A stretch of 60,817 bases of DNA from Microcaldota archaeon (GTDB lineage Archaea; Micrarchaeota; Micrarchaeia; Micrarchaeales; Micrarchaeaceae). Where the stretch lies: contig JAKACK010000004.1 in assembly GCA_021821445.1 (NCBI GenBank), positions 1 through 60,817 of the forward strand, read 5' to 3'. The number at the start of each line of letters is the position of its first letter. The stretch's first letter is position 1. Under the pieces are notes generated by a model. The model searched no databases and had not been told where the DNA came from. It saw only the letters and a program-made list of their open reading frames with translations. A program made the position numbers and the translations under genes. Positions 1-60,817 of this stretch are shown here, one piece after another.

Positions 1-964
1 TATTGAATGAGTAATTAACCCTATCGCTGATCTCTTTCACCATCTCTTTTATCGCTTTATCGTGCTCTACTTTATTATTTATCGCTTCGGCAATTGCGTA
101 TTGTGCTGGTGTATTTACGCTTAATCTCACAAGTGCATAATTTCTTAATTTACTCTTTATCATGTTTGAGAATTTATCATTCTCTGGTATTATCATAAAA
201 CCTATTCTAAAACCAGTTGCATCGTATACTTTAGATGCTCCATTTAATACCATGTGAGGCATACCTTTTGCTATTTGACTTATACTTGTAAACTTTGCAC
301 CGTTATATATTATCTCGTCATATATTTCATCGCTTATTAAAAATAAGTTGAATTCATTCGCTATATCAGTTATATCCTCCAATATTTTTCTACTGAGAAC
401 TGTTCCTGTTGGATTATTCGGATTTGTTATTAGCATGTACTTTATTTTTTTAAGTTTATTCTTTGGCATACTTTTCAATGCTTTTCTCATAGACTCTGGA
501 TTGATTCCCCAATTCAATTTATGTTCATAACTTCTTATAATTGGTTTTCCACCGTACATTTGAAGCAATGGCATATACTGTGGATAATATGGTTTAAATA
601 GCATAGCATTATCTCCATTGTTTATGAGTGAACTGTTGATAAAGGATAATGCCTCCGATACTCCTTGTGTAACTATAACATCGTTTGATGTAAAGTTCAC
701 CTTATAATTTCTTTTATATCTATTTGAAACAGCCTCTTTAAGCTCTTTTAACCCTGTTGAATCGGAATAAGTTGTTTTATACTCTTTTAATGCTTTTATA
801 TAAGCGTCTATAATGTACTTTGGTGTTTTTATATACTGAGGCGGGTCACCTTTGTTCAACCTTATAACCTCTGCACCTTTCTTCTGAATCTGATTTGATA
901 ATGTATCCTCCTCCTCTATAGCATTATAAGCGTATTTACTTCTTTTAGATAATATATTATCCAT
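1..964 (-). CDS. PLP-dependent class I/II aminotransferase, C-terminus cut by window edge
   Basis: The minus-strand frame from the ATG at 962-964 stays open to base 1, so the C-terminus lies outside. It is a fold-type I aminotransferase of the aspartate/alanine group, moving amino groups between amino acids and 2-oxoacids. Visible landmarks are GDPPQYIKTP near the N-terminus, the cofactor-binding ITNPNNPTG, SDEIYDEI (the Asp that contacts the pyridine nitrogen), and the Schiff-base lysine in NGASKVYDATGFRIGF. The start follows GTGATTTT, the usual ribosome site here, four bases after the dph6 stop, so the two genes are probably co-transcribed. Substrate cannot be told from the sequence. Confidence 0.88.
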   Translation of the reverse strand, partial: MDNILSKRSKYAYNAIEEEDTLSNQIQKKGAEVIRLNKGDPPQYIKTPKYIIDAYIKALKEYKTTYSDSTGLKELKEAVSNRYKRNYKVNFTSNDVIVTQGVSEALSFINSSLINNGDNAMLFKPYYPQYMPLLQMYGGKPIIRSYEHKLNWGINPESMRKALKSMPKNKLKKIKYMLITNPNNPTGTVLSRKILEDITDIANEFNLFLISDEIYDEIIYNGAKFTSISQIAKGMPHMVLNGASKVYDATGFRIGFMIIPENDKFSNMIKSKLRNYALVRLSVNTPAQYAIAEAINNKVEHDKAIKEMVKEISDRVNYSFN

Positions 965-968
965 AAAA

Positions 969-1637
969 TCACTTTTCTTCAGTGTGCATTTTTTTAATTA
1001 TAAATTCCCCATTAGATCCGTCTATTTTTATTTCTGATTCGTCAATTACTAATTTCTTTTTAAATAATGGAGCATCTAAAACGAATGATTCGGCTTCACC
1101 TCCTTCAAATGCAAGATGTATTTTATATTTTTGATTTATTTTCATTAATTTTTCTATAATATCTGAATCTATACGTTTACCCAATAATGAACTATCCATT
1201 CCTTCTGCAGATACTTTTGTTATTATTGCATTAAAGCTATTTGAGAGCTCTTTTAATTCTGATAAAGGATCAATACCCCACAATGGTGAATAATCCTTAA
1301 TATTAAATTTTTTACAGATATCATCTACCCTTTTCTTCTGATACTCGCTCGCTATTGCTCCAGTTATTATAGTATCTATATTATTATCTTTGATAACATT
1401 TTCTAAATCTGATAGCTCAAGCTCCTTTTCACCTTTTGTAATTGACATAATCTGCTTTATGCCTAAAGCATCAGCTTGCATTTTAGTAAATTCTATATTT
1501 GGTTTGTGAAACATGTAGCTGTAATCATTTTCAGGTTCCATTGTTATCAATAAATCTGTTTTTATACCTTCAGAATAAGCCTTATGTAAAGCTAATGTTG
1601 AATCTTTTCCACCACTGAATAAACATGCTACTGTCAT
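969..1637 (-). CDS. dph6: Diphthine--ammonia ligase Dph6 (ATP-binding PP-loop)
   Basis: This 222-residue protein carries the N-terminal PP-loop SGGKDSTLAL (residues 8-17) of ATP pyrophosphatases and the family motifs TGAIASEYQKKRVDDIC and FEGGEAESFVLDAPLF. Dph6 performs the last step of diphthamide synthesis, amidating diphthine on elongation factor 2 with ammonium and ATP. Full length for the archaeal single-domain form. The pathway's methyltransferase dphB is at 39752-40513, so two diphthamide genes lie in this window but apart. It is the first gene of a two-gene unit with the aminotransferase. Confidence 0.92.
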   Translation of the reverse strand: MTVACLFSGGKDSTLALHKAYSEGIKTDLLITMEPENDYSYMFHKPNIEFTKMQADALGIKQIMSITKGEKELELSDLENVIKDNNIDTIITGAIASEYQKKRVDDICKKFNIKDYSPLWGIDPLSELKELSNSFNAIITKVSAEGMDSSLLGKRIDSDIIEKLMKINQKYKIHLAFEGGEAESFVLDAPLFKKKLVIDESEIKIDGSNGEFIIKKMHTEEK

Positions 1638-1730
1638 ATATACACACTAATTTATAGTAATAAATAACTTTAAATTTATCTAATTTACCTTTAATTTATT
1701 GAACAATAAAAATTTATGTATGACAAAACC

Positions 1731-1738
1731 TTTAAATA
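1731..1738 (+). promoter_or_regulatory. TATA box of a probably leaderless promoter for the first double-Lrp gene
   Basis: TTTAAATA ends 23 bases before the ATG at 1762, so initiation some 25 bases downstream would fall on or next to the start codon. No ribosome-binding sequence precedes the ATG. The same box at the same distance precedes the paralogue. Confidence 0.6.
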
Positions 1739-1761
1739 TAAATTATGATTTATAATAATTA

Positions 1762-3147
1762 ATGTCCAACTTAAATTCGAAAATTAAGGCTGTTTTTAAC
1801 AAACTTAAGGAGACTTATAGTAATAATATCATTTTGAAATATGATACACGTACAAAAAAGAATAGGGTTTATGAGTTTATAAGATTAAATAGAAGCAAAA
1901 GCAATAATAAAAATTTAAAGTATAAATATATAGGGTATATAACGGATGATGGATTTTTTATACCTATAAAAACTAATTTTATTGATAAAAGAGATATAGA
2001 ACTCAATCAATTCAAAAAGATCAATGAATTAGAAGAAGAATTAAAAAATTATGAATATGAGAAGAAAGAGGAAAAAGTAAAAGTCTCCAAGTATGATGCC
2101 CAAATTTTAACCGCATTATCTATGAATGCAAGATTACCCTATTCCAAAGTTGGAAAGTTAGTTGGTTTAGAAAGGACTGCATCAACATATCAAGTAGAAA
2201 AGGTAATTAAAAAATATAATGTAAAGCCTGTTTTAGAGTGGTATACAAAATCTATAGGATTTTTTCATTATATCATATTTGTAAAATTCTTAGATAAAAC
2301 CTCAATTAATACTAAAAAATTAACTGAAGAATTAAAATCTTATCCTGAAATACAGCTGGCAGCGATGACGGTTGGAAAATATGATATGTTTCTTTATGTA
2401 CGTTCTTTGGGTATAGGTGATTCCGATTCAATAATATCTAATGCGTATTTATTCTTAGACAAATATAAAGCAAAAGTTATTATATCAGAATTTGATTTAG
2501 AGTTTGGTTTTATACCAATAAGAGATGAATTCTTTGGGAAATTAAAAAGTAGTGTTTGGGTAAAAGATAAAAATCATCCTAGACCAGATTCAAATCAATT
2601 TACCCCTAATGAATTTGAATTTTTAAGAGAGTTAAATAAAAATCCCACAGAAAACTTTGTAAGTATTGATAAAAAGTTAGGTTTTGATCTAGGTACATCT
2701 AGATTCTTGTATAGTAAACTTTTGAAAAGGGGTATAATACGCAGACCAACAATTAGTATTTTGAATAATAATATAAAGCAGATTGCAATTATATCTGCGA
2801 AATTATATGATATAGAATCATTTAAGAATAATCGAAAAATTTTACTTTATAATATTTTAGAAAAAGATGAGAGTATTGATAAATATTCATTTATAGGAGA
2901 TTATTATACAGAAAGAGCAGAATTATTTGTAAAACCTTTGATAAAAGATGAAAATTTAGATGAAGTTTTGTTAAAATTTAAAGAAATTTATAAAGAAACA
3001 AAATTTGAGGTTCTTTTGGTAATAGATGTTCTTTTTGGTGAATTCATATTCAGAAGATTTGATAACGTATATTCAGAACCTTATATAACATTGGTAGAAA
3101 ATTATAATTTAAAATCAGAGAAAAAAATAGATTATTTTAATTTATAA
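1762..3147 (+). CDS. Large double-Lrp/AsnC-like transcription regulator, copy 1
   Basis: This 461-residue protein is not a standard family I can name, but it is built like two Lrp/AsnC regulators in series. Residues 1-105 are a basic N-terminal region of unknown fold; 110-158 read as a helix-turn-helix (YDAQILTALSMNARLPYSKV resembles the AsnC start); 165-250 resemble the RAM ligand-binding fold (FFHYIIFVKF, then YPEIQLAAMTVGKYDMFLYV); 283-330 look like a second helix-turn-helix; the rest resembles a degenerate second RAM-like domain ending KKIDYFNL. It probably binds DNA. The paralogue directly downstream shares long near-identical DNA blocks. Expressed from its own promoter. The regulator assignment is inference from fold-like patterns. 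Confidence 0.7.
   Translation: MSNLNSKIKAVFNKLKETYSNNIILKYDTRTKKNRVYEFIRLNRSKSNNKNLKYKYIGYITDDGFFIPIKTNFIDKRDIELNQFKKINELEEELKNYEYEKKEEKVKVSKYDAQILTALSMNARLPYSKVGKLVGLERTASTYQVEKVIKKYNVKPVLEWYTKSIGFFHYIIFVKFLDKTSINTKKLTEELKSYPEIQLAAMTVGKYDMFLYVRSLGIGDSDSIISNAYLFLDKYKAKVIISEFDLEFGFIPIRDEFFGKLKSSVWVKDKNHPRPDSNQFTPNEFEFLRELNKNPTENFVSIDKKLGFDLGTSRFLYSKLLKRGIIRRPTISILNNNIKQIAIISAKLYDIESFKNNRKILLYNILEKDESIDKYSFIGDYYTERAELFVKPLIKDENLDEVLLKFKEIYKETKFEVLLVIDVLFGEFIFRRFDNVYSEPYITLVENYNLKSEKKIDYFNL
2554..2729 (+). repeat. Near-identical 176-bp block shared with the paralogue (copy A)
   Basis: By eye this stretch differs from 4097-4272 at a single base (C versus T in the proline codon region) over 176 bases, although the flanking coding DNA is clearly diverged. 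A second shared block, 2328-2408 and 3871-3951, is identical over 81 bases. The pattern suggests recent gene conversion between the tandem paralogues. Confidence 0.85.
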
Positions 3148-3277
3148 TTGATTTAACTACCTGCTCCTATTCCTCCCTTCATTATATCACCAATATAAAT
3201 TAGTTAGATATATTTATAAATTATATTGTAAATTCTTTGTATTAATTTATATTTTATAATTTACAGATTAGAAAAGA

Positions 3278-3285
3278 TTTAAATA
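3278..3285 (+). promoter_or_regulatory. TATA box of a probably leaderless promoter for the second double-Lrp gene
   Basis: TTTAAATA lies 30 bases (start to start) before the ATG at 3308, nearly the same spacing as in copy 1 (31), and the bases between are similar in the two copies, so the promoter appears to have been duplicated with the gene. Confidence 0.6.
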
Positions 3286-3307
3286 AGGATTATAACTTTA
3301 TAATATT

Positions 3308-4690
3308 ATGGCATTTTTAGATTCAAAAATTCAAAAGGCGTTAAACGAACTTAAAGATAATTATAGCAAAAATTTGATAACAAAATTAGATCAAAAAACA
3401 GGAAATTTTAAAGTTTATGAATTTATAAAATCAAATACCATTGATAAAAAAGAAAATTTCTTATATAGGTATATTGGATTCATAAAACAGGATGGGTTTT
3501 TTATACCTATAAAGGATAATGATTCAATAAATATAAATGATCAATTAAATCAATTTAAAAGAATTAATGATTTAGATAAAGAATTAGGGTATTATAATTT
3601 TGAAGAAAAGAATAACGAAGTAGGAGTTTCAGGATATGAAGAAAAAATTTTAACCGCATTATCTATGAATTCAAGACTTTCGTATTCTAAGATAGGAAAA
3701 TTACTTAAATTAAAAAGGACAGCCTCTGTCTATCAGATAGAAAAGGTAATTAAAAAATATAATGTAAAGCCTGTTTTAGAAATGTATACAAAATCTATAG
3801 GATTTTTTCATTATATCATATTTGTAAAATTTTTAGGTAAATTCCCTGATAATATTGAAAAGTTAACTAAAGAATTAAAATCTTATCCTGAAATACAGCT
3901 GGCAGCGATGACGGTTGGAAAATATGATATGTTTCTTTATGTACGTTCTTTAGGTATAGAAGATAAAGATTCAATAATATCTAATGCATATTTGTTTTTA
4001 AAAGGCTATAAAATAAAAGTAGTTATATCTGAATTTGATCAAGCATTTGGTTTTATACCGATAAGAGATGAATTCTTTGAGAAATTAAAAATTAGAGTTT
4101 GGGTAAAAGATAAAAATCATCCTAGACCAGATTCAAATCAATTTACTCCTAATGAATTTGAATTTTTAAGAGAGTTAAATAAAAATCCCACAGAAAACTT
4201 TGTAAGTATTGATAAAAAGTTAGGTTTTGATCTAGGTACATCTAGATTCTTGTATAGTAAACTTTTGAAAAGAAATATAATAGATAGATCAACGATTAGT
4301 ATTCTAAATAGTAATATAAAGCAGATTGCAATTATATCCGCGAAATTATATGATTTTGGTTTAATCGGTAAAAATAAGAAAATTTTACTTTATAATATTT
4401 TAGAAAAATATGGACTTATTGATAAATATTCATTTTTTGGAGATTATTATACAGATAGATCCGAATTATTTGTAAAACCTTTAATAGGAGATGAAAATTT
4501 AGATGAAGTTTTATTAAAACTTAAAGAAATTTATAAAGAAACAAAATTTGATATTCTCATAGTGACTGGTGTTCTTTTTGGAGAATTTGTATTCAGAAGA
4601 TTTGATAATACCTACTCAGAACCATATAGGGTATTGGTAGAAGAATACAATATAAAACCAGAGAAAAAAATAGATTATTTTAATTTATAA
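3308..4690 (+). CDS. Large double-Lrp/AsnC-like transcription regulator, copy 2
   Basis: At 460 residues this has the same layout as its upstream neighbour: N-terminal basic region, HTH near 110-158 (YEEKILTALSMNSRLSYSKI), RAM-like segment with YPEIQLAAMTVGKYDMFLYV, second HTH-like region starting at NEFEFLRELNKNP, and the shared end KKIDYFNL. The N-terminal 100 residues and the first HTH recognition helix (KIGKLLKLKRTASVYQ versus KVGKLVGLERTASTYQ) differ most, so the two proteins may read different sites while keeping the same dimer or ligand surfaces. It has its own promoter in the 160-bp gap. Function inferred only. Confidence 0.7.
   Translation: MAFLDSKIQKALNELKDNYSKNLITKLDQKTGNFKVYEFIKSNTIDKKENFLYRYIGFIKQDGFFIPIKDNDSININDQLNQFKRINDLDKELGYYNFEEKNNEVGVSGYEEKILTALSMNSRLSYSKIGKLLKLKRTASVYQIEKVIKKYNVKPVLEMYTKSIGFFHYIIFVKFLGKFPDNIEKLTKELKSYPEIQLAAMTVGKYDMFLYVRSLGIEDKDSIISNAYLFLKGYKIKVVISEFDQAFGFIPIRDEFFEKLKIRVWVKDKNHPRPDSNQFTPNEFEFLRELNKNPTENFVSIDKKLGFDLGTSRFLYSKLLKRNIIDRSTISILNSNIKQIAIISAKLYDFGLIGKNKKILLYNILEKYGLIDKYSFFGDYYTDRSELFVKPLIGDENLDEVLLKLKEIYKETKFDILIVTGVLFGEFVFRRFDNTYSEPYRVLVEEYNIKPEKKIDYFNL
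4097..4272 (+). repeat. Near-identical 176-bp block shared with the paralogue (copy B)
   Basis: Partner of 2554-2729; 175 of 176 bases match by direct reading. It encodes the linker and second HTH-like region. Confidence 0.85.
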
Positions 4691-4696
4691 ATTACT

Positions 4697-5353
4697 TTAT
4701 TTTTTATTCTGCTTTGATGTACTTGATATGCAGATATCATTTAGAACACAGTTATTGCATATTTTCTTTCTAGATTGACAAACGTCTCTTCCTAATGCGA
4801 TAAACAAATGAGATACATTATTCCAATCCTTTTTTGGTGTTAAATCCATCATAATTTTTTCAATTTTTACAGGATTTTTTGTATTAACTATTCCCAATCT
4901 ATTCGATACAACTATACAATGTGTATCTATTGCTATACCCATATTTATTTTAAATCCTTCAGATAAAACAACATTCGCCACTTTTCTACCTACGCCTGGA
5001 AGTTCCATCAAATCTTCTATATTATTTGGAACTTTTGAATTAAATTTATTAACTAAAATACTAGCAGCGCCTATTATTCTTTTTGATTTCTCCCTATATA
5101 GACCAAGTGATTTTAGGTAGGGATATAAATCTTTTTCTTTTATATTTAAATAATCTTCAGGACTTTTAAATTTCTTAAACAATTTTGATGTTGCAATATT
5201 TACAGATAAATCTTTTGTCTTTGCAGATAGGATTACGGCTATTAGTAATTCCCAATTATTTGAATATTTTAATTGAGTGTGCATCTGATCTGGGTATCGC
5301 TTTTTTAATCTCTTTATTATTATTTTTATAAACTCTTTACGGTGAGGATTCAT
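4697..5353 (-). CDS. nth: Endonuclease III family DNA glycosylase/AP lyase (paralogue 1)
   Basis: 218 residues of the HhH-GPD superfamily, removing oxidised pyrimidines and nicking the abasic site. The helix-hairpin-helix LMELPGVGRKVANVVLSEGF holds the catalytic lysine K124, followed by the catalytic aspartate D143 in AIDTH. Four cysteines C192, C199, C202 and C208 (spacing C-x6-C-x2-C-x5-C) match the 4Fe-4S cluster of Nth. The loop SAQATD of bacterial Nth reads SAKTKD here. Convergent with the regulator at 3308. A second, divergent Nth paralogue lies at 6557-7204. Confidence 0.92.
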   Translation of the reverse strand: MNPHRKEFIKIIIKRLKKRYPDQMHTQLKYSNNWELLIAVILSAKTKDLSVNIATSKLFKKFKSPEDYLNIKEKDLYPYLKSLGLYREKSKRIIGAASILVNKFNSKVPNNIEDLMELPGVGRKVANVVLSEGFKINMGIAIDTHCIVVSNRLGIVNTKNPVKIEKIMMDLTPKKDWNNVSHLFIALGRDVCQSRKKICNNCVLNDICISSTSKQNKK

Positions 5354-5469
5354 GGTATCATGATTATGATATAAAGGATAATATAATTATATTTTCGGTA
5401 TTGTTTATTTTATGACTAATAGATAGCAAGTTTTTATTGATTTTTATTTAAATTATATTAGATGTATTT

Positions 5470-6552
5470 ATGGACGATTTTAATAAAGAAGAAAAAATAA
5501 AAGATATAATGCATAGAAAAGAGGATCACATTAACATATGCTTAGATAAACCAGTACAAGCAAAAAAGGTAAAAACTCTTTTTGAACAGGTTCATTTTAT
5601 AAACAATTCACTTCCTGAGATAGATTTTGATGATATAGACACTAGTGTAAAGTTTTTAGGACATAAATTTAGTGCACCTTTTATGGTTGGGGCTATGACA
5701 GGTGGTGCTGAACTCGCTAAAAAAATAAATGAGAATATAGGCATTGCGGTTGAAGAGTTAGGTCTAGGAATGGCTTTAGGAAGTCAGAGAGCTGCTTTAT
5801 ATGATAAAAAGATAGAGGATACCTATTCAATATCCAGAAAAGTTGCACCTACTGCTTTTATAGGTGCAAATATAGGTGGTGCGCAGATATCTGCAGGATT
5901 TAAGATTGAAGATGCAAAAAAGTTAGTTGATATGATTGATGCTGATGCATTATACACTCATTTAAATCCAACTCAAGAATTAGTTCAACCAGAAGGTGAA
6001 CCAAAATATAATGGAGTTCTAAATGGTATAAAGAATCTTGTTGAAAATATGGAAGTACCTATAATACCAAAGGAAGTTGGATTTGGAATATCAGGTGGAG
6101 TTGCTAAAAAGCTTGAAAATGTTGGAGTAAAAGCTGTTGAAGTTGCAGGTATGGGTGGAACCAGTTATTCTGCTGTTGAATATTATAGAGCAAAGGATTT
6201 CAAAATCAATAATAAAGAGGATTTAGGTTTAATGCTATGGGATTGGGGTATACCAACAGCTGCATCACTACTTATGATAAAAAATAATGTCAATATTCCT
6301 GTTGTATCTTCAGGTGGATTGAGAAATGGTATGGATATTGCAAAATCTATAGCTATGGGTGCATCTTTAACTGCTATGGCGTGGCCCGTATTAAGACCTG
6401 CTTCTGAATCGAGTGATGCTGTAAAAGCTTTCTTAGAAACAAAGATTTATGAATTAAAATCTGTGATGTTCCTTTTAGGAGTTAAAAATATTGATGAACT
6501 TAAAAAGGTAAAATATATTGTAGAGCCAAAACTTTCTCAGTGGTTGATGTGA
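5470..6552 (+). CDS. fni: Isopentenyl-diphosphate delta-isomerase, type II (FMN)
   Basis: 360 residues. Interconverts IPP and DMAPP using reduced FMN in isoprenoid lipid synthesis. Typical features are RKEDHINIC at residues 16-24, the flavin-binding MTGG and GLGMALGSQRAAL segments, LNPTQELVQPEGE with the substrate-contacting Asn/Gln, KEVGFGISGGVAK, and the phosphate-binding SSGGLRNGMDIAKSIAMGA near the C-terminus. It works in the same pathway as the mevalonate kinase at 44107. It overlaps nothing but sits 4 bases before the second nth gene, with which it likely forms an operon. Confidence 0.95.
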   Translation: MDDFNKEEKIKDIMHRKEDHINICLDKPVQAKKVKTLFEQVHFINNSLPEIDFDDIDTSVKFLGHKFSAPFMVGAMTGGAELAKKINENIGIAVEELGLGMALGSQRAALYDKKIEDTYSISRKVAPTAFIGANIGGAQISAGFKIEDAKKLVDMIDADALYTHLNPTQELVQPEGEPKYNGVLNGIKNLVENMEVPIIPKEVGFGISGGVAKKLENVGVKAVEVAGMGGTSYSAVEYYRAKDFKINNKEDLGLMLWDWGIPTAASLLMIKNNVNIPVVSSGGLRNGMDIAKSIAMGASLTAMAWPVLRPASESSDAVKAFLETKIYELKSVMFLLGVKNIDELKKVKYIVEPKLSQWLM

Positions 6553-6556
6553 TTTT

Positions 6557-7204
6557 ATGGAAGTATTAGATAAAAAGAAGGTTAGTTTGGTTGTTGAAAA
6601 ATTGGAAAAAAGTTATCCTAATATGGGATACTATCTTAATTTTAAAACACCTATAGACTTGCTCGTAGCTGCTATATTATCACCTCAAACAAGGGATGTT
6701 ACTGTGAATAAGGTAACACCTGACCTTTTTAAAAAATATAAAACAGCAAAAGATTATGCAACTGCAAATCCTGATGAATTGTTTCAATATATTAAGAGTA
6801 TTGCATTCGCTAAAACAAAAATGAATAATATAATTGAGAGTTGTAAACTAATAGATAAACAGTATAAAGGAAAAGTTCCAGATAAAAAGGATGAACTAAT
6901 GAAACTTCCAGGTATTGGTGAAAAAACTGCTGTAACTATTCTCATAAATGCTTATGGCATAGTTGAGGGTATACCTGTAGATACTTGGGTTATAAAATTA
7001 TCAAATAGAATAGGTCTAGCAGATTCAACAAACCCTAATAAAATAGAAAAGGAGTTGGAGCAGGAGATTGACAAGAAGTATTGGCATAATTTTGCTTATA
7101 TATTAAAAGAGCATGGAAAAGAGATATGTGGAAAGGTTCCTTTTTGCAGCAAATGCGTTCTTAATGAGATCTGCTTAAAGAACAATGTTGAAAAGAGCAA
7201 ATGA
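6557..7204 (+). CDS. Endonuclease III family DNA glycosylase (paralogue 2)
   Basis: 215 residues, HhH-GPD fold. LMKLPGIGEKTAVTILINAYG contains the lysine K123 and VDTW the aspartate D142 (VDTH in most Nth proteins). Cysteines C191, C197, C200 and C206 keep a 4Fe-4S site, with the first loop one residue shorter (C-x5-C-x2-C-x5-C). Compared with the paralogue at 4697, the substrate-side loops differ (SPQTRD versus SAKTKD), suggesting a different base preference. It starts 4 bases after the fni stop and is probably translated from the same mRNA. Confidence 0.9.
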   Translation: MEVLDKKKVSLVVEKLEKSYPNMGYYLNFKTPIDLLVAAILSPQTRDVTVNKVTPDLFKKYKTAKDYATANPDELFQYIKSIAFAKTKMNNIIESCKLIDKQYKGKVPDKKDELMKLPGIGEKTAVTILINAYGIVEGIPVDTWVIKLSNRIGLADSTNPNKIEKELEQEIDKKYWHNFAYILKEHGKEICGKVPFCSKCVLNEICLKNNVEKSK

Positions 7205-7621
7205 TTATTTTATTATTTCCTGTATAAACGAGGGATAGGTGTTTCTTATACCCTTTACTTTATTTATTTCTTGTATTTTGTCTTTTATCTCATCACTATT
7301 TGTGATAATCATAATTAATGCGGAATGATCTCCAGATGTTCTATAAACCTCTTTTACAAAATCTAATTTTGATACTGAATCCAAGGCATTTATATATTCT
7401 TCAGGCATTATGTCTAATCCAACTATAGCTTCTGATAAATCTATTTTGTGTAGTCTTGCTCTTATAGAATAATTTTTTATAATTCCTTCTTGCTCTAATT
7501 TTATTAATCTATTTCTTATAGTACCCCTACTAACATTTAGCATTTTTGCTATCTCATCATTTGATAGGGAAGCATTATCGTATAATGCATTTATGATATT
7601 TTTATCAATTTTATTAAACAT
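7205..7621 (-). CDS. Lrp/AsnC family transcription regulator
   Basis: 138 residues with an AsnC-type HTH at residues 5-50 (KIDKNIINALYDNASLSNDEIAKMLNVSRGTIRNRL) [long motif shown here in parts: start IDKNIINAL, recognition helix VSRGTIRNRL] and a short RAM domain (SEAIVGLDIM, then VYRTSGDHSALIMI). It is read divergently from the peroxiredoxin across a 72-bp intergenic region, so autoregulation and control of the peroxide gene are plausible, but this is inference from position. Start follows TTGATAAA. Confidence 0.88.
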   Translation of the reverse strand: MFNKIDKNIINALYDNASLSNDEIAKMLNVSRGTIRNRLIKLEQEGIIKNYSIRARLHKIDLSEAIVGLDIMPEEYINALDSVSKLDFVKEVYRTSGDHSALIMIITNSDEIKDKIQEINKVKGIRNTYPSFIQEIIK

Positions 7622-7693
7622 TTTATCAATTTATATGTTAATAATGATAAATTATTTATATCTTTAGTTCAATAATATTAATTGAGTGATAAA

Positions 7694-8281
7694 ATGGGAG
7701 TTGAAATAGGACAAACAATGCAAAATGAAAAAGCAAAAGTTTACTATCCAAAGGAGGATAAAATAGAGGATATAGAATTACCAGTAAAAGGTAAATGGAA
7801 CATAATGACCTTCTATCCAGGAGATTTCACATTCGTATGCGCTACAGATGTGGAGGAACTTCAGAAAAAATACGATGATTTCAAAGCAAAAGATGCTGAA
7901 GTATTCGCAATAAGTGCAGATAGTATATTCTCACATAGAGAATGGTCAAAAACATCACCTAGAGTATCAAAGAGTGAGATACCATTAGTAGAGGACTTCA
8001 AGAAAAGCATTATAACAGATTATGGTTTCTTGAATTCAGAAACAGGTGCTGCAAGAAGAGGATTAGCTATTGTTGATCCGGATGGAGTACTTCAGTATTA
8101 TGCAGTATTCAATGACAACTTAGGAAAAGATGTTGAACATATATACAACTCTTTCGAAGGATTGAAATACTTACATGATACACCAAATAAGGAAGGGCAT
8201 ATGTGTGCTTTACCGGCAGATTGGAGAAGTGGAAAAGAACCACTAGATATTGATTTGGTAAAGGATATCGGAAAACTTTGA
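7694..8281 (+). CDS. 2-Cys peroxiredoxin (AhpC/Prx1 type)
   Basis: 195 residues from the ATG at 7694, chosen because GTGAT lies 4 bases before it; a TTG at 7682 is also in frame. Reduces hydrogen peroxide and organic peroxides through a peroxidatic cysteine C49 in YPGDFTFVCATD and a resolving cysteine C171 in HMCALPADW. The active-site Thr and the arginine pair ARRG are present. The C-terminal extension suits the decamer-forming AhpC/Prx1 group. Cytosolic antioxidant defence fits an organism with a Rieske/cytochrome b respiratory operon. Confidence 0.93.
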   Translation: MGVEIGQTMQNEKAKVYYPKEDKIEDIELPVKGKWNIMTFYPGDFTFVCATDVEELQKKYDDFKAKDAEVFAISADSIFSHREWSKTSPRVSKSEIPLVEDFKKSIITDYGFLNSETGAARRGLAIVDPDGVLQYYAVFNDNLGKDVEHIYNSFEGLKYLHDTPNKEGHMCALPADWRSGKEPLDIDLVKDIGKL

Positions 8282-8392
8282 TTTTCTAATTTTTAAATTT
8301 TAATTTTATTTTTTAATATATAGCTATTTTTAAATTTAGAAAAAAGAGAAATAATTTATATTTATATCAGCTAATTTTTATTATTACAAATT

Positions 8393-8465
8393 GGGGTTGT
8401 ACGCTAACCTGGCAGACTGCTAGCTTAGGGAGCTAGTAATCCGAGTTCAAATCTCGGCAACCCCA
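8393..8465 (+). tRNA. tRNA, anticodon AGG by position (proline), atypical
   Basis: The acceptor arms GGGGTTG (8393-8399) and CAACCCC (8458-8464) pair fully, discriminator A at 8465. The T arm CCGAG-TTCAAAT-CTCGG and the anticodon stem CTAGC (8420-8424) with GCTAG (8432-8436) are perfect. The 7-base loop TTAGGGA puts AGG at 34-36, reading CCU proline. A34 is very unusual in archaea. The D stem pairs badly: C10 with T25 and C12 with A23 are mismatched, while A14, G18, G19 and A21 are in place. It could be a working but odd tRNA-Pro or a decaying copy. Confidence 0.75.
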
Positions 8466-8544
8466 TTTTTTGAAAAATTTTATTACTCATATAAATAGAT
8501 ATTAGATATAAAACCTAAATTTGCGGTTTTGAAACGTTATTTTA

Positions 8545-9150
8545 TTAATACTTACGTAGAAGTTCTTTTGAATTTTTTATAGGGTTATGATAATAATCGT
8601 TTAGAGGTAATTTTGTTAAGGAATCCTTTAATTTATTTGCCATATGCTTAATTTTATTATCGTTTTGATAATTATTTTTAACCCTATTTTTGTTTTTGCT
8701 TTTTTCGTTTGTTTCATTTATGGTTAGTACAATTGAAAACCTGTTAAGATAATTTAACTGTTGCTTACTTAATCCCTTATTAGTTAATAATGGCATTACA
8801 AAAATTAATTTAAAATTATTGTACTCTTTGGAAAATTCTTTCATTCTCTTTATGTAGTACCAATCAAATTTAGTATGAGTTTCTATTATAACCTGTTTAT
8901 CAAATCCTTTTTCTTTATAATAAGCATCTAATACAAAGTCAGGTTTATATTTAGAATTTATTCCTAATTTATGTAATTGGAATTGATATTCTTTAGGCTC
9001 ATATCTATAATCTATTCCTAATTCTTCTAATGCTCTAGAAACAGCTTTTTCTCTCCAACCTTTTAGATCATCTTTCTTATGATTAATCTCAGAAGAATCG
9101 AACTTGACTTCTATCAATTCAGCTTCATTCTGATTTTTAAAAGTTTGCAT
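8545..9150 (-). CDS. Unrecognised PD-(D/E)xK-like protein, family member 1
   Basis: 201 residues that I cannot match to a named family. A second member is at 18649-19272; the two share the start MQ(T/S)(F/L)KN, an early REKA-type helix (WREKAVSRALEELG), a central (Y)KPDF motif, DKQVIIETH, then a long conserved run EFSKEYNNFKLIFVMP and LNRFSIVLTI. PDF followed by a strand ending E-x-H resembles the nuclease-fold core PD-x-n-(D/E)-x-K with His in place of Lys. The C-terminal 45 residues are basic and Asn-rich. It has its own upstream TATA-like run and stands alone beside a tRNA. DNA or RNA cleavage is only a hypothesis. Confidence 0.65.
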   Translation of the reverse strand: MQTFKNQNEAELIEVKFDSSEINHKKDDLKGWREKAVSRALEELGIDYRYEPKEYQFQLHKLGINSKYKPDFVLDAYYKEKGFDKQVIIETHTKFDWYYIKRMKEFSKEYNNFKLIFVMPLLTNKGLSKQQLNYLNRFSIVLTINETNEKSKNKNRVKNNYQNDNKIKHMANKLKDSLTKLPLNDYYHNPIKNSKELLRKY

Positions 9151-9266
9151 ATTTATTTTTTATTTAAAAATTTAAAAAGGTTTGTATTATTTTATTTAAA
9201 TTACATGAATAACGGTTTAAGAAAATAAAACTAATAGAACCTATTATTAATTTTTAATACAAATAA

Positions 9267-10172
9267 ATGATTATGAATGAAATTAGTATATCAAATTTAT
9301 CTAAATTTTTTGGAACTTTAAAAGCTTTAGATGGCATTAGCATTGATTTTAAAAGTGGTATGCATATAATATTAGGTCCGAATGGGGCTGGAAAAAGTAC
9401 GTTTTTGAAATGCATAGACGGACATTATAAACCAGATAATGGAACTATAAAAATAAATGGAAGAGACCCCTATACAGATGATTCAATAAAAGATAAGATG
9501 TCAATATTATCCGATAATTATTCTTTATACGATGAATTAACAGTTAAAGATAATTTAAAGTTTTTTGGTAAATTTTATAAATTGAGTGATAAAGAGATAA
9601 TTGATAAGGCTACCCGTATATTAAAAGAATTAAATGCTGATATGTATATAAATTCAAAAGTTTATACCTTAAGTAGAGGAACAAAGCAAAAGATAGCATT
9701 TTGTAGAGCTCTTTTGAATGATCCTGATATATTGCTTTTGGATGAGCCTACTGCTTTTTTGGATTCAAGATCTTCACAGATGATAAGAGAAGTCATACAG
9801 GATTATTCAAAGAAGGATAAGATAGTAATATTTGTAACACAAAAATTAGATGAAATAAGTAGGTTCAATAGTGAACTTATAATATTAAGAGCAGGTACAA
9901 TTAGTGATGTTACAACTACTGGTGAAATATATAAAACTATATTGAAGGATTCTTTTATAAATATACGTTTGGCAGAACCTTTCAATCCAAAAAAAGTTAA
10001 ACAGATACCTAATTTTTACTCAGCAAATGACGAGGATCCAAATTTTATAAAGATAAGAGTTAATAATTATAAAGATATAAATAAAACTATAGAATTTCTT
10101 ATTGATAATGGAGCTTATATAATAGGAGTTGATTATATAGAGCCGCTTATTGAAAAATTATCTTTTGGTTAA
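9267..10172 (+). CDS. ABC transporter ATP-binding protein without a local permease
   Basis: 301 residues. Walker A GPNGAGKST at 38-46, signature LSRGT at 135-139 (LSGGQ in most), Walker B LLLDE at 156-160, and a Gln in VTQKLDE where the switch His normally sits. The first 215 residues are a NatA/CcmA-like nucleotide-binding domain and the last 80 are a separate small alpha/beta tail seen in that group. It is leaderless or nearly so (no ribosome site before the ATG at 9267; ATG 9273 is also possible). No membrane gene lies next to it; the downstream gene at 10185 is likely co-transcribed, as the gap is 12 bases. Confidence 0.85.
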   Translation: MIMNEISISNLSKFFGTLKALDGISIDFKSGMHIILGPNGAGKSTFLKCIDGHYKPDNGTIKINGRDPYTDDSIKDKMSILSDNYSLYDELTVKDNLKFFGKFYKLSDKEIIDKATRILKELNADMYINSKVYTLSRGTKQKIAFCRALLNDPDILLLDEPTAFLDSRSSQMIREVIQDYSKKDKIVIFVTQKLDEISRFNSELIILRAGTISDVTTTGEIYKTILKDSFINIRLAEPFNPKKVKQIPNFYSANDEDPNFIKIRVNNYKDINKTIEFLIDNGAYIIGVDYIEPLIEKLSFG

Positions 10173-10184
10173 TTGGTAAGAAAA

Positions 10185-10970
10185 ATGAATGATATATCAA
10201 AACAGGTATTATGGTTTATAGACAATAACAAAATTATAGATACACTCGATTTGATAAAGAAAAACGAATTTCCAGAAACGAATATGGATGAACTTAATTT
10301 ATATTATGTAAGATACATAAAACCTATGCTTTTAGAACTAAATGGGTTGATGTTTTACGATGATATAAAGATTGCTGTTGAATCAGGATATAATGATATA
10401 ACTCATGGAAATCTAAGATCTGGAGAAGAGAGCAATAGATTTATAATTGAAAGGGGCTGCCTCTCTATTTTTATAAAAGGAACCACTTTGAAGTATAAAG
10501 AAGCACTTGATAATATGGATTGGCATCATCTAGTAGATGATGGAAATATAATAAGGAGTTTTGGAGAAGCTATTAATAAGATTAGAAAGGTTGATAACAA
10601 AATTAATTTTATTAATGGAAAAACAATATTTCTTTGTGGAAAAGCGGTTTGTGATAAACATGATAAATACATGCATTATTCAATGCCAATAAAAACATTG
10701 ACAAATAAAAGTTTAAGATGCTACTGTGGAAAGGAGGCTGAGTATTTTGTACTCCCTATGCCAAAAGTAAATGCTTTAATAGGGCTATCATGCTATATAG
10801 CAAATGTAAATTCAATGCCATTGAATAAGGTTTATTCTAATGTTTCTAGAATAATACATCCATATGGATTTTCGGATTTTGATGTGAATAATGGAATGCT
10901 GCTATGGTTAAAGGATTTGAAATTAATTTTAAGTGTTATAATTTCAATGAAAGATAGCACTAATCTATAA
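10185..10970 (+). CDS. Unknown protein with a CxC motif, paired with ABC ATPase
   Basis: 261 residues from the ATG at 10185; an in-frame TTG exists at 10173. I do not recognise the family. It is soluble and mostly helical-looking in the first half. Near residue 180 the segment RCYCGKEAEYF has a C-x-C pair, and CGKAVCDKHDKYMHY about 20 residues earlier supplies more Cys and His, so a metal site is possible. C-terminal end overlaps the 3' end of the convergent racemase-like gene by 11 bases. Position directly after an ABC ATPase gene suggests they work together. Confidence 0.6.
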   Translation: MNDISKQVLWFIDNNKIIDTLDLIKKNEFPETNMDELNLYYVRYIKPMLLELNGLMFYDDIKIAVESGYNDITHGNLRSGEESNRFIIERGCLSIFIKGTTLKYKEALDNMDWHHLVDDGNIIRSFGEAINKIRKVDNKINFINGKTIFLCGKAVCDKHDKYMHYSMPIKTLTNKSLRCYCGKEAEYFVLPMPKVNALIGLSCYIANVNSMPLNKVYSNVSRIIHPYGFSDFDVNNGMLLWLKDLKLILSVIISMKDSTNL

Positions 10971-11601
10971 TACCTGCTTCACTTAACATTGCTGATGCTG
11001 CTGTAATAACTGGTATTTCTCCTTTTAATTCATTTATTATAGGTAATGTTGGTAATATAGTGCATGCTATGTATATACAATCCGCATCTGACATTTGAGC
11101 TACTTTATTTGAATTTAGAATCATATCTCTTGGTGTTGAAGCTATTGCTGGTCCTCCTGTTCTACCTAACGCAACTGATCCTATAACTTTAAATCCAAAA
11201 TTTCTAAGCCACTTTATCTCATAATCATGTCTATATTGATTGTAAGGTGAGATAAGAAAAATGTTTTTTGCATTATGCTTATGCAATTGATTGATTATAG
11301 ATTCTGTAGATATATAAACTTCATTATTCTTAAAAGAGCTTTTTATTGTATCCCAACCTTTTTTATCAAATGCAGAATAAGATCTTGCATAAAGTATCTT
11401 GCTTGGCTCTTTTATAACACTATTTATTGAGGATAAATCGGATTTAGTTTTCATTAATTCATTCTTTGATTCTCCGTGACCTGGTATATAATCCATATAA
11501 AAAGTTTTCAAATTAAATTCAGGGCTTAAAAAATCTTTAAGGTCTTTAGTTAAAGTAGTATTTTCTGAGGATATTATCAATTTAACTTGCTGGACTTCCA
11601 A
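10960..11601 (-). CDS. Maleate isomerase / arylmalonate decarboxylase-like protein (Asp/Glu racemase superfamily)
   Basis: 213 residues from a TTG at 11599-11601 preceded by GGTAATAAA. The C-terminal half has the family run IFLISPYNQYRHDYEIKWL, GFKVIG, TPRDMI and the catalytic IYIACTILPTLPII, with the second catalytic cysteine kept. The first catalytic cysteine of two-Cys racemases and maleate isomerases is missing: the corresponding strand reads ILYARSYSAF. A single retained Cys in this half is the arrangement of arylmalonate decarboxylase. Substrate unknown. Translationally coupled to the upstream 119-residue gene, whose stop overlaps the ribosome site. Confidence 0.7.
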   Translation of the reverse strand: MEVQQVKLIISSENTTLTKDLKDFLSPEFNLKTFYMDYIPGHGESKNELMKTKSDLSSINSVIKEPSKILYARSYSAFDKKGWDTIKSSFKNNEVYISTESIINQLHKHNAKNIFLISPYNQYRHDYEIKWLRNFGFKVIGSVALGRTGGPAIASTPRDMILNSNKVAQMSDADCIYIACTILPTLPIINELKGEIPVITAASAMLSEAGIID

Positions 11602-11605
11602 TTTA

Positions 11606-11965
11606 TTACCTACAGAAATTTTTAGTATCCTTTATATTTCTCTGAAATTCGGGTTTTGATTGTTTATCTATTATATCTTTAATAAAATTTTTTATTAACC
11701 CTTTTTCTATAGAATTGAATAGGTAAATTTTATAAGTGTTTTTATCTTTTGATACCGCTATGGTTACTTCATTATCTGATATCCCTTTTACATCAAATAA
11801 TATTAGATTTTTTTCAGTATCGGTTTTATAAAATTTTAAAATATACTTTTTATTATTTATATTAATTTTAACTAGGTTATCAGAATTATTTTTCAAATTT
11901 ACCATAATGTTATAAAATTTTTGATTTATTTTTATATTATCTGATTTATCTTTACTTTTATCCAT
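11606..11965 (-). CDS. Small charged protein of unknown function
   Basis: 119 residues, rich in Lys, Asn and Asp, no signal peptide or membrane segment. A likely beta-rich middle (IMVNLKNNSDNLVKININ, YILKFYKT, LILFDVKGI, EVTIAVS, YKIYLF) suggests a small open beta sheet, and the last residues contain one Cys. I do not recognise a family. It is the first gene of a two-gene unit with the racemase-like protein (stop and next start 4 bases apart), which is the only hint to its role. Confidence 0.55.
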   Translation of the reverse strand: MDKSKDKSDNIKINQKFYNIMVNLKNNSDNLVKININNKKYILKFYKTDTEKNLILFDVKGISDNEVTIAVSKDKNTYKIYLFNSIEKGLIKNFIKDIIDKQSKPEFQRNIKDTKNFCR

Positions 11966-12104
11966 AATCTTACCTATATAATTATCTTGGATAATAAATA
12001 TTTATTGATTTTATATTTTAAATAAATATTAGAATAAATTTTTATTAAAAATACTATTTAGTATCAAATTTCAATAATAAATAGAAGTAGTGTGAATCTA
12101 TAAA

Positions 12105-12338
12105 TCACAAATCTTCTTCTCCAAATGCCATTATGAGCAATATAAAACCTACAAATGTAAAGAAAAATGATATCCAACTACTTAATTGGTGGGGTCCTAT
12201 ATTTGAATTTATTGTGGGAAACATATTATAATCTAAAAAGGTTGGTATAGATATAATTAAGAATATTATACCTGTATACATAAGGTATTTTGAACTTTTT
12301 TTCATTTTTTTAAATCTATCTTTTGCTGCTTCCATCAT
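12105..12338 (-). CDS. Small two-helix membrane protein, fourth downstream gene of cytochrome b operon
   Basis: 77 residues with a basic N-terminus (KDRFKKMKKSSK), then two membrane helices (YLMYTGIIFLIISIPTFL and WISFFFTFVGFILLIMAF) and an acidic tail GEEDL. The start codon overlaps the stop of the preceding gene, so it is translated with the operon. No cofactor ligand pairs are visible. By position it is a candidate accessory subunit or assembly factor of the Rieske/cytochrome b complex; no family recognised. Confidence 0.65.
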   Translation of the reverse strand: MMEAAKDRFKKMKKSSKYLMYTGIIFLIISIPTFLDYNMFPTINSNIGPHQLSSWISFFFTFVGFILLIMAFGEEDL

Positions 12339-12673
12339 ATTAAAGCACCTATGAGTACAATAAATGTAAATAAGTATAATATTATAGGAGTTATTATAGT
12401 TCTTTTTGATATCTTTCCTTTTACAGATTTATTATGTATTAATGATATTGTTAATAGTAAAATAGATAAAATTATTAGTACTAAAGCCGCTATTAAAAGG
12501 TTTTGTTCATATACTCCAAAATTTCCAAATACAGGTGAAATCATTTTATAAGGCTGTTCATGATACATTTTGCCTACAGGTTTTATAAGTACCGCATATA
12601 GGATAAAGGGTATACTCCCAATCCAATAGATAATCATTGAATAATAATATAGTTGTAAAGATTTTTTGTCCAT
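12335..12673 (-). CDS. Small three-helix membrane protein in cytochrome b operon
   Basis: 112 residues starting at the ATG at 12671-12673 behind GGTGTAAAA; an upstream in-frame ATG at 12763 would overlap the previous gene and add a non-hydrophobic His-rich lead, so it was not used. Three hydrophobic spans: LYYYSMIIYWIGSIPFILYA, LLIAALVLIILSILLLTISL and TPIILYLFTFIVLIGALI. Two bases separate it from the upstream gene. Unknown family; probable subunit of the same membrane complex. Confidence 0.65.
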   Translation of the reverse strand: MDKKSLQLYYYSMIIYWIGSIPFILYAVLIKPVGKMYHEQPYKMISPVFGNFGVYEQNLLIAALVLIILSILLLTISLIHNKSVKGKISKRTIITPIILYLFTFIVLIGALI

Positions 12674-12675
12674 TT

Positions 12676-12870
12676 TTACACCCTTTCCTTTATGGTTTGT
12701 CTCATTATTATGAATATGATGGCAGCGAACATGAATAGGTTTATCACCAAAGTAATTGCCCACGCACTCTCATTTTTAATTGGATTTCTTAGCATGAAAT
12801 ACCACATGATAGGATCTATCACGATTAGTTGTAAAATACCAATTAAGTAAATTATATTTTTATCTTCCAT
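12676..12870 (-). CDS. Small two-helix membrane protein overlapping cytochrome b
   Basis: 64 residues from the ATG at 12868-12870, overlapping the last 11 bases of the cytochrome b gene, so its translation is coupled to it. Two spans: IIYLIGILQLIVIDPIMWYF and WAITLVINLFMFAAIIFIIM, joined by RNPIKNES. Size and layout are like single-function small subunits of respiratory complexes, but I recognise no family. Charged C-terminus RQTIKERV is probably cytosolic. Confidence 0.65.
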   Translation of the reverse strand: MEDKNIIYLIGILQLIVIDPIMWYFMLRNPIKNESAWAITLVINLFMFAAIIFIIMRQTIKERV

Positions 12871-14059
12871 CTGATTCACTATCTCTTTTTGCAAATCTCA
12901 TTGCATAAAGTGGAATAAATACCACTAAGGTTAATGACCACCATAAATATTCAGTTAAAAGTCTTGTTTGAGAAAGACCCGGTTGTGAATAACCCCAAAT
13001 AGTCATAATCACTATTCCTAATATAAGGTAAATTCCGAAAGCTGTAATCCACGGTCTTTCCAATGCTCCTTTTTTATGATACCTATCTATAAAAGGTAAT
13101 ATGAATAGGAATATAACTATTCCGATTATTAATGGAACCCCTCCAGTACTCAAGCCATAACCTGCAACATCCATCAATTTATATAATGGTGTTATATACC
13201 AATCTGGAACAGGGAATGTACCGTATGCTAAAGATCCATATCCTAAGGTTAAATTCTGAGGGAATACCGCAGAAAGTATTATTATTATACCTACAAGTAT
13301 TATTCCAGAAAATGCTGCGTATAATATATTCGTTGGGAACCATGGAATCATTTTCCCTTTTTTTACTTTATCATCATTAGCTAAACCTGATTTTTCGAAT
13401 AGCATAAAGTGTATAGCGAATATAACAAGCATAAGTGTGGATAAAACGGCCACGTGCAGTGCTAGTACATGAGAAAATATCGCTGTTGTTGTATAATTTC
13501 CAACTAATATTGATTCTAGCCAATTAATAAATGAACCTGGTAAGATTCTACCTATTATGCTTCTTTGCATGAATAACATTCCAATATGCATTGCTGCCAT
13601 TGCTATTGTTGTATTAGCTAACATATAACCTAAAATAGCAGTTAATATTACAATAATGAATAGCACAACTCCAAGCATCCACTGTATCCATCTCCATTTA
13701 CCTCTGTATGATCCTACGAACCATTGTCTCATCATATGAAAATAAACAAGACCTATCATCGCATATGCCATATATAAATGAGAAGTTAGTATAATACTTC
13801 CAAAGGGAACATCTGCAATTATATACTGTGTAGCCCTATAGGGATCAACTTGACTATAATAAAAAAATAAGATTATTCCAGATAAAATTTGGTAGATTAA
13901 TGCTGTTGCAACCCATGCTCCTGTCCATTCGGTTATTTTATAACCTTTTTCGGTAACAGGTTTAAAACCTACAACAAAACTACCTTTTGGTAAATCTTCA
14001 TCAGATTTCATTAATTTGGTAATGTCATAATCATTCTTTTCATATTCGTTATCTTCCAT
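12860..14059 (-). CDS. Cytochrome b of a Rieske/cytochrome b quinol-oxidising complex
   Basis: 399 residues, about nine membrane spans. Heme ligands lie in helix pairs: SHLYMAYAMIGLVYFHMMRQ and SHVLALHVAVLS followed by FAIHFMLF. The quinol-site motif normally PEWY reads PDWY in FPVPDWYITPLY. The C-terminal half carries the subunit IV-like helices, so both halves are in one chain. It passes electrons from membrane quinol to the Rieske protein encoded 14 bases upstream. No cytochrome c1 or heme c motif (CxxCH) is seen in the operon, as in other archaeal bc-type systems. Long hydrophilic N-terminus (residues 1-40) faces the cytosol. Confidence 0.92.
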   Translation of the reverse strand: MEDNEYEKNDYDITKLMKSDEDLPKGSFVVGFKPVTEKGYKITEWTGAWVATALIYQILSGIILFFYYSQVDPYRATQYIIADVPFGSIILTSHLYMAYAMIGLVYFHMMRQWFVGSYRGKWRWIQWMLGVVLFIIVILTAILGYMLANTTIAMAAMHIGMLFMQRSIIGRILPGSFINWLESILVGNYTTTAIFSHVLALHVAVLSTLMLVIFAIHFMLFEKSGLANDDKVKKGKMIPWFPTNILYAAFSGIILVGIIIILSAVFPQNLTLGYGSLAYGTFPVPDWYITPLYKLMDVAGYGLSTGGVPLIIGIVIFLFILPFIDRYHKKGALERPWITAFGIYLILGIVIMTIWGYSQPGLSQTRLLTEYLWWSLTLVVFIPLYAMRFAKRDSESDGR

Positions 14060-14073
14060 TGATAATTACCTTT

Positions 14074-15123
14074 TTATGAAATTCTGTTGAAATTACCTTT
14101 CCAAGGTCCACTATTACTCACTACAACTGTTTTATATAGTATAATTGAATTATTAGATGAATCAACATCAAAATCAGCAGGAGAACCCGATTTTATATTG
14201 GAAGCGTTATCTCCATATGTATAGATTTTAGGTGATGGAAATCTTGAAGAGGTACGTATTGGAGTTCCTCCGGTTAGATTTTCTTTTTTTACTTCAGGTC
14301 CATAAGTTTCCCCACCAGGATATTGTAAATGTGTTCTTATAACCGCATTTTTACTATTTATACCATAAGCAAAGATATTGCTGTTTAAGAATGCTTCTTT
14401 ATTAGAAATTGGTGAATTATTAGTAGCTAACATTATTTGGGGTAATGAATGATTTGCAGGGCTTGATGCTGCTCCATTATTATAAAGATTGCTACCTCCC
14501 CAAACGGGATTATATTGACTTCCGTGACATTTGCAATAAACTAATCCGAATTTAGGCCATTCAAATATACCCTTACCGTCTTTTTTATATCCAACTAATT
14601 CTGCTTCAAATGGTATGCTATTTCCTGGATGGTAATCTAAAAATGGGGGTACGCAACCTAAATGTTGACATATACCGCTCAATGCGATTATGGATATATC
14701 ATTATAGGGATCATATATAATTCCATCCATTGGGGCATCTTTAGATGGGGGGATTGGTGAAAATCCAGTTGTAGGAATTATAGCATCTTTAGGTGTTGTA
14801 ATTTTTACACCTTTTATTGCGATCAAAAGTGTAGGTTCATTTTGAAGTGGGTAATCAAATACAAGTATATTAGCTTGAGTGGCATCAGATGATACCGCGT
14901 ATTGTTCAATATCTCCAACGGTTATAGGATTCCCTTCAGGATCTTCTAATATTGCTAATGGATAATTGCTCATCACTGGTATACCTCTATCACTTGGTAA
15001 AGTATATCTGCCAAAAGAAGCTCCGCCAGCAAGCAAAGCCGCTATGGATAAACTTGCACCTTTGAGAAAAGCTCGCTTTTTTGGTTCTGGTATTGAACTG
15101 TCATCTTTATCCATAATAGTCAT
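14074..15123 (-). CDS. Rieske iron-sulfur protein with Tat-type signal
   Basis: 349 residues. The 2Fe-2S ligands are C152 and H154 (ICQHLGC) and C197 and H200 (YCKCHGS), with C157 and C199 as the disulfide pair that keeps a high potential. The N-terminus reads KKRAFLKGASLSIAALLAGG: a twin-arginine type signal with Lys-Arg rather than Arg-Arg, which is tolerated in several Rieske proteins. The signal helix probably remains as the membrane anchor. The protein is longer than usual, with inserted loops around the cluster domain. It heads the cytochrome b operon, divergent from tatA-tatC. Confidence 0.93.
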   Translation of the reverse strand: MTIMDKDDSSIPEPKKRAFLKGASLSIAALLAGGASFGRYTLPSDRGIPVMSNYPLAILEDPEGNPITVGDIEQYAVSSDATQANILVFDYPLQNEPTLLIAIKGVKITTPKDAIIPTTGFSPIPPSKDAPMDGIIYDPYNDISIIALSGICQHLGCVPPFLDYHPGNSIPFEAELVGYKKDGKGIFEWPKFGLVYCKCHGSQYNPVWGGSNLYNNGAASSPANHSLPQIMLATNNSPISNKEAFLNSNIFAYGINSKNAVIRTHLQYPGGETYGPEVKKENLTGGTPIRTSSRFPSPKIYTYGDNASNIKSGSPADFDVDSSNNSIILYKTVVVSNSGPWKGNFNRIS

Positions 15124-15247
15124 TATTTTTTTATTGGAAATACTTAAATAATTTTGTAAAAAGGGTCTATTTTTATAAATATCTTAAATTAAATTTTATT
15201 TAGAAATGCTTAAATAATTTTCAATAAATATAGTAATGTGATAATCA

Positions 15248-15559
15248 ATGATTGATGCAACTACAGACTGGATAATAATTATCGTTGTTGCTTTGGTTAT
15301 ATTTGGAGGTTCTAAAAAGATACCAGAATTGGCTAGAAGTATTGGTAGAGCTACGGGTGAATACAAAAAAGGGCAGCTTGAAATTGAAAATGAATTAAAA
15401 GGAGGGACTGCTTCAACAATGAAAGTTGACGGACAAACAGTAAAACCTGAAGGGCAAATTGATTATATGAAAATTGCTCAAGACCTAAATATTGATATCA
15501 ATAACAAAACAATTGATCAAATTATAAAGGAGATAAATGAGAAACTAGGAAAAGTTTAA
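15248..15559 (+). CDS. tatA: Twin-arginine translocase subunit TatA
   Basis: 103 residues. One N-terminal membrane helix (WIIIIVVALVIFGGSKKIPEL), then the amphipathic helix ARSIGRATGEYKKGQLEIE, with the FGxxKIPEL hinge diagnostic of TatA. Acidic, flexible C-terminus. TatA multimers form the conducting part of the Tat pathway for folded proteins. Start ATG 15248 follows GTGAT. The gene lies 20 bases before tatC and is divergent from the Rieske gene, its likely cargo. Confidence 0.95.
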   Translation: MIDATTDWIIIIVVALVIFGGSKKIPELARSIGRATGEYKKGQLEIENELKGGTASTMKVDGQTVKPEGQIDYMKIAQDLNIDINNKTIDQIIKEINEKLGKV

Positions 15560-15579
15560 AAATATAAAGACAAGTTACC

Positions 15580-16374
15580 ATGGAAAATGAGTTAATTCAA
15601 TATTTTACTAAATATTCTGATGAAATACGGTATAGGCTAATACGAATTTTAATAGTATTTGCTATTCTATTTGTTTTGTTCACTATTTTTAGAATTGAAG
15701 ATGTTACCATTTTGGGACATCAATTTTTATTTATATACCCTGACCCTTATAGTAATATAGGTGCTCAAGTATTATCAGTTTTGGAAACGCATATTTTACC
15801 ACCAAATACCCAGCTGCTAATAATAAAGCCTATAGATGGAATAATGGCTGACTTTTATACCTGTATGGCTTTATCGATTATAATGTCCATGCCGTTTATA
15901 ATTTATCAAATTTCAAAATTTATAACACCAGCATTGAAAAAAAGTGAGATAACACTTTTAAAATCTATAATAATCCCCGCATCGTTATTATTTTTTGCAG
16001 GTGTATTCATGGGTTTATATTTTGTAGCTCCTGAATTATTTAGAATATTTACAGCTTTTGACATAGGGCTCGGCGCAGCAACTACCCTAAGTATATCTAG
16101 TTTCATTTCTTTCTTATTTATGTACATAATAGCGTTTGGGCTTTCATTTGAAATTCCTATATTTATGGTTTATCTTAGTAAATTTGGTATAGTCAGATCA
16201 AGTACTTGGCGCGAAAGTTGGAGATATGCCGTAATAGGATCACTTTTTTATGGTATGATATTTTCACCAGGTGTTACTGGATTTACAATGATAGTAATTG
16301 CAATTCCTATGATAATTCTTTATTTTTGTGGTGTTTATTTTTCAAAAAGGGTGGAAAAATCTAATATCGATTAA
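15580..16374 (+). CDS. tatC: Twin-arginine translocase subunit TatC
   Basis: 264 residues, six membrane spans. Recognisable landmarks are the N-terminal YSDEIRYRLIRI (H/x-LxELRxR region that binds the signal peptide), YQISKFITPALKKSE in the first cytosolic loop (F-x-P-x-L-x-x-x-E), and FGLSFEIPIFMVYLSKFGIV. TatC is the receptor for twin-arginine signals. Together with tatA this makes a minimal two-component Tat system; no tatB or second tatA is in view. Confidence 0.95.
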   Translation: MENELIQYFTKYSDEIRYRLIRILIVFAILFVLFTIFRIEDVTILGHQFLFIYPDPYSNIGAQVLSVLETHILPPNTQLLIIKPIDGIMADFYTCMALSIIMSMPFIIYQISKFITPALKKSEITLLKSIIIPASLLFFAGVFMGLYFVAPELFRIFTAFDIGLGAATTLSISSFISFLFMYIIAFGLSFEIPIFMVYLSKFGIVRSSTWRESWRYAVIGSLFYGMIFSPGVTGFTMIVIAIPMIILYFCGVYFSKRVEKSNID

Positions 16375-16399
16375 ATTTCTTTTGTACCTTTATTTCAAT

Positions 16400-16978
16400 T
16401 TATTCGCTTTCTTTTTCTTCATTATTTAATTTGTCATAGGTATTTTTTAGCAGTTCAAATTCATCTTTATGTAATATTTCATTTTTGAAATATGGATTTG
16501 CCAATACAAATTTTATTATCTCTTTTCTCTCTTCCGAATTTAATGCTGTATTATATATTATATTTGATGGATCTTCGTCATTTATTGAAAAACTGGCATC
16601 TATTACCCAATCATCCATCTGTTTACTGTAAGCCATTAACATAGAGATACTATCAACAGCTAAAATAAATTTTTTTAAATTATCTATTTTTTCTAATTGC
16701 TTTGGATCAGTTATATTTTCACTCTCTTCAATATAAGAGTCATAAGTTTCATGTATCTTTTTCTGATCTTCTATTAAGTGGTTTATCATAAATAGATATT
16801 TTTCATTTTCATCAGATTTATCTGAATCCACTACTAATTTACCTTTAAAATCTACCCTTTTGTTTTTTATTTCATTTTCAAGTATTAGCATTGCCCTATT
16901 TACTAACTCATCTTTTAATTTTGTTAATATGTCCTGTGCCATAATCCATGCAGGAATCTTATCTGTTTCTTCTTTCAT
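16400..16978 (-). CDS. Unknown acidic helical protein
   Basis: 192 residues from the ATG at 16976-16978, which follows GGTG; an in-frame start 12 bases upstream is possible. No signal, membrane span or Cys pair. It is Asp/Glu/Lys rich and reads as mostly helix. The segments AWIMAQDILTKLKDELVNRAM and QMDDWVIDASFSINDEDP are the most distinctive. I do not recognise a family. Convergent with tatC, separated by 25 bases from it, with its own promoter region at 16979-17103. Confidence 0.55.
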   Translation of the reverse strand: MKEETDKIPAWIMAQDILTKLKDELVNRAMLILENEIKNKRVDFKGKLVVDSDKSDENEKYLFMINHLIEDQKKIHETYDSYIEESENITDPKQLEKIDNLKKFILAVDSISMLMAYSKQMDDWVIDASFSINDEDPSNIIYNTALNSEERKEIIKFVLANPYFKNEILHKDEFELLKNTYDKLNNEEKESE

Positions 16979-17112
16979 TAATAGCACCACGTTTATTATA
17001 GAAATTGAAATTATAAAATATATATGTGATTATTCCAACTTTGACTCTTAATAAAAGATTGTTAAATTATAAGGTTTAAATAGTTTTAATTTAAAATATA
17101 TTTGTGATATAT

Positions 17113-17703
17113 ATGAAAGATAGCTTTGGAAGAAAAATATACGAAACGGATGAGGAGATTTTTAATAAAAGCCATACTGCACTTATTGTTTGGGATGTAC
17201 AGAATATGTTAGTGAATTCAATATTTAACAAAGAGGAATTTTTAAAAAATACAAATTCATTAATAGAGAAAGCTAGAAAAGTTGGGATACCAATTATTTA
17301 TACAAGAATAACACCATTGCCTGAAAGATTCCAATCTAAACCTTCTTTATCATCAAATAGAAAATTTGACAATGTACCTGCAGATGCGTTTGAATTAGCA
17401 GTAAAACCTGCAGAAGATGAAACAGTTATACGTAAGAATACTGCAAGTTTATTTATAGGAACAAATATTGAGATGATGCTTAGAAATGCAGGAATAGAAT
17501 CATTGATATTTACAGGTATTGCAACTGAATATGGTGTTGAATCAAGTGCAAGAGAAGCTTTAAATAGAGGTTTCTATGTTGTAGTAGCAAAAGATGCTGT
17601 TTCTTCACAGGATAAAGAATCTCATGAAAGATCTCTTTTGAATATGCAGAGATTAATAAAAGAATTATCTTCAGCACAAATAGGGGATATATTAGAAAAA
17701 TAA
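17113..17703 (+). CDS. Isochorismatase-like hydrolase lacking the catalytic cysteine
   Basis: 196 residues from the ATG at 17113 behind GTGAT (a GTG at 17104 is in frame). Isochorismatase fold: D28 in LIVWDVQNM, K108 in VIRKNTASLF, and the cis-peptide segment FTGIATEYG. The nucleophile position, normally Cys in nicotinamidases, is G141 (ATEYGVESSAREA). Such Cys-less members occur in the isochorismatase/PhzD group and in many unassigned proteins. A nicotinamidase role is therefore unlikely; substrate unknown. A TTTAAATA box at 17075-17082 serves it. Confidence 0.85.
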   Translation: MKDSFGRKIYETDEEIFNKSHTALIVWDVQNMLVNSIFNKEEFLKNTNSLIEKARKVGIPIIYTRITPLPERFQSKPSLSSNRKFDNVPADAFELAVKPAEDETVIRKNTASLFIGTNIEMMLRNAGIESLIFTGIATEYGVESSAREALNRGFYVVVAKDAVSSQDKESHERSLLNMQRLIKELSSAQIGDILEK

Positions 17704-17996
17704 AAAGTTATAATTTTTTAAGTTATCCTATTATTTTGCATTTTTTTTATTTTTTGGTTAAGTGTTAAGAAATTTACATTTATTATATATTTTATATAAT
17801 ATATTTCATATTAAAATTAGATTGGTATATTGTTAGCGGTATTTTTGACTTATTTTGCTTATAATATTATTTATTCTTTTATTATTGTATTACTTAATAG
17901 TTTAAATAAAAAAATAAGGTTATATTCATTTAAAAATTTATAAAAATAAACTTTTAAAAAGTAAAAAATAGAATATTCAAAAAATTATTACCTAAA
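17704..17996. other. A+T-rich intergenic stretch without a gene
   Basis: 293 bases between two convergent genes. I see no open frame of useful size on either strand and no RNA-like paired structure. T runs just after 17703 and before 17997 could end transcription of both neighbours. Confidence 0.5.
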
Positions 17997-18599
17997 TTAT
18001 ATTGCAGGTGCTACTGCTATTATTGATGCTAATAGAGCTACTGCTATTATTCCTACTATTACACCTATTATTATTCCAGGAGCTAACCATGCTAATATTG
18101 CTTTGCCAGTACTTACATTTTGTTGCTCTTTGAATGAAACAGTCAATACTATTATTCCCCATATACCTATTATAAGTTCAAATATCTCTTTTATATAGTA
18201 CATAAAGGATGTTGGACTATTAAATGGTAGGAAATACAAAAATGCCAATACTAGAAGGGGCATTCCTTCAAACATTACTGCAGTTGCAGTTTTAGATATA
18301 TCTCCTTTAAATATTTTTAATAGGATTTTATCAAAGAATTGGAATACTGCCGCACTAATTATTATTCCTATAGGTATTAAAATCCAGAGGAATCCTATTA
18401 TTTCTCCTATTGTACTTATTATAAGTGAAGGATTTACTAAGTAAGCTATTATACCATCTATTATAATTGCCAATATTGCTGGCAATATAGATGCTTTGTA
18501 ATAAAATCCAATTGCTTGCCCTAAATCCATATTTTGTGTATTGCTACTTGGATGTAATGCAGCATTCATACCTGCTTTAAAATCTCCTATGATATCCAT
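17997..18599 (-). CDS. Yip1-like multispanning membrane protein
   Basis: 200 residues. A cytosolic N-terminus with FKAGMNAALHPSSNTQNM precedes about five hydrophobic spans, including ASILPAILAIIIDGIIAYLV, FLWILIPIGIIISAAVFQFF and a final long GIIIGVIVGIIAVALLASII. Amino acid style, the internal GDISKTATAVMFEGMPLLV segment and helix order resemble the Yip1 domain found in many archaea. The role in archaea is not known. It is transcribed alone from a promoter above 18599. Confidence 0.65.
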   Translation of the reverse strand: MDIIGDFKAGMNAALHPSSNTQNMDLGQAIGFYYKASILPAILAIIIDGIIAYLVNPSLIISTIGEIIGFLWILIPIGIIISAAVFQFFDKILLKIFKGDISKTATAVMFEGMPLLVLAFLYFLPFNSPTSFMYYIKEIFELIIGIWGIIVLTVSFKEQQNVSTGKAILAWLAPGIIIGVIVGIIAVALLASIIAVAPAI

Positions 18600-18648
18600 A
18601 TTATCACATGATTAATTATGTATAGTCATATTTAAAACTTTTGTTTTT

Positions 18649-19272
18649 TTATCGTAAATATGCCTTTAATTTTTGATTATTTTTAAGTTTTCTAATTTTC
18701 TCTTTTATTTGATTTTTTGATTTTTTTATATCTTCTTCTTTATTTGTGAAATTTTCTATAGACCATATATCTGAGAAGGAATTTAAAGTATTTATTTGAT
18801 TTTCACTAAGGTGATCATAATTTTTTTTAGGTATAATAAAAATAATATAAAAATTCTTATATTTCTTAGAGAACTCTTCATATTTTTCTACATATTTTTT
18901 ACTAAAATCAGTATGTGGTTCAAATATTATCTGTTTGTCTATTTGCTTCTTCTTTTCATTTACTCTAATATGTATATTTGATATAAAATCAGGATAATAA
19001 CTTTTACCATTATCTAATCCATATTGCTTTCTTTCGTAATCTGCTAGTATCCCTGATTCAATCAATGCTCTTCTTGTTGCTTCCTCTCTATGGTTATTTA
19101 ATTTTACTATTTGATCAATGAATTTCCGGTTTTGAATCTCGGATTCTCTTTTATATTTTTTTAAGCTTTTATTATCAATTTTATTACCTAGTTCAGAATT
19201 AGTATTTTCCTTATCACCTGGAAAATATGCAAATGAATTATTTTTTTTATTTATATTTTTTAAACTTTGCAT
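18649..19272 (-). CDS. Unrecognised PD-(D/E)xK-like protein, family member 2
   Basis: 207 residues, homologous to the protein at 8545-9150. Shared landmarks in order: start MQSLKN, HREEATRRALIESGI, YYPDF, DKQIIFEPHTDF, EFSKKYKNFYIIFIIP, LSENQINTLNSFSDIWSI. This copy has a longer Lys/Asn-rich region (residues 10-55) and a basic helical tail. The PDF plus E-x-H arrangement is as in copy 1, so the putative active-site residues are kept in both. A TTAAATAT box about 30 bases before the start and lack of a ribosome site suggest leaderless expression. Function unknown. Confidence 0.65.
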   Translation of the reverse strand: MQSLKNINKKNNSFAYFPGDKENTNSELGNKIDNKSLKKYKRESEIQNRKFIDQIVKLNNHREEATRRALIESGILADYERKQYGLDNGKSYYPDFISNIHIRVNEKKKQIDKQIIFEPHTDFSKKYVEKYEEFSKKYKNFYIIFIIPKKNYDHLSENQINTLNSFSDIWSIENFTNKEEDIKKSKNQIKEKIRKLKNNQKLKAYLR

Positions 19273-19398
19273 ATTATAAAACGAGGTTAAGATATTTAAT
19301 GGTTTTGTATATTGATTTATTTTGTAAAAATTTAATTTTTTATAATAAAAATATAATTATAAATAATCTATTTACCATTTTTATATTAGGTGAAATTT

Positions 19399-19791
19399 AT
19401 GGATGAAAATGAATTTGAAAAATTAACAATGGATTACCAGAAGGTAGAAGAACAATTACAAAATCTTAAGATACAAAAGGAGCAGTATAAGATGCAAGTA
19501 GAAGAGTATAAACAAGCTGAAGAGGAAGTTTCAAAAGCTAATGGAAAGGTTTACAATTCAATTGGAGGTGTTATTGTAGAAACAACTAAAGAAGATGCTA
19601 TAAAAAATATTCAAGAAAAAGAGGAATCTACTGAAATGAGATCTAAGATTATAGATAAAAATATAGCAGATTTATCTAAAAAGGAAGAAGAATTAAAGAC
19701 TAAGGCAAATGAGATAATAAAAGAGATGAAATCGAACGAAGGAAAAAATGGACAGGGGTTTGATAATATATCTACAAATATGCCAAAATAA
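19399..19791 (+). CDS. pfdB: Prefoldin subunit beta
   Basis: 130 residues from the ATG at 19399 behind GGTGA. Two long coiled-coil helices (residues 1-50 and 72-115) flank the beta hairpin KVYNSIGGVIVETTKEDA, the standard beta-prefoldin layout. Archaeal prefoldin is a jellyfish-like hexamer of two alpha and four beta chains that hands unfolded proteins to the thermosome, encoded at 23212-24861. C-terminal Asn/Gly tail is flexible. The Mre11-like gene follows 13 bases later. Confidence 0.9.
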   Translation: MDENEFEKLTMDYQKVEEQLQNLKIQKEQYKMQVEEYKQAEEEVSKANGKVYNSIGGVIVETTKEDAIKNIQEKEESTEMRSKIIDKNIADLSKKEEELKTKANEIIKEMKSNEGKNGQGFDNISTNMPK

Positions 19792-19804
19792 TTAAGTGAT
19801 TGAT

Positions 19805-21220
19805 TTGAAGATAGCCATAGTATCGGATACTCATTTAGGGTATAGCAGATTTGAGGAAGATGCATTTAATCAAGCCAATAAAGCATTTACTATGGCGGCT
19901 TCTATGGCAGATGCGATATTAATTCCGGGAGATGTTTTTGATTTTAGATTTCCTAAACCTGAAATTATTGCTCAAGCGATAAAAATAATGAGACCATTAA
20001 TTGAAAAAGATTGGGATACTAAGATAGAATCATTTAATGGGTCTACTCCTATTTATACTAATTTACCAATATTGGCTATACCTGGAACACATGAAAGGAC
20101 AGCAGTTGGAAAGGAAAATCCTTTAAATTTATTGAGTTTGGCTGGAATAGTAGCCGATATAAGTGAAGGTACAGTTATATTGAATAAAAATGGTGAAAAA
20201 GTCGCTATATATGGTTTAGGGGGAATATCTGAGGACAGGATAAAAGAAAAATTAAAAGAGCTGGACCCAAAACCAGTTCCTGATATGTTTAATATATTTG
20301 TATTCCATCAGTCAGTATATGAATTTTTACCTTTTAGCTCAGATTTCTTAAAATTGGATGATTTACCTAATGGTTTTGATCTTTATATAGATGGGCATAT
20401 ACACAATAGGATTGAATCAACAGCACATGGAAAACAGTTTTTGATACCTGGAAGTACCGTTTTAACACAGCTAAAGGAATCTGAACAAGAATCTAAAGGT
20501 TTTATTCTTTATGATACACAATCAAAAACTTATGAATTTATAAAAATAGATTCTAGACCTTTTATAATGAAAACTATTAAATTTACAGAAGCAGATTCAA
20601 ATAGCATCTACACAAAATGTGAACATACTTTAGTAAATTTAATAGAGAAGTATATGGATAATAAAAACAGTGATTCTTACTTAAAACCAATAATAAGAAT
20701 TGTACTTGAAGGTACAATTGAAATTGGTACTACAACATCTAATTTGAATGTTAGATCTCTTGCTATTAGGTATAAGGATGATGCGATTATTGATATAGAT
20801 TCAAAGTTGGAAAGTAAAGAGCTACAAAGTAGCATAAATAATATTAGAGAAGGAAAATTAGATAATATGTCAATAAGAGATGCAGGTACCGAAATGCTCA
20901 AAGAAGCATTGAACAAATTAAATTTTGATAAAAATATCAATGTTAATGAATTATTTGAAATGCTTGATACCTCAATTTCTAAAACTACGAAAAAACAGGA
21001 GGTTACAGAATCTGTTATAAAATTGTTTGATCAGGATGAAACCAATATAGATACTAAAAATTTTGAAACTGAAAAAGCAAATTTAGAGGTAGACTCTAAT
21101 AAAAATAAATTAAATATAGATGAAAATTCAGATATAGTAAATTCAGAAAAAGAAGATAATAATGATGATGCTGAAGAAGATAAATCTTCAAAAAAATATC
21201 GAGGGCAAATTCATTTATAA
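19805..21220 (+). CDS. Mre11/SbcD-like DNA repair nuclease
   Basis: 471 residues from a TTG at 19805 (GTGAT four bases before it; GTG 19796 is the alternative). Calcineurin-like metal motifs appear in order: VSDTHLG, IPGDVFDF, PGTHERT, VFHQS, DGHIHNR. In canonical Mre11 the third motif is GNHD; here the metal-binding Asn is Thr. The second half has a capping-like region and an acidic, low-complexity tail from residue 400 (EDNNDDAEEDKSSKK). Mre11 processes DNA ends with Rad50, usually encoded next door, but no rad50 is in this window. It may be an archaeal Mre11-like branch with a separate role. Confidence 0.8.
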   Translation: MKIAIVSDTHLGYSRFEEDAFNQANKAFTMAASMADAILIPGDVFDFRFPKPEIIAQAIKIMRPLIEKDWDTKIESFNGSTPIYTNLPILAIPGTHERTAVGKENPLNLLSLAGIVADISEGTVILNKNGEKVAIYGLGGISEDRIKEKLKELDPKPVPDMFNIFVFHQSVYEFLPFSSDFLKLDDLPNGFDLYIDGHIHNRIESTAHGKQFLIPGSTVLTQLKESEQESKGFILYDTQSKTYEFIKIDSRPFIMKTIKFTEADSNSIYTKCEHTLVNLIEKYMDNKNSDSYLKPIIRIVLEGTIEIGTTTSNLNVRSLAIRYKDDAIIDIDSKLESKELQSSINNIREGKLDNMSIRDAGTEMLKEALNKLNFDKNINVNELFEMLDTSISKTTKKQEVTESVIKLFDQDETNIDTKNFETEKANLEVDSNKNKLNIDENSDIVNSEKEDNNDDAEEDKSSKKYRGQIHL

Positions 21221-21481
21221 TTATTTCTTTGCCTTATCGTTTTTTGGTTTATGCTCTTCCTTTTCTTTTATACCTAAGGTCTTATTTACAAGCTCTTTGT
21301 TGCTGACATCAATTTTTGTATTCAAAAATTCAAGATGCCTTATGCTGCATTTTCTCTCTTTTGGCCTTTTTGTAGTCATTACCATTACGGTGCCATCATT
21401 GTTTATTTTAGTAATTACAGCTGCACTTCCTGCATCTCTTCCAAATTTTTTAACACAAACTCTTCCTACTTCCATTAACAT
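21221..21481 (-). CDS. rpl14e: Ribosomal protein L14e (eL14)
   Basis: 86 residues, KOW-type small barrel: MLMEVGRVCVKKFGRDAG, AAVITKINNDGTVMVMT, KERKCSIRHLEFL. A basic Lys-rich tail follows. Start ATG at 21479-21481 follows GTGATAAA. Convergent with the Mre11-like gene, with no gap. It ends the cluster adkA-DUF106-L34e-L14e common in archaea beside secY. Confidence 0.93.
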   Translation of the reverse strand: MLMEVGRVCVKKFGRDAGSAAVITKINNDGTVMVMTTKRPKERKCSIRHLEFLNTKIDVSNKELVNKTLGIKEKEEHKPKNDKAKK

Positions 21482-21548
21482 TTTATCACTTACAAAATTA
21501 TACTTTAATAATATTAGATTATTCTAATGAAATAATCAAGAACTACAG

Positions 21549-21872
21549 TTAATGAGAAACTAACTGAAGTACATAAGATTTTTGTTTTATTCCTATATCA
21601 TCAAGTTTCATATCTCCTTGTTCTATTCTGCTTCTTAAGGTAACTACTTCTGCAGTGCAGTTAGAACATAAAACCCCACCGAAAAGCCTGCTTGTTGTCC
21701 TTCTACTTTTTCCTCCCTTAAGATCAGGATTTATTCCATTTAATTCTACTCCACATATTGCACAATGTGGTAACTCATTTTTTTTGCGCTCATAATGAAC
21801 TACAACTCTACCTGTACTTGTTACACGCTTTATCTTTCTAAAACTATGAGACCTATGCATTGGTTTTGACAT
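21549..21872 (-). CDS. rpl34e: Ribosomal protein L34e (eL34)
   Basis: 107 residues. N-terminal basic RSHSFRKIKRVTSTGRVVVHY, then a zinc ribbon with CAIC and CSNC pairs, and the family run GGKSRRTTSRLFGGVLC. Part of the large ribosomal subunit. The reading frame is preceded by GGTGTTATAA. Sits between DUF106 and L14e; the cmk gene often found here is absent. Confidence 0.95.
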   Translation of the reverse strand: MSKPMHRSHSFRKIKRVTSTGRVVVHYERKKNELPHCAICGVELNGINPDLKGGKSRRTTSRLFGGVLCSNCTAEVVTLRSRIEQGDMKLDDIGIKQKSYVLQLVSH

Positions 21873-21929
21873 TTATAACACCGATTAAATAATAATTTAT
21901 TATATAATTATAAAAATATAACTGTATAT

Positions 21930-22571
21930 TTAAGAACCTTTATTTATTTTTTCTAATTTTTTAGCTTTTTTATTGAATTTTGGCTTTTTATTTTTAATTT
22001 CTACCTGTTCACCAAAATCTTTTTTTAAATCTGTATCTATAACTTTTACATCGTTGGATATATCAGTTTTTATCCTTCCTTCTTCTGCTGCCATTTTTGC
22101 TTCAAGTTTCTTAATATTCTTCTTATCCCTTATTGATATAAATATGGCTACAATTATACCTAATATAAATATAGTAGCCCAGAATAATGTTAAATAATTT
22201 AAATTAAATGATAAAAATGGTACGGTTGCTTTCATGTAAGCAGGCGCTATTGCTTTATATACATAAGGCAACGCCACGTAATAAATTCCTAAGAATAATA
22301 TAAGTGAGGGAATCGCAGATTTCAATGAAAACTGCATATTAGAAGATATAAGAGGCATCATTTCGCTTTGCTTTTTTCTTAATTCATCAGGTGAGGCATT
22401 GTTCTTTACCATCTCCTTCATTTCACCTGAAAATTTTTTCATTGCAATTTGGCTTTTATACATTTTTTCTTCGTCTATGAATATTTTTCTCTGAAGAAAT
22501 ATACTCACGAATACATCTACAATACCTATTATTATTACGACAACTTCTGCATAAAACGGCATTAAGACCAA
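21930..22571 (-). CDS. DUF106 / EMC3-TMCO1-type membrane insertase (archaeal YidC-like)
   Basis: 213 residues from a TTG at 22569-22571, four bases after GTGAT; GTG 22580 is the alternative. Three membrane spans with a cytosolic coiled region between the first and second (KMYKSQIAMKKFSGEMKEMVKN) and a polar tail rich in Lys. This is the Oxa1-superfamily layout of archaeal DUF106, thought to insert membrane proteins. Immediately after adkA and before L34e, the usual neighbourhood for this family. Confidence 0.88.
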   Translation of the reverse strand: MVLMPFYAEVVVIIIGIVDVFVSIFLQRKIFIDEEKMYKSQIAMKKFSGEMKEMVKNNASPDELRKKQSEMMPLISSNMQFSLKSAIPSLILFLGIYYVALPYVYKAIAPAYMKATVPFLSFNLNYLTLFWATIFILGIIVAIFISIRDKKNIKKLEAKMAAEEGRIKTDISNDVKVIDTDLKKDFGEQVEIKNKKPKFNKKAKKLEKINKGS

Positions 22572-22576
22572 ATTAA

Positions 22577-23158
22577 TCACTCATCCTCTTCTATTAAATC
22601 TATAAAATGTTTGAACTTTTCAATAGATAGTTCAATATCTCCTTTTTTATTATTTATAATATACACAGGTATATTTAAATATGTAAGGTAAAACCCCATT
22701 ACTGCCATGTTTAAATCTCTTTGTTTATCGATTATGTATTCATCATCTTTTTCTCTCTCCCTTTTTGGATCAAAACTTCTTCTCCTTATAATTTCAGATG
22801 AATCTGCATCTATATATATTATACCATTTACATCTTTCATAATTTCTGAATCAGCAGGAAGTCCTGTTATAAATTTTGATTCTCTTTCAATAGTTGAATG
22901 AGTATCAACGAGTAATTTATCACCTGATGATAGAACCCTATTAAATGTTTCAGATCTTATCTGATCAATCATATCTTTGTTCAAATATCTGATTTTATCT
23001 CTACTCAAATCCATATTTTTTTCTTCAGTTACCTTTTTCATCACTGTACCTACATTTATACTTTTATAACCCTTATAACCCTCAACACCTCTCAGCAAAG
23101 TACTCTTTCCACTTCCAGGTATACCTAAAATAAGAATTACATTTTTTTTATTTTCCAT
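22577..23158 (-). CDS. adkA: Archaeal-type adenylate kinase
   Basis: 193 residues. P-loop LILGIPGSGKST at 9-20, lid-less short form, then KSINVGTVMKKV and the LVDTHSTIE strand that binds the nucleotide base region, and RRRSFDPKRERE, an arginine-rich segment for phosphate contact. Interconverts ATP, ADP and AMP. Matches archaeal AdkA in length and order rather than bacterial Adk. First gene of the ribosomal/secretory cluster on the minus strand. Confidence 0.9.
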   Translation of the reverse strand: MENKKNVILILGIPGSGKSTLLRGVEGYKGYKSINVGTVMKKVTEEKNMDLSRDKIRYLNKDMIDQIRSETFNRVLSSGDKLLVDTHSTIERESKFITGLPADSEIMKDVNGIIYIDADSSEIIRRRSFDPKREREKDDEYIIDKQRDLNMAVMGFYLTYLNIPVYIINNKKGDIELSIEKFKHFIDLIEEDE

Positions 23159-23211
23159 AAGATCAAATAAAATTTAGAAATAAAAGTATAAAAACTTTTA
23201 AAAAATTAAAA

Positions 23212-24861
23212 TTACTCCATTGGTTCTCCCATTCCTCCTTGAGGCATACCTCCTGCAGGTCCACCTTTACTTCTAGAACTGATCATATCATCTATTCTTA
23301 GAATCATATCTGCTGCTTCTCCTGCACTGTATATCTCTTGAACTTTCATTTTTGTAGGTTCTAGTACACCTGCTTTTAGCATATCGCTTATTGTACCTTC
23401 ATATACATTTACTCCATAGTTCTTTCCTTCTTCTGTTTTGTGCTTACTTCTTATTTGTACTATTGTATCTATTGAATCCATACCAGCTGACTGTGCTAAA
23501 ACCTCAGGTACCTGCTCTAATGCATCTGCAAATTTCTGAATTGCGAGTTGCTCTCTACCTCCAATCTCCCCTGCATATGTTCTAAGTTGTTCTGCAACCT
23601 CTGTTTCAGTAGCACCTCCTCCTACTACATATCTACCATCTTCTATAGCAGTTGTTAGTGCACCTATCAAATCAGTTATTGAACGTTCTACCTCATCTAT
23701 TACCTGCTGAGATCCTCCCCTTATGAATATAGTTACACTCTTTGGATCTTTGCATTTTTCAATGAATATCATCTGTTCTCCACTAATCTTTCTTTCTTCT
23801 ACAATTCCTGCTTTTCCAAGATCTAATGGACTTAAATCATCAAGGCTTGTTACCATCTTTGCACCTGTTGCTTTTGCTAGTTTGTCCATATCACTTCTCT
23901 TTATTCTTCTAGCTGCCATTATACCTGCTTTTGCCATATAATGCTGTGCTACATCATCGATTCCTTTCTGAGTTAGTACTACATTTGCACCGCTCTTGGA
24001 TATCTTATCGACCATTTCTTTAAGCATTTTTTCTTCCTGTTGTAAGAATGACTGCATCTGGTCTGGTGATGTTATTTCTATTCTTGCATCCGTTTCTGTT
24101 TTCTCTATTTCTAATGCAACATCAAGAAGAGCTATTTTTGCATCTTCTATTTTCTTTGGCATTTGTGGATGCGCAACCTCTTTGTCTATTAATACACCAT
24201 TTATTAATTCAGTATTTGCAACACTTGCACCTGCTTTCTTTTCCACTTTTATGAAATCTTTATCTATTGTTATTTTATCTCCCTTCTTTTCCATTACTTG
24301 TTTTATTGCATCTATTGCAATTTCGGTTATGTGCTTCTTTGTTTCTTCGTTACCTATATTCTTTGAACCCTCAGCTACCATACCTATTTTTTGTAAGGAT
24401 TTTGTATCATTCAAATCAATTGGTTTTGATATATTGTTCAGGATTTCTTCAGCTTTTTCAGCTGCCATCTTGTATCCTCTTATTATTATAGTTGGGTGTA
24501 TTCCTCTTTCTATCAAATCATCTGCACCCTTTAAGAATGCACCTGCCATTATAATTACACTTGTTGTACCATCTCCTACCTCCTGATCCTGTGTCTTTGC
24601 AACATCAACCATTATTTTTGCAACTGGGTGTTCTACATTCATCTCTTCTAAAATTGTTGCACCGTCGTTTGTTATTGTTATATCTCCTAAGTCGCTAACA
24701 AGCATTTTGTCCATACCTTTAGGACCTAATGTGGTCTTAACTGCATTTGCAACAGCTATTGCTACTGCAATATTTGTTCTCTGTGCATCTCTTCCGATTA
24801 ATCTATCTGATCCTTCAGGAAGAAGTAATACCTTTTGCCCTCCAAAATTATTTTCTGCCAT
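23212..24861 (-). CDS. thsA: Thermosome (group II chaperonin) subunit
   Basis: 549 residues. Characteristic runs are [31 protein letters not shown], the ATP site [12 protein letters not shown], the apical [15 protein letters not shown] helical lid region, and [15 protein letters not shown]. The tail is [14 protein letters not shown]-like, the Gly/Met-rich end typical of thermosomes. Only one subunit gene is in the window, so the ring could be homo-oligomeric. AGGTGAATAAAA precedes the ATG and an ATATATAA-like box lies about 45 bases upstream. Confidence 0.97.
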
Positions 24862-25081
24862 TTTTATTCACCTATTTTGTATTAAAGCATTAGCTAAAAC
24901 AATATATAATACGTACAATTAATATACCATAAAAAATTATTTAAACTTTCTTAAAAATAAAAAGAATGCTTATTTCTTTTCTTCTTGTTTAAATATTCAA
25001 AGTTATTTTATCTTTTTCCTGATAATTGTATTTTTTTATATTTTGGTTTTATTAATAATAAAAAATAGTAATTTATTAATT

Positions 25082-25101
25082 TTATATAGTATGTTATATA
25101 A
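25082..25101. promoter_or_regulatory. Inverted repeat upstream of AAA ATPase (site 1)
   Basis: TTATATA and TATATAA arms separated by GTATGT. A close copy lies 32 bases downstream. A+T-rich arms occur by chance more easily here, but the long shared GTA-containing unit supports a real repeated element. Confidence 0.45.
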
Positions 25102-25113
25102 AAAATCCCAAAT

Positions 25114-25133
25114 TTATATAGTACATCATATAA
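25114..25133. promoter_or_regulatory. Inverted repeat upstream of AAA ATPase (site 2)
   Basis: TTATAT and ATATAA arms around AGTACATC; nearly the same 23-base unit as site 1 (starts TTTATATAGTA in both), spaced 32 bases, about three helical turns. Confidence 0.45.
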
Positions 25134-25158
25134 AATACATAATTTTATATATTTTTAA

Positions 25159-25173
25159 GTTATATAATATAAC
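25159..25173. promoter_or_regulatory. Perfect 7-bp inverted repeat abutting the ATPase start codon
   Basis: GTTATAT-A-ATATAAC ends one base before the ATG at 25175, so a protein bound here would cover the transcription start of a leaderless message. Candidate operator for autoregulation. Confidence 0.5.
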
Positions 25174-25174
25174 T

Positions 25175-26719
25175 ATGGTAAATATTGAAAAAATATCAAT
25201 AATGAATCCTTGGTGGTCAAAAGGAAAGAATTTCTGGTATGCTGATATAGATATATCAACATTCAATGATAAACAAACTTTTATAGAATTTGAAAGGTTG
25301 AATGCTTTTTATAAAAAATTGAAACCCAATAATATATTTTTAATAAAAGGACCAAGGCGTGTTGGAAAAACCTTATTATTAAAATTATTAATAAAAAGAT
25401 TATTAGATGAGGGATTACCACCACTCAATATATTTTATTTTTCGTTTGACAGTATGATAACTAAAAAAGAACTTTATAATATGCTTAAAGATTTTTTAAT
25501 TAGACCCACACAAAATCAAAAGTATATATTATTAGATGAGGTTCAGAGTGTGGATGGATGGGAGGAGATTGTTAAAATATTATATGATTCTGGAATGCTG
25601 ACTTCCTCAGTAGTTGTAGTAACTGGCTCTATATCTCATTTATTAAAAAGTGAAATGCTTCCAGGTCGCGGTGTAGAAGGCAACACTGTATTTTTAAGAC
25701 CACTCTCATTTAGAGATTTTGTAATTGGGCTAATTAGTGATGTTAAGTCACATTATGGAGTTAACAGGGTTAATAAAATTTTAGGATATGAATTTTCAGA
25801 TCAGGAAATGGAAAATCTATATACTTATTTGGAGGGTAATTCGATTAATTTGGAAGAAAACTTAAAGGATATATATAAAAAAATGCAGGAGATAATGCCT
25901 TATTCTATACCTATATTAAAACTTTTTGATATTTATTTAAATACAGGCGGTTACCCTATTAGCATAAACGATTATTTATATCATTCTTATTATAGAAATA
26001 AGGAAGAAGATACGTTTGGAATATCTAATTTTATATATGAAGAGATATACAATTATGCTAAACAAGATGCTGCTATAATAGGAGGTAACTCTAAAGGTGA
26101 TCCAAATAAAGCATCAAGAATAATTGAGGGTGTTATAAATAAGGTTGGAATGGCCATATCGTATTCGAGTATAGCAAAAAAAGCCAGTATGAATACATCT
26201 ACCGTAATTAATTATTTTGATAGACTTCAGAATTCTTTTGTATTTTCTTTGATATATGGAATTAATAAATCATTTATAGATATGGAAAAAAGAAAAATTT
26301 ATTTTTCAGATATACTTATGCATTATGCTTGTGGTGCTGCATCTAGTGGCACTTCAGGATATACTTATACTATAAATATGCTTAACTCCTCTTCTGTAGG
26401 TACAATTGTAGAGGAGTTGGTACTTAGTAACTTAATAAAAACTAAAGAAAAAGACCCTATGAGGACTTATGAAAAATTTATAAAATTTTATAATGATAAT
26501 GGCGAAATAGATTTTCTTTATAAAACAGATAGAGGAAATTATATTGGTATTGAGGTTAAGTATAAAAATTCGGTGCAATCTAGTAAGATAAAAAAAATTA
26601 AAGGAATATCTGATTATTTGATATTGAGCAAGGATATATTAGAACCTATAGATAACGGATTTATAATACCTGTATCATTATTTCTTTTGCTTTTAAAAAA
26701 ATCAGAATATGATTTGTAA
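25175..26719 (+). CDS. AAA+ ATPase of the archaeal ATPase/DUF4143 group with nuclease-like C-terminus
   Basis: 514 residues from the ATG at 25175; the frame extends 44 codons further upstream but that part runs through the palindromes and is hydrophobic nonsense. Walker A GPRRVGKT at 59-66, Walker B YILLDE at 117-122, sensor region VVVVTGS. A winged-helix-like region (ISYSSIAKKASMNTSTVINY) follows, and the C-terminal domain has EIDFLYKTD plus YIGIEVKYKNS, a PD-(D/E)xK pattern. Such proteins are common, mobile and often paralogous in archaea; the role is unproven, possibly defence or DNA handling. It stands alone with its own operator-like palindromes. Confidence 0.85.
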   Translation: MVNIEKISIMNPWWSKGKNFWYADIDISTFNDKQTFIEFERLNAFYKKLKPNNIFLIKGPRRVGKTLLLKLLIKRLLDEGLPPLNIFYFSFDSMITKKELYNMLKDFLIRPTQNQKYILLDEVQSVDGWEEIVKILYDSGMLTSSVVVVTGSISHLLKSEMLPGRGVEGNTVFLRPLSFRDFVIGLISDVKSHYGVNRVNKILGYEFSDQEMENLYTYLEGNSINLEENLKDIYKKMQEIMPYSIPILKLFDIYLNTGGYPISINDYLYHSYYRNKEEDTFGISNFIYEEIYNYAKQDAAIIGGNSKGDPNKASRIIEGVINKVGMAISYSSIAKKASMNTSTVINYFDRLQNSFVFSLIYGINKSFIDMEKRKIYFSDILMHYACGAASSGTSGYTYTINMLNSSSVGTIVEELVLSNLIKTKEKDPMRTYEKFIKFYNDNGEIDFLYKTDRGNYIGIEVKYKNSVQSSKIKKIKGISDYLILSKDILEPIDNGFIIPVSLFLLLLKKSEYDL

Positions 26720-26863
26720 GTATTCTATGTCTTTTAATTTTGGTAAATTTAATTTATATTGATTAGAGATGATGGAATGACTACAATAAGTGCTGAGTAT
26801 ATTATAAAAAAAGAGTTAAAATAAAAATTATTTAAACTTTATTAAAAATAAAAAAATAGAAAA

Positions 26864-27514
26864 TTACTTCTTTTCTTCTGTTTTGAAATCAGACATGCAG
26901 TTCTTTCCGATGCTCCTTATTATTGCAAATAGTATTCCCATACCTTTCTTTGCGTCTGGGTTTTCTGTTGCACCGTATATTCCTGTAAGTCCTCCAATCG
27001 GTGTGACTGTCTGTTCTGTGAATGTTTTTTCTATTCCTTTTATGAGATCTGCATATTTGGGAATCATAGACATATCTATAGAACCTAATGATTTTGTTAT
27101 TGTATCGAAATTTGCTATTATGTTCATAGTCAAATCATTTGTTAGCAAACTCATCAAGGCTGTAAATGATTGATCATCGTTCATTATTCCCATTATTGGA
27201 TCAATGAGTCCTTTATGTTGCATCACTGAGAATAAATCTAATGCATTTCCTAAAGCATTTACACTTCTTTCATCAGCCACTGTATTTAGCAATTTCAATA
27301 GTACGTCTTTGTTTTCCAACAGTTTTAGCATTCCATCTCCTGTCAGAAATTGCATCACTGCAGATATTGTCTGTTTGTCTGATAACATCCCATCTATAAC
27401 ATCCAAAAAACCCAGCTTATCCATTTTGTATAGGATTGCTGCGGTTTTAACGAATGTTGATGAAAATTCAGGCTTCATCAACTCCATCAAAGCTTCTTCT
27501 CCATTATTTTCCAT
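26864..27514 (-). CDS. DUF1641 protein, partner of the SQR-like flavoprotein
   Basis: 216 residues, helical, soluble, with repeated acidic helix pairs (VIDGMLSDKQTISAVMQFL, LLKLLNTVADERSVNALGN, PIMGIMNDDQSFTALMSLL) and the DUF1641 signature near the end, GGLTGIYGATENPDAKKGMG. One Cys (KNCMSD). Families with this domain are regularly encoded next to sulfide:quinone oxidoreductase-like proteins in acidophiles and are thought to attach it to the membrane or a partner. Six bases separate it from the flavoprotein stop, so the pair is an operon. Confidence 0.88.
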   Translation of the reverse strand: MENNGEEALMELMKPEFSSTFVKTAAILYKMDKLGFLDVIDGMLSDKQTISAVMQFLTGDGMLKLLENKDVLLKLLNTVADERSVNALGNALDLFSVMQHKGLIDPIMGIMNDDQSFTALMSLLTNDLTMNIIANFDTITKSLGSIDMSMIPKYADLIKGIEKTFTEQTVTPIGGLTGIYGATENPDAKKGMGILFAIIRSIGKNCMSDFKTEEKK

Positions 27515-27520
27515 TTTAAA

Positions 27521-28822
<1,302 letters not shown>

Positions 28823-28872
28823 TTAAAAATAAAATTTTAAGAAAAAAATGTTTTTTTAGAATTCATATTTAT

Positions 28873-29060
28873 GTGACATCCTCCCACCCATAAATGAGTG
28901 GGCTTTTAGAGTGGCTATAATTGGTTGTCATGATGCCACCCGTGTAGTTCCTGCTTCATTGGCAACTGCCTCCCTTGCGGAAGGTCTTACATCGTCTCCA
29001 CCGGCTTGACTTCCCGAATGCCCTTCGGTAGTTTTGACAGATTTTCCGTCAAAATTTGAA
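28873..29060 (-). ncRNA. Probable omega/reRNA scaffold of TnpB
   Basis: In this element group the guide RNA scaffold overlaps the 3' end of tnpB and runs to the right end, with the guide taken from host DNA beyond it. Here the low-complexity 3' end of tnpB and the terminal 8-bp hairpin at 28883-28902 fit that layout. The guide would start at 28872 and continue leftwards (host DNA on the minus strand). The 5' limit is a guess. Confidence 0.5.
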
Positions 29061-30166
29061 CTCTTTGAGTTCAAAGATCTATTTAATATATTTACACTTG
29101 CATTTATATCTCTGTCTTTTATCATACTGCACTTCTCGCAGATGAATGTTCTCTGTGATATTGATACCTTTTGCACATTTCCACAATTGCTGCAAGTCAT
29201 CGTAGTATATTTTGGATTCACTGCAACTACTGCGCAACCAGCACTTTCAGCCTTGTATTGCAGAAGTTGTGTGAAGTTTCCCCAAGAACATTCTTCTATT
29301 GACCTTGCGAATTTATGGTTTTTTACCATATTTGGTATTTCAAGTTCCTCATATGCGATTAATGAGTATGAATTTACCAACTGGTGCGAAATCTTGTGAA
29401 TTCTATCCTGTCTTATCCTTGATATATATTCTGAATATCTTGCAAATCTTACTGCTGCCTTCTTTCTGTTTTGAGATCCCTTCTCCTTTCTTGAAATATT
29501 CTGCTGAAGGGCTGCTCTTGCGTGGTTCCTTTGATGCTTTGTTATCTTGGCATTCTGTATTATTGTATTATCTGAAAGTGCAGTATACTGATTTATTCCT
29601 AAATCAATTCCTACTTTTGGTTTGCTGTTTGATATGAAGGGTTTATCCGCCTTTTCAACTGAAATTGTAATATGCCATTCCTGCGACCTTGCCTTCTTAA
29701 TGGTAAGCGTCTTGGCTTTTCCCTCTATCTCCCTGTGATTTACGAAATTTATCCTTCCTATCTTTGAAAGATCTGCTTTCTTCTTTTCAATTTTGAAACC
29801 GCTTGTTTGAGGATAGGTTAAAGAGGGCACGAACTTCTTATATCTTGGAAATCCGACTTTTACTTTCTTTCCCTGCTTCTTTTCCTTGCATCTCCTGAAA
29901 AAGTGTTTGTAAGCATCTGATACTCTTTTTGAAATGTTCTGGAGAACCTGCGAGTGCAATTCTGCAAATTCCTGCCTTTCCTTCTTAATCTGTGTGAGCC
30001 ATATATTCATTCTGTATTCTGTTAAGGTTTTTCCTGTTTCCTTGTAGTATGCCTTTGGCTTTTCAAGGAGAAGGTTGTAGAGTTCCTTTGCAAGGAACAT
30101 CTGCCTGTTTAGTGTTTCCGTCTGTTCTTTTGAAGGATACGCTCTGTATTTGTACGCAGTTTTCAT
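28928..30166 (-). CDS. tnpB: TnpB, RNA-guided transposon-associated nuclease
   Basis: 412 residues from the ATG at 30164-30166, starting MKTAYKYRAYPSKEQ; a frame to 30226 adds 20 residues from the left-end hairpins and was not used. RuvC residues are all present: D188 (VGIDLGINQYT), E273 (IAYEELEI), D353 (KDRDINASVNI). The zinc ribbon has C325, C328, C343 and C346. The last 45 residues (after NILNR) are low complexity because the DNA also encodes the reRNA. Appears intact and active-capable. Biology: nicks or cuts DNA matching its guide, helping the element persist. Confidence 0.93.
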   Translation of the reverse strand: MKTAYKYRAYPSKEQTETLNRQMFLAKELYNLLLEKPKAYYKETGKTLTEYRMNIWLTQIKKERQEFAELHSQVLQNISKRVSDAYKHFFRRCKEKKQGKKVKVGFPRYKKFVPSLTYPQTSGFKIEKKKADLSKIGRINFVNHREIEGKAKTLTIKKARSQEWHITISVEKADKPFISNSKPKVGIDLGINQYTALSDNTIIQNAKITKHQRNHARAALQQNISRKEKGSQNRKKAAVRFARYSEYISRIRQDRIHKISHQLVNSYSLIAYEELEIPNMVKNHKFARSIEECSWGNFTQLLQYKAESAGCAVVAVNPKYTTMTCSNCGNVQKVSISQRTFICEKCSMIKDRDINASVNILNRSLNSKSSNFDGKSVKTTEGHSGSQAGGDDVRPSAREAVANEAGTTRVAS

Positions 30167-30269
30167 GCCAACCATGCCTATTATACAATTCAAACTTGTA
30201 TGCTTTGCGATGGGCTTATATCCCACCTCTGAAGAGTATGGGTTTTACGCCCACATTGATAAATATAAA

Positions 30270-31076
30270 TCATTCTATTTTAAGGTTCTTTATTATTTCT
30301 AAATACTCTGCTTTTATTTTTTCATCATATTCAACTGCTACTTTAGCATTATCACTAAAATCATTGAATTTCTCGTCATATTTTATAGACCCTAAAAGCT
30401 TAGTATTGAGTTCTGAAACTACTTTTTTTGTTGATTCACTTTCTTTATCCTTTGACATATTCTCAATAATACCTAAAATTGGAACATTTAATCTCTTTGC
30501 CATTAAACCTGATCTTATAGAGTTTATACCTGCGATTATTTGTGGCGTTGTCACCATGACGAATCCAGTTAAATTTAAGAGTTGCATTATTGATAATGGC
30601 GCATCTGATGTACCTGGTGGCAAATCTATTATTAAATAGTCAAGCTCTCCCCAGCTTGTATTTAATAAAAAGTCGTCAATCATTTTTGCTATAATAGGCC
30701 CCCTCCATATTATAGGTTTATCAATATCACCTACAAGCATACCTGTTGAGGATATTTCTAATCCATCCTTATGGTAAGTACTTATAGGAAGATGCACTGC
30801 ATTAATTTTCTCGGTTATGCCTAAAAATAATGGTATATTGGGAGTATCAATATCCGCGTCTAATAGACCTACTTTATAACCTTTGTCTCTTAATGCATAA
30901 GCAAGATTTATTGAAATGGTAGTTTTCCCTACTCCTCCTTTTGCACTATACACTCCTATTTTATGCTTGATGATTGAAAGCTTTTGATTTATTGCTCTCT
31001 TTTTTTCTAGAACACCTAAAAAGGATGGGTGAATCTGCACATTTTTATCCTCCTTATTATCTATTAAATTTGTCAT
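30270..31076 (-). CDS. Mrp/NBP35-type P-loop ATPase with no cysteine
   Basis: 268 residues. Deviant Walker A YSAKGGVGKTT at 43-53, switch GLLDADIDTPNIP, and Walker B-like LIIDLPPGTSDAP are those of Mrp/ApbC, which carry Fe-S clusters to target proteins. However, the usual cluster-holding CxxC after ENMS is absent (ENMSKDKESES) and the protein has no Cys at all, so it cannot hold a cluster the normal way. A 40-residue N-terminal extension precedes the P-loop. Ten bases separate its stop from the inserted TnpB element. It might act through a partner scaffold, or have another MinD-like role. Confidence 0.88.
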   Translation of the reverse strand: MTNLIDNKEDKNVQIHPSFLGVLEKKRAINQKLSIIKHKIGVYSAKGGVGKTTISINLAYALRDKGYKVGLLDADIDTPNIPLFLGITEKINAVHLPISTYHKDGLEISSTGMLVGDIDKPIIWRGPIIAKMIDDFLLNTSWGELDYLIIDLPPGTSDAPLSIMQLLNLTGFVMVTTPQIIAGINSIRSGLMAKRLNVPILGIIENMSKDKESESTKKVVSELNTKLLGSIKYDEKFNDFSDNAKVAVEYDEKIKAEYLEIIKNLKIE

Positions 31077-31212
31077 TAAATTACCTAAAAATATTAGTTT
31101 TTTAATTTTTCATAATAAATATTTTTAAAATCTATTAAATCTTAGTATCAAATTGTTAAAAAGCAAATAATTATTAATATTATCTTTTATTAATAACTAT
31201 TAAGGTGTAATA

Positions 31213-31644
31213 ATGGAAATGAAAATTAGCGATCTGAAAGCAGGTTCAGGCAATGTAAATATTGTCGCAACTGTGGTAAGTAAAGAAGAACCTAGAGAAG
31301 TAACTACAAAATTTGGAAAGAGACTTAATGTTACAAATGCTACATTGAAAGATGATAGTGGAGAGATAGTAATGTCCTTATGGGGAGATGATATTAACAG
31401 TATAAATGTTGGAGATAAGATAGAAGTTTCAAACGGTTATGTGAATGAATTTAAAGGGACTCCACAATTATCGGCAGGAAAATTTGGAAAGATTACTGTT
31501 TTAGAAAAAGGAGATGGAAAAGCAGATTCTGAATCAAAAGATTCAGAAGAAGCTAGCTCTGATGAGGATTCTGATTTAGGGGATGAAACAAACGATCTTG
31601 ATTCAGATATTGATTCAGACAACACAGATGCTCCTGAATTTTGA
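31213..31644 (+). CDS. ssb: Single-stranded DNA-binding protein, single OB fold with acidic tail
   Basis: 143 residues. The OB fold (residues 3-97) has ISDLKAG, VNIVATVVSKEEPREV, GEIVMSLWGDDINSINVGDKIEV and NGYVNEFKGTPQLSAGKFGKI, as in crenarchaeal-type SSB and small RPA-like proteins. The last 45 residues are Asp/Glu/Ser-rich, like the acidic protein-binding tail of bacterial and Sulfolobus SSB. It binds single strands in replication and repair. Ribosome site GGTGTAATA lies before ATG 31213. Confidence 0.85.
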   Translation: MEMKISDLKAGSGNVNIVATVVSKEEPREVTTKFGKRLNVTNATLKDDSGEIVMSLWGDDINSINVGDKIEVSNGYVNEFKGTPQLSAGKFGKITVLEKGDGKADSESKDSEEASSDEDSDLGDETNDLDSDIDSDNTDAPEF

Positions 31645-32817
31645 TTAATCATCTTTTGAATTTTTATTTGCTTTTTCATTTATTGTTTGTTTGATTTCAT
31701 TTTCGGATTCTTTAATTTTTGATATAGCTCTGTTAATCACTTTTTTCTTCTTGTCTTTGGGGTTTACCCAGTATCTAAAACTATAAATTAAGAATACTCC
31801 TCCCAATAATACCCCAAACCACAAAGTTGCGAATCTTGCCATTATGGTTGCTGCAGAACTCAAACTAAGGTTTAATGAGAAGGCTGTTGATACCAAGGTT
31901 ACTAATGATGCATCTGTAACCCCTAAGTTTCCTGGTACCCCGGTTACCATCCCAAAAAGTAAAGTAGAATTTGAAACAAATACCGTCTTTAATACTTCAG
32001 GTGCGATTTTAACATGTATAGCCAGTAATGAAAAATAAAGAGACAACGCATTCATAAATGCTGCAGGTACTGATACCAATAATGATATAGTATAAGTCTT
32101 TTTGGTATTCAGTGTACTTTGTGCTATGAAATACTCATCTCCATATATACTAAATAATTTTAGGAATCTCTTACTTTTGATATATTTTTTAATAATCTTA
32201 TAGAACCAACTATTTAATATGAAAAGATATGGGATTAATAAAAGAATATCAATTATTGCAATTTCAATGATAAACGTATGAAAATATAATGCAACGATTA
32301 TCGCAACTATCCCAACACCTAAGAAATCTGTAAATATATCCATCGCAACTATAGGCACTAGATGTGTAATTTTTTTATCAGTTAAACGGTTTAGTGTATA
32401 TGCTGCTAAAACTCTGCCGAATTTACCGGGTGTTAAATCCATAGAATATAAGGATAGGTATACAACGAGACTCTTACGTTTTGGGACTTTTATACCAACT
32501 TTTTTTAAATAATAGCTCCACTTTACAAATCTAAGCAAATAACCTATGAATACTGCTAGAAATGCCAAAAAATATAACGTTAGATTTGCTGATTCCACTA
32601 TATTGATTACTTTATTCAAGCCTCCTAAATAAGCTAGTATGATAAATATGAGAAAACTTACTGCAAAACCACCTCCTATAAAGTAGGTTAGTCTTCTTAT
32701 TAAATGTAGATATTCTTCCTCGTTAAGTGTTTGAATATGTAATATGGTATACCAAATTGATTTCTTTTTTTTATCATTTTTGGTATCCTTACTTTTATCT
32801 TCAATCTCGTTTACCAT
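31645..32817 (-). CDS. Flippase-like integral membrane protein (LPG synthase TM domain, AglD/UPF0104 group)
   Basis: 390 residues, eight or so membrane spans, with charged ends (KDTKNDKKKKS start; ESENEIKQTINEKANKNSK end). The family core reads LVVYLSLYSMDLTPGKFGRVLAAYTLNRL and GMVTGVPGNLGVTDASLVTLVSTAF. Proteins of this group move or hold lipid-linked sugars or other polar lipids. It is 13 bases downstream of the GT4 glycosyltransferase gene, so together they probably act in glycolipid or N-glycan assembly. It is convergent with ssb with zero gap. Confidence 0.85.
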   Translation of the reverse strand: MVNEIEDKSKDTKNDKKKKSIWYTILHIQTLNEEEYLHLIRRLTYFIGGGFAVSFLIFIILAYLGGLNKVINIVESANLTLYFLAFLAVFIGYLLRFVKWSYYLKKVGIKVPKRKSLVVYLSLYSMDLTPGKFGRVLAAYTLNRLTDKKITHLVPIVAMDIFTDFLGVGIVAIIVALYFHTFIIEIAIIDILLLIPYLFILNSWFYKIIKKYIKSKRFLKLFSIYGDEYFIAQSTLNTKKTYTISLLVSVPAAFMNALSLYFSLLAIHVKIAPEVLKTVFVSNSTLLFGMVTGVPGNLGVTDASLVTLVSTAFSLNLSLSSAATIMARFATLWFGVLLGGVFLIYSFRYWVNPKDKKKKVINRAISKIKESENEIKQTINEKANKNSKDD

Positions 32818-32830
32818 TATAACTTACCCT

Positions 32831-33982
32831 CTAAAACTTCACGGTTTTTTCAAATTGTTCAATATATTGTTTGGATATTTTATCCCAATTATGCTCTTTT
32901 ATCATTAGTTTTCTCGCATTTTTAATTATATTCCTATCATATCCATTGTTTATAATTGATTTCAAAGATTTATATATCATTTCATAATTTGAAGGTTCGA
33001 TATATTTTCCATTATTTTTCATCATTTCTGGTATGCCCCCTATTTTGGTAGATATCACTGGAAGTTCACTGGATAAAGCTTCTAAAAGTGCTAAGCCTGC
33101 GGGCTCATACAATGATGGAAATACAAATATATCGGATGCATTATAATAATATGGTAAATATTGCTCTGGTATATTATTGAATATCCTTAAATTTTCCAAC
33201 ATATTATGCATCTTTGCAAATCTTATAAATTTGTTATATAAAGGCCCTGTTCCAATTATTATAACATTTACTTTATAGTTTTCCTTTAATAATTTAGATA
33301 CCGCTTTTAATATGTAAATTTGTCCTTTTTGTGTTGTTAATCTGGCTGTATTTAGTATATTAATACCTTTTGGATATTTATTATTGAGGATATTTCTTAC
33401 AATTGGATTGCTTTTTGCATGATATTTAAATAATCTAAAATCTACACCGTTATATATTACTTTTGATCTTTTGATATCTACAGTAGGCACTGTTGATAAT
33501 ATTGCATCTTTTGATACAGCAGTTATCAAATCAGAAGCATGTATGAGTTTTTTACCCCAACTGTAATCGTATAAAAAACCAAATTTATCTGTTGGAATAT
33601 CTATATTTTTTGGAGATGAATTATGTATAGTTATAGCAATTTTTTTATTAATACTTTTTATTACTTTTAGTGTTGGGTTGAAATATTGAAATCTGTTGTT
33701 TATGTGATATAAATCAGCATTTATATCTTTTAATGTATTATCAAGATTTGTCATTACCACAAAAGGCAATGGTGCTTTTGGTATATATATAAAATTGGAT
33801 TTTAAACGTATTATCCTTATATTCCCTATCCTATCTTCATAAGATTTCTTAGACCCTTTTGGAGCGGAGGTAACAACAGTTATGTTGTGTTTTTCAGATA
33901 ATCTGCTATATACCTTATATAATACTTTTTCTGTACCTCCTTTATAGGGATAAAAAAAAGGATTCAACACGCATATGTCCAT
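32831..33982 (-). CDS. GT4-family glycosyltransferase
   Basis: 383 residues with a GT-B fold. N-terminal acceptor half: NPFFYPYKGGTEKVLYKV and VVTSAP; sugar-nucleotide half: INILNTARLTTQKGQIYILK, NVIIIGTGPLYNKF, then the GT4 signature FVFPSLYEPAGLALLEALSSELPVI with the E-x7-E pair. Cytosolic, transferring an activated sugar to a lipid or glycan. Heads the operon with the flippase-like gene. Confidence 0.92.
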   Translation of the reverse strand: MDICVLNPFFYPYKGGTEKVLYKVYSRLSEKHNITVVTSAPKGSKKSYEDRIGNIRIIRLKSNFIYIPKAPLPFVVMTNLDNTLKDINADLYHINNRFQYFNPTLKVIKSINKKIAITIHNSSPKNIDIPTDKFGFLYDYSWGKKLIHASDLITAVSKDAILSTVPTVDIKRSKVIYNGVDFRLFKYHAKSNPIVRNILNNKYPKGINILNTARLTTQKGQIYILKAVSKLLKENYKVNVIIIGTGPLYNKFIRFAKMHNMLENLRIFNNIPEQYLPYYYNASDIFVFPSLYEPAGLALLEALSSELPVISTKIGGIPEMMKNNGKYIEPSNYEMIYKSLKSIINNGYDRNIIKNARKLMIKEHNWDKISKQYIEQFEKTVKF

Positions 33983-34035
33983 TTAATCATTGATTAATAG
34001 TAAAAAAGAAGTTTATAAACCTTTCTTATTGTTGC

Positions 34036-34884
34036 TCAACTTTCTTCTTTTTGAAGTTTTAGTATTGGTTTTACATATGTGTTATTTTTACATGCAGGAG
34101 CTGTATAATTTATCATATAACATATTTGTGCAGTATATACATTTGAAACTCCTATTATATTTTTAGATATGTGTGTTGATGGATCGCTTAATTTATTTAT
34201 TACCTCATCCCATGTATAACCATCTATAGTTGTTGGTAAAATCAATGCCCCTACTTCATATGAGTAATTGCCAAAATCGACAAACGGTATGCCTCCTCTA
34301 TCATTGGATGGTAATGCACTATTATTTGAATCGTAAGCTGAAAAAGTCAAATTTTCTAACTCATTTGGGGTTTGTAATGGATCTCCTGATCTATTATAAG
34401 CTTCTACCATTTCAAAGTTAATGTATTTGCTTGTATAATTTGAATTATAAAATGTAAATGTTGGTGTATTGGGGTATACATCAGTTGAGGATGAAACCAT
34501 ATAATGCAAGTTTGTAAAGTTACCAAATCTCATCATTGCTAAGATTAATCCCCATCTTGTTATTGCACAAAAAGGGCAGTATTCTGCTCCTAAATATACT
34601 ACGGTAGGTTTTCCATTTACTATTGTTATATTTGTATTTCCAGTTAAGCTTGGGAATGATGTTAGGGACATTCCTACTGAATTAGCTAATGAATAATTGA
34701 CTGCTATATTGTGAAGAAGCTGCAAATTATGGCTGCTTACAGGACTATCAATTCTTGATAATAAATATCCAGTATTAGCAGGTTTAGCAATTACGAATAT
34801 ATATAGTACAATAATGGCTATTACAATTATAATTAAAGCTGCTATTATGATTTTATTATTTTTTTTATTTAAATTAAATTTCAT
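34036..34884 (-). CDS. DUF929 thioredoxin-like secreted or anchored protein
   Basis: 282 residues. An N-terminal membrane anchor ([21 protein letters not shown]) is followed by an extracellular domain with C103 and C106 in [17 protein letters not shown], the CxxC of a thioredoxin fold, plus a late pair [14 protein letters not shown]. Many N-x-S/T sites suggest surface glycosylation. The DUF929 family is known chiefly from Sulfolobales and Thermoplasmatales, acidophiles. With VKOR at 43534 it may form an extracytoplasmic disulfide system. Confidence 0.85.
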
Positions 34885-34927
34885 TTTAGATCACTATACC
34901 ATTGAACTTAAAATTTATATAACTTTT

Positions 34928-35524
34928 TTAATCTTTTAATGCTAATTTTGGAAAAATCTTTTTTACAATATTATTTAAGAAATTATTTATCTGCTTTTCA
35001 TAATGTGTTATTATAAAGTATAATACTATGCTCAATGCCATACCTGCTATTATATCCGTAAAATAGTGGAGCCCTAAATATACACGTCCAAATAACACAA
35101 AGAATAACCATACGACATACAATATTCTCAAATATTTGTATTTAGTTAGAAATAAACTGAGACCAGTTAATACGCTTGCATGATTGCTTGGAAATGAATA
35201 GGTGGGTTCACAATAGACTTTATTTATCCAATATAAATCTGAGACGTTGCATGGTCTAGGTTCTTTTACTATAAATTTTATCAGATCGGATATAACGTAA
35301 AACAGTATTCCTGCGACTATAAATGTATATACGTTTTTATCCTTTTTTACAAAAAATAAGTAAAGTACGATAATAGGTATTACAATTAAGAAAGATTTTG
35401 CTAATAAAACCATTATATAATTTAGTGGAGCATTTGCTATATCCTTCATAAATTGAAATGCCCATATGTTTATATTTAATTTATATGGCTCTAATAAATA
35501 TAGTATATAAATGAGGTTAAACAT
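34928..35524 (-). CDS. PAP2-family membrane phosphatase
   Basis: 198 residues from the ATG at 35522-35524 (GTG at 35536 is in frame). Motifs of the phosphatidic acid phosphatase superfamily in order: KFIVKEPRPCN (KX6RP type), YSFPSNHASVLTG (PSGH type, reads PSNH), and GRVYLGLHYFTDIIAG (SRX5H type). About six membrane spans. May remove the phosphate of undecaprenyl- or dolichyl-type pyrophosphate carriers, consistent with its surface-glycan neighbours. Confidence 0.88.
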   Translation of the reverse strand: MFNLIYILYLLEPYKLNINIWAFQFMKDIANAPLNYIMVLLAKSFLIVIPIIVLYLFFVKKDKNVYTFIVAGILFYVISDLIKFIVKEPRPCNVSDLYWINKVYCEPTYSFPSNHASVLTGLSLFLTKYKYLRILYVVWLFFVLFGRVYLGLHYFTDIIAGMALSIVLYFIITHYEKQINNFLNNIVKKIFPKLALKD

Positions 35525-35596
35525 TAAATTTAGCACCTTTTAATATTAGATTAATTAATTTAAGTTTTTATAGTTTATTATTAAATAAATATATAA

Positions 35597-35628
35597 TAAT
35601 AAATATGTATTATAATAAATATGTATTA
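35597..35628. repeat. Two perfect tandem 16-bp repeats upstream of tRNA-Trp
   Basis: TAATAAATATGTATTA occurs at 35597-35612 and again at 35613-35628; each unit has TAATA/TATTA inverted arms. The pair covers the region where the tRNA promoter should lie, 6 bases before the tRNA. Confidence 0.7.
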
Positions 35629-35633
35629 TTTGT

Positions 35634-35774
35634 GGGGTTATAGCATAACTTGGCAGTGCGGCAGACTCCAGATATTTAAACTTAAGTGAGCTTTATAGCG
35701 ATGATTATAATCTGGAAAACAAATTCAAAATATGAAGTAATCTGCTAATCGGGGTTCAAATCCCCGTAACCCCA
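35634..35774 (+). tRNA. trnW: tRNA-Trp (CCA) with a 68-nt intron
   Basis: Acceptor GGGGTTA (35634-35640) pairs with TAACCCC (35767-35773), discriminator A. D stem GCA/TGC, anticodon stem GCAGA (35661-35665) with TCTGC (35741-35745). The loop is CTCCAG then intron then A, so the anticodon is CCA (35668-35670) and the intron sits at the canonical 37/38 place. T arm CGGGG-TTCAAAT-CCCCG. Archaeal tRNA-Trp genes often carry an intron here. Splicing would need the fused EndA at 40518-41690. Confidence 0.93.
35672..35739 (+). other. Intron of tRNA-Trp, relaxed bulge-helix-bulge
   Basis: 68 bases. At the 3' junction TA^A forms the bulge next to the anticodon stem; CTCC (35666-35669) faces GAAG (35734-35737) with a C-A mismatch, and ATATTT (35672-35677) can pair with AAATAT (35728-35733), so a relaxed BHB is possible. 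Within it ATCTGGA (35710-35716) is the exact complement of TCCAGAT (35667-35673) over the anticodon and 5' junction, and GCGATGA (35698-35704) resembles a box C. Confidence 0.75.
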
Positions 35775-35804
35775 AACTTTTAATTTTTGATAATTAATTC
35801 TTAT

Positions 35805-36113
35805 TTATTTCATTAATTTTTCAAGTTCATCCTGATTGTCATCTGCTGCTGAATAAACTTGTTTTTTAGTACCACATTTTAAACAAATATAAGAAATCTT
35901 GAAATTTCCATTTCTATAATACACTGCACTTATAGGTTTAAGTTTTCCCAAGCATTTGCACTGTCTATCCCCTGGATTAATATCAACGTGTAAACTCCAC
36001 AAACAATTAGGGCAGTGATCTGTATACCCATTACCTTTTACTATAAATCCACACTTTAAGCATTTGAAATCTTCTACTGTTTTTTTAAACAATGACCCTT
36101 TAAGAACTGACAT
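35805..36113 (-). CDS. RNHCP-type zinc ribbon protein
   Basis: 102 residues. CLKCGFIVKG, then YTDHCPNCLWSLHVDINPGDR, CKCLGKLKP and CLKCG: the cysteine order and the HCPNCLxSxHVD run match the small RNHCP family. The usual RNHCP reads TDHCP. Two zinc ribbons are likely. Role unknown; possibly nucleic acid binding. Placed between tRNA-Trp and dtdA, opposite strand to both. Confidence 0.82.
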   Translation of the reverse strand: MSVLKGSLFKKTVEDFKCLKCGFIVKGNGYTDHCPNCLWSLHVDINPGDRQCKCLGKLKPISAVYYRNGNFKISYICLKCGTKKQVYSAADDNQDELEKLMK

Positions 36114-36158
36114 AATGATATTAATATTTGAGCATATTAAATAATTATCTGTGTTAAA

Positions 36159-36980
36159 ATGATTAGTCTTATTTATACTGATGAGGATATTGCGTCATTC
36201 AATATTGCAAAAGCAATGTGTAATAAGATAGATTTTAAGGAAGTAGATAATTATAAAAATGATGAAAGATTTAAAAAAAAAGAAATTATAGGATTTTATA
36301 AATATGAAAATTTAAATCTCATCGGTATAAATTCAAGGCTTGTTTATTCGGAATTCTTAGATACTATGAATCTTGGTAATATAGTATTTTTAAGCAGGCA
36401 TTCTAGTGTAAAAAGGGTTAAATCATTCACGGTTCATGCTTTAGGTAACTGGAATGATAAACATGATTTAGGTGGTGAACCTAAACAACTCGGTATATCC
36501 AATCCAGAATCAATGATAAAGATACTCAAAGAGTTTAGCATTCTTCAAAAAAATGCGGTTGAGTTTAAGGTAACTTACGAAGCTACACATCATGGGCCAC
36601 TGTTGAAAACTCCTGCGCTATTCGCTGAATTTGGAGGTGATGAAGGTATTTTAAATAATCCAAATTACGCAGATATTGTTGCAAATGCAATAAAGAACTC
36701 TTTTGAAAAAGAACCTGAATATGATAAAATTGCTATTGGTATTGGTGGACCTCATTATTCAACAAAATTTACTAAGTTGGCATTGGATGGAAAATATGCA
36801 TTTTCACACATAATGTCAAGATATTATGTAAATGAAATTGATATGTTAGAACAGGCAGTAGAAAAAAGTAAGTTAAAAGCAGAAATTGCAGTTATAGAGA
36901 AAAAAAGTATGAATTCACCTGAAAGATCTGCTATAATTAATAAATTGAATGATTTAGGAATAGACAATACAATGGTATAA
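36159..36980 (+). CDS. dtdA: D-aminoacyl-tRNA deacylase, archaeal type (DTD2/GEK1)
   Basis: 273 residues. Removes D-amino acids from mischarged tRNA. Family runs: FLSRHSSVKRVKSFTVHALGNW, VTYEATHHGPLLKTPALFAEFG, IGIGGPHYSTKFTKLA, ICE: FSHIMSRYYV. Zinc-ligand-like His residues are in ATHHGP and GGPHYS. Full length. Followed 16 bases later by the helicase gene, from a TTG start, on one transcript. Confidence 0.93.
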   Translation: MISLIYTDEDIASFNIAKAMCNKIDFKEVDNYKNDERFKKKEIIGFYKYENLNLIGINSRLVYSEFLDTMNLGNIVFLSRHSSVKRVKSFTVHALGNWNDKHDLGGEPKQLGISNPESMIKILKEFSILQKNAVEFKVTYEATHHGPLLKTPALFAEFGGDEGILNNPNYADIVANAIKNSFEKEPEYDKIAIGIGGPHYSTKFTKLALDGKYAFSHIMSRYYVNEIDMLEQAVEKSKLKAEIAVIEKKSMNSPERSAIINKLNDLGIDNTMV

Positions 36981-36996
36981 AAGGAATTGTGATAAT

Positions 36997-39744
36997 TTGA
37001 CACTTTACGAACAATTTTTAAATAAATATAAAGGTTTTACAGATATACAAAAAGTCGCTATACCAATTATACAAAAAGGTAGTAACTGTTTAGTTATAGC
37101 TCCAACAGGGGCAGGTAAAACAGAAGCTGCTATTCTTCCTTTAATTGAAAATGCTTCAAAAATAAAAAGTGATGGAATAAAAATAATATATATAACTCCT
37201 CTGAGAGCTTTGAATAGGGATATGGTTGGCAGGCTTAAGTGGCTTTGCGATCTTTCAAATCTCACCATAGGAGTAAGGCATGGAGATACTACAAATTCAG
37301 AAAGGTCAAAACAAACAAGAAAATCACCGGATGTTTTAATAACCACTCCTGAATCCTTACAAAGCATGCTTCCAACAAAAGGTATGGGTAAACATTTAAA
37401 ATCAGTTAAATCTGTTGTAATTGATGAAATACATGAATTGTACTCAAATAAAAGGGGTGCTCAACTTTCAATCGCTTTAGAAAGATTAGTTGAAAAATCT
37501 GGAGAATTTCAAAGAGTTGGATTAAGTGCTACAATCAGTAATCCTGAACTCATAAAGAAATTCCTTGTTGGAAATAGAACATGTGAAATTGCATCTATTG
37601 ATCAAAGAAAAGAATTTGGTATAAAAATTGAAATGCCTGAATTACCAAAGAAAAAAATTGAAAGTTTTTATGATAAATTTGGATTAGATGATCCATCCGC
37701 AGCTAGACTCGAAGTGATTGCGGATAGTATAAAAAAATCGAATTCAACACTTATTTTTGCAAATACAAGACAGGTTGTAGAGGCTTTGGGTAGTAAATTA
37801 CTTTATTTAAATTCCTTGTACCCCTTTGGGGGTATAGGTGTACATCATAGTTCATTGAATAAAGAGGAAAGAATAGAGATAGAAGATAAATTTAGAAAAG
37901 GTGAATTAAAAAGTATAATAGCTACAAGTTCTCTTGAACTAGGTATAGATATAGGAAATATAGATTTAGTGGTACAGTATAGCTCACCAAGGCAATCGCT
38001 CAGATTAGCACAAAGGATAGGTAGAAGTGGACATTCTATAAAAAAGAATTCTAATGGTTTGATAATAACCTCTAGTATCATAGATACGCTTGAATCAATT
38101 GCTATTATTGATAATTTGAGAGATGGAAAATTTGAAAGTTTTGATGTTGAAGCTAATGCATTAGATGTTCTTGCAGATCAGATTTGTGGAATCGCATTAG
38201 ATAAAAGTAATATTAGAATCAATGAACTCATTTCAATATTGAACAGATCTTTTAATTACAGCTTATTAAAAACTGAAACGCTTGTAAAATTGCTTGATTT
38301 TATGAAAGATCAAAAGATGATCCTATTTGATGGTAATATGATAGGGTTAACTAGTAGAACTAGGATGTATTATTATGATCATTTGAGTGTAATACCCGAT
38401 ACACATAGATATCTTGTAAAGAACATTGCAAATAATAAGATAATTTCTAGTTTAGACGAAGAATTCGTATCTAATAACGTTGATGAAAATTCTGTTTTCA
38501 TAACAAAAGGGCTTCCATGGAAAGTAATTAGCATAGATAAAGATATTATAACTGTTGAACCATCAACAGATTTAAATGCGGCAATACCTGATTGGAGTGG
38601 TGAAGATATACCTGTGAGTTATTCAACTGCAAAAAGATTTGTCCAACTTTTAAATTTATGGGAAAATAAAAGTTTTTTAAATCAGGAATTAAACAGTAAG
38701 ATTGAAAAAACATTAAAAGAACAATCTAATTTTGATACAATATCTGAAGAAAAAATTGTTATGGAAATTTATGATAATTATACAATTTTGTATACAGGTT
38801 TAGGGTCCTTAGCTAATGATGCATTATCCCGTCTTATTGCAAGTTATCTCTCTTTAACTTCGGGTAAAAATGTAGATATAAAATCTTCCCCTTACTTAAT
38901 ATTTTTTGGATATTCTGATGAGATTATGATAAAAGGATTTTTGTTCAATTTAGGTTCTGAAAATTTATATTATAAACTCAGAGATGCGATAATTGGTACA
39001 GAATTTTTTAGATACAAATTTGTTAGGATAGCAAAATTGTTTGGAGTTATAGATAAAGATGCTATAGTCGGAAGAAGTTTGACAAATCATATAATATCTG
39101 CATTTTATAATACTCCAATATATGATGAAGCATTACGGGAAATTATGGATAATTATTTTGATTTAAAAAACCTTAAGACCTTTTTTGATGATTTGCTATC
39201 AGGTAAATTAAAATTAGTGATAAAAAATTTAAAAACACAGTCAGTTTTAACGAAATTAATACTAAAATCCGCTTATTACAGCAGAGAACTTATAATGCCT
39301 ATAATGCCGGACAATGAATTAGTTGCCTCATTTTCAAAATATACATTGGATAAGAAAGTGGAATTAATATGTACGTATTGTGGTTTTGAATTCAAAAGAA
39401 ATTTGAAAGATCTTATAGATTTAGATTTGATCAACTGTCCATCTTGTAAAAGTCCAATGATTACATTAAAAAATGAGGGATACTCAGATATAGTTAAAAA
39501 GAGAAAAATGAAAAAGCCGCTTACACAGTACGAAAAAAAGATTTATTCTGAAATGATTTCAAATGCAAATCTGGTTTATTCATATGGCGGTAGAGCTATA
39601 GTGGCATTGTCAACATATGGAATAGGACATAGAACAGCTGCAAGAGCACTGTTAATGCAAAGAACTAAAAAAGAGAAATTCTTTATTGATTTAATAGAAG
39701 CTCAAAAGCAATTTGTAAAAAATAAAAAATATTGGTCTGCTTAG
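36997..39744 (+). CDS. lhr: Lhr-type superfamily 2 DNA helicase
   Basis: 915 residues from a TTG at 36997 (GTGATAA just upstream). RecA1 domain with APTGAGKTE (35-43), TPLRALNRDM, TPESLQS and DEIH (143-146); RecA2 with IFANTRQVVEAL, GVHHSSLNKEER and QRIGRSGHS. A winged-helix and large C-terminal part as in Lhr, and a zinc pair CTYCGFEF/CPSCKSP near the end. Lhr helicases act 3' to 5' on branched DNA in repair. Its final region resembles a helix-hairpin-helix end (YSYGGRAIVALSTYGIGHRTA). Confidence 0.88.
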   Translation: MTLYEQFLNKYKGFTDIQKVAIPIIQKGSNCLVIAPTGAGKTEAAILPLIENASKIKSDGIKIIYITPLRALNRDMVGRLKWLCDLSNLTIGVRHGDTTNSERSKQTRKSPDVLITTPESLQSMLPTKGMGKHLKSVKSVVIDEIHELYSNKRGAQLSIALERLVEKSGEFQRVGLSATISNPELIKKFLVGNRTCEIASIDQRKEFGIKIEMPELPKKKIESFYDKFGLDDPSAARLEVIADSIKKSNSTLIFANTRQVVEALGSKLLYLNSLYPFGGIGVHHSSLNKEERIEIEDKFRKGELKSIIATSSLELGIDIGNIDLVVQYSSPRQSLRLAQRIGRSGHSIKKNSNGLIITSSIIDTLESIAIIDNLRDGKFESFDVEANALDVLADQICGIALDKSNIRINELISILNRSFNYSLLKTETLVKLLDFMKDQKMILFDGNMIGLTSRTRMYYYDHLSVIPDTHRYLVKNIANNKIISSLDEEFVSNNVDENSVFITKGLPWKVISIDKDIITVEPSTDLNAAIPDWSGEDIPVSYSTAKRFVQLLNLWENKSFLNQELNSKIEKTLKEQSNFDTISEEKIVMEIYDNYTILYTGLGSLANDALSRLIASYLSLTSGKNVDIKSSPYLIFFGYSDEIMIKGFLFNLGSENLYYKLRDAIIGTEFFRYKFVRIAKLFGVIDKDAIVGRSLTNHIISAFYNTPIYDEALREIMDNYFDLKNLKTFFDDLLSGKLKLVIKNLKTQSVLTKLILKSAYYSRELIMPIMPDNELVASFSKYTLDKKVELICTYCGFEFKRNLKDLIDLDLINCPSCKSPMITLKNEGYSDIVKKRKMKKPLTQYEKKIYSEMISNANLVYSYGGRAIVALSTYGIGHRTAARALLMQRTKKEKFFIDLIEAQKQFVKNKKYWSA

Positions 39745-39751
39745 TGATAAT

Positions 39752-40513
39752 ATGTTATATTTAATAGGTACAGGATTAGCTGATTATGATATATCTTATA
39801 GTGGGGTAGATATATGTAGAAAATGTGAACTTTTATACTATGAGTCTTATACCAGTAATTTAATAGATAAAAAAGTGAAAATTCTTTCAGATTTATTTGG
39901 AAAAAAAATTGAAAAGCTCGAAAGAAGTGATTTAGAAGAAAAACTTATTTCACTGGTTAATAAATCTATTGATAAAGATGTTGCCTTACTTATAAATGGG
40001 GATCCATTAATCGCAACAACCCATAAGATAGTTATAATTGAAGCTATTAAAAAAGGAGTAAAATTCAAGGTTATACATTCAAATTCAATTTTCTCTGCTG
40101 CTATTGGAGAAAGTGGACTTGACTTTTATAGATTTGGTGCAATCTGCACTTTAGCAAGATGGTCTGAACATTATAAGCCGGTTTCTTTTTATAACACAAT
40201 TTTAAATAACTATTCAAAAGGGTTACATTCAATTATATTATTAGATTACGATTCTAATAAAAATGAAACTATTCCATTAACAGATGCTATTAGTACATTA
40301 AAAGAAGCAGAAAATATTTATAAAGGAAATTTATTTAACAATAAAACTAAATTGATAGTGATAAACAATTTAGGTTCTGAAAATGGAAAAATTTTTTATA
40401 TAAATCTAGACTCAATAAAAAATCTTAAAGGATTGAATACATTAATCCTTCCAGGTAATTTATCTGATATAGAATTAGAATGGATTGAAAAGGTATACGA
40501 TAATCAAAAATGA
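39752..40513 (+). CDS. dphB: Diphthine synthase
   Basis: 253 residues of the tetrapyrrole-methylase fold: MLYLIGTGLADYDISYSGVD, LLINGDPLIATTH (SAM-binding), HSNSIFSAAIGESGLDFYRFG. Performs the SAM-dependent multiple methylation of the modified His in elongation factor 2; the final amidation is by Dph6 at 969-1637. Seven bases after the helicase stop and 4 bases before the endA start. Confidence 0.94.
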   Translation: MLYLIGTGLADYDISYSGVDICRKCELLYYESYTSNLIDKKVKILSDLFGKKIEKLERSDLEEKLISLVNKSIDKDVALLINGDPLIATTHKIVIIEAIKKGVKFKVIHSNSIFSAAIGESGLDFYRFGAICTLARWSEHYKPVSFYNTILNNYSKGLHSIILLDYDSNKNETIPLTDAISTLKEAENIYKGNLFNNKTKLIVINNLGSENGKIFYINLDSIKNLKGLNTLILPGNLSDIELEWIEKVYDNQK

Positions 40514-40517
40514 TAAA

Positions 40518-41690
40518 ATGGCAATTTTATTAAATTATAATCAAAACAGTAAAGAGGTTTACTCAACAGACCAGTCTTCAATAGATATATTGAAAAATGG
40601 ATTTATTGGTAATATTAAAAATGGCAAACTCTATTTAATACCTGAAGAAGCTTTATATCTTATTGATGTTAGAAATGCAGAATGTGCAGACTTAAATGGT
40701 AAACAGTTATCTTTTACAGATTTATCTAAGAAGTTTTCAAAAAGAAAAAAATTTATGGCAAGATATTTCACTTACAAAGATTGGAGAGATAGAGGACTTA
40801 TAATATTGCCAGCAGATAGATTATATCTGAAAAAGGAAAATGACAATTCTAAAAATATAAAAGTTTATCCTGCGGATAAACTTAAATTAGGTAGATTTAA
40901 GCTAGAAGGAATATTCTTTCCAGATGACATGATTACGGTTATAGTAGATGATGCTTCTGGTAAATTAATATATAATGACTATTGGTTTGGGCAGTACGGA
41001 ACCTACAAGCTTAGTGATCATGGAATTTTAAATAAACTTGATATATATGAAACCTTATTCTTGATTGACTCAAAAAAATTACATATTAAAGGTTATGATA
41101 GGGATAAAATATTGAAGGAAGGTTTACATATGAGACCTGATTTCAATAACCTATATTTAGTTTACAAAGACTGGAGAGAAAAAGGTTATGTTGTAAAAAC
41201 AGGATTTAAATTTGGAACGCATTTCAGAATATATTTTCCGGGTGCAAAACCCGATAATAAAAATGCAGAGTGGACTCATTCAAAGCATGTTTTACATGTT
41301 TTCCCAAGAGATAGTAGAATGTTAATATCAGAATGGGCAAGAGCTATAAGAGTTGCACATTCAGTTAGAAAAACGTTTATATTAGCTATACCAGGTAAAA
41401 GTAAAACAAAGAACTTAGGTATAGACTTTCTATTATATCACAGGAATAATGGCAAGATAGAAGATCCGAAATTAATGAAACCTAAATATGGTATGTTATC
41501 TTTAAGCGAAAATGAATATATTGGAGGAAGTGAATTATCATCCATAATAAAAAATACAAGGGCTCTTGACTTGGAATTGATACTTGCAATAAGTGATAGA
41601 GAAACCTCCGTAACATACTATAAAGTTAGAAGGATAGAACTTCCATCTAGCAGATATGAATATTATGAAATTGACTGGATGCAGCCTTAA
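40518..41690 (+). CDS. endA: tRNA-splicing endonuclease, fused three-unit (epsilon2-like) type
   Basis: 390 residues from the ATG at 40518, twice the length of the homotetrameric enzyme. The catalytic triad of the intact unit is Y239 (THFRIYFPGA), H254 (WTHSKHVLH) and K285 (SVRKTFILA). An N-terminal half repeats the substrate-side helix as YKDWR at 86-90 (catalytic unit has it again at 216-220) but lacks the triad, and residues 300-390 resemble the structural C-terminal subunit. This N-unit, catalytic unit, C-unit order is that of the ARMAN-type enzyme, known for accepting relaxed splice motifs. It would process tRNA-Trp and tRNA-Lys of this window. Confidence 0.9.
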   Translation: MAILLNYNQNSKEVYSTDQSSIDILKNGFIGNIKNGKLYLIPEEALYLIDVRNAECADLNGKQLSFTDLSKKFSKRKKFMARYFTYKDWRDRGLIILPADRLYLKKENDNSKNIKVYPADKLKLGRFKLEGIFFPDDMITVIVDDASGKLIYNDYWFGQYGTYKLSDHGILNKLDIYETLFLIDSKKLHIKGYDRDKILKEGLHMRPDFNNLYLVYKDWREKGYVVKTGFKFGTHFRIYFPGAKPDNKNAEWTHSKHVLHVFPRDSRMLISEWARAIRVAHSVRKTFILAIPGKSKTKNLGIDFLLYHRNNGKIEDPKLMKPKYGMLSLSENEYIGGSELSSIIKNTRALDLELILAISDRETSVTYYKVRRIELPSSRYEYYEIDWMQP

Positions 41691-41757
41691 CCTATAGGTT
41701 CAATTATCGTTGAAGTTGTAGAAAAAACTTAAATATAAAAATGCAATAAGTTAGTAT

Positions 41758-42225
41758 ATGACAATTTTAACCAAAAATGTGTTAATAGTTGATGATAGGT
41801 TATTACCATCGAACATAGTATTCGTGAAAAGTCTTATTAGGAATAAAAATGCATTGCCTTTGCCAAATAGAAAGGATAAAAATTATAATTTGAATTCTAA
41901 AGATTGGTATAAATTGGTAGGTATTCAAAATCCTGTTTACTCTAAAATTTACAATAATTCTTATGAAATTAAAGAATCTTTACTTATGTTTATAGGAGAT
42001 CAAAAGTATAATAATAGAGTCTTTTATCTATGCAAACCAGAATCTATTGAAGCTACTTATAATAATAAAAAATATGAATTCTTATTTAAAGCGGTTTATA
42101 GCAATAATAAAAGATTAAATAGATTATTAAATTATGGAATTAGTAAAATTGCTATAACAGAATCGGTTTCAAAATTAATAAGCGTTTTTAATGGTGACAA
42201 TGTAACCTTAAAAATGACAATTTAA
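41758..42225 (+). CDS. Unknown protein between endA and tRNA-Lys
   Basis: 155 residues, basic and Asn-rich, no signal peptide or Cys pair. I do not recognise a family. An N-terminal alpha/beta-like start (MTILTKNVLIVDDRLLPSNIVFVKSL) and a late segment LLNYGISKIAITESVSKLISVF look like a small Rossmann-type or nuclease-neighbour fold, but this is weak. A TTAAATATA box about 27 bases before the ATG suggests leaderless transcription. Position next to endA and a spliced tRNA invites a tRNA-related role; not more than a guess. Confidence 0.5.
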   Translation: MTILTKNVLIVDDRLLPSNIVFVKSLIRNKNALPLPNRKDKNYNLNSKDWYKLVGIQNPVYSKIYNNSYEIKESLLMFIGDQKYNNRVFYLCKPESIEATYNNKKYEFLFKAVYSNNKRLNRLLNYGISKIAITESVSKLISVFNGDNVTLKMTI

Positions 42226-42232
42226 TTTTATA

Positions 42233-42321
42233 CGGGCTCAGGGGGATTTCCATTTTTTAATTTTGGACCCCCGACCTACTGATTAAGAGTCAGCCGCTCT
42301 ACCAAGCTGAGCTATGAGCCC
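42233..42321 (-). tRNA. trnK: tRNA-Lys (CTT) with a 15-nt intron in the T-loop
   Basis: Acceptor GGGCTCA pairs with TGAGCCC, discriminator G at 42233. D arm GCTCAGCTTGGTAGAGC; anticodon stem GCTGA/TCAGT (one G-T), loop CTCTTAA with anticodon CTT at 42285-42287. The T stem GGGGG/CCCCC is perfect, but 22 bases instead of 7 lie between its arms. Removing 15 (42247-42261) restores TCCAAAT. Mature length 74. Position 55 is C rather than the near-universal U. Confidence 0.93.
42247..42261 (-). other. Intron of tRNA-Lys at position 59/60 (bulge-helix-loop)
   Basis: After the T stem GGGGG, TCCA pairs with TGGA to make a 4-bp helix; three unpaired bases (AAT) lie between TGGA and CCCCC, and a loop on the other end. 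Cutting two bases into the bulge and two bases past the helix removes exactly ATTAAAAAATGGAAA and gives a normal 7-base T-loop. Only one true bulge is present, so it is a relaxed motif. Confidence 0.85.
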
Positions 42322-42401
42322 AAGAATAAGTTTTCAATACTATTATAAAGCAAATAATTATTAAATTATCTCTTATTAAGTTCTTTTACATTGTGGTTTT
42401 A

Positions 42402-43532
42402 TTATTCTGTTTGAAGATAATCCGAAACAATTTTATTTAATTTATCTGTAAGATTAGATCTAGCTGCAACCAGTAATATCTTTTTTTCTTTTAGTAAGGT
42501 GCTAAGATTATTAAATAATGGTGAATACTCTTTTAGTGTTCCTACTTTTTCTTTATTCCTGTTTATTATTGAAACTTCATCATTGCCTCCAGTAAATTTT
42601 ATAATTTTTATTATATAATCATCGTGATTTATTCCAGATTGCTCAATATACCCTTCTAATTTTAGAATTAAGCTTTCATCATCCTTATTTTTTATCTCTT
42701 TATAAAATGCTCTTTTCAGTAAGTTTCTATTTAGTATGTCATTTATCAATGTTGAACCTTTAAACTTAGATAATTTGTATAATGCCTCATAATCTCTCAT
42801 ATGTACAAATTCTTCTGCATTTATATACCCATCTTCGACTGCTTGGTCTGCCACTTTGAGAAACATTGCTTCTGCTATAGCGGAGGCATGGTGGAAGTAT
42901 ACAGATTGATACATAAAGTATCGGGCTATAAAGAATGATTCTACATTCACTATTCCATTCGTATATATTGCAGGTTCATTATTTATGTAAGTTAGTGTAC
43001 TTTTCAATCTAGGATAATCTATTACACCTAATGCTACCCCTGTATTGTAAGAATCTCTTAATAGATAGTCAATTCTATCTGATCCAATTGGACCTGTTAT
43101 AAGCTTGCCCTCATTTTTACCTGAGAAGTATTCAAGTATTTTATTTAAAGATAAAGTTGAATTTGATATTATATCGCTTATAGAACTATTTTTTATTATA
43201 TCATAACCTAAATCTTCATGTGACTTTTTCAGATATTTTTTTGAAATTGGCTCAGATTGATGTGAAAATGGTGGATGCCCTATATCGTGTAAAAGACCAG
43301 TTATTGCTAATTCTTCGTTAACTTCACCAAAAATATTGCTTGATATATCTTTGGTTATTTTCATTGTTCCTACAGAATGTTCAAACCTAGTACCATTTGC
43401 ACTTTGATAAACTAAAAATGCAAATCCTCCCTGTCTTATATATCTTAATCTCTGAAAATTGGGATCTTCTATAATTTTATTTTCAACCTCTGAAATTTCT
43501 ATATCCTTGAAAATTGAATCTCTAAAACGCAT
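42402..43532 (-). CDS. HD-domain phosphohydrolase (SAMHD1/dGTPase-like)
   Basis: 376 residues from the ATG at 43530-43532; a GTG at 43541 is in frame. HD residues: FEHSVG (His), LLHDIGHPPFSHQSE (His-Asp), and GSDRIDYLLRDS (late Asp), with the QRLRYIRQ start of the dGTPase/SAMHD1 branch. Probably acts on nucleoside triphosphates or a related nucleotide. One base after the VKOR stop, so likely co-transcribed, though the functions are unrelated. Confidence 0.9.
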   Translation of the reverse strand: MRFRDSIFKDIEISEVENKIIEDPNFQRLRYIRQGGFAFLVYQSANGTRFEHSVGTMKITKDISSNIFGEVNEELAITGLLHDIGHPPFSHQSEPISKKYLKKSHEDLGYDIIKNSSISDIISNSTLSLNKILEYFSGKNEGKLITGPIGSDRIDYLLRDSYNTGVALGVIDYPRLKSTLTYINNEPAIYTNGIVNVESFFIARYFMYQSVYFHHASAIAEAMFLKVADQAVEDGYINAEEFVHMRDYEALYKLSKFKGSTLINDILNRNLLKRAFYKEIKNKDDESLILKLEGYIEQSGINHDDYIIKIIKFTGGNDEVSIINRNKEKVGTLKEYSPLFNNLSTLLKEKKILLVAARSNLTDKLNKIVSDYLQTE

Positions 43533-43533
43533 T

Positions 43534-43947
43534 TTATCCACTTTTTATAAGTTTTTTTCTATTAAAAAACATAACTATTATTGTGAGTATTATAACTGCA
43601 TCTAAAAGGGTGCAGTATATACAAATTTTACCTATTATACCCTGACTTATAATTGAATATAAGAAACCTAAAAATCCTCCCATATACCATATTAGCGGGA
43701 ACATTGATCTGTTTAGTTTATCGTAAAATGAGATTATGATTGAAACTATAAACCATGATAAACCCAATATAGCTAAAGGCACTCCAAATAAGATTGAATA
43801 TTGGCTAGTTATAACATCAGAACAATCAATTATACCTGTATCAGGACATACCAATGCTTTAGGCTGAAAATATAGATATGATTCATATATTGCATCTCCC
43901 ATACCTATTATCAATAGAATTATAAGTAATAATTTTAATTTTTCCAT
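43534..43947 (-). CDS. VKOR-family membrane disulfide oxidant
   Basis: 137 residues, four membrane helices. Active-site C109 and C112 (KICIYCTLLDAV) and the loop pair C34 and C42 (LVCPDTGIIDC) are the cysteines of vitamin K epoxide reductase homologues; SILFGVPLAILGLSWF is the conserved quinone-side helix. It reoxidises extracytoplasmic thioredoxin-like proteins with a membrane quinone. The DUF929 protein at 34036 is a candidate partner. Confidence 0.93.
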   Translation of the reverse strand: MEKLKLLLIILLIIGMGDAIYESYLYFQPKALVCPDTGIIDCSDVITSQYSILFGVPLAILGLSWFIVSIIISFYDKLNRSMFPLIWYMGGFLGFLYSIISQGIIGKICIYCTLLDAVIILTIIVMFFNRKKLIKSG

Positions 43948-44106
43948 TTTTATTACCTTAAAATATTAAAGTAATGAAGAATAAGTTTATATTTTGTTAT
44001 CAAATAATTTGTTTATTATATAGTAAACTTAAAAATCCATATTAGACATTAAGCGATATAGCATTTAGTTATTAAATTGCTTTGATTAGTAAAAATAACT
44101 GATATA

Positions 44107-45180
44107 ATGGATATTATAGAGGTAAAATCACCAGGTGTTATAAAATTATTCGGTGAGCATGCAGTTGTTTATGGAAAATTATCTATAGCTGCTGCAATCA
44201 ATTTATATGCAGTTACTAAAGTATATAAATCAGATATAAAAAATATTTCTTTAAAACTCAAAGATTTGGATAAATCTATAAATGTATCAAAAGAGGATTT
44301 ATCCTCAATTTACAAAAATTATCTTTATTATTTGGATAAGGGAGATATTAAGGGATTTGTAGATTCAGAATTAAAATTTGATAAAAGCCTTTTACCTTTT
44401 CTTGTTATTGCTTCTAGGATACAAGAGGAATTTAAAGGGGATATTTCAGGAGCAACTATTTCTCTAAAATCTGATATACCTATAGGTAAAGGATGTGCTA
44501 GTAGTGCTGCATGTTCCTCTTCATTTGCTATTGCTTTGTTAAATTTTGCAAATTTAAAATTAGAAGATTCTACAATTATAGATTTAATTAGAGATGGAGA
44601 ACGAGTAGTACATTTAAACAAAAATGCTGGTGCGATTGATGTATCAACCTCTGTATATGGAGGGTATGTATCCTTCAGTGCTGTAAAAGGTGCTGTACCT
44701 ATAAAATCAAATGCGAAATTAAATTTGGTTTTAATTGATACGGGACCAAAAAAGAGTACAGCTGAAACTGTTGGGCATATAAGGGATCTTTATAATAAGG
44801 ATAAGGAAGGAACATTATCTGAATTGGATTTGATTGAAAAATATTCAAATGAAGGATTAGATATTTTGTCTAAAGATAATATTGATAATAAAGATTTGGT
44901 AGAATTAGGAAAACTTATGTATGAAAACCAAATTATATTGAAGGGATTAGGCGTTTCAACTTCTGCTTTAGATGATGCTATAGAAAAATGTCGTTCTGCA
45001 GGTTTTTATGGAGCAAAACTAAGTGGGGGAGGAGGTGGCGGAATTGCTATAGGTTTGGTAGACAAAAATATAAAACAGATAAAAATAGGTACCTTAAATA
45101 TAATTAATACAGAAGCTTCTGATTTCGGATCTTTTGAATTTTATAAATTTAAAAATCATTTAAAAAGTAGAGACAGGTAA
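44107..45180 (+). CDS. mvk: Mevalonate kinase
   Basis: 357 residues, GHMP kinase fold. KSPGVIKLFGEHAVVYG at the N-terminus binds mevalonate; the phosphate loop reads SDIPIGKGCASSAACSSS (GLGSSAA in most); AGAIDVSTSVYGGYVSF and the C-terminal AKLSGGGGGGIAIGL complete the fold. Phosphorylates mevalonate on the way to isoprenoid lipids. Starts 160 bases after the VKOR start on the other strand, with a HAD gene one base after its stop. Confidence 0.95.
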   Translation: MDIIEVKSPGVIKLFGEHAVVYGKLSIAAAINLYAVTKVYKSDIKNISLKLKDLDKSINVSKEDLSSIYKNYLYYLDKGDIKGFVDSELKFDKSLLPFLVIASRIQEEFKGDISGATISLKSDIPIGKGCASSAACSSSFAIALLNFANLKLEDSTIIDLIRDGERVVHLNKNAGAIDVSTSVYGGYVSFSAVKGAVPIKSNAKLNLVLIDTGPKKSTAETVGHIRDLYNKDKEGTLSELDLIEKYSNEGLDILSKDNIDNKDLVELGKLMYENQIILKGLGVSTSALDDAIEKCRSAGFYGAKLSGGGGGGIAIGLVDKNIKQIKIGTLNIINTEASDFGSFEFYKFKNHLKSRDR

Positions 45181-45181
45181 T

Positions 45182-45778
45182 ATGATTAAATTAATAATTT
45201 TTGATTTAGGTGGAGTCATAGTAAACTATGATGAGATAATATATGCGGATTATATAAGCAATAAGTTTGATATACCATTATCAAAATTTTTGAAAGCTTT
45301 TGATTTTTACAATACAAAGCTAGAAGTTGATGCAATAAAAACAAAAGAAATGTATAGAGGACTTAGTAAAGAGTTTCATATACCTATCAGGGATTTGGAT
45401 TGGAATCCTCCTTTTAGGAATAACGCAAAATTAAATTTGGAGGTAGTTAATTTTGCAAATAATTTAACTAAAAAATATAAAGTAGCCATTTTAAGCAATT
45501 TAACAATATCAAGATATCTTTATTTAAGAAAGAAATTTTTACCTAAATTGAAATTTGATAAAATGTTTTTTTCTTGCTATTTGAAAATGAGAAAACCAGA
45601 TAAGGGGATATTTGATTACGTAGTTAATTATTTCAAGATCAAACCAGAGGAGGTTTTATTTATTGATAATATGGAAGAGAATATCGAAGGAGCAAAAAAA
45701 CTTGGTATAACTGCAATTTTATTTGATATAGATTCAGATTGGAAAAATGAAATTGAAAAAGTATTGAATAAAAATTAA
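45182..45778 (+). CDS. HAD-superfamily hydrolase (subfamily IA)
   Basis: 198 residues. Motif I IIFDLGGVIVNYD (nucleophile Asp, next Asp replaced by Gly), motif II AILSNL, motif III with Lys in LKMRKPDKGIFDYV, motif IV FIDNMEENIEGAKKLGI. Cap helices at residues 25-90. Phosphatase or dehalogenase-type hydrolysis of an unknown small substrate. It sits one base after mvk, so might belong to a lipid or sugar phosphate task. Confidence 0.88.
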   Translation: MIKLIIFDLGGVIVNYDEIIYADYISNKFDIPLSKFLKAFDFYNTKLEVDAIKTKEMYRGLSKEFHIPIRDLDWNPPFRNNAKLNLEVVNFANNLTKKYKVAILSNLTISRYLYLRKKFLPKLKFDKMFFSCYLKMRKPDKGIFDYVVNYFKIKPEEVLFIDNMEENIEGAKKLGITAILFDIDSDWKNEIEKVLNKN

Positions 45779-45863
45779 TTTTTTTAATAAAAAATTTTGT
45801 TTTATAAATTTATTTAATCCTTAGATTAATAATTGATAAATATTTGAATTGTGATATAATATT

Positions 45864-46919
45864 ATGATCAAAAAAGCTATACTTTGGAAAAAATTGGAAG
45901 ATAACAAGGTAATATGTAATGCATGTGCAAGGAGATGCCATATTCCAAATAATTCTAATGGTTTTTGTTTCGTTAGAAAAAATATAAATGGAGAACTCTT
46001 CTTAATAAATTATGGTAATATCTCTGCAATGCAAATAGACCCAATTGAAAAGAAGCCATTTAATCATTTCATGCCTGGAAGTTGGGTGCTTGGAGTTGGT
46101 ACAGATTCTTGTAATTTTGGATGCCGATTTTGTCAGAATCACGCAATTTCAAAATATAAAGATATAAATCAAGATTATATAAGTCCAAAAGAACTTGTTA
46201 AAATAGCGGTGGATAATAAATTAAATGGAATTGCTTTTACTTATAATGAACCTACCATATTTATTGAATATGCAATAGATGTTGCAAAAATAGCTCATGA
46301 GAATGGTTTATTCACAGTTTTTGTAAGTAATGGATATATGACACCTGAAGCTGTAGAAATGATTAAAGGAAATATAGATGCAGTAGTAATAGATTTTAAG
46401 GGTAATGGAGATAAAAAATTTAGTAATAAATATGAAACGGTTTTAAGTGATGAACCGATACGTGAAACTATACTTAACATAATAAAAGCAGGAATACATT
46501 TGGAGATAACCGATCTTATAATACCATACGTAGGAGATTCTTTAGAAGCAGGGGATAATCTTACTAAATGGTTAGTTAAAAATGTCGGAACTGATATACC
46601 AATACAGTTTACAAGATTTCATCCGGATTATAAAATGTTAGATTATCCTGAAACCTCTTATGGAGACTTATTAAAGCATTATGAAATTGCAAAGAAAAAT
46701 GGTATGAAGTTTGTATATATTGGAAATGTGCCTGGAAATACCTATGAAAATACTTATTGTCCAAAATGCAATAAGCGAGTAATAGAGAGAACAGGATTTT
46801 TTATTACCAAATGGAATTTGGATAATGATAATAGGTGTATTTATTGTAAAAGTAAAATACCCCTTTATGGTAATTACATAAAGAATAATGATAGAAGCCA
46901 TATTGAAGCTTTAATCTAA
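45864..46919 (+). CDS. Radical SAM enzyme of the AmmeMemoRadiSam system (AmrS-like)
   Basis: 351 residues. The 4Fe-4S/SAM motif is C83, C87, C90 in SCNFGCRFCQN. N-terminal CNACARRCHIPNNSNGFC (residues 18-35) and C-terminal CPKC and CIYC are two extra cysteine clusters for metal or Fe-S centres. This architecture, PflA-like with AIS and TYNEPT, matches the AmmeMemoRadiSam group. Usual partners AMMECR1 and Memo are not here. Substrate unknown. Own promoter, own ribosome site GTGATATAAT. Confidence 0.88.
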   Translation: MIKKAILWKKLEDNKVICNACARRCHIPNNSNGFCFVRKNINGELFLINYGNISAMQIDPIEKKPFNHFMPGSWVLGVGTDSCNFGCRFCQNHAISKYKDINQDYISPKELVKIAVDNKLNGIAFTYNEPTIFIEYAIDVAKIAHENGLFTVFVSNGYMTPEAVEMIKGNIDAVVIDFKGNGDKKFSNKYETVLSDEPIRETILNIIKAGIHLEITDLIIPYVGDSLEAGDNLTKWLVKNVGTDIPIQFTRFHPDYKMLDYPETSYGDLLKHYEIAKKNGMKFVYIGNVPGNTYENTYCPKCNKRVIERTGFFITKWNLDNDNRCIYCKSKIPLYGNYIKNNDRSHIEALI

Positions 46920-46991
46920 ATTTTATCAGCAATAATTAAAATATATTTAAAAATACAATATCTAAATTCTTAATATATATTTGGTGATAAA

Positions 46992-48452
46992 TTGGAATCT
47001 TTGAATGATATTGATAAAGTAAAGAAAATTACTGCGGATAAAGAGGAGAACTTTTCAGATTGGTATACTCAAGTTCTTATAAATTCAGATTTTGTAGATT
47101 ATAGTGCTGTTTCTGGAATGATGGTTTTTAGACCTAGTAGCTACTTTATATGGGATTCAATTAAAAAATATACTGATGCATTTTTCAAAGAGGTTGGTAT
47201 AGAAGATGTATATTTTCCGCTTTTTATACCTGAAAGATTGTTAAATAAAGAAAAAGAGCATATAAAGGGTTTTTCTCCGGAAGTAGCTTGGGTTACAGAG
47301 GGAGGTAATACAAAACTTGAAGAGAAACTTGCAGTTAGGCCTACCTCCGAAACAATAATGTATGATAGTTATTCAAAATGGATAAAATCTTGGAGAGACC
47401 TTCCTTTGCGATTAAATCAGTGGAATAATGTTGTTAGATGGGAATTTAAACACCCAACACCATTTTTAAGAAATAGAGAATTTCTTTGGAATGAAGGACA
47501 TACAGCTTTTGCAGATGAAAAAGAAGCATTGAATGAAAGGGACGTGGTACTTGGTATATACGATAATGTTCTTAGGAATTATCTTGCATTACCTGGAATA
47601 AGAGGTAAAAAAACAGACAAAGAGAAATTTGCAGGAGCTGTTGCTAGTTATAGTATAGAACTTTTAATGCCCGATGGATGGGCAATTCAAGGACCCGATT
47701 TTCATAATGATGGGCAGAATTTTGCAAAAAGTTTTGATATAAAATATGTAGATAAATCAGGTGAATCTAAGTATGTTTATCAAAATACATTTGCAATATC
47801 ATCTAGGGTAATTGGTATAATGATTGCGACACATAGCGATAATAAAGGTTTAATTATACCCCCTAAACTTGCTTATATCCAGATAGTCATAATTCCAATA
47901 TACAATAATTCTAACAAGGATAAAATTATTGATTATAGCAATAACGTTAAAGATAGATTAAAAGAATTTAGAGTTTTGGTTGATTCAGATGGCTCTTATA
48001 GTCCAGGCTGGAAATTTAATGAATATGAATTAAAAGGCATTCCGCTGAGAATTGAAATAGGTAACAAGGAAGTAGAAAAAAATACAATAACAGTTAAAAG
48101 AAGGGACAACGGAGAAAAAATAGAATTGGAGATTAATTCATTAGGTAAGATTAACAGCATTATTGATGAGATGCAGGTTGATCTTTATGAAAAAGCAAAG
48201 AAGTTCTTAGATTCGCATGTAACAAAAGTATATGATTTTGATGAATTTAAAAAGAAAATTCAAAACCATATAGGATTTTTACAGGCACCTTGGTGTGGAT
48301 CTATGGAATGCGAAGATAAGATAGCAGATGAAACAAAAGCAAAAGCTACAAATATGCCTTTTGATGCTCAGCAGGATTTAAAAGAAAATGATGTTTGCAT
48401 ATATTGTGGTAAACCTGCAAAACATATTGTAAACTTTGCAAGATCTTATTGA
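46992..48452 (+). CDS. proS: Prolyl-tRNA synthetase (archaeal/eukaryal type)
   Basis: 486 residues from a TTG at 46992 (GGTGAT plus AAA before it). Class II motifs: MMVFRPSSYFIW, LAVRPTSETIMYDSYSKWI, LRLNQWNNVVRWEFKHPTPFLRNREF (motif 2), and GIMIATHSDNKGLIIPP (motif 3). The C-terminal zinc-like part has CGSMECEDKI and CIYCGKP and ends in RSY, the short archaeal-type end with a final Tyr. Charges tRNA-Pro; the odd tRNA at 8393 could be one of its partners. Confidence 0.95.
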   Translation: MESLNDIDKVKKITADKEENFSDWYTQVLINSDFVDYSAVSGMMVFRPSSYFIWDSIKKYTDAFFKEVGIEDVYFPLFIPERLLNKEKEHIKGFSPEVAWVTEGGNTKLEEKLAVRPTSETIMYDSYSKWIKSWRDLPLRLNQWNNVVRWEFKHPTPFLRNREFLWNEGHTAFADEKEALNERDVVLGIYDNVLRNYLALPGIRGKKTDKEKFAGAVASYSIELLMPDGWAIQGPDFHNDGQNFAKSFDIKYVDKSGESKYVYQNTFAISSRVIGIMIATHSDNKGLIIPPKLAYIQIVIIPIYNNSNKDKIIDYSNNVKDRLKEFRVLVDSDGSYSPGWKFNEYELKGIPLRIEIGNKEVEKNTITVKRRDNGEKIELEINSLGKINSIIDEMQVDLYEKAKKFLDSHVTKVYDFDEFKKKIQNHIGFLQAPWCGSMECEDKIADETKAKATNMPFDAQQDLKENDVCIYCGKPAKHIVNFARSY

Positions 48453-48577
48453 GTTATCTTTGAAAAGAGCAAATTTATTTAAATATTATAGAAAATCTTT
48501 ATTAGTAAAATTATAATATATTTTAAATCTTTAAATTGTATAGTTTTAAATATTTTTAAGATTTAAATATAATGTAA

Positions 48578-48650
48578 AGCCCTGTCGTCTAGAGGCCAAG
48601 GACTGCGGGCTTTGGACCCGTATACGCCGGTTCGAATCCGACCGGGGCTA
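48578..48650 (+). tRNA. trnQ: tRNA-Gln (TTG)
   Basis: Acceptor AGCCCTG (48578-48584) with CGGGGCT (48643-48649), one T-G; discriminator A. D stem GTCT/GGAC pairs; anticodon stem GCGGG/CCCGT; loop CTTTGGA gives TTG at 48612-48614. T arm GCCGG-TTCGAAT-CCGAC has a C-A mismatch between 50 and 64. A TTTAAATA box at 48545 sits about 33 bases before the tRNA. No intron. Confidence 0.93.
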
Positions 48651-48663
48651 TATTTGTGATCTT

Positions 48664-49377
48664 ATGACTGAAAAATTATTTTTAAAAGATTCTTATTTAA
48701 AAGAATTTGATGCTATAGTAACTAAAATAGAAAATGGCGAAGTGCTTTTAGATAGAACTGCCTTTTATCCTACAGGGGGAGGACAACCCTCAGATACAGG
48801 ATTTTTGTTTAAGGATAATCAGACTTTTAAAGTGACTGATGTTCATAAATTAGGGGATAATGTTTATCATGTAACTGAAAATTCAGAAAATTTAAAGGTA
48901 GGAGACCAAGTAAAAGGTAAAATAGATTGGGATAGAAGATATTCTCACATGAGATATCATACGGCTTTGCACATAATAGATGGTGTTGTATTTCATATGG
49001 GAAACGGAACTATGACAGGTGGGCAGATTTATGTAGATAAGGCTAGAGCTGATTTTGATATCCCTGGCTTAGATAAGGATAAAGTTTTAAAAATTTTGGA
49101 GGAATCTCAAAAAGTAATAGATGAAAAACACCCTATTGAAGTAAAGTTTCTCACTAAGGAAGAAGCATTTAAAATACCTGAATTAGCTAGAACAGAACCT
49201 GGAAAAGAGTTGATGAAAAAACTTGACACCTTTAGAATAGTAGATATAAAAGATTTTGATTTTCAATTAGATGGGGGCACTCACGTAAAAAATACAGGAG
49301 AAGTTGGTAAAATAGAACTTAGTAAATATGAAAATAAAGGATCACACCATAAAAGGGTTGAAATAATACTTAAATAG
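48664..49377 (+). CDS. alaX: AlaX-type alanyl-tRNA editing protein with a Cys-to-Asp change
   Basis: 237 residues (AlaX-M size). N-terminal TAFYPTGGGQPSDTG barrel, then the editing site H99 and H103 in RYHTALHIIDG, and the second zinc motif normally CGGTHV reads DGGTHV (D203, H207). The protein contains no Cys. It hydrolyses Ser or Gly mischarged on tRNA-Ala. Asp as a zinc ligand is chemically possible, so activity may be kept. It begins 14 bases after tRNA-Gln with its own GTGATCTT site. Confidence 0.9.
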   Translation: MTEKLFLKDSYLKEFDAIVTKIENGEVLLDRTAFYPTGGGQPSDTGFLFKDNQTFKVTDVHKLGDNVYHVTENSENLKVGDQVKGKIDWDRRYSHMRYHTALHIIDGVVFHMGNGTMTGGQIYVDKARADFDIPGLDKDKVLKILEESQKVIDEKHPIEVKFLTKEEAFKIPELARTEPGKELMKKLDTFRIVDIKDFDFQLDGGTHVKNTGEVGKIELSKYENKGSHHKRVEIILK

Positions 49378-49470
49378 GTAATAGAAATATTAACAATAAT
49401 TGAAAAGTTATAAATATAAATATCTTAAATAAATATTTAGTTTTAAATATAAACTAGTAAGCGTGTTTTT

Positions 49471-50916
49471 ATGGAAAATAATGAAACATATGATTTAATA
49501 GTTGCGGGAGCAGGTATGTCAGGTAATCTTGCGGCAGGTATAGCTGCAAAGAAAGGTTTAAACGTACTTTTATTAGATAGGAATGATCCAATTAACGTTG
49601 GGAAAAAAACAAATTGGGGATGGACTTGTGGAGATGCGGTAGCAGGAACGCATCTTGACTTAGTTACTAAAAAAACAGGTATACATTTTTCAGAACCTGA
49701 ATTAGATTTAAAAGTTGAAGGAGTTTACGCATTATCACCTGATCTTGAATCCAAATATATGTTCGACGGCGTTGGGTACATATTAGATAGACCTGAATTT
49801 GAAAGGAAATTGCTAAAATTTGCAATTGATAGTGGGGTACATTATGTACCTAATTTTGAGGTTGAAGGACCTTTAATGGAGAATAATTACGTTGTTGGTA
49901 TATTCGGTAAAGATAAGGATAAAAAACCAAAAAAGTATAATTCAAAAATAGTTATAGATGGATTAGGAATTTCAACAGTATTAAGAAGGAGACTTCCGGA
50001 TAATCCCTATGTAGATAGATTTGTAGATATAGATGATGTTGAATCAACAGGAAGATATATTTATGAATTTGAACTAGATCATGAAGATCCAAGATATTAT
50101 GATCCTAAGAACGCTCTTATACATTTAAATCCAGAGCTTGCACCTGGTGGTTACGGATGGGTTTTTCCAAAAAGTGGAAATAAAATTAATGTTGGTATTG
50201 GTGTACAAAAATCTAGCTTAGAATTGAGAAATAAAAAATTAGGCAAGCATGATAATTTACAAACATTAATGGATGAATATGTAAAGTGGCTTCCTGTATT
50301 TAAGGATCTAAAACTTTTCAATAAAGATAATAATGGAAAAGGTATATGGTCAGTTGCAGTTAGAAGACAGATGGAAAGCTTAGTATTTAATGGCTATATG
50401 GGGATTGGAGATAGTATGGTTATGCCAAATCCTATAAGTGCTGGAGGAATAGGTCCTGCTCTTGTATCTGGAGTATTGGCAGGAGAAAATGCTGCTGAAG
50501 CTATAGAAAATAAGGATGTATCTGTAAAAGGATTGTGGAAATATAATCTTGATTATAATCAAGAGTATGGAAAGAAAACAGCAGGTATGGAAGCATTTAG
50601 AACATTCCTTCAATCATTAAATTCTGATACATTGAATTACGGAATAAAAACATTCCTTACAGGACCAGAAGCTACAGATTTAACAAATGGTAGAATACCC
50701 GAGTTAAGTTTAGCATCTAAATTTAAATTAGTATTAAAAGGAGCTTCAAATATAACAGCATTTTCAAACTTAGTTTATACGTTAGGTAAAATGAAAAAAC
50801 TAAATGCAATTTATGAAGATTATCCAAAAAGCCCAGAGGGTTTTGATGATTGGAGAAAATCTGTAAAAAAGGAGTTGGATGAAGTAAAAGAGAAGTTTAA
50901 ACCAAACCCAATTTAA
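49471..50916 (+). CDS. Geranylgeranyl reductase family (archaeal lipid saturase)
   Basis: 481 residues. FAD-binding DLIVAGAGMSGNLAAGIAAKKG at the N-terminus, GWTCGDAV and PGGYGWVFPKSGNKINVGIGV, then GDSMVMPNPISAGGIGPALVSG near residue 310, the family's flavin-binding run. Such enzymes reduce double bonds of geranylgeranyl chains in ether lipids. Full length plus an extended C-terminus. Together with mvk and fni it is the third lipid-pathway gene in this window. TTTAAATATAAA upstream probably serves as promoter. Confidence 0.92.
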   Translation: MENNETYDLIVAGAGMSGNLAAGIAAKKGLNVLLLDRNDPINVGKKTNWGWTCGDAVAGTHLDLVTKKTGIHFSEPELDLKVEGVYALSPDLESKYMFDGVGYILDRPEFERKLLKFAIDSGVHYVPNFEVEGPLMENNYVVGIFGKDKDKKPKKYNSKIVIDGLGISTVLRRRLPDNPYVDRFVDIDDVESTGRYIYEFELDHEDPRYYDPKNALIHLNPELAPGGYGWVFPKSGNKINVGIGVQKSSLELRNKKLGKHDNLQTLMDEYVKWLPVFKDLKLFNKDNNGKGIWSVAVRRQMESLVFNGYMGIGDSMVMPNPISAGGIGPALVSGVLAGENAAEAIENKDVSVKGLWKYNLDYNQEYGKKTAGMEAFRTFLQSLNSDTLNYGIKTFLTGPEATDLTNGRIPELSLASKFKLVLKGASNITAFSNLVYTLGKMKKLNAIYEDYPKSPEGFDDWRKSVKKELDEVKEKFKPNPI

Positions 50917-50990
50917 TTTTGAATTTTTTAATATTGTGTGTTTAAAGTACAAAGATTTATATTTTTTATAAATAAAATATTGATGATTTT

Positions 50991-51164
50991 ATGATTGAGT
51001 ATACTAAATTTGAAAAAGCTAGAATTGTAGGTGCGAGAGCTTTACAGCTAGCTTATGGTGCACCCCCTTTAATAAAAGTTCCTGAGGGTATAATAAATGC
51101 TATAGATTTAGCAAAACTGGAATTTGACAAAGACGTAATACCTATAACTGTAATAAGAGATTAA
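50991..51164 (+). CDS. rpoK: RNA polymerase subunit K (RpoK, omega homologue)
   Basis: 57 residues. MIEYTKFEKARIVGARALQL followed by AYGAPPLIKVPEGIINAIDLA and a DKDVIPITVIRD end matches RpoK, including the ARIVGARALQL helix and the GAPP turn. It assists assembly of the large polymerase subunits. Ribosome site GATGATTTT lies before the ATG. It is convergent with the phosphoesterase gene, 3 bases apart. Confidence 0.95.
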   Translation: MIEYTKFEKARIVGARALQLAYGAPPLIKVPEGIINAIDLAKLEFDKDVIPITVIRD

Positions 51165-51167
51165 TTT

Positions 51168-51935
51168 TTACTCTTTTAGGTTTTCTTCCATAAATTTTAT
51201 ATTCCCTAATAGTTTACCTGAAAGGTCATACACCTGAGAATTATTATAATCGAATATATTGTTATTAAATAGAGGATTTATATTTTTATTTTTTAAGTTT
51301 GAATTTACGGACTTTCCTATTATCATAGGATTAAATGCAGGTAATACTATAAGATTTTTTGTTTTTATCTCTTTATAAAATGAGGTAGCTACTTCATTAT
51401 TAATGTTTGCTATTAACCATGCTTTTTCCTTAACAAATGTATTATTTCCTAATTCTATATTTACCGCTATGTGGTTATGTGCGGTTACAAGGACTTTTCT
51501 TTTCATAGCCTCTTTAGATGGAAAACGATTACCGTGTAAAAGAGCCACTTCACCTAAATAGAGCTCATGCTGTGTTTTTACATTTATTATATTATCCAGA
51601 AACGCATCGTGATTTCCATTTGCTATAATTATATTTAGATCCTTTAGATTGTTAAAAAATTTTTTAATTGATTCAAGCTCTATCTGTTCTGGATGAAGAA
51701 TTGAATCTTTAATATCTCCTAAAAGTATTATATTTTTAGTTTTGTAAATTTTTGAAAGATTTATTATTTCTCTAGACATCATATCTGTTATATTGTATAT
51801 GTGTATTCCTTGTTTAATTAGGCGCTTTTCATAGCCTATGTGTAAATCTCCTAATATAATGTATCTTTTTTTAAGAAAAGTTACTATTAAAGCGGGTTTG
51901 TTGTAAGCGAATTTTATATTTTTTAAATTTATCAT
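51168..51935 (-). CDS. Calcineurin-like metallophosphoesterase (COG1407 type)
   Basis: 255 residues. Metal motifs GDLHIGYEKRL, LLGDIKDSI, IIANGNHDAFL and LLHGNRFPS are complete; the last motif, usually G-H-x-H-P, reads AHNHIAV. Compared with the Mre11-like protein at 19805 it keeps the canonical GNHD. Family members are ssDNA or nucleotide phosphoesterases linked to DNA repair; the substrate here is unknown. Transcribed singly. Confidence 0.88.
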   Translation of the reverse strand: MINLKNIKFAYNKPALIVTFLKKRYIILGDLHIGYEKRLIKQGIHIYNITDMMSREIINLSKIYKTKNIILLGDIKDSILHPEQIELESIKKFFNNLKDLNIIIANGNHDAFLDNIINVKTQHELYLGEVALLHGNRFPSKEAMKRKVLVTAHNHIAVNIELGNNTFVKEKAWLIANINNEVATSFYKEIKTKNLIVLPAFNPMIIGKSVNSNLKNKNINPLFNNNIFDYNNSQVYDLSGKLLGNIKFMEENLKE

Positions 51936-52053
51936 TCTTTTATACCTTAAATTTTAATTATAATTACTTGATTATGCCCTTAATATTTATAGGTTTTTAT
52001 TATATCTCTCTTTAATTTATATTTAAGTAGTGATATTTTTATATATCGATTTA

Positions 52054-52069
52054 TGAAATTATCATTTCA
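52054..52069. promoter_or_regulatory. Palindrome TGAAAT-TATC-ATTTCA upstream of the M50 protease
   Basis: Perfect 6-bp arms, 56 bases before the start codon and about 15 bases before the TTTAAATA box (52084). It is a possible operator site. Confidence 0.4.
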
Positions 52070-52124
52070 AAAACGTTCACATTTAAATAGTTTGTATTTA
52101 ATAATTAAAAGGGAATGATTTCTC

Positions 52125-53210
52125 ATGGCGCTATGGTCACCCATAATAGGAAGTTTTAAAGGAATACCTATAGAATTGCATTGGACTTTTGTTCTACTAA
52201 TGTTATTCTCTCTATTTATAAGTTTAAGTTTATTCGTTATACTTGCTATATTATTTGCTTGTGTGTTGCTTCATGAGATGGCTCATTCTTATACTGCTAA
52301 AAGAAATAATATAAAGGTAGATAAAATAATCCTTTACCCTCTTGGGGGAGGATCAATGATAGATTCTGATAATATAGATCCTGAACTTGAATTTAGAATA
52401 TCGCTTGCAGGACCTATAGCAAGCTTCGTGATTGGATTTGCTTTTGGTGTGTTCACTATATTGATGCCAGGAGGTTACATAAAATTATTTTTGCAAGTAT
52501 TTTTCTTATTGAATATATTGTTAGCAGTATTCAATATAATTCCATGGTTCCCATTAGATGGTGGAAGAGTTGTTAGGGGATATTATAGGAAGAAATATTC
52601 TTTTTTACAGGCAACTAAAAAGACAGTATTTTTGAGTAATATAATAACGATTTTGTTTATATTAGGCACATTAGCATATGTTGCAATAAACACAAGTTAT
52701 ACATTTTTGTATAAGGAATTTATAGTTTTAATTGATGTGTTTGTCGCTGTTTTTATATATAGCGGTGCAAAATCAGAAATGCAATTAGCTTATATTAGAG
52801 AGAATACAAAGGATACCCCATTAAAAGATGTTATCTCGGATAATTATATATTATTTAAAAACAGAGCATCATTAAAAGAGGTATATGATGCAGTAATAAA
52901 ATATCATACAAATATAGTACTTTTCAATGAAAATGGTATTTATAAATTAATATCAAAATTGCCTGCACCTAATTTCAGTTCTTCAAATTTATCTTTTTTC
53001 AATAGTAATATGCCAGATTATTTAGAATCTCAACTTATCACAGTAAAATACAACGATAGTATTTATGATGCTTTCAATAAAATGCAAAACAATAATACAA
53101 CACTTGTTGGAGTAATAAAAGGTAAAAAATTAATTGGAATTATATTAAGGCAACATTTAGATTCGTTTATATCATTACATATATCCAATTTGGCAAACGT
53201 TAAAGGGTGA
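52125..53210 (+). CDS. Site-2 protease (M50 metallopeptidase) with CBS-like C-terminus
   Basis: 361 residues. Zinc site H50, E51 and H54 in LLHEMAHSYTAKR and D145 in PWFPLDGGRVVRG. Six membrane segments before residue 215, then a cytosolic domain with two CBS-like repeats (LKDVISDNYILFKN and YLESQLITVKYNDSIYDAF). It cuts transmembrane helices of regulatory proteins in the membrane plane. Followed by smc 4 bases downstream. Confidence 0.9.
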   Translation: MALWSPIIGSFKGIPIELHWTFVLLMLFSLFISLSLFVILAILFACVLLHEMAHSYTAKRNNIKVDKIILYPLGGGSMIDSDNIDPELEFRISLAGPIASFVIGFAFGVFTILMPGGYIKLFLQVFFLLNILLAVFNIIPWFPLDGGRVVRGYYRKKYSFLQATKKTVFLSNIITILFILGTLAYVAINTSYTFLYKEFIVLIDVFVAVFIYSGAKSEMQLAYIRENTKDTPLKDVISDNYILFKNRASLKEVYDAVIKYHTNIVLFNENGIYKLISKLPAPNFSSSNLSFFNSNMPDYLESQLITVKYNDSIYDAFNKMQNNNTTLVGVIKGKKLIGIILRQHLDSFISLHISNLANVKG

Positions 53211-53211
53211 T
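53206..53211 (+). promoter_or_regulatory. Ribosome-binding site GGTGAT of smc
   Basis: GGTGAT then TTT then ATA: the same spacing as GTGATAAAATG sites elsewhere in the window, complementary to the archaeal 16S 3' end. It decides the start of smc and overlaps the M50 stop. Confidence 0.75.
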
Positions 53212-53214
53212 TTT

Positions 53215-56200
53215 ATACTTTACATTAATAAGATTTCAATACATAATTTTAAGTCCTTCAAAGGTGCAAATATAAAGTTTAAACAAGGCTTTAATTGCAT
53301 TGTTGGACCTAACGGTGCAGGAAAATCAAATATATGCGATTCTTTACTCTTTGCACTTGGGGAAACTTCACTTAAAAGAATGAGAGTTAGTAAAACCACA
53401 CAATTACTTAATTCGATAGTTGCAAAAAATAGCGATGGAATAAAAAAAGCATCTGTTACTATATCTTTCACAGGAGATGCAAATTTTACTATAAAGAGAA
53501 GTGTTAATAGTGAGGGAAAAATTAGTTATAGGCTTAATGACAAAAAAACAACTAGGCAAGAAATAATAGATATGCTTAATAGAAATGGTGCACTAGTTAA
53601 TGAAACAAATACTATAACACAAGGAGAAATAATACGTATCTTGAATTTTAATATAAAAGAGAGAAGAGCTTTATTGGACATTGCTTCAGGTATAAAAGAA
53701 TTTGATGAAAAAAGGCAGGATTCGTTAAAAGAGCTTGAAAAAGTAGATGCAAAGATAAGTAATGTAAAGGTTTTATTGAATGAAAGAGTAGGATTTTTAA
53801 ATGAGTTAAAAAAAGAGAAGGATGATGCAGAAGCTTATGGTAAATTAGATGTTGAAATAAAAAGATTGAGTTATACCATACTAAAAAAAAGATTTATAGA
53901 AATAGAAAAAAATGTGTCTGAGATAAATAATAATTTAGATCAATATAAGGTTAAAATACAGGAGATTAATACAAGATTATCTGAATTAGATTCAAAAACC
54001 GCAGATTTTAACAAGAAACATATAGAGATTTCAAAGAAATTATCGGATAAATCACAGGAATTTAATAGGATAAACAGGATAATTGAAGATATAAATAAAG
54101 ATATAGCGGTTTACTCTGCAAAAATAGAGGATTTACAAAATAATTTAAATAACATTTTGGAGCAAGTTTCATCTTATAAAAATGAAAGAGAACAATCAAA
54201 ATTTACAATAGATAACAATAATAAAATTTTATCTACATTGAAAGATACACTAAAAGATCTTTTAGGAGATTATGAAAAATATGAATCTAATAATAATACT
54301 AATTTAGATAGTTATAAAGCAATACAAGCTTCATATGAACAACTTAGTACAAAGATAGATGAATTAAATACAAATAAAACAGATAAGTTAGTTAACTTAA
54401 ATAGATTAAATGCAGAAAATGATTCTATAATCTCTGATATCAATAGATTAAAATCTGAATTAGATTCTCAGAGTAATAATCTATCTAATTTTATTAGGGA
54501 TAAAACAGAATTAACAAAAAGGATATCAGAAGAAGGAAAAAATATAACTAAATTGAAACAAGACCGTATAAATATAGCAAAGTCCGTTGATGAATTAAAT
54601 CGTAAAGTTATAAATTTAAGAGAACAGTTATCATTATATGGAGGTGCTACAGATAATCTTAATGATGTACTGAAAAAAACTATAAAAACCGGTTTTTATG
54701 GTAGGGCATATGAACTTTGTAATTATGATGAAAAATATTCTGATGCTATAAACGCAGCTGTTGGTGGTAGGCTTAATTATTTTGTTGTTGAAAACATGGA
54801 AGTTGCAAATGATGCAATTAAAATTTTAAAACGAAATTTAATGGGTAGAGCATCTTTCATACCATTAAGAGATTTATCAAGAACTTTAGAGATAGATAAA
54901 AAATTAAACCCTCTTATAAATTACATAAATTTTGATATTAAATATAAAAGTGCTTTTGACTATCTATTTTCAAATACTTACTTAATAAGTGATATTAAGG
55001 AGGCAAAAAATTTAGGTTTAGGTAGGCATAGATTTGTTACTTTAGATGGTGAACTTGTAGAACCATCAGGTATAGTTACAGGAGGACGTTCGAAAAATAA
55101 TGTTGCTTATCCAGGTAAATTAAGAGCAATTTTAAATGAAGAGGAAACAGAAAGAATCGCTTTGATGAATACACAAAAGCAGATTGATGAGGATATAAAT
55201 AACACTTTTATAAATTTATCCAAAGATCAAACAACTCTAGAAAATTTGATAAATAATAATGGAAGTTTGGAGGAATCTAAGAAAAAATATAATGAGGAAT
55301 TGGATAATTTAAATAAAAAACTTGAGACAAATAAAAAAAATTCAGAGGAGTTAAGAGATTCAATAGAAAAATTAGATCTTATGAAAAATAAATTTGTATC
55401 AGAACTTGAGATTTTAAAAACAAAAATAAAAGAAATGAGCAACGATATGAATCAAGAGGAGGTAGCTAAATTTAAAGAATTAAAATCTAAAATAGATAAT
55501 ATAAAGGTAGAGATAGCATCTAAAGAAAAAGAAAATCATATGAATATGGAAAGATTAGATAAATTGAATTTAGATTTAGATAAATTAAATGAGCAGATAA
55601 AAACATTAAAATTGCAATTAGAGGATTATAACTTAAAAATTTCAAAATTAAAGGGGGAAAAAGAAAAAAATGAAAATGAGATAAAAGGTCACAATAAGAA
55701 TTCGACCTCTTATTATGATGAATTAAAATCAATAGAAAAATCCCTTTCAGATTTAGGCTTTGAAAAAGGTAGTCTATCTTCAGATTTGACAAAATATACA
55801 AATGAGGTAAATAATTTAAATTCTAAAAAAGTTGAATTTGATGTACGTTTAACAGATATAAAGGCAGAATTGTCAACATATACTGAAAAAATAGAAGAAA
55901 TCGATGGGAACTTAGACTTCTTAACTGAATTACTTAGTAAGGATAAAAAGAAACTTTCAGAATTTGGAAATGTTAATTTAAAAGCACCAGATATGTACAA
56001 GGAGAAAAGTAAAGATGTTGAGGAAACTGCGGATAAATTAAATGTCCTTGAAAGTGAAAAAGCATCTATATTGAATATGATAAAAGAGATAGAAGTCAAA
56101 AAATTAGAGGTGTTTAACGAAACTTTTGATTTTGTGAATAAAAACTTTTCAATGCTTTATAAATCAACTTTCGGTACAAATGGAAGGCTTAAACTGGATA

Positions 56201-56568
56201 ATGTAAAAGACCCATTTAATTCAGGACTATTGATTTATGTTGAGAAAAAGAGCGGTAGAGAGGAGTCTGTAGATTCTTTATCTGGTGGTGAAAAATCGTT
56301 TACTTTATTAATATTGCTGTTCTCAATATTAATGCATAATCCTATGTCATTTTATATATTTGATGAAATAGATTCCGCATTGGATAAAGAAAATTCAAAA
56401 AAACTTTCAACCTTAATAAAAAAATTAAGTGAAAAATCTCAATTTATAGTTGTTAGCCACAACGATACTCTTATAACCTCTGCAGATGCTGTTTTAGGTT
56501 TTGTAAATCAGAACGATGAATCTAGAGTTGTTGGGATAGAGTTAGTTGATTTTAAAAATAAGGTGTGA
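53215..56568 (+). CDS. smc: Chromosome segregation ATPase SMC, apparent AUA start
   Basis: 1117 residues. Walker A GPNGAGKSN begins at residue 31, the hinge (about 500-640) has GFYGRAYELC, INAAVGGRLNYFVV and EPSGIVTGGRSK, two long coiled coils surround it, and the head ends with LSGGEKSFTLLILLF, FDEIDSALDKEN and VSHND. In the open frame from 53161 there is no ATG, GTG or TTG before 53380; starting there would delete the Walker A. ATA at 53215 gives MLYINKISIHNFKSF, a standard SMC N-terminus, with a ribosome site three bases before. No scpA/scpB is next to it. Confidence 0.93.
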   Translation: MLYINKISIHNFKSFKGANIKFKQGFNCIVGPNGAGKSNICDSLLFALGETSLKRMRVSKTTQLLNSIVAKNSDGIKKASVTISFTGDANFTIKRSVNSEGKISYRLNDKKTTRQEIIDMLNRNGALVNETNTITQGEIIRILNFNIKERRALLDIASGIKEFDEKRQDSLKELEKVDAKISNVKVLLNERVGFLNELKKEKDDAEAYGKLDVEIKRLSYTILKKRFIEIEKNVSEINNNLDQYKVKIQEINTRLSELDSKTADFNKKHIEISKKLSDKSQEFNRINRIIEDINKDIAVYSAKIEDLQNNLNNILEQVSSYKNEREQSKFTIDNNNKILSTLKDTLKDLLGDYEKYESNNNTNLDSYKAIQASYEQLSTKIDELNTNKTDKLVNLNRLNAENDSIISDINRLKSELDSQSNNLSNFIRDKTELTKRISEEGKNITKLKQDRINIAKSVDELNRKVINLREQLSLYGGATDNLNDVLKKTIKTGFYGRAYELCNYDEKYSDAINAAVGGRLNYFVVENMEVANDAIKILKRNLMGRASFIPLRDLSRTLEIDKKLNPLINYINFDIKYKSAFDYLFSNTYLISDIKEAKNLGLGRHRFVTLDGELVEPSGIVTGGRSKNNVAYPGKLRAILNEEETERIALMNTQKQIDEDINNTFINLSKDQTTLENLINNNGSLEESKKKYNEELDNLNKKLETNKKNSEELRDSIEKLDLMKNKFVSELEILKTKIKEMSNDMNQEEVAKFKELKSKIDNIKVEIASKEKENHMNMERLDKLNLDLDKLNEQIKTLKLQLEDYNLKISKLKGEKEKNENEIKGHNKNSTSYYDELKSIEKSLSDLGFEKGSLSSDLTKYTNEVNNLNSKKVEFDVRLTDIKAELSTYTEKIEEIDGNLDFLTELLSKDKKKLSEFGNVNLKAPDMYKEKSKDVEETADKLNVLESEKASILNMIKEIEVKKLEVFNETFDFVNKNFSMLYKSTFGTNGRLKLDNVKDPFNSGLLIYVEKKSGREESVDSLSGGEKSFTLLILLFSILMHNPMSFYIFDEIDSALDKENSKKLSTLIKKLSEKSQFIVVSHNDTLITSADAVLGFVNQNDESRVVGIELVDFKNKV

Positions 56569-56570
56569 GA

Positions 56571-57668
56571 TTGACTAAAATTAATAAACGAAAAATTAAA
56601 AATATAAAAAAACATAAGGCTCATACAATTAATAGTCCTATTTATAACAAAGAATCTAAAAAAAGCAAAACAGAGTCTTCTTTAAAAGAAAATAAAAAAA
56701 GATTGGTTTTATGGCCTATTTACTTATTATTTTTTATATTTTTGATATTATATTTTATATTTGAGCATGAGCCTGATTTATCTATAATATTTGGATTGAC
56801 GTCCTTTATATTACTTGTTTTATTGTTGGGATTTGAAATAACCTCTAGCTTTAAAAGTGAGGGATATAAAAAAGTTATAATCGAGGTATTTGGTACTATA
56901 ATTGTGGTAGCTGTAATTTGGATATCTCTAATATATCTATTAAATACGAATTATCCAATAAATGTTGTGCCTAGCTGTAGTATGCGTCCTGCTTTAATTA
57001 GAGGAGATATTATTGCAATCTATGGAATAACTAATATAACACAGATAAAGGCACCTATTGTAAATGTTAGTAGCACTGAAATGAATGCTATTTTAAATCC
57101 TGATTATTCTGATTCATTATCATGTGTTGCTTATACTTACATAAATGGAAGTGTACATATATCACAAGATTACAAATCAGGTTGGATTATAGGGCTTTAT
57201 AAGAATTATGGTGGGAAAGAGGAGATTTTGAATAATTCAAATGGTTATCCTATATCTTACAATTGCGGTGTTAGGGATATTAGATATAATAATGGTACTA
57301 TTGGTAGAGAGGCATATTTAGAATCAATAACTATAAATAATCACACAATATCTGGAGATGCTAATAATAGTATAGTTGTTTATAGAACCCTACCTAGTGA
57401 TTTATTTTATAAAGAGGGTGACTCTTTTATAGTTCATAGAGCTTATGTTATACTTAATGATAGTGGAAAATATTATATAGCCACAAAAGGAGATAATAAT
57501 CCGGGATTGGATATGGAATATTACAATTATCCTCCCGAAGAAAATCAAATCGTTGGTAAGGTTATTGGAAAAGTTCCATATTTAGGGTATTTAAAATTGA
57601 TTATTAGTGGAGATTTTTCACCTCCTGCGGGGTGTAATTCAACAGTAATACATTCATGGGAATCTTAA
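56571..57668 (+). CDS. Signal peptidase I (archaeal/ER type)
   Basis: 365 residues from a TTG at 56571 behind GGTGTGAGA. A basic, Lys-rich cytosolic start is followed by three membrane spans (LYFIFEHEP side), then the Ser box VVPSCSMRPAL with catalytic S137, the region GDIIAIYG and the His box GDSFIVHRAYVIL of the His-using S26B type rather than Lys. Two long lobes (residues 165-260) rich in N-x-S/T face outward. It cleaves signal peptides of exported proteins. It is 3 bases past the smc stop. Confidence 0.88.
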   Translation: MTKINKRKIKNIKKHKAHTINSPIYNKESKKSKTESSLKENKKRLVLWPIYLLFFIFLILYFIFEHEPDLSIIFGLTSFILLVLLLGFEITSSFKSEGYKKVIIEVFGTIIVVAVIWISLIYLLNTNYPINVVPSCSMRPALIRGDIIAIYGITNITQIKAPIVNVSSTEMNAILNPDYSDSLSCVAYTYINGSVHISQDYKSGWIIGLYKNYGGKEEILNNSNGYPISYNCGVRDIRYNNGTIGREAYLESITINNHTISGDANNSIVVYRTLPSDLFYKEGDSFIVHRAYVILNDSGKYYIATKGDNNPGLDMEYYNYPPEENQIVGKVIGKVPYLGYLKLIISGDFSPPAGCNSTVIHSWES

Positions 57669-57677
57669 AGTGATAAA

Positions 57678-58199
57678 ATGGCAAAATCTGATGTAGATAA
57701 GGTAACTGAAGAAACTATAGAAAAAGGAGGGATACTTGTAAAATTCTACTTTGATATGCAGAATGATGATAAGGACAAATTGCAGCCACTTATGACAGAT
57801 TTAATAAATAATAGGTTAATGAAAGAACCTGGTATGGTATATTGTTATGGGGCTATAGAAGAACCTATAAAAGTAAAAGACACCTATAGTACAGTAGCAG
57901 AAGTAACTCTTTTATTTGATAAACCTTCTCATTTATTTAGGGTTTCTTTTAATTATGCACCTGCAGGTATAGAGATATTGAAACCTGGAAAAGATGTTGT
58001 TTTCACATCATTTGAATTGCAAACGATACTTATGGATTTGTCAGAAATATCCGTCAATTACTCCAAATATATATTAGAGCATATTATGAATAAAGATGAG
58101 ATAAACGCAATAGGAACTGCAATAGATAATAGAAAGGCAGTTGGAGAAAATATATTAAAAGGAGAAGATGATAAAAAGGATAATAATGATAAAAATTAG
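57678..58199 (+). CDS. Unknown conserved-looking protein after signal peptidase
   Basis: 173 residues, soluble and acidic. I do not recognise it. A beta-rich middle (VYCYGAIEEPIKVKDTYSTV, AEVTLLFDKPSHLFRVSF) is followed by helices (SFELQTILMDLSEISVNYSKYIL). The tail is a low-complexity DDKKDNNDKN. GTGATAAA precedes the ATG. Ten bases separate it from signal peptidase, so it is in the M50-SMC-SPase transcript. Confidence 0.55.
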   Translation: MAKSDVDKVTEETIEKGGILVKFYFDMQNDDKDKLQPLMTDLINNRLMKEPGMVYCYGAIEEPIKVKDTYSTVAEVTLLFDKPSHLFRVSFNYAPAGIEILKPGKDVVFTSFELQTILMDLSEISVNYSKYILEHIMNKDEINAIGTAIDNRKAVGENILKGEDDKKDNNDKN

Positions 58200-58204
58200 T
58201 TAGT

Positions 58205-59647
58205 TTATTTTTCTCTATCTTTGTACCATACAGTACCATATTCGGTATCTTCAAGATTTATTTTATAATTATCTTTTATAAGTTTTCTAATTTTATCTGC
58301 TTCCTCAAAATTTTTATCCTTTCTAAATGAATCTCTTTTTTGTATTAATTCTTTAACTTCTTTTTGGAGAGGTTCTTTATAAAAATCTTTTTTAAGTATA
58401 CCGAATATACCTGCATATTCTGAGATTTTACTTAGAATATATGATTTTGATTCTTTTGTAATTCCTTCGTGTGATTCTAAATATTGTCTGATTTGAGTCA
58501 TTGCACTTATCAATCTCATTAAAGCTACAGACGTATTAAAATTTGCATTCATTAAGTCTGTAAATTCTGTTGAAAAGGTATTTATTTTGGCTAAAATTTC
58601 GTCTTCGTCTTTATCTTTTTCTTTTATTTCTGGATAGTTATATAGCATATTCAAAGTGTTATAAAGATAGTTTAATTTCTTTTCTGATTCTTTCATCATG
58701 TTATCTGTATAGTTTATTTCTTTTCTATAATTACTTGATACCATGAGTAATCTTAAAGCTTCTGGATCATATTTTTTTAATGTATCTCGTATTGTTATGA
58801 AATTTTTAAGGCTTTTACTCATTTTTACATTATTTATATTTAAAACTCCTACATGAACCCAGTACTTTACAAATGGCTTTTTTCCAAAAGCTGCTTCGGC
58901 TTGTGCAATTTCATTTGTGTGATGTGGGAATATAAGTTCACTTGCACCACCGTGTAAATCATATTGTGGTCCAAATACTTTATAGGTCATTGCAGTATCT
59001 TCGATATGCCAACCTGGTCTACCTATAAATTTTTTAGTTTTTGCTCTTATAATCAATTCTATTTCCCAGCTAGGTTCGCCAGGTTTAGCCGCTTTCCATA
59101 AAGCAAAATCATATACATTTTTTTTACCCTCTTTTGGTTCTATTCTGTGCTTTTGAAGTTCTTCAAGTTTCATTCCTGAAAGTTTGGTATAATCCTTAAA
59201 TTTGTCAACATCAAAATATATATCACCATCTAAATCATATGCATAGTCTCTATCAAGCAGCATTTGTATTTGATATCTAATTGTGTCTATATAATCATGG
59301 GACCTCAAATATTCTGTTACTCCTTGTTTTACTCCGATAGTTTCCATATCTTCTAAAAATCTTTTCTCATATGTGCGTTCTAATTCTTCAGGTGTCATAT
59401 TTTTTTCTTTTGCCTTATTTATTATTTTATCATCTATATCAGTGATGTTTTGTACATATGTTACTTTATAACCCTCATGTCTTAGCCAATTAGCTATTAC
59501 ATCGAATATTATGTAATTTCTAGCATGACCCAAATGTGCATCATCATAGGGGGTTTGACCACACACAAACATTTTGACAGTTTTGTCTTTCATTGGAATA
59601 AACTCCTCTTCGGATCTACTTAATGTATTGAATACTTTTAAACTCAT
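58205..59647 (-). CDS. cysS: Cysteinyl-tRNA synthetase
   Basis: 480 residues, class I. Zinc-related C29 in FVCGQTPYDDAHLGHARN with the HIGH-type HLGH (38-41); KMSKSLKN with the KMSKS loop; WHIEDTAMTYKVFG and GGASELIFPHHTNEIAQAE for Cys recognition. Anticodon-binding DALR-like C-terminus. Full length. The start overlaps the DUF763 stop as ATGA, so the two are translationally coupled. Confidence 0.96.
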   Translation of the reverse strand: MSLKVFNTLSRSEEEFIPMKDKTVKMFVCGQTPYDDAHLGHARNYIIFDVIANWLRHEGYKVTYVQNITDIDDKIINKAKEKNMTPEELERTYEKRFLEDMETIGVKQGVTEYLRSHDYIDTIRYQIQMLLDRDYAYDLDGDIYFDVDKFKDYTKLSGMKLEELQKHRIEPKEGKKNVYDFALWKAAKPGEPSWEIELIIRAKTKKFIGRPGWHIEDTAMTYKVFGPQYDLHGGASELIFPHHTNEIAQAEAAFGKKPFVKYWVHVGVLNINNVKMSKSLKNFITIRDTLKKYDPEALRLLMVSSNYRKEINYTDNMMKESEKKLNYLYNTLNMLYNYPEIKEKDKDEDEILAKINTFSTEFTDLMNANFNTSVALMRLISAMTQIRQYLESHEGITKESKSYILSKISEYAGIFGILKKDFYKEPLQKEVKELIQKRDSFRKDKNFEEADKIRKLIKDNYKINLEDTEYGTVWYKDREK

Positions 59648-60747
59648 ATTACCACTTTTTTATTTTTTTGATCATCTATGTAATGACTTTCTAAATCATT
59701 ATTTAGATGTTTTAAAATATTATCTTGATCATATTTATTTAATTTTATATTATTTATAATGTCCTTCATTGAAGTTATAACCGTATCATAATCGTTTAAA
59801 TTTATTTTATAAGGAATTCCATCTTTACCTCCTAAATTATAAGAATATAGTACCGGATCTCGTTCATAGATTTCATCTTTGTATATTAATGATGATATTA
59901 GTGCAATTGACCTTAATGTTTTTCTTCCTATCCCTTTTACAAGTAGTAGTTCATCGTAATCTTTTGGTTGAATTTCGTTCGCATATTTTAATAAATTTGC
60001 CGCAGATTTATTTATATCTATATTTTCTAATATATTATGCCTAGAAGGTAAATAGTAGGCTTTATCAAAATTTATTATATCATTAAAGGATTCTTTAATC
60101 ATATTTAGACTTGATGACTTAATTTTAGAGTTCTTATTAAATGTCAGGTCTAATGTGGTTTGCGATTTATTGCCATTTATAGATGTATTAGGCTCATTTG
60201 ATAAATTTTCTAGATCTATTTTATCAGAACTTATTTGAAATCTGATTGCAGTATTGCTATTATTAGAAAACATTCCCTGCTGTACAACACCCCATTTATT
60301 TTTTGAGAATATAAAGTTATGGTGATATATTCCAAAATTATCATAAATTAAAGATGAGTCTATTTTAGCGGTTAATCTACTATATTTTATAAATTTATCA
60401 CTATTTGAAATAGATAGGTAATCTGAACCTTTTATAATATCGTTAGGTGTTTTTAATCCTGCTTTTCCCTTACCCCCTGCTATATATACATCTGAATTCT
60501 CGTTTAAGGCTTCTTTTAATGCTGCCATAGTTACTGTGGTAGTCCCACTACTATGCCAATCATAACCTACAGCGCAAGATAGTGCTTGAAACCAATAAGG
60601 ATCAGTTAATCGTTTAATTAATTCATCTGCGCCGAATTCATCAATAATTTCATTTGAAATTAGTGATATTAATTTTACCATTCTACTATATAGCCATTTT
60701 GGTGCACGGCCTCCGTGTAATGGTAAAAATGAATAACTTTGCATCAT
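59644..60747 (-). CDS. DUF763 protein
   Basis: 367 residues. The family start SFLPLHGGRAPKWLYSRMVKL, then DPYWFQALSCAVGYDWHSSGTTT and VYIAGGKGKAGLKTPNDI are diagnostic for DUF763. The late segment LLLVKGIGRKTLRSIALISSLIY looks like a helix-hairpin-helix, which suggests nucleic acid contact. Function not established. ATG at 60745-60747 or the next codon. Shares a transcript with cysS. Confidence 0.9.
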   Translation of the reverse strand: MMQSYSFLPLHGGRAPKWLYSRMVKLISLISNEIIDEFGADELIKRLTDPYWFQALSCAVGYDWHSSGTTTVTMAALKEALNENSDVYIAGGKGKAGLKTPNDIIKGSDYLSISNSDKFIKYSRLTAKIDSSLIYDNFGIYHHNFIFSKNKWGVVQQGMFSNNSNTAIRFQISSDKIDLENLSNEPNTSINGNKSQTTLDLTFNKNSKIKSSSLNMIKESFNDIINFDKAYYLPSRHNILENIDINKSAANLLKYANEIQPKDYDELLLVKGIGRKTLRSIALISSLIYKDEIYERDPVLYSYNLGGKDGIPYKINLNDYDTVITSMKDIINNIKLNKYDQDNILKHLNNDLESHYIDDQKNKKVVI

Positions 60748-60748
60748 A

Positions 60749-60817
60749 TCATTTTGTAAAATTTAGACTTTGCTTTACACCTAATGAAAATTTTGGAGTA
60801 TTTGACATCTCTATATC
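60749..60817 (-). CDS. C-terminal end of an upstream gene, cut by window edge
   Basis: The minus-strand frame ends with a TGA at 60749-60751, two bases before the DUF763 start, and is open to the window edge. The last 22 residues read DIEMSNTPKFSLGVKQSLNFTK. Too short to name; it could also be a 19-residue ORF of its own from the internal ATG. Confidence 0.5.
   Translation of the reverse strand, partial: DIEMSNTPKFSLGVKQSLNFTK

Follow-up and report, generated by a model that had tools for sequence, protein, structure and literature searches.

The T-loop of a tRNA-Lys(CTT) gene from an acid-loving ultra-small archaeon almost certainly carries, as judged from its sequence, its relatives and a modelled fold, a 15-nt archaeal splice-motif intron at position 59/60, which would be cut out by the splicing endonuclease EndA and its exons ligated. 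The gene lies in the window (the whole stretch of 60,817 nucleotides that was analysed) at the coordinates listed in Table 1. The cutting, the joining and the exact positions of the cuts are what we infer.

Structure of the tRNA-Lys(CTT) gene

The acceptor stem pairs GGGCTCA with TGAGCCC and is followed by G73, and 22 bases, TCCAAAATTAAAAAATGGAAAT on the minus strand, separate the perfect arms of the T-stem. ARAGORN made no call on the intact gene, and Rfam gave it a score of 31.5 bits with the T-arm skipped. When the 15 bases were deleted, the loop became TCCAAAT and ARAGORN called tRNA-Lys(ctt). A preliminary description of this DNA had proposed just such an arrangement, with 15 of the 22 bases removable to leave a 7-base loop, and every base of it proved correct. 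The gene is the sole CTT gene recovered from the genome, in which a separate tRNA-Lys(TTT) is also present.

Table 1. Positions in the window of the tRNA-Lys(CTT) gene, its predicted splice motif and the neighboring endonuclease gene
Feature	Position	Strand	Remarks
Epsilon2-type tRNA splicing endonuclease (EndA)	40518..41690	+	Likely cutting enzyme
tRNA-Lys(CTT) gene with predicted T-loop intron	42233..42321	-	89 bases including the discriminator base; 74 after splicing
Anticodon CTT	42285..42287	-	
T-stem 5′ arm GGGGG	42268..42272	-	Predicted outer helix of the splice motif
Exon bases 54-59, TCCAAA	42262..42267	-	Its TCCA (42267-42264) forms the exon side of the predicted 4-bp splice helix
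Predicted 15-nt intron AATTAAAAAATGGAA	42247..42261	-	The bulge rule places it at 59/60; any cut from 56/57 to 59/60 is compatible with the A-run
Intron half of the predicted splice helix, TGGA	42249..42252	-	
Predicted 3-nt 3′ bulge AAT	42246..42248	-	AA from the intron, T60 from the exon
T-stem 3′ arm CCCCC	42241..42245	-	

The predicted splice motif

The pairing of TCCA with TGGA is perfect and leaves the 3-base bulge AAT, and the T-stem, this helix and the AAU bulge all appear when the precursor is folded to minimum energy. Shuffled 15-base inserts formed a helix at the same register in 0.18% of cases; a chance origin of the helix is untenable because of the orthologues described below. 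Bulge-helix-bulge (BHB) geometry has been described (PMC6379350, PMC4090602). In its strict form, a helix within the intron closes off another 3-nt bulge, a feature that tRNA-Lys(CTT) does not have. The intron helix was sought in the predicted folds and was absent from this gene and from its orthologue in G002; the motif is, therefore, of the relaxed bulge-helix-loop (BHL) form. Two marks of a non-canonical BHB/BHL intron were found, in that the gene parses as a standard tRNA once the insert is taken out and a 4-bp central helix is accompanied by a 3-nt bulge.

Orthologues with and without the intron

The spliced tRNA-Lys sequence was used as the query in a search of 60 related genomes. An insertion at the same point was present in nine further genomes (G001, G002, G010, G011, G012, G019, G023, G034 and G035), and more than 20 relatives had no intron; the loops of the latter (TCCAAAT, TCCGAAT, TTCAAAT or TTCGAAT) are the product predicted by splicing. 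Among the tRNA-Lys orthologues, the insert varies in sequence and, from 14 to 41 nt, in length, and changes at its 3′ end track those of bases 54-57. The site and the helix are kept in G001 and G002, which belong to the same genus and have introns of 14 nt with a different sequence. Farther afield, the helix is TCCA/TGGA in G019 and changes in step to TCCG/CGGA in G010, TTCG/TGAA in G035 and TTCA/TGAA in G011 and G034. An added intron helix is visible by inspection in the orthologues of G011, G034 and G035.

Bulge sizes from 0 to 7 were compared in 31 T-loop-intron tRNAs (Lys, Arg-TCG and Arg-CCT/TCT): all four base pairs of the helix could form in 27 of them when the bulge was exactly 3 bases, and in none at the other sizes. 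The helix was short of one pair in 2 of the 10 Lys introns (G012 and G023) and in 2 of the 15 Arg-TCG introns. The covariation analysis counted 20 cells altered on both sides versus 6.2 in shuffles, counts that are inflated by the kinship of the sequences, and sliding of the helix partner abolished the signal. The relatives, the ARAGORN parse after splicing and the predicted fold uphold the intron and BHL motif of the preliminary description; its TCCA/TGGA helix with an AAT bulge is likewise borne out by the perfect pairing, the minimum-energy fold and the common register of 27 of the 31 related introns.

The C at position 55 of the spliced loop seemed to point to a misplaced splice site or to a gene no longer functional, a reading rejected because the intronless orthologues share C55. 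Given that the loops of the more than 20 intronless relatives include TCCAAAT and TCCGAAT, C55 is normal for tRNA-Lys(CTT). The near-universal U55 is replaced by C55 or G55 in 6 of 36 tRNAs (L002, L003, L007, L017, L022 and window positions 42246-42267), and pseudouridine 55 is, therefore, impossible in those six. Repeated intron gain was not established: a gain/loss count on an EndA tree needs six changes, of which well-supported branches force only one.

Cut position and alternative explanations

In the precursor, the T-stem would serve as the outer helix, and exon bases U54 C55 C56 A57 would pair with UGGA of the intron, with AAU left over as the 3-nt 3′ bulge and a terminal loop at the tip; this is the layout of a bulge-helix-loop. 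Cleavage is probably the work of the nearby epsilon2 EndA, on the 3′ side of A59 and the 5′ side of U60. The exons would then probably be sealed by a ligase, which in relatives is RtcB, to yield a normal 7-base loop, UCCAAAU.

One alternative is that the intron is real but is cut at 56/57, 57/58 or 58/59. Because of the A-run, each of these cuts would yield the same mature tRNA-Lys sequence as a cut at 59/60, and the product does not reveal the position; the assignment to 59/60 thus follows from the bulge rule and not from the letters alone. We consider the alternative cuts unlikely, since the constant distance of the 3-nt bulge (27 of 31) sets the 3′ cut a single base short of the T-stem, in keeping with the usual rule. 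Another scenario is that the 15 bases stay in the mature tRNA-Lys and enlarge its T-loop. This is very improbable, because the insert varies in length and sequence among orthologues with a 3′ end that follows bases 54-57, the intronless orthologues show exactly the predicted spliced loop, and a 22-nt loop would be expected, from established tRNA structure, to break the contact between the D-loop and the T-loop. It is scarcely credible that the gene is a decayed one broken by a small insertion, as the blindness of ARAGORN and the low Rfam score might suggest, given that its first 60 bases are identical in three same-genus genomes, its stems are perfect, no second CTT gene was found in the genome, and the insertion recurs at the same point in ten genomes with the splice helix conserved.

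The endonuclease and the ligase

The enzyme that probably cuts the intron at 59/60 is encoded by an open reading frame that, as listed, starts with TTG at 40485; similarity to the solved ARMAN-2 protein starts with the ATG at 40518, and 543 bases separate the end of the gene from tRNA-Lys(CTT). The product aligns with ARMAN-2 EndA (PDB 4FZ2) over its full length (residues 1-387, E=8.8e-162) and contains the Pfam N- and C-terminal endonuclease domains. In accordance with the epsilon2 type, it has three fused units with full-length similarity to ARMAN-2 EndA, and by alignment the catalytic Y236, H251 and K282 are identical, as are the Tyr and Lys in the ARMAN-specific loop (Y160/K161). The ARMAN-type fused EndA that had been noted 0.5 kb away is thus confirmed, at 0.54 kb, as a full-length homologue with its catalytic and ARMAN-specific loop residues intact. 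ARMAN-2 EndA is a homodimer with a broad substrate range (PMC6379350). Cutting of bulge-helix-loop substrates by the epsilon2 enzyme has been published (PMC12397907, PMC6379350), in agreement with the earlier statement that enzymes of this type accept relaxed motifs.

In most genera of the family, endA and tRNA-Lys(CTT) are convergent and about 0.1-2 kb apart (L153-L161); the distance is about 8 kb in G001 and G002. RtcB was not found in this assembly, which is 85% complete. A missing ligase was dropped as the reading of this result because 58 of 60 relatives have RtcB, and incompleteness of the assembly is the likely cause. In G035, G037, G039 and G055, RtcB was matched as separated pieces within one long open frame, which from the sequence looks as if interrupted by an intein, and in family f2 the gene often lies beside tRNA-Leu(CAA).

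T-loop introns across the order

Five of the 36 tRNAs recovered from this genome have a T-loop insertion; besides tRNA-Lys(CTT), they are Arg-CCT, Arg-TCG and Ala-GGC, with T-loop introns, and Leu-CAA, with a T-loop insertion. The survey used a covariance model built from 29 T-arms with T-loop introns, at a threshold of E<=0.001. Of the 103 genomes sampled from the order, 88 had at least one T-loop intron, comprising, as tallied from the listed rows, 46 of 54 in the same family and 42 of 49 in the other. In the rest of the phylum sample, 28 of 93 genomes gave a match, a count less certain than those within the order; a few of the weaker matches at class level failed the ARAGORN parse after splicing. 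Of about 50 unspliced genes, ARAGORN recognized just one, and in silico splicing turned the invisible genes, among the matches read out, into tRNA-Arg, -Lys or -Ala, with one odd second parse.

Nearly all genomes sampled from the phylum (192 of 196) have a relative of the epsilon2 enzyme, which leaves almost no contrast of presence and absence to set against the T-loop introns. The enzyme alone does not explain the introns, because they are much rarer outside the order (28/93 versus 88/103).

The Leu-CAA insertion (L030/L116, L117-L145) is 11-16 nt long and is conserved across two families. Its TTCA/TGAA helix appears to lie at a 5-nt 3′ bulge, being perfect at 5 in 18 of 27 cases and at 3 in none. 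Elsewhere in the window, at 35634-35774, is a tRNA with anticodon CCA (Trp) and an anticodon-loop intron of about 68 nt. This intron and that of L016 have GAGCTTTnnAAGCGATGA in common, or nearly so, which is possibly a C/D-box element.

Possible intron mobility

In this genome (G000), Ala-GGC (L178:1501-1532) and Arg-CCT (L031) have an identical 22-base loop, TTCAAAATATTTATATGAAAAT, and thus an identical 15-nt intron; in the two other genomes of the genus, the intron of Ala is unlike that of Arg. Arg-CCT and Arg-TCT of G026 likewise have an identical T-loop intron. To judge from these sequences, the identical introns would fit either recent copying of an intron from one tRNA gene to another or gene conversion spanning the T-arm. 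One tentative hypothesis, which we rate as somewhat less than an even chance, is that in this order very small introns spread among tRNAs by using the nearly invariant T-loop bases U54 U55/C55 C56 R57 as a ready-made helix half, so that a 3′ YGAAA/YGGAA would suffice in almost any tRNA.

Discussion

The tRNA-Lys(CTT) gene is one more member of a class already known. The preliminary description had held a T-loop intron this short with a single bulge to be unusual, a view contradicted by the commonness of such introns in the order (88/103 genomes) and by the literature. The listing of 59/60 by Yoshihisa is reportedly drawn from Sugahara 2008/2009 and Chan 2011. There, 59/60 is given as an archaeal non-canonical intron position (Yoshihisa 2014, PMC4090602); archaeal tRNA introns have a median length of 15 nt and span 11-129 nt (PMC3218864), BHL cutting is known, and placement in the T-loop already appears in reviews and structural work (PMC6379350, PMC12397907). 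The present intron resembles the published 59/60 introns in position, kind of splice motif and usual length. Those introns have been described chiefly from Crenarchaeota and Nanoarchaeota, whereas this one is from Micrarchaeota, in which, unlike the earlier cases, isoacceptors for Lys, Arg and Ala share one intron site. There is also precedent for near-identical introns in separate tRNAs within a genome, and the identical 15-nt T-loop introns of Ala-GGC and Arg-CCT are alike in this respect. The EndA encoded here matches ARMAN-2 epsilon2 EndA (PDB 4FZ2, 9W2K) as a full-length homologue with the catalytic triad and ARMAN-specific loop residues. A BHL substrate of the ARMAN-2 enzyme is pre-tRNA-Cys (PMC12397907, PMC6379350); the tRNA-Lys precursor is also predicted to form a bulge-helix-loop, with the difference that the putative substrate here sits in the T-loop.

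T-loop introns of the tRNA-Lys(CTT) type are a lineage-wide habit that is new as far as we found: no description of T-loop introns of Micrarchaeota was found in the literature searched, the scope of which did not extend to the main ARMAN tRNA paper (Fujishima 2011). This wider pattern matters a little more than the tRNA-Lys(CTT) gene alone. Gene finders without a bulge-helix-loop T-loop motif miss such tRNAs. Within the order, T-loop introns are present in some genomes and lacking in others, co-vary where present, and can be only 13 nt long; this natural series is suited to probing the substrate range of a structurally solved epsilon2 enzyme and the movement of tRNA introns.
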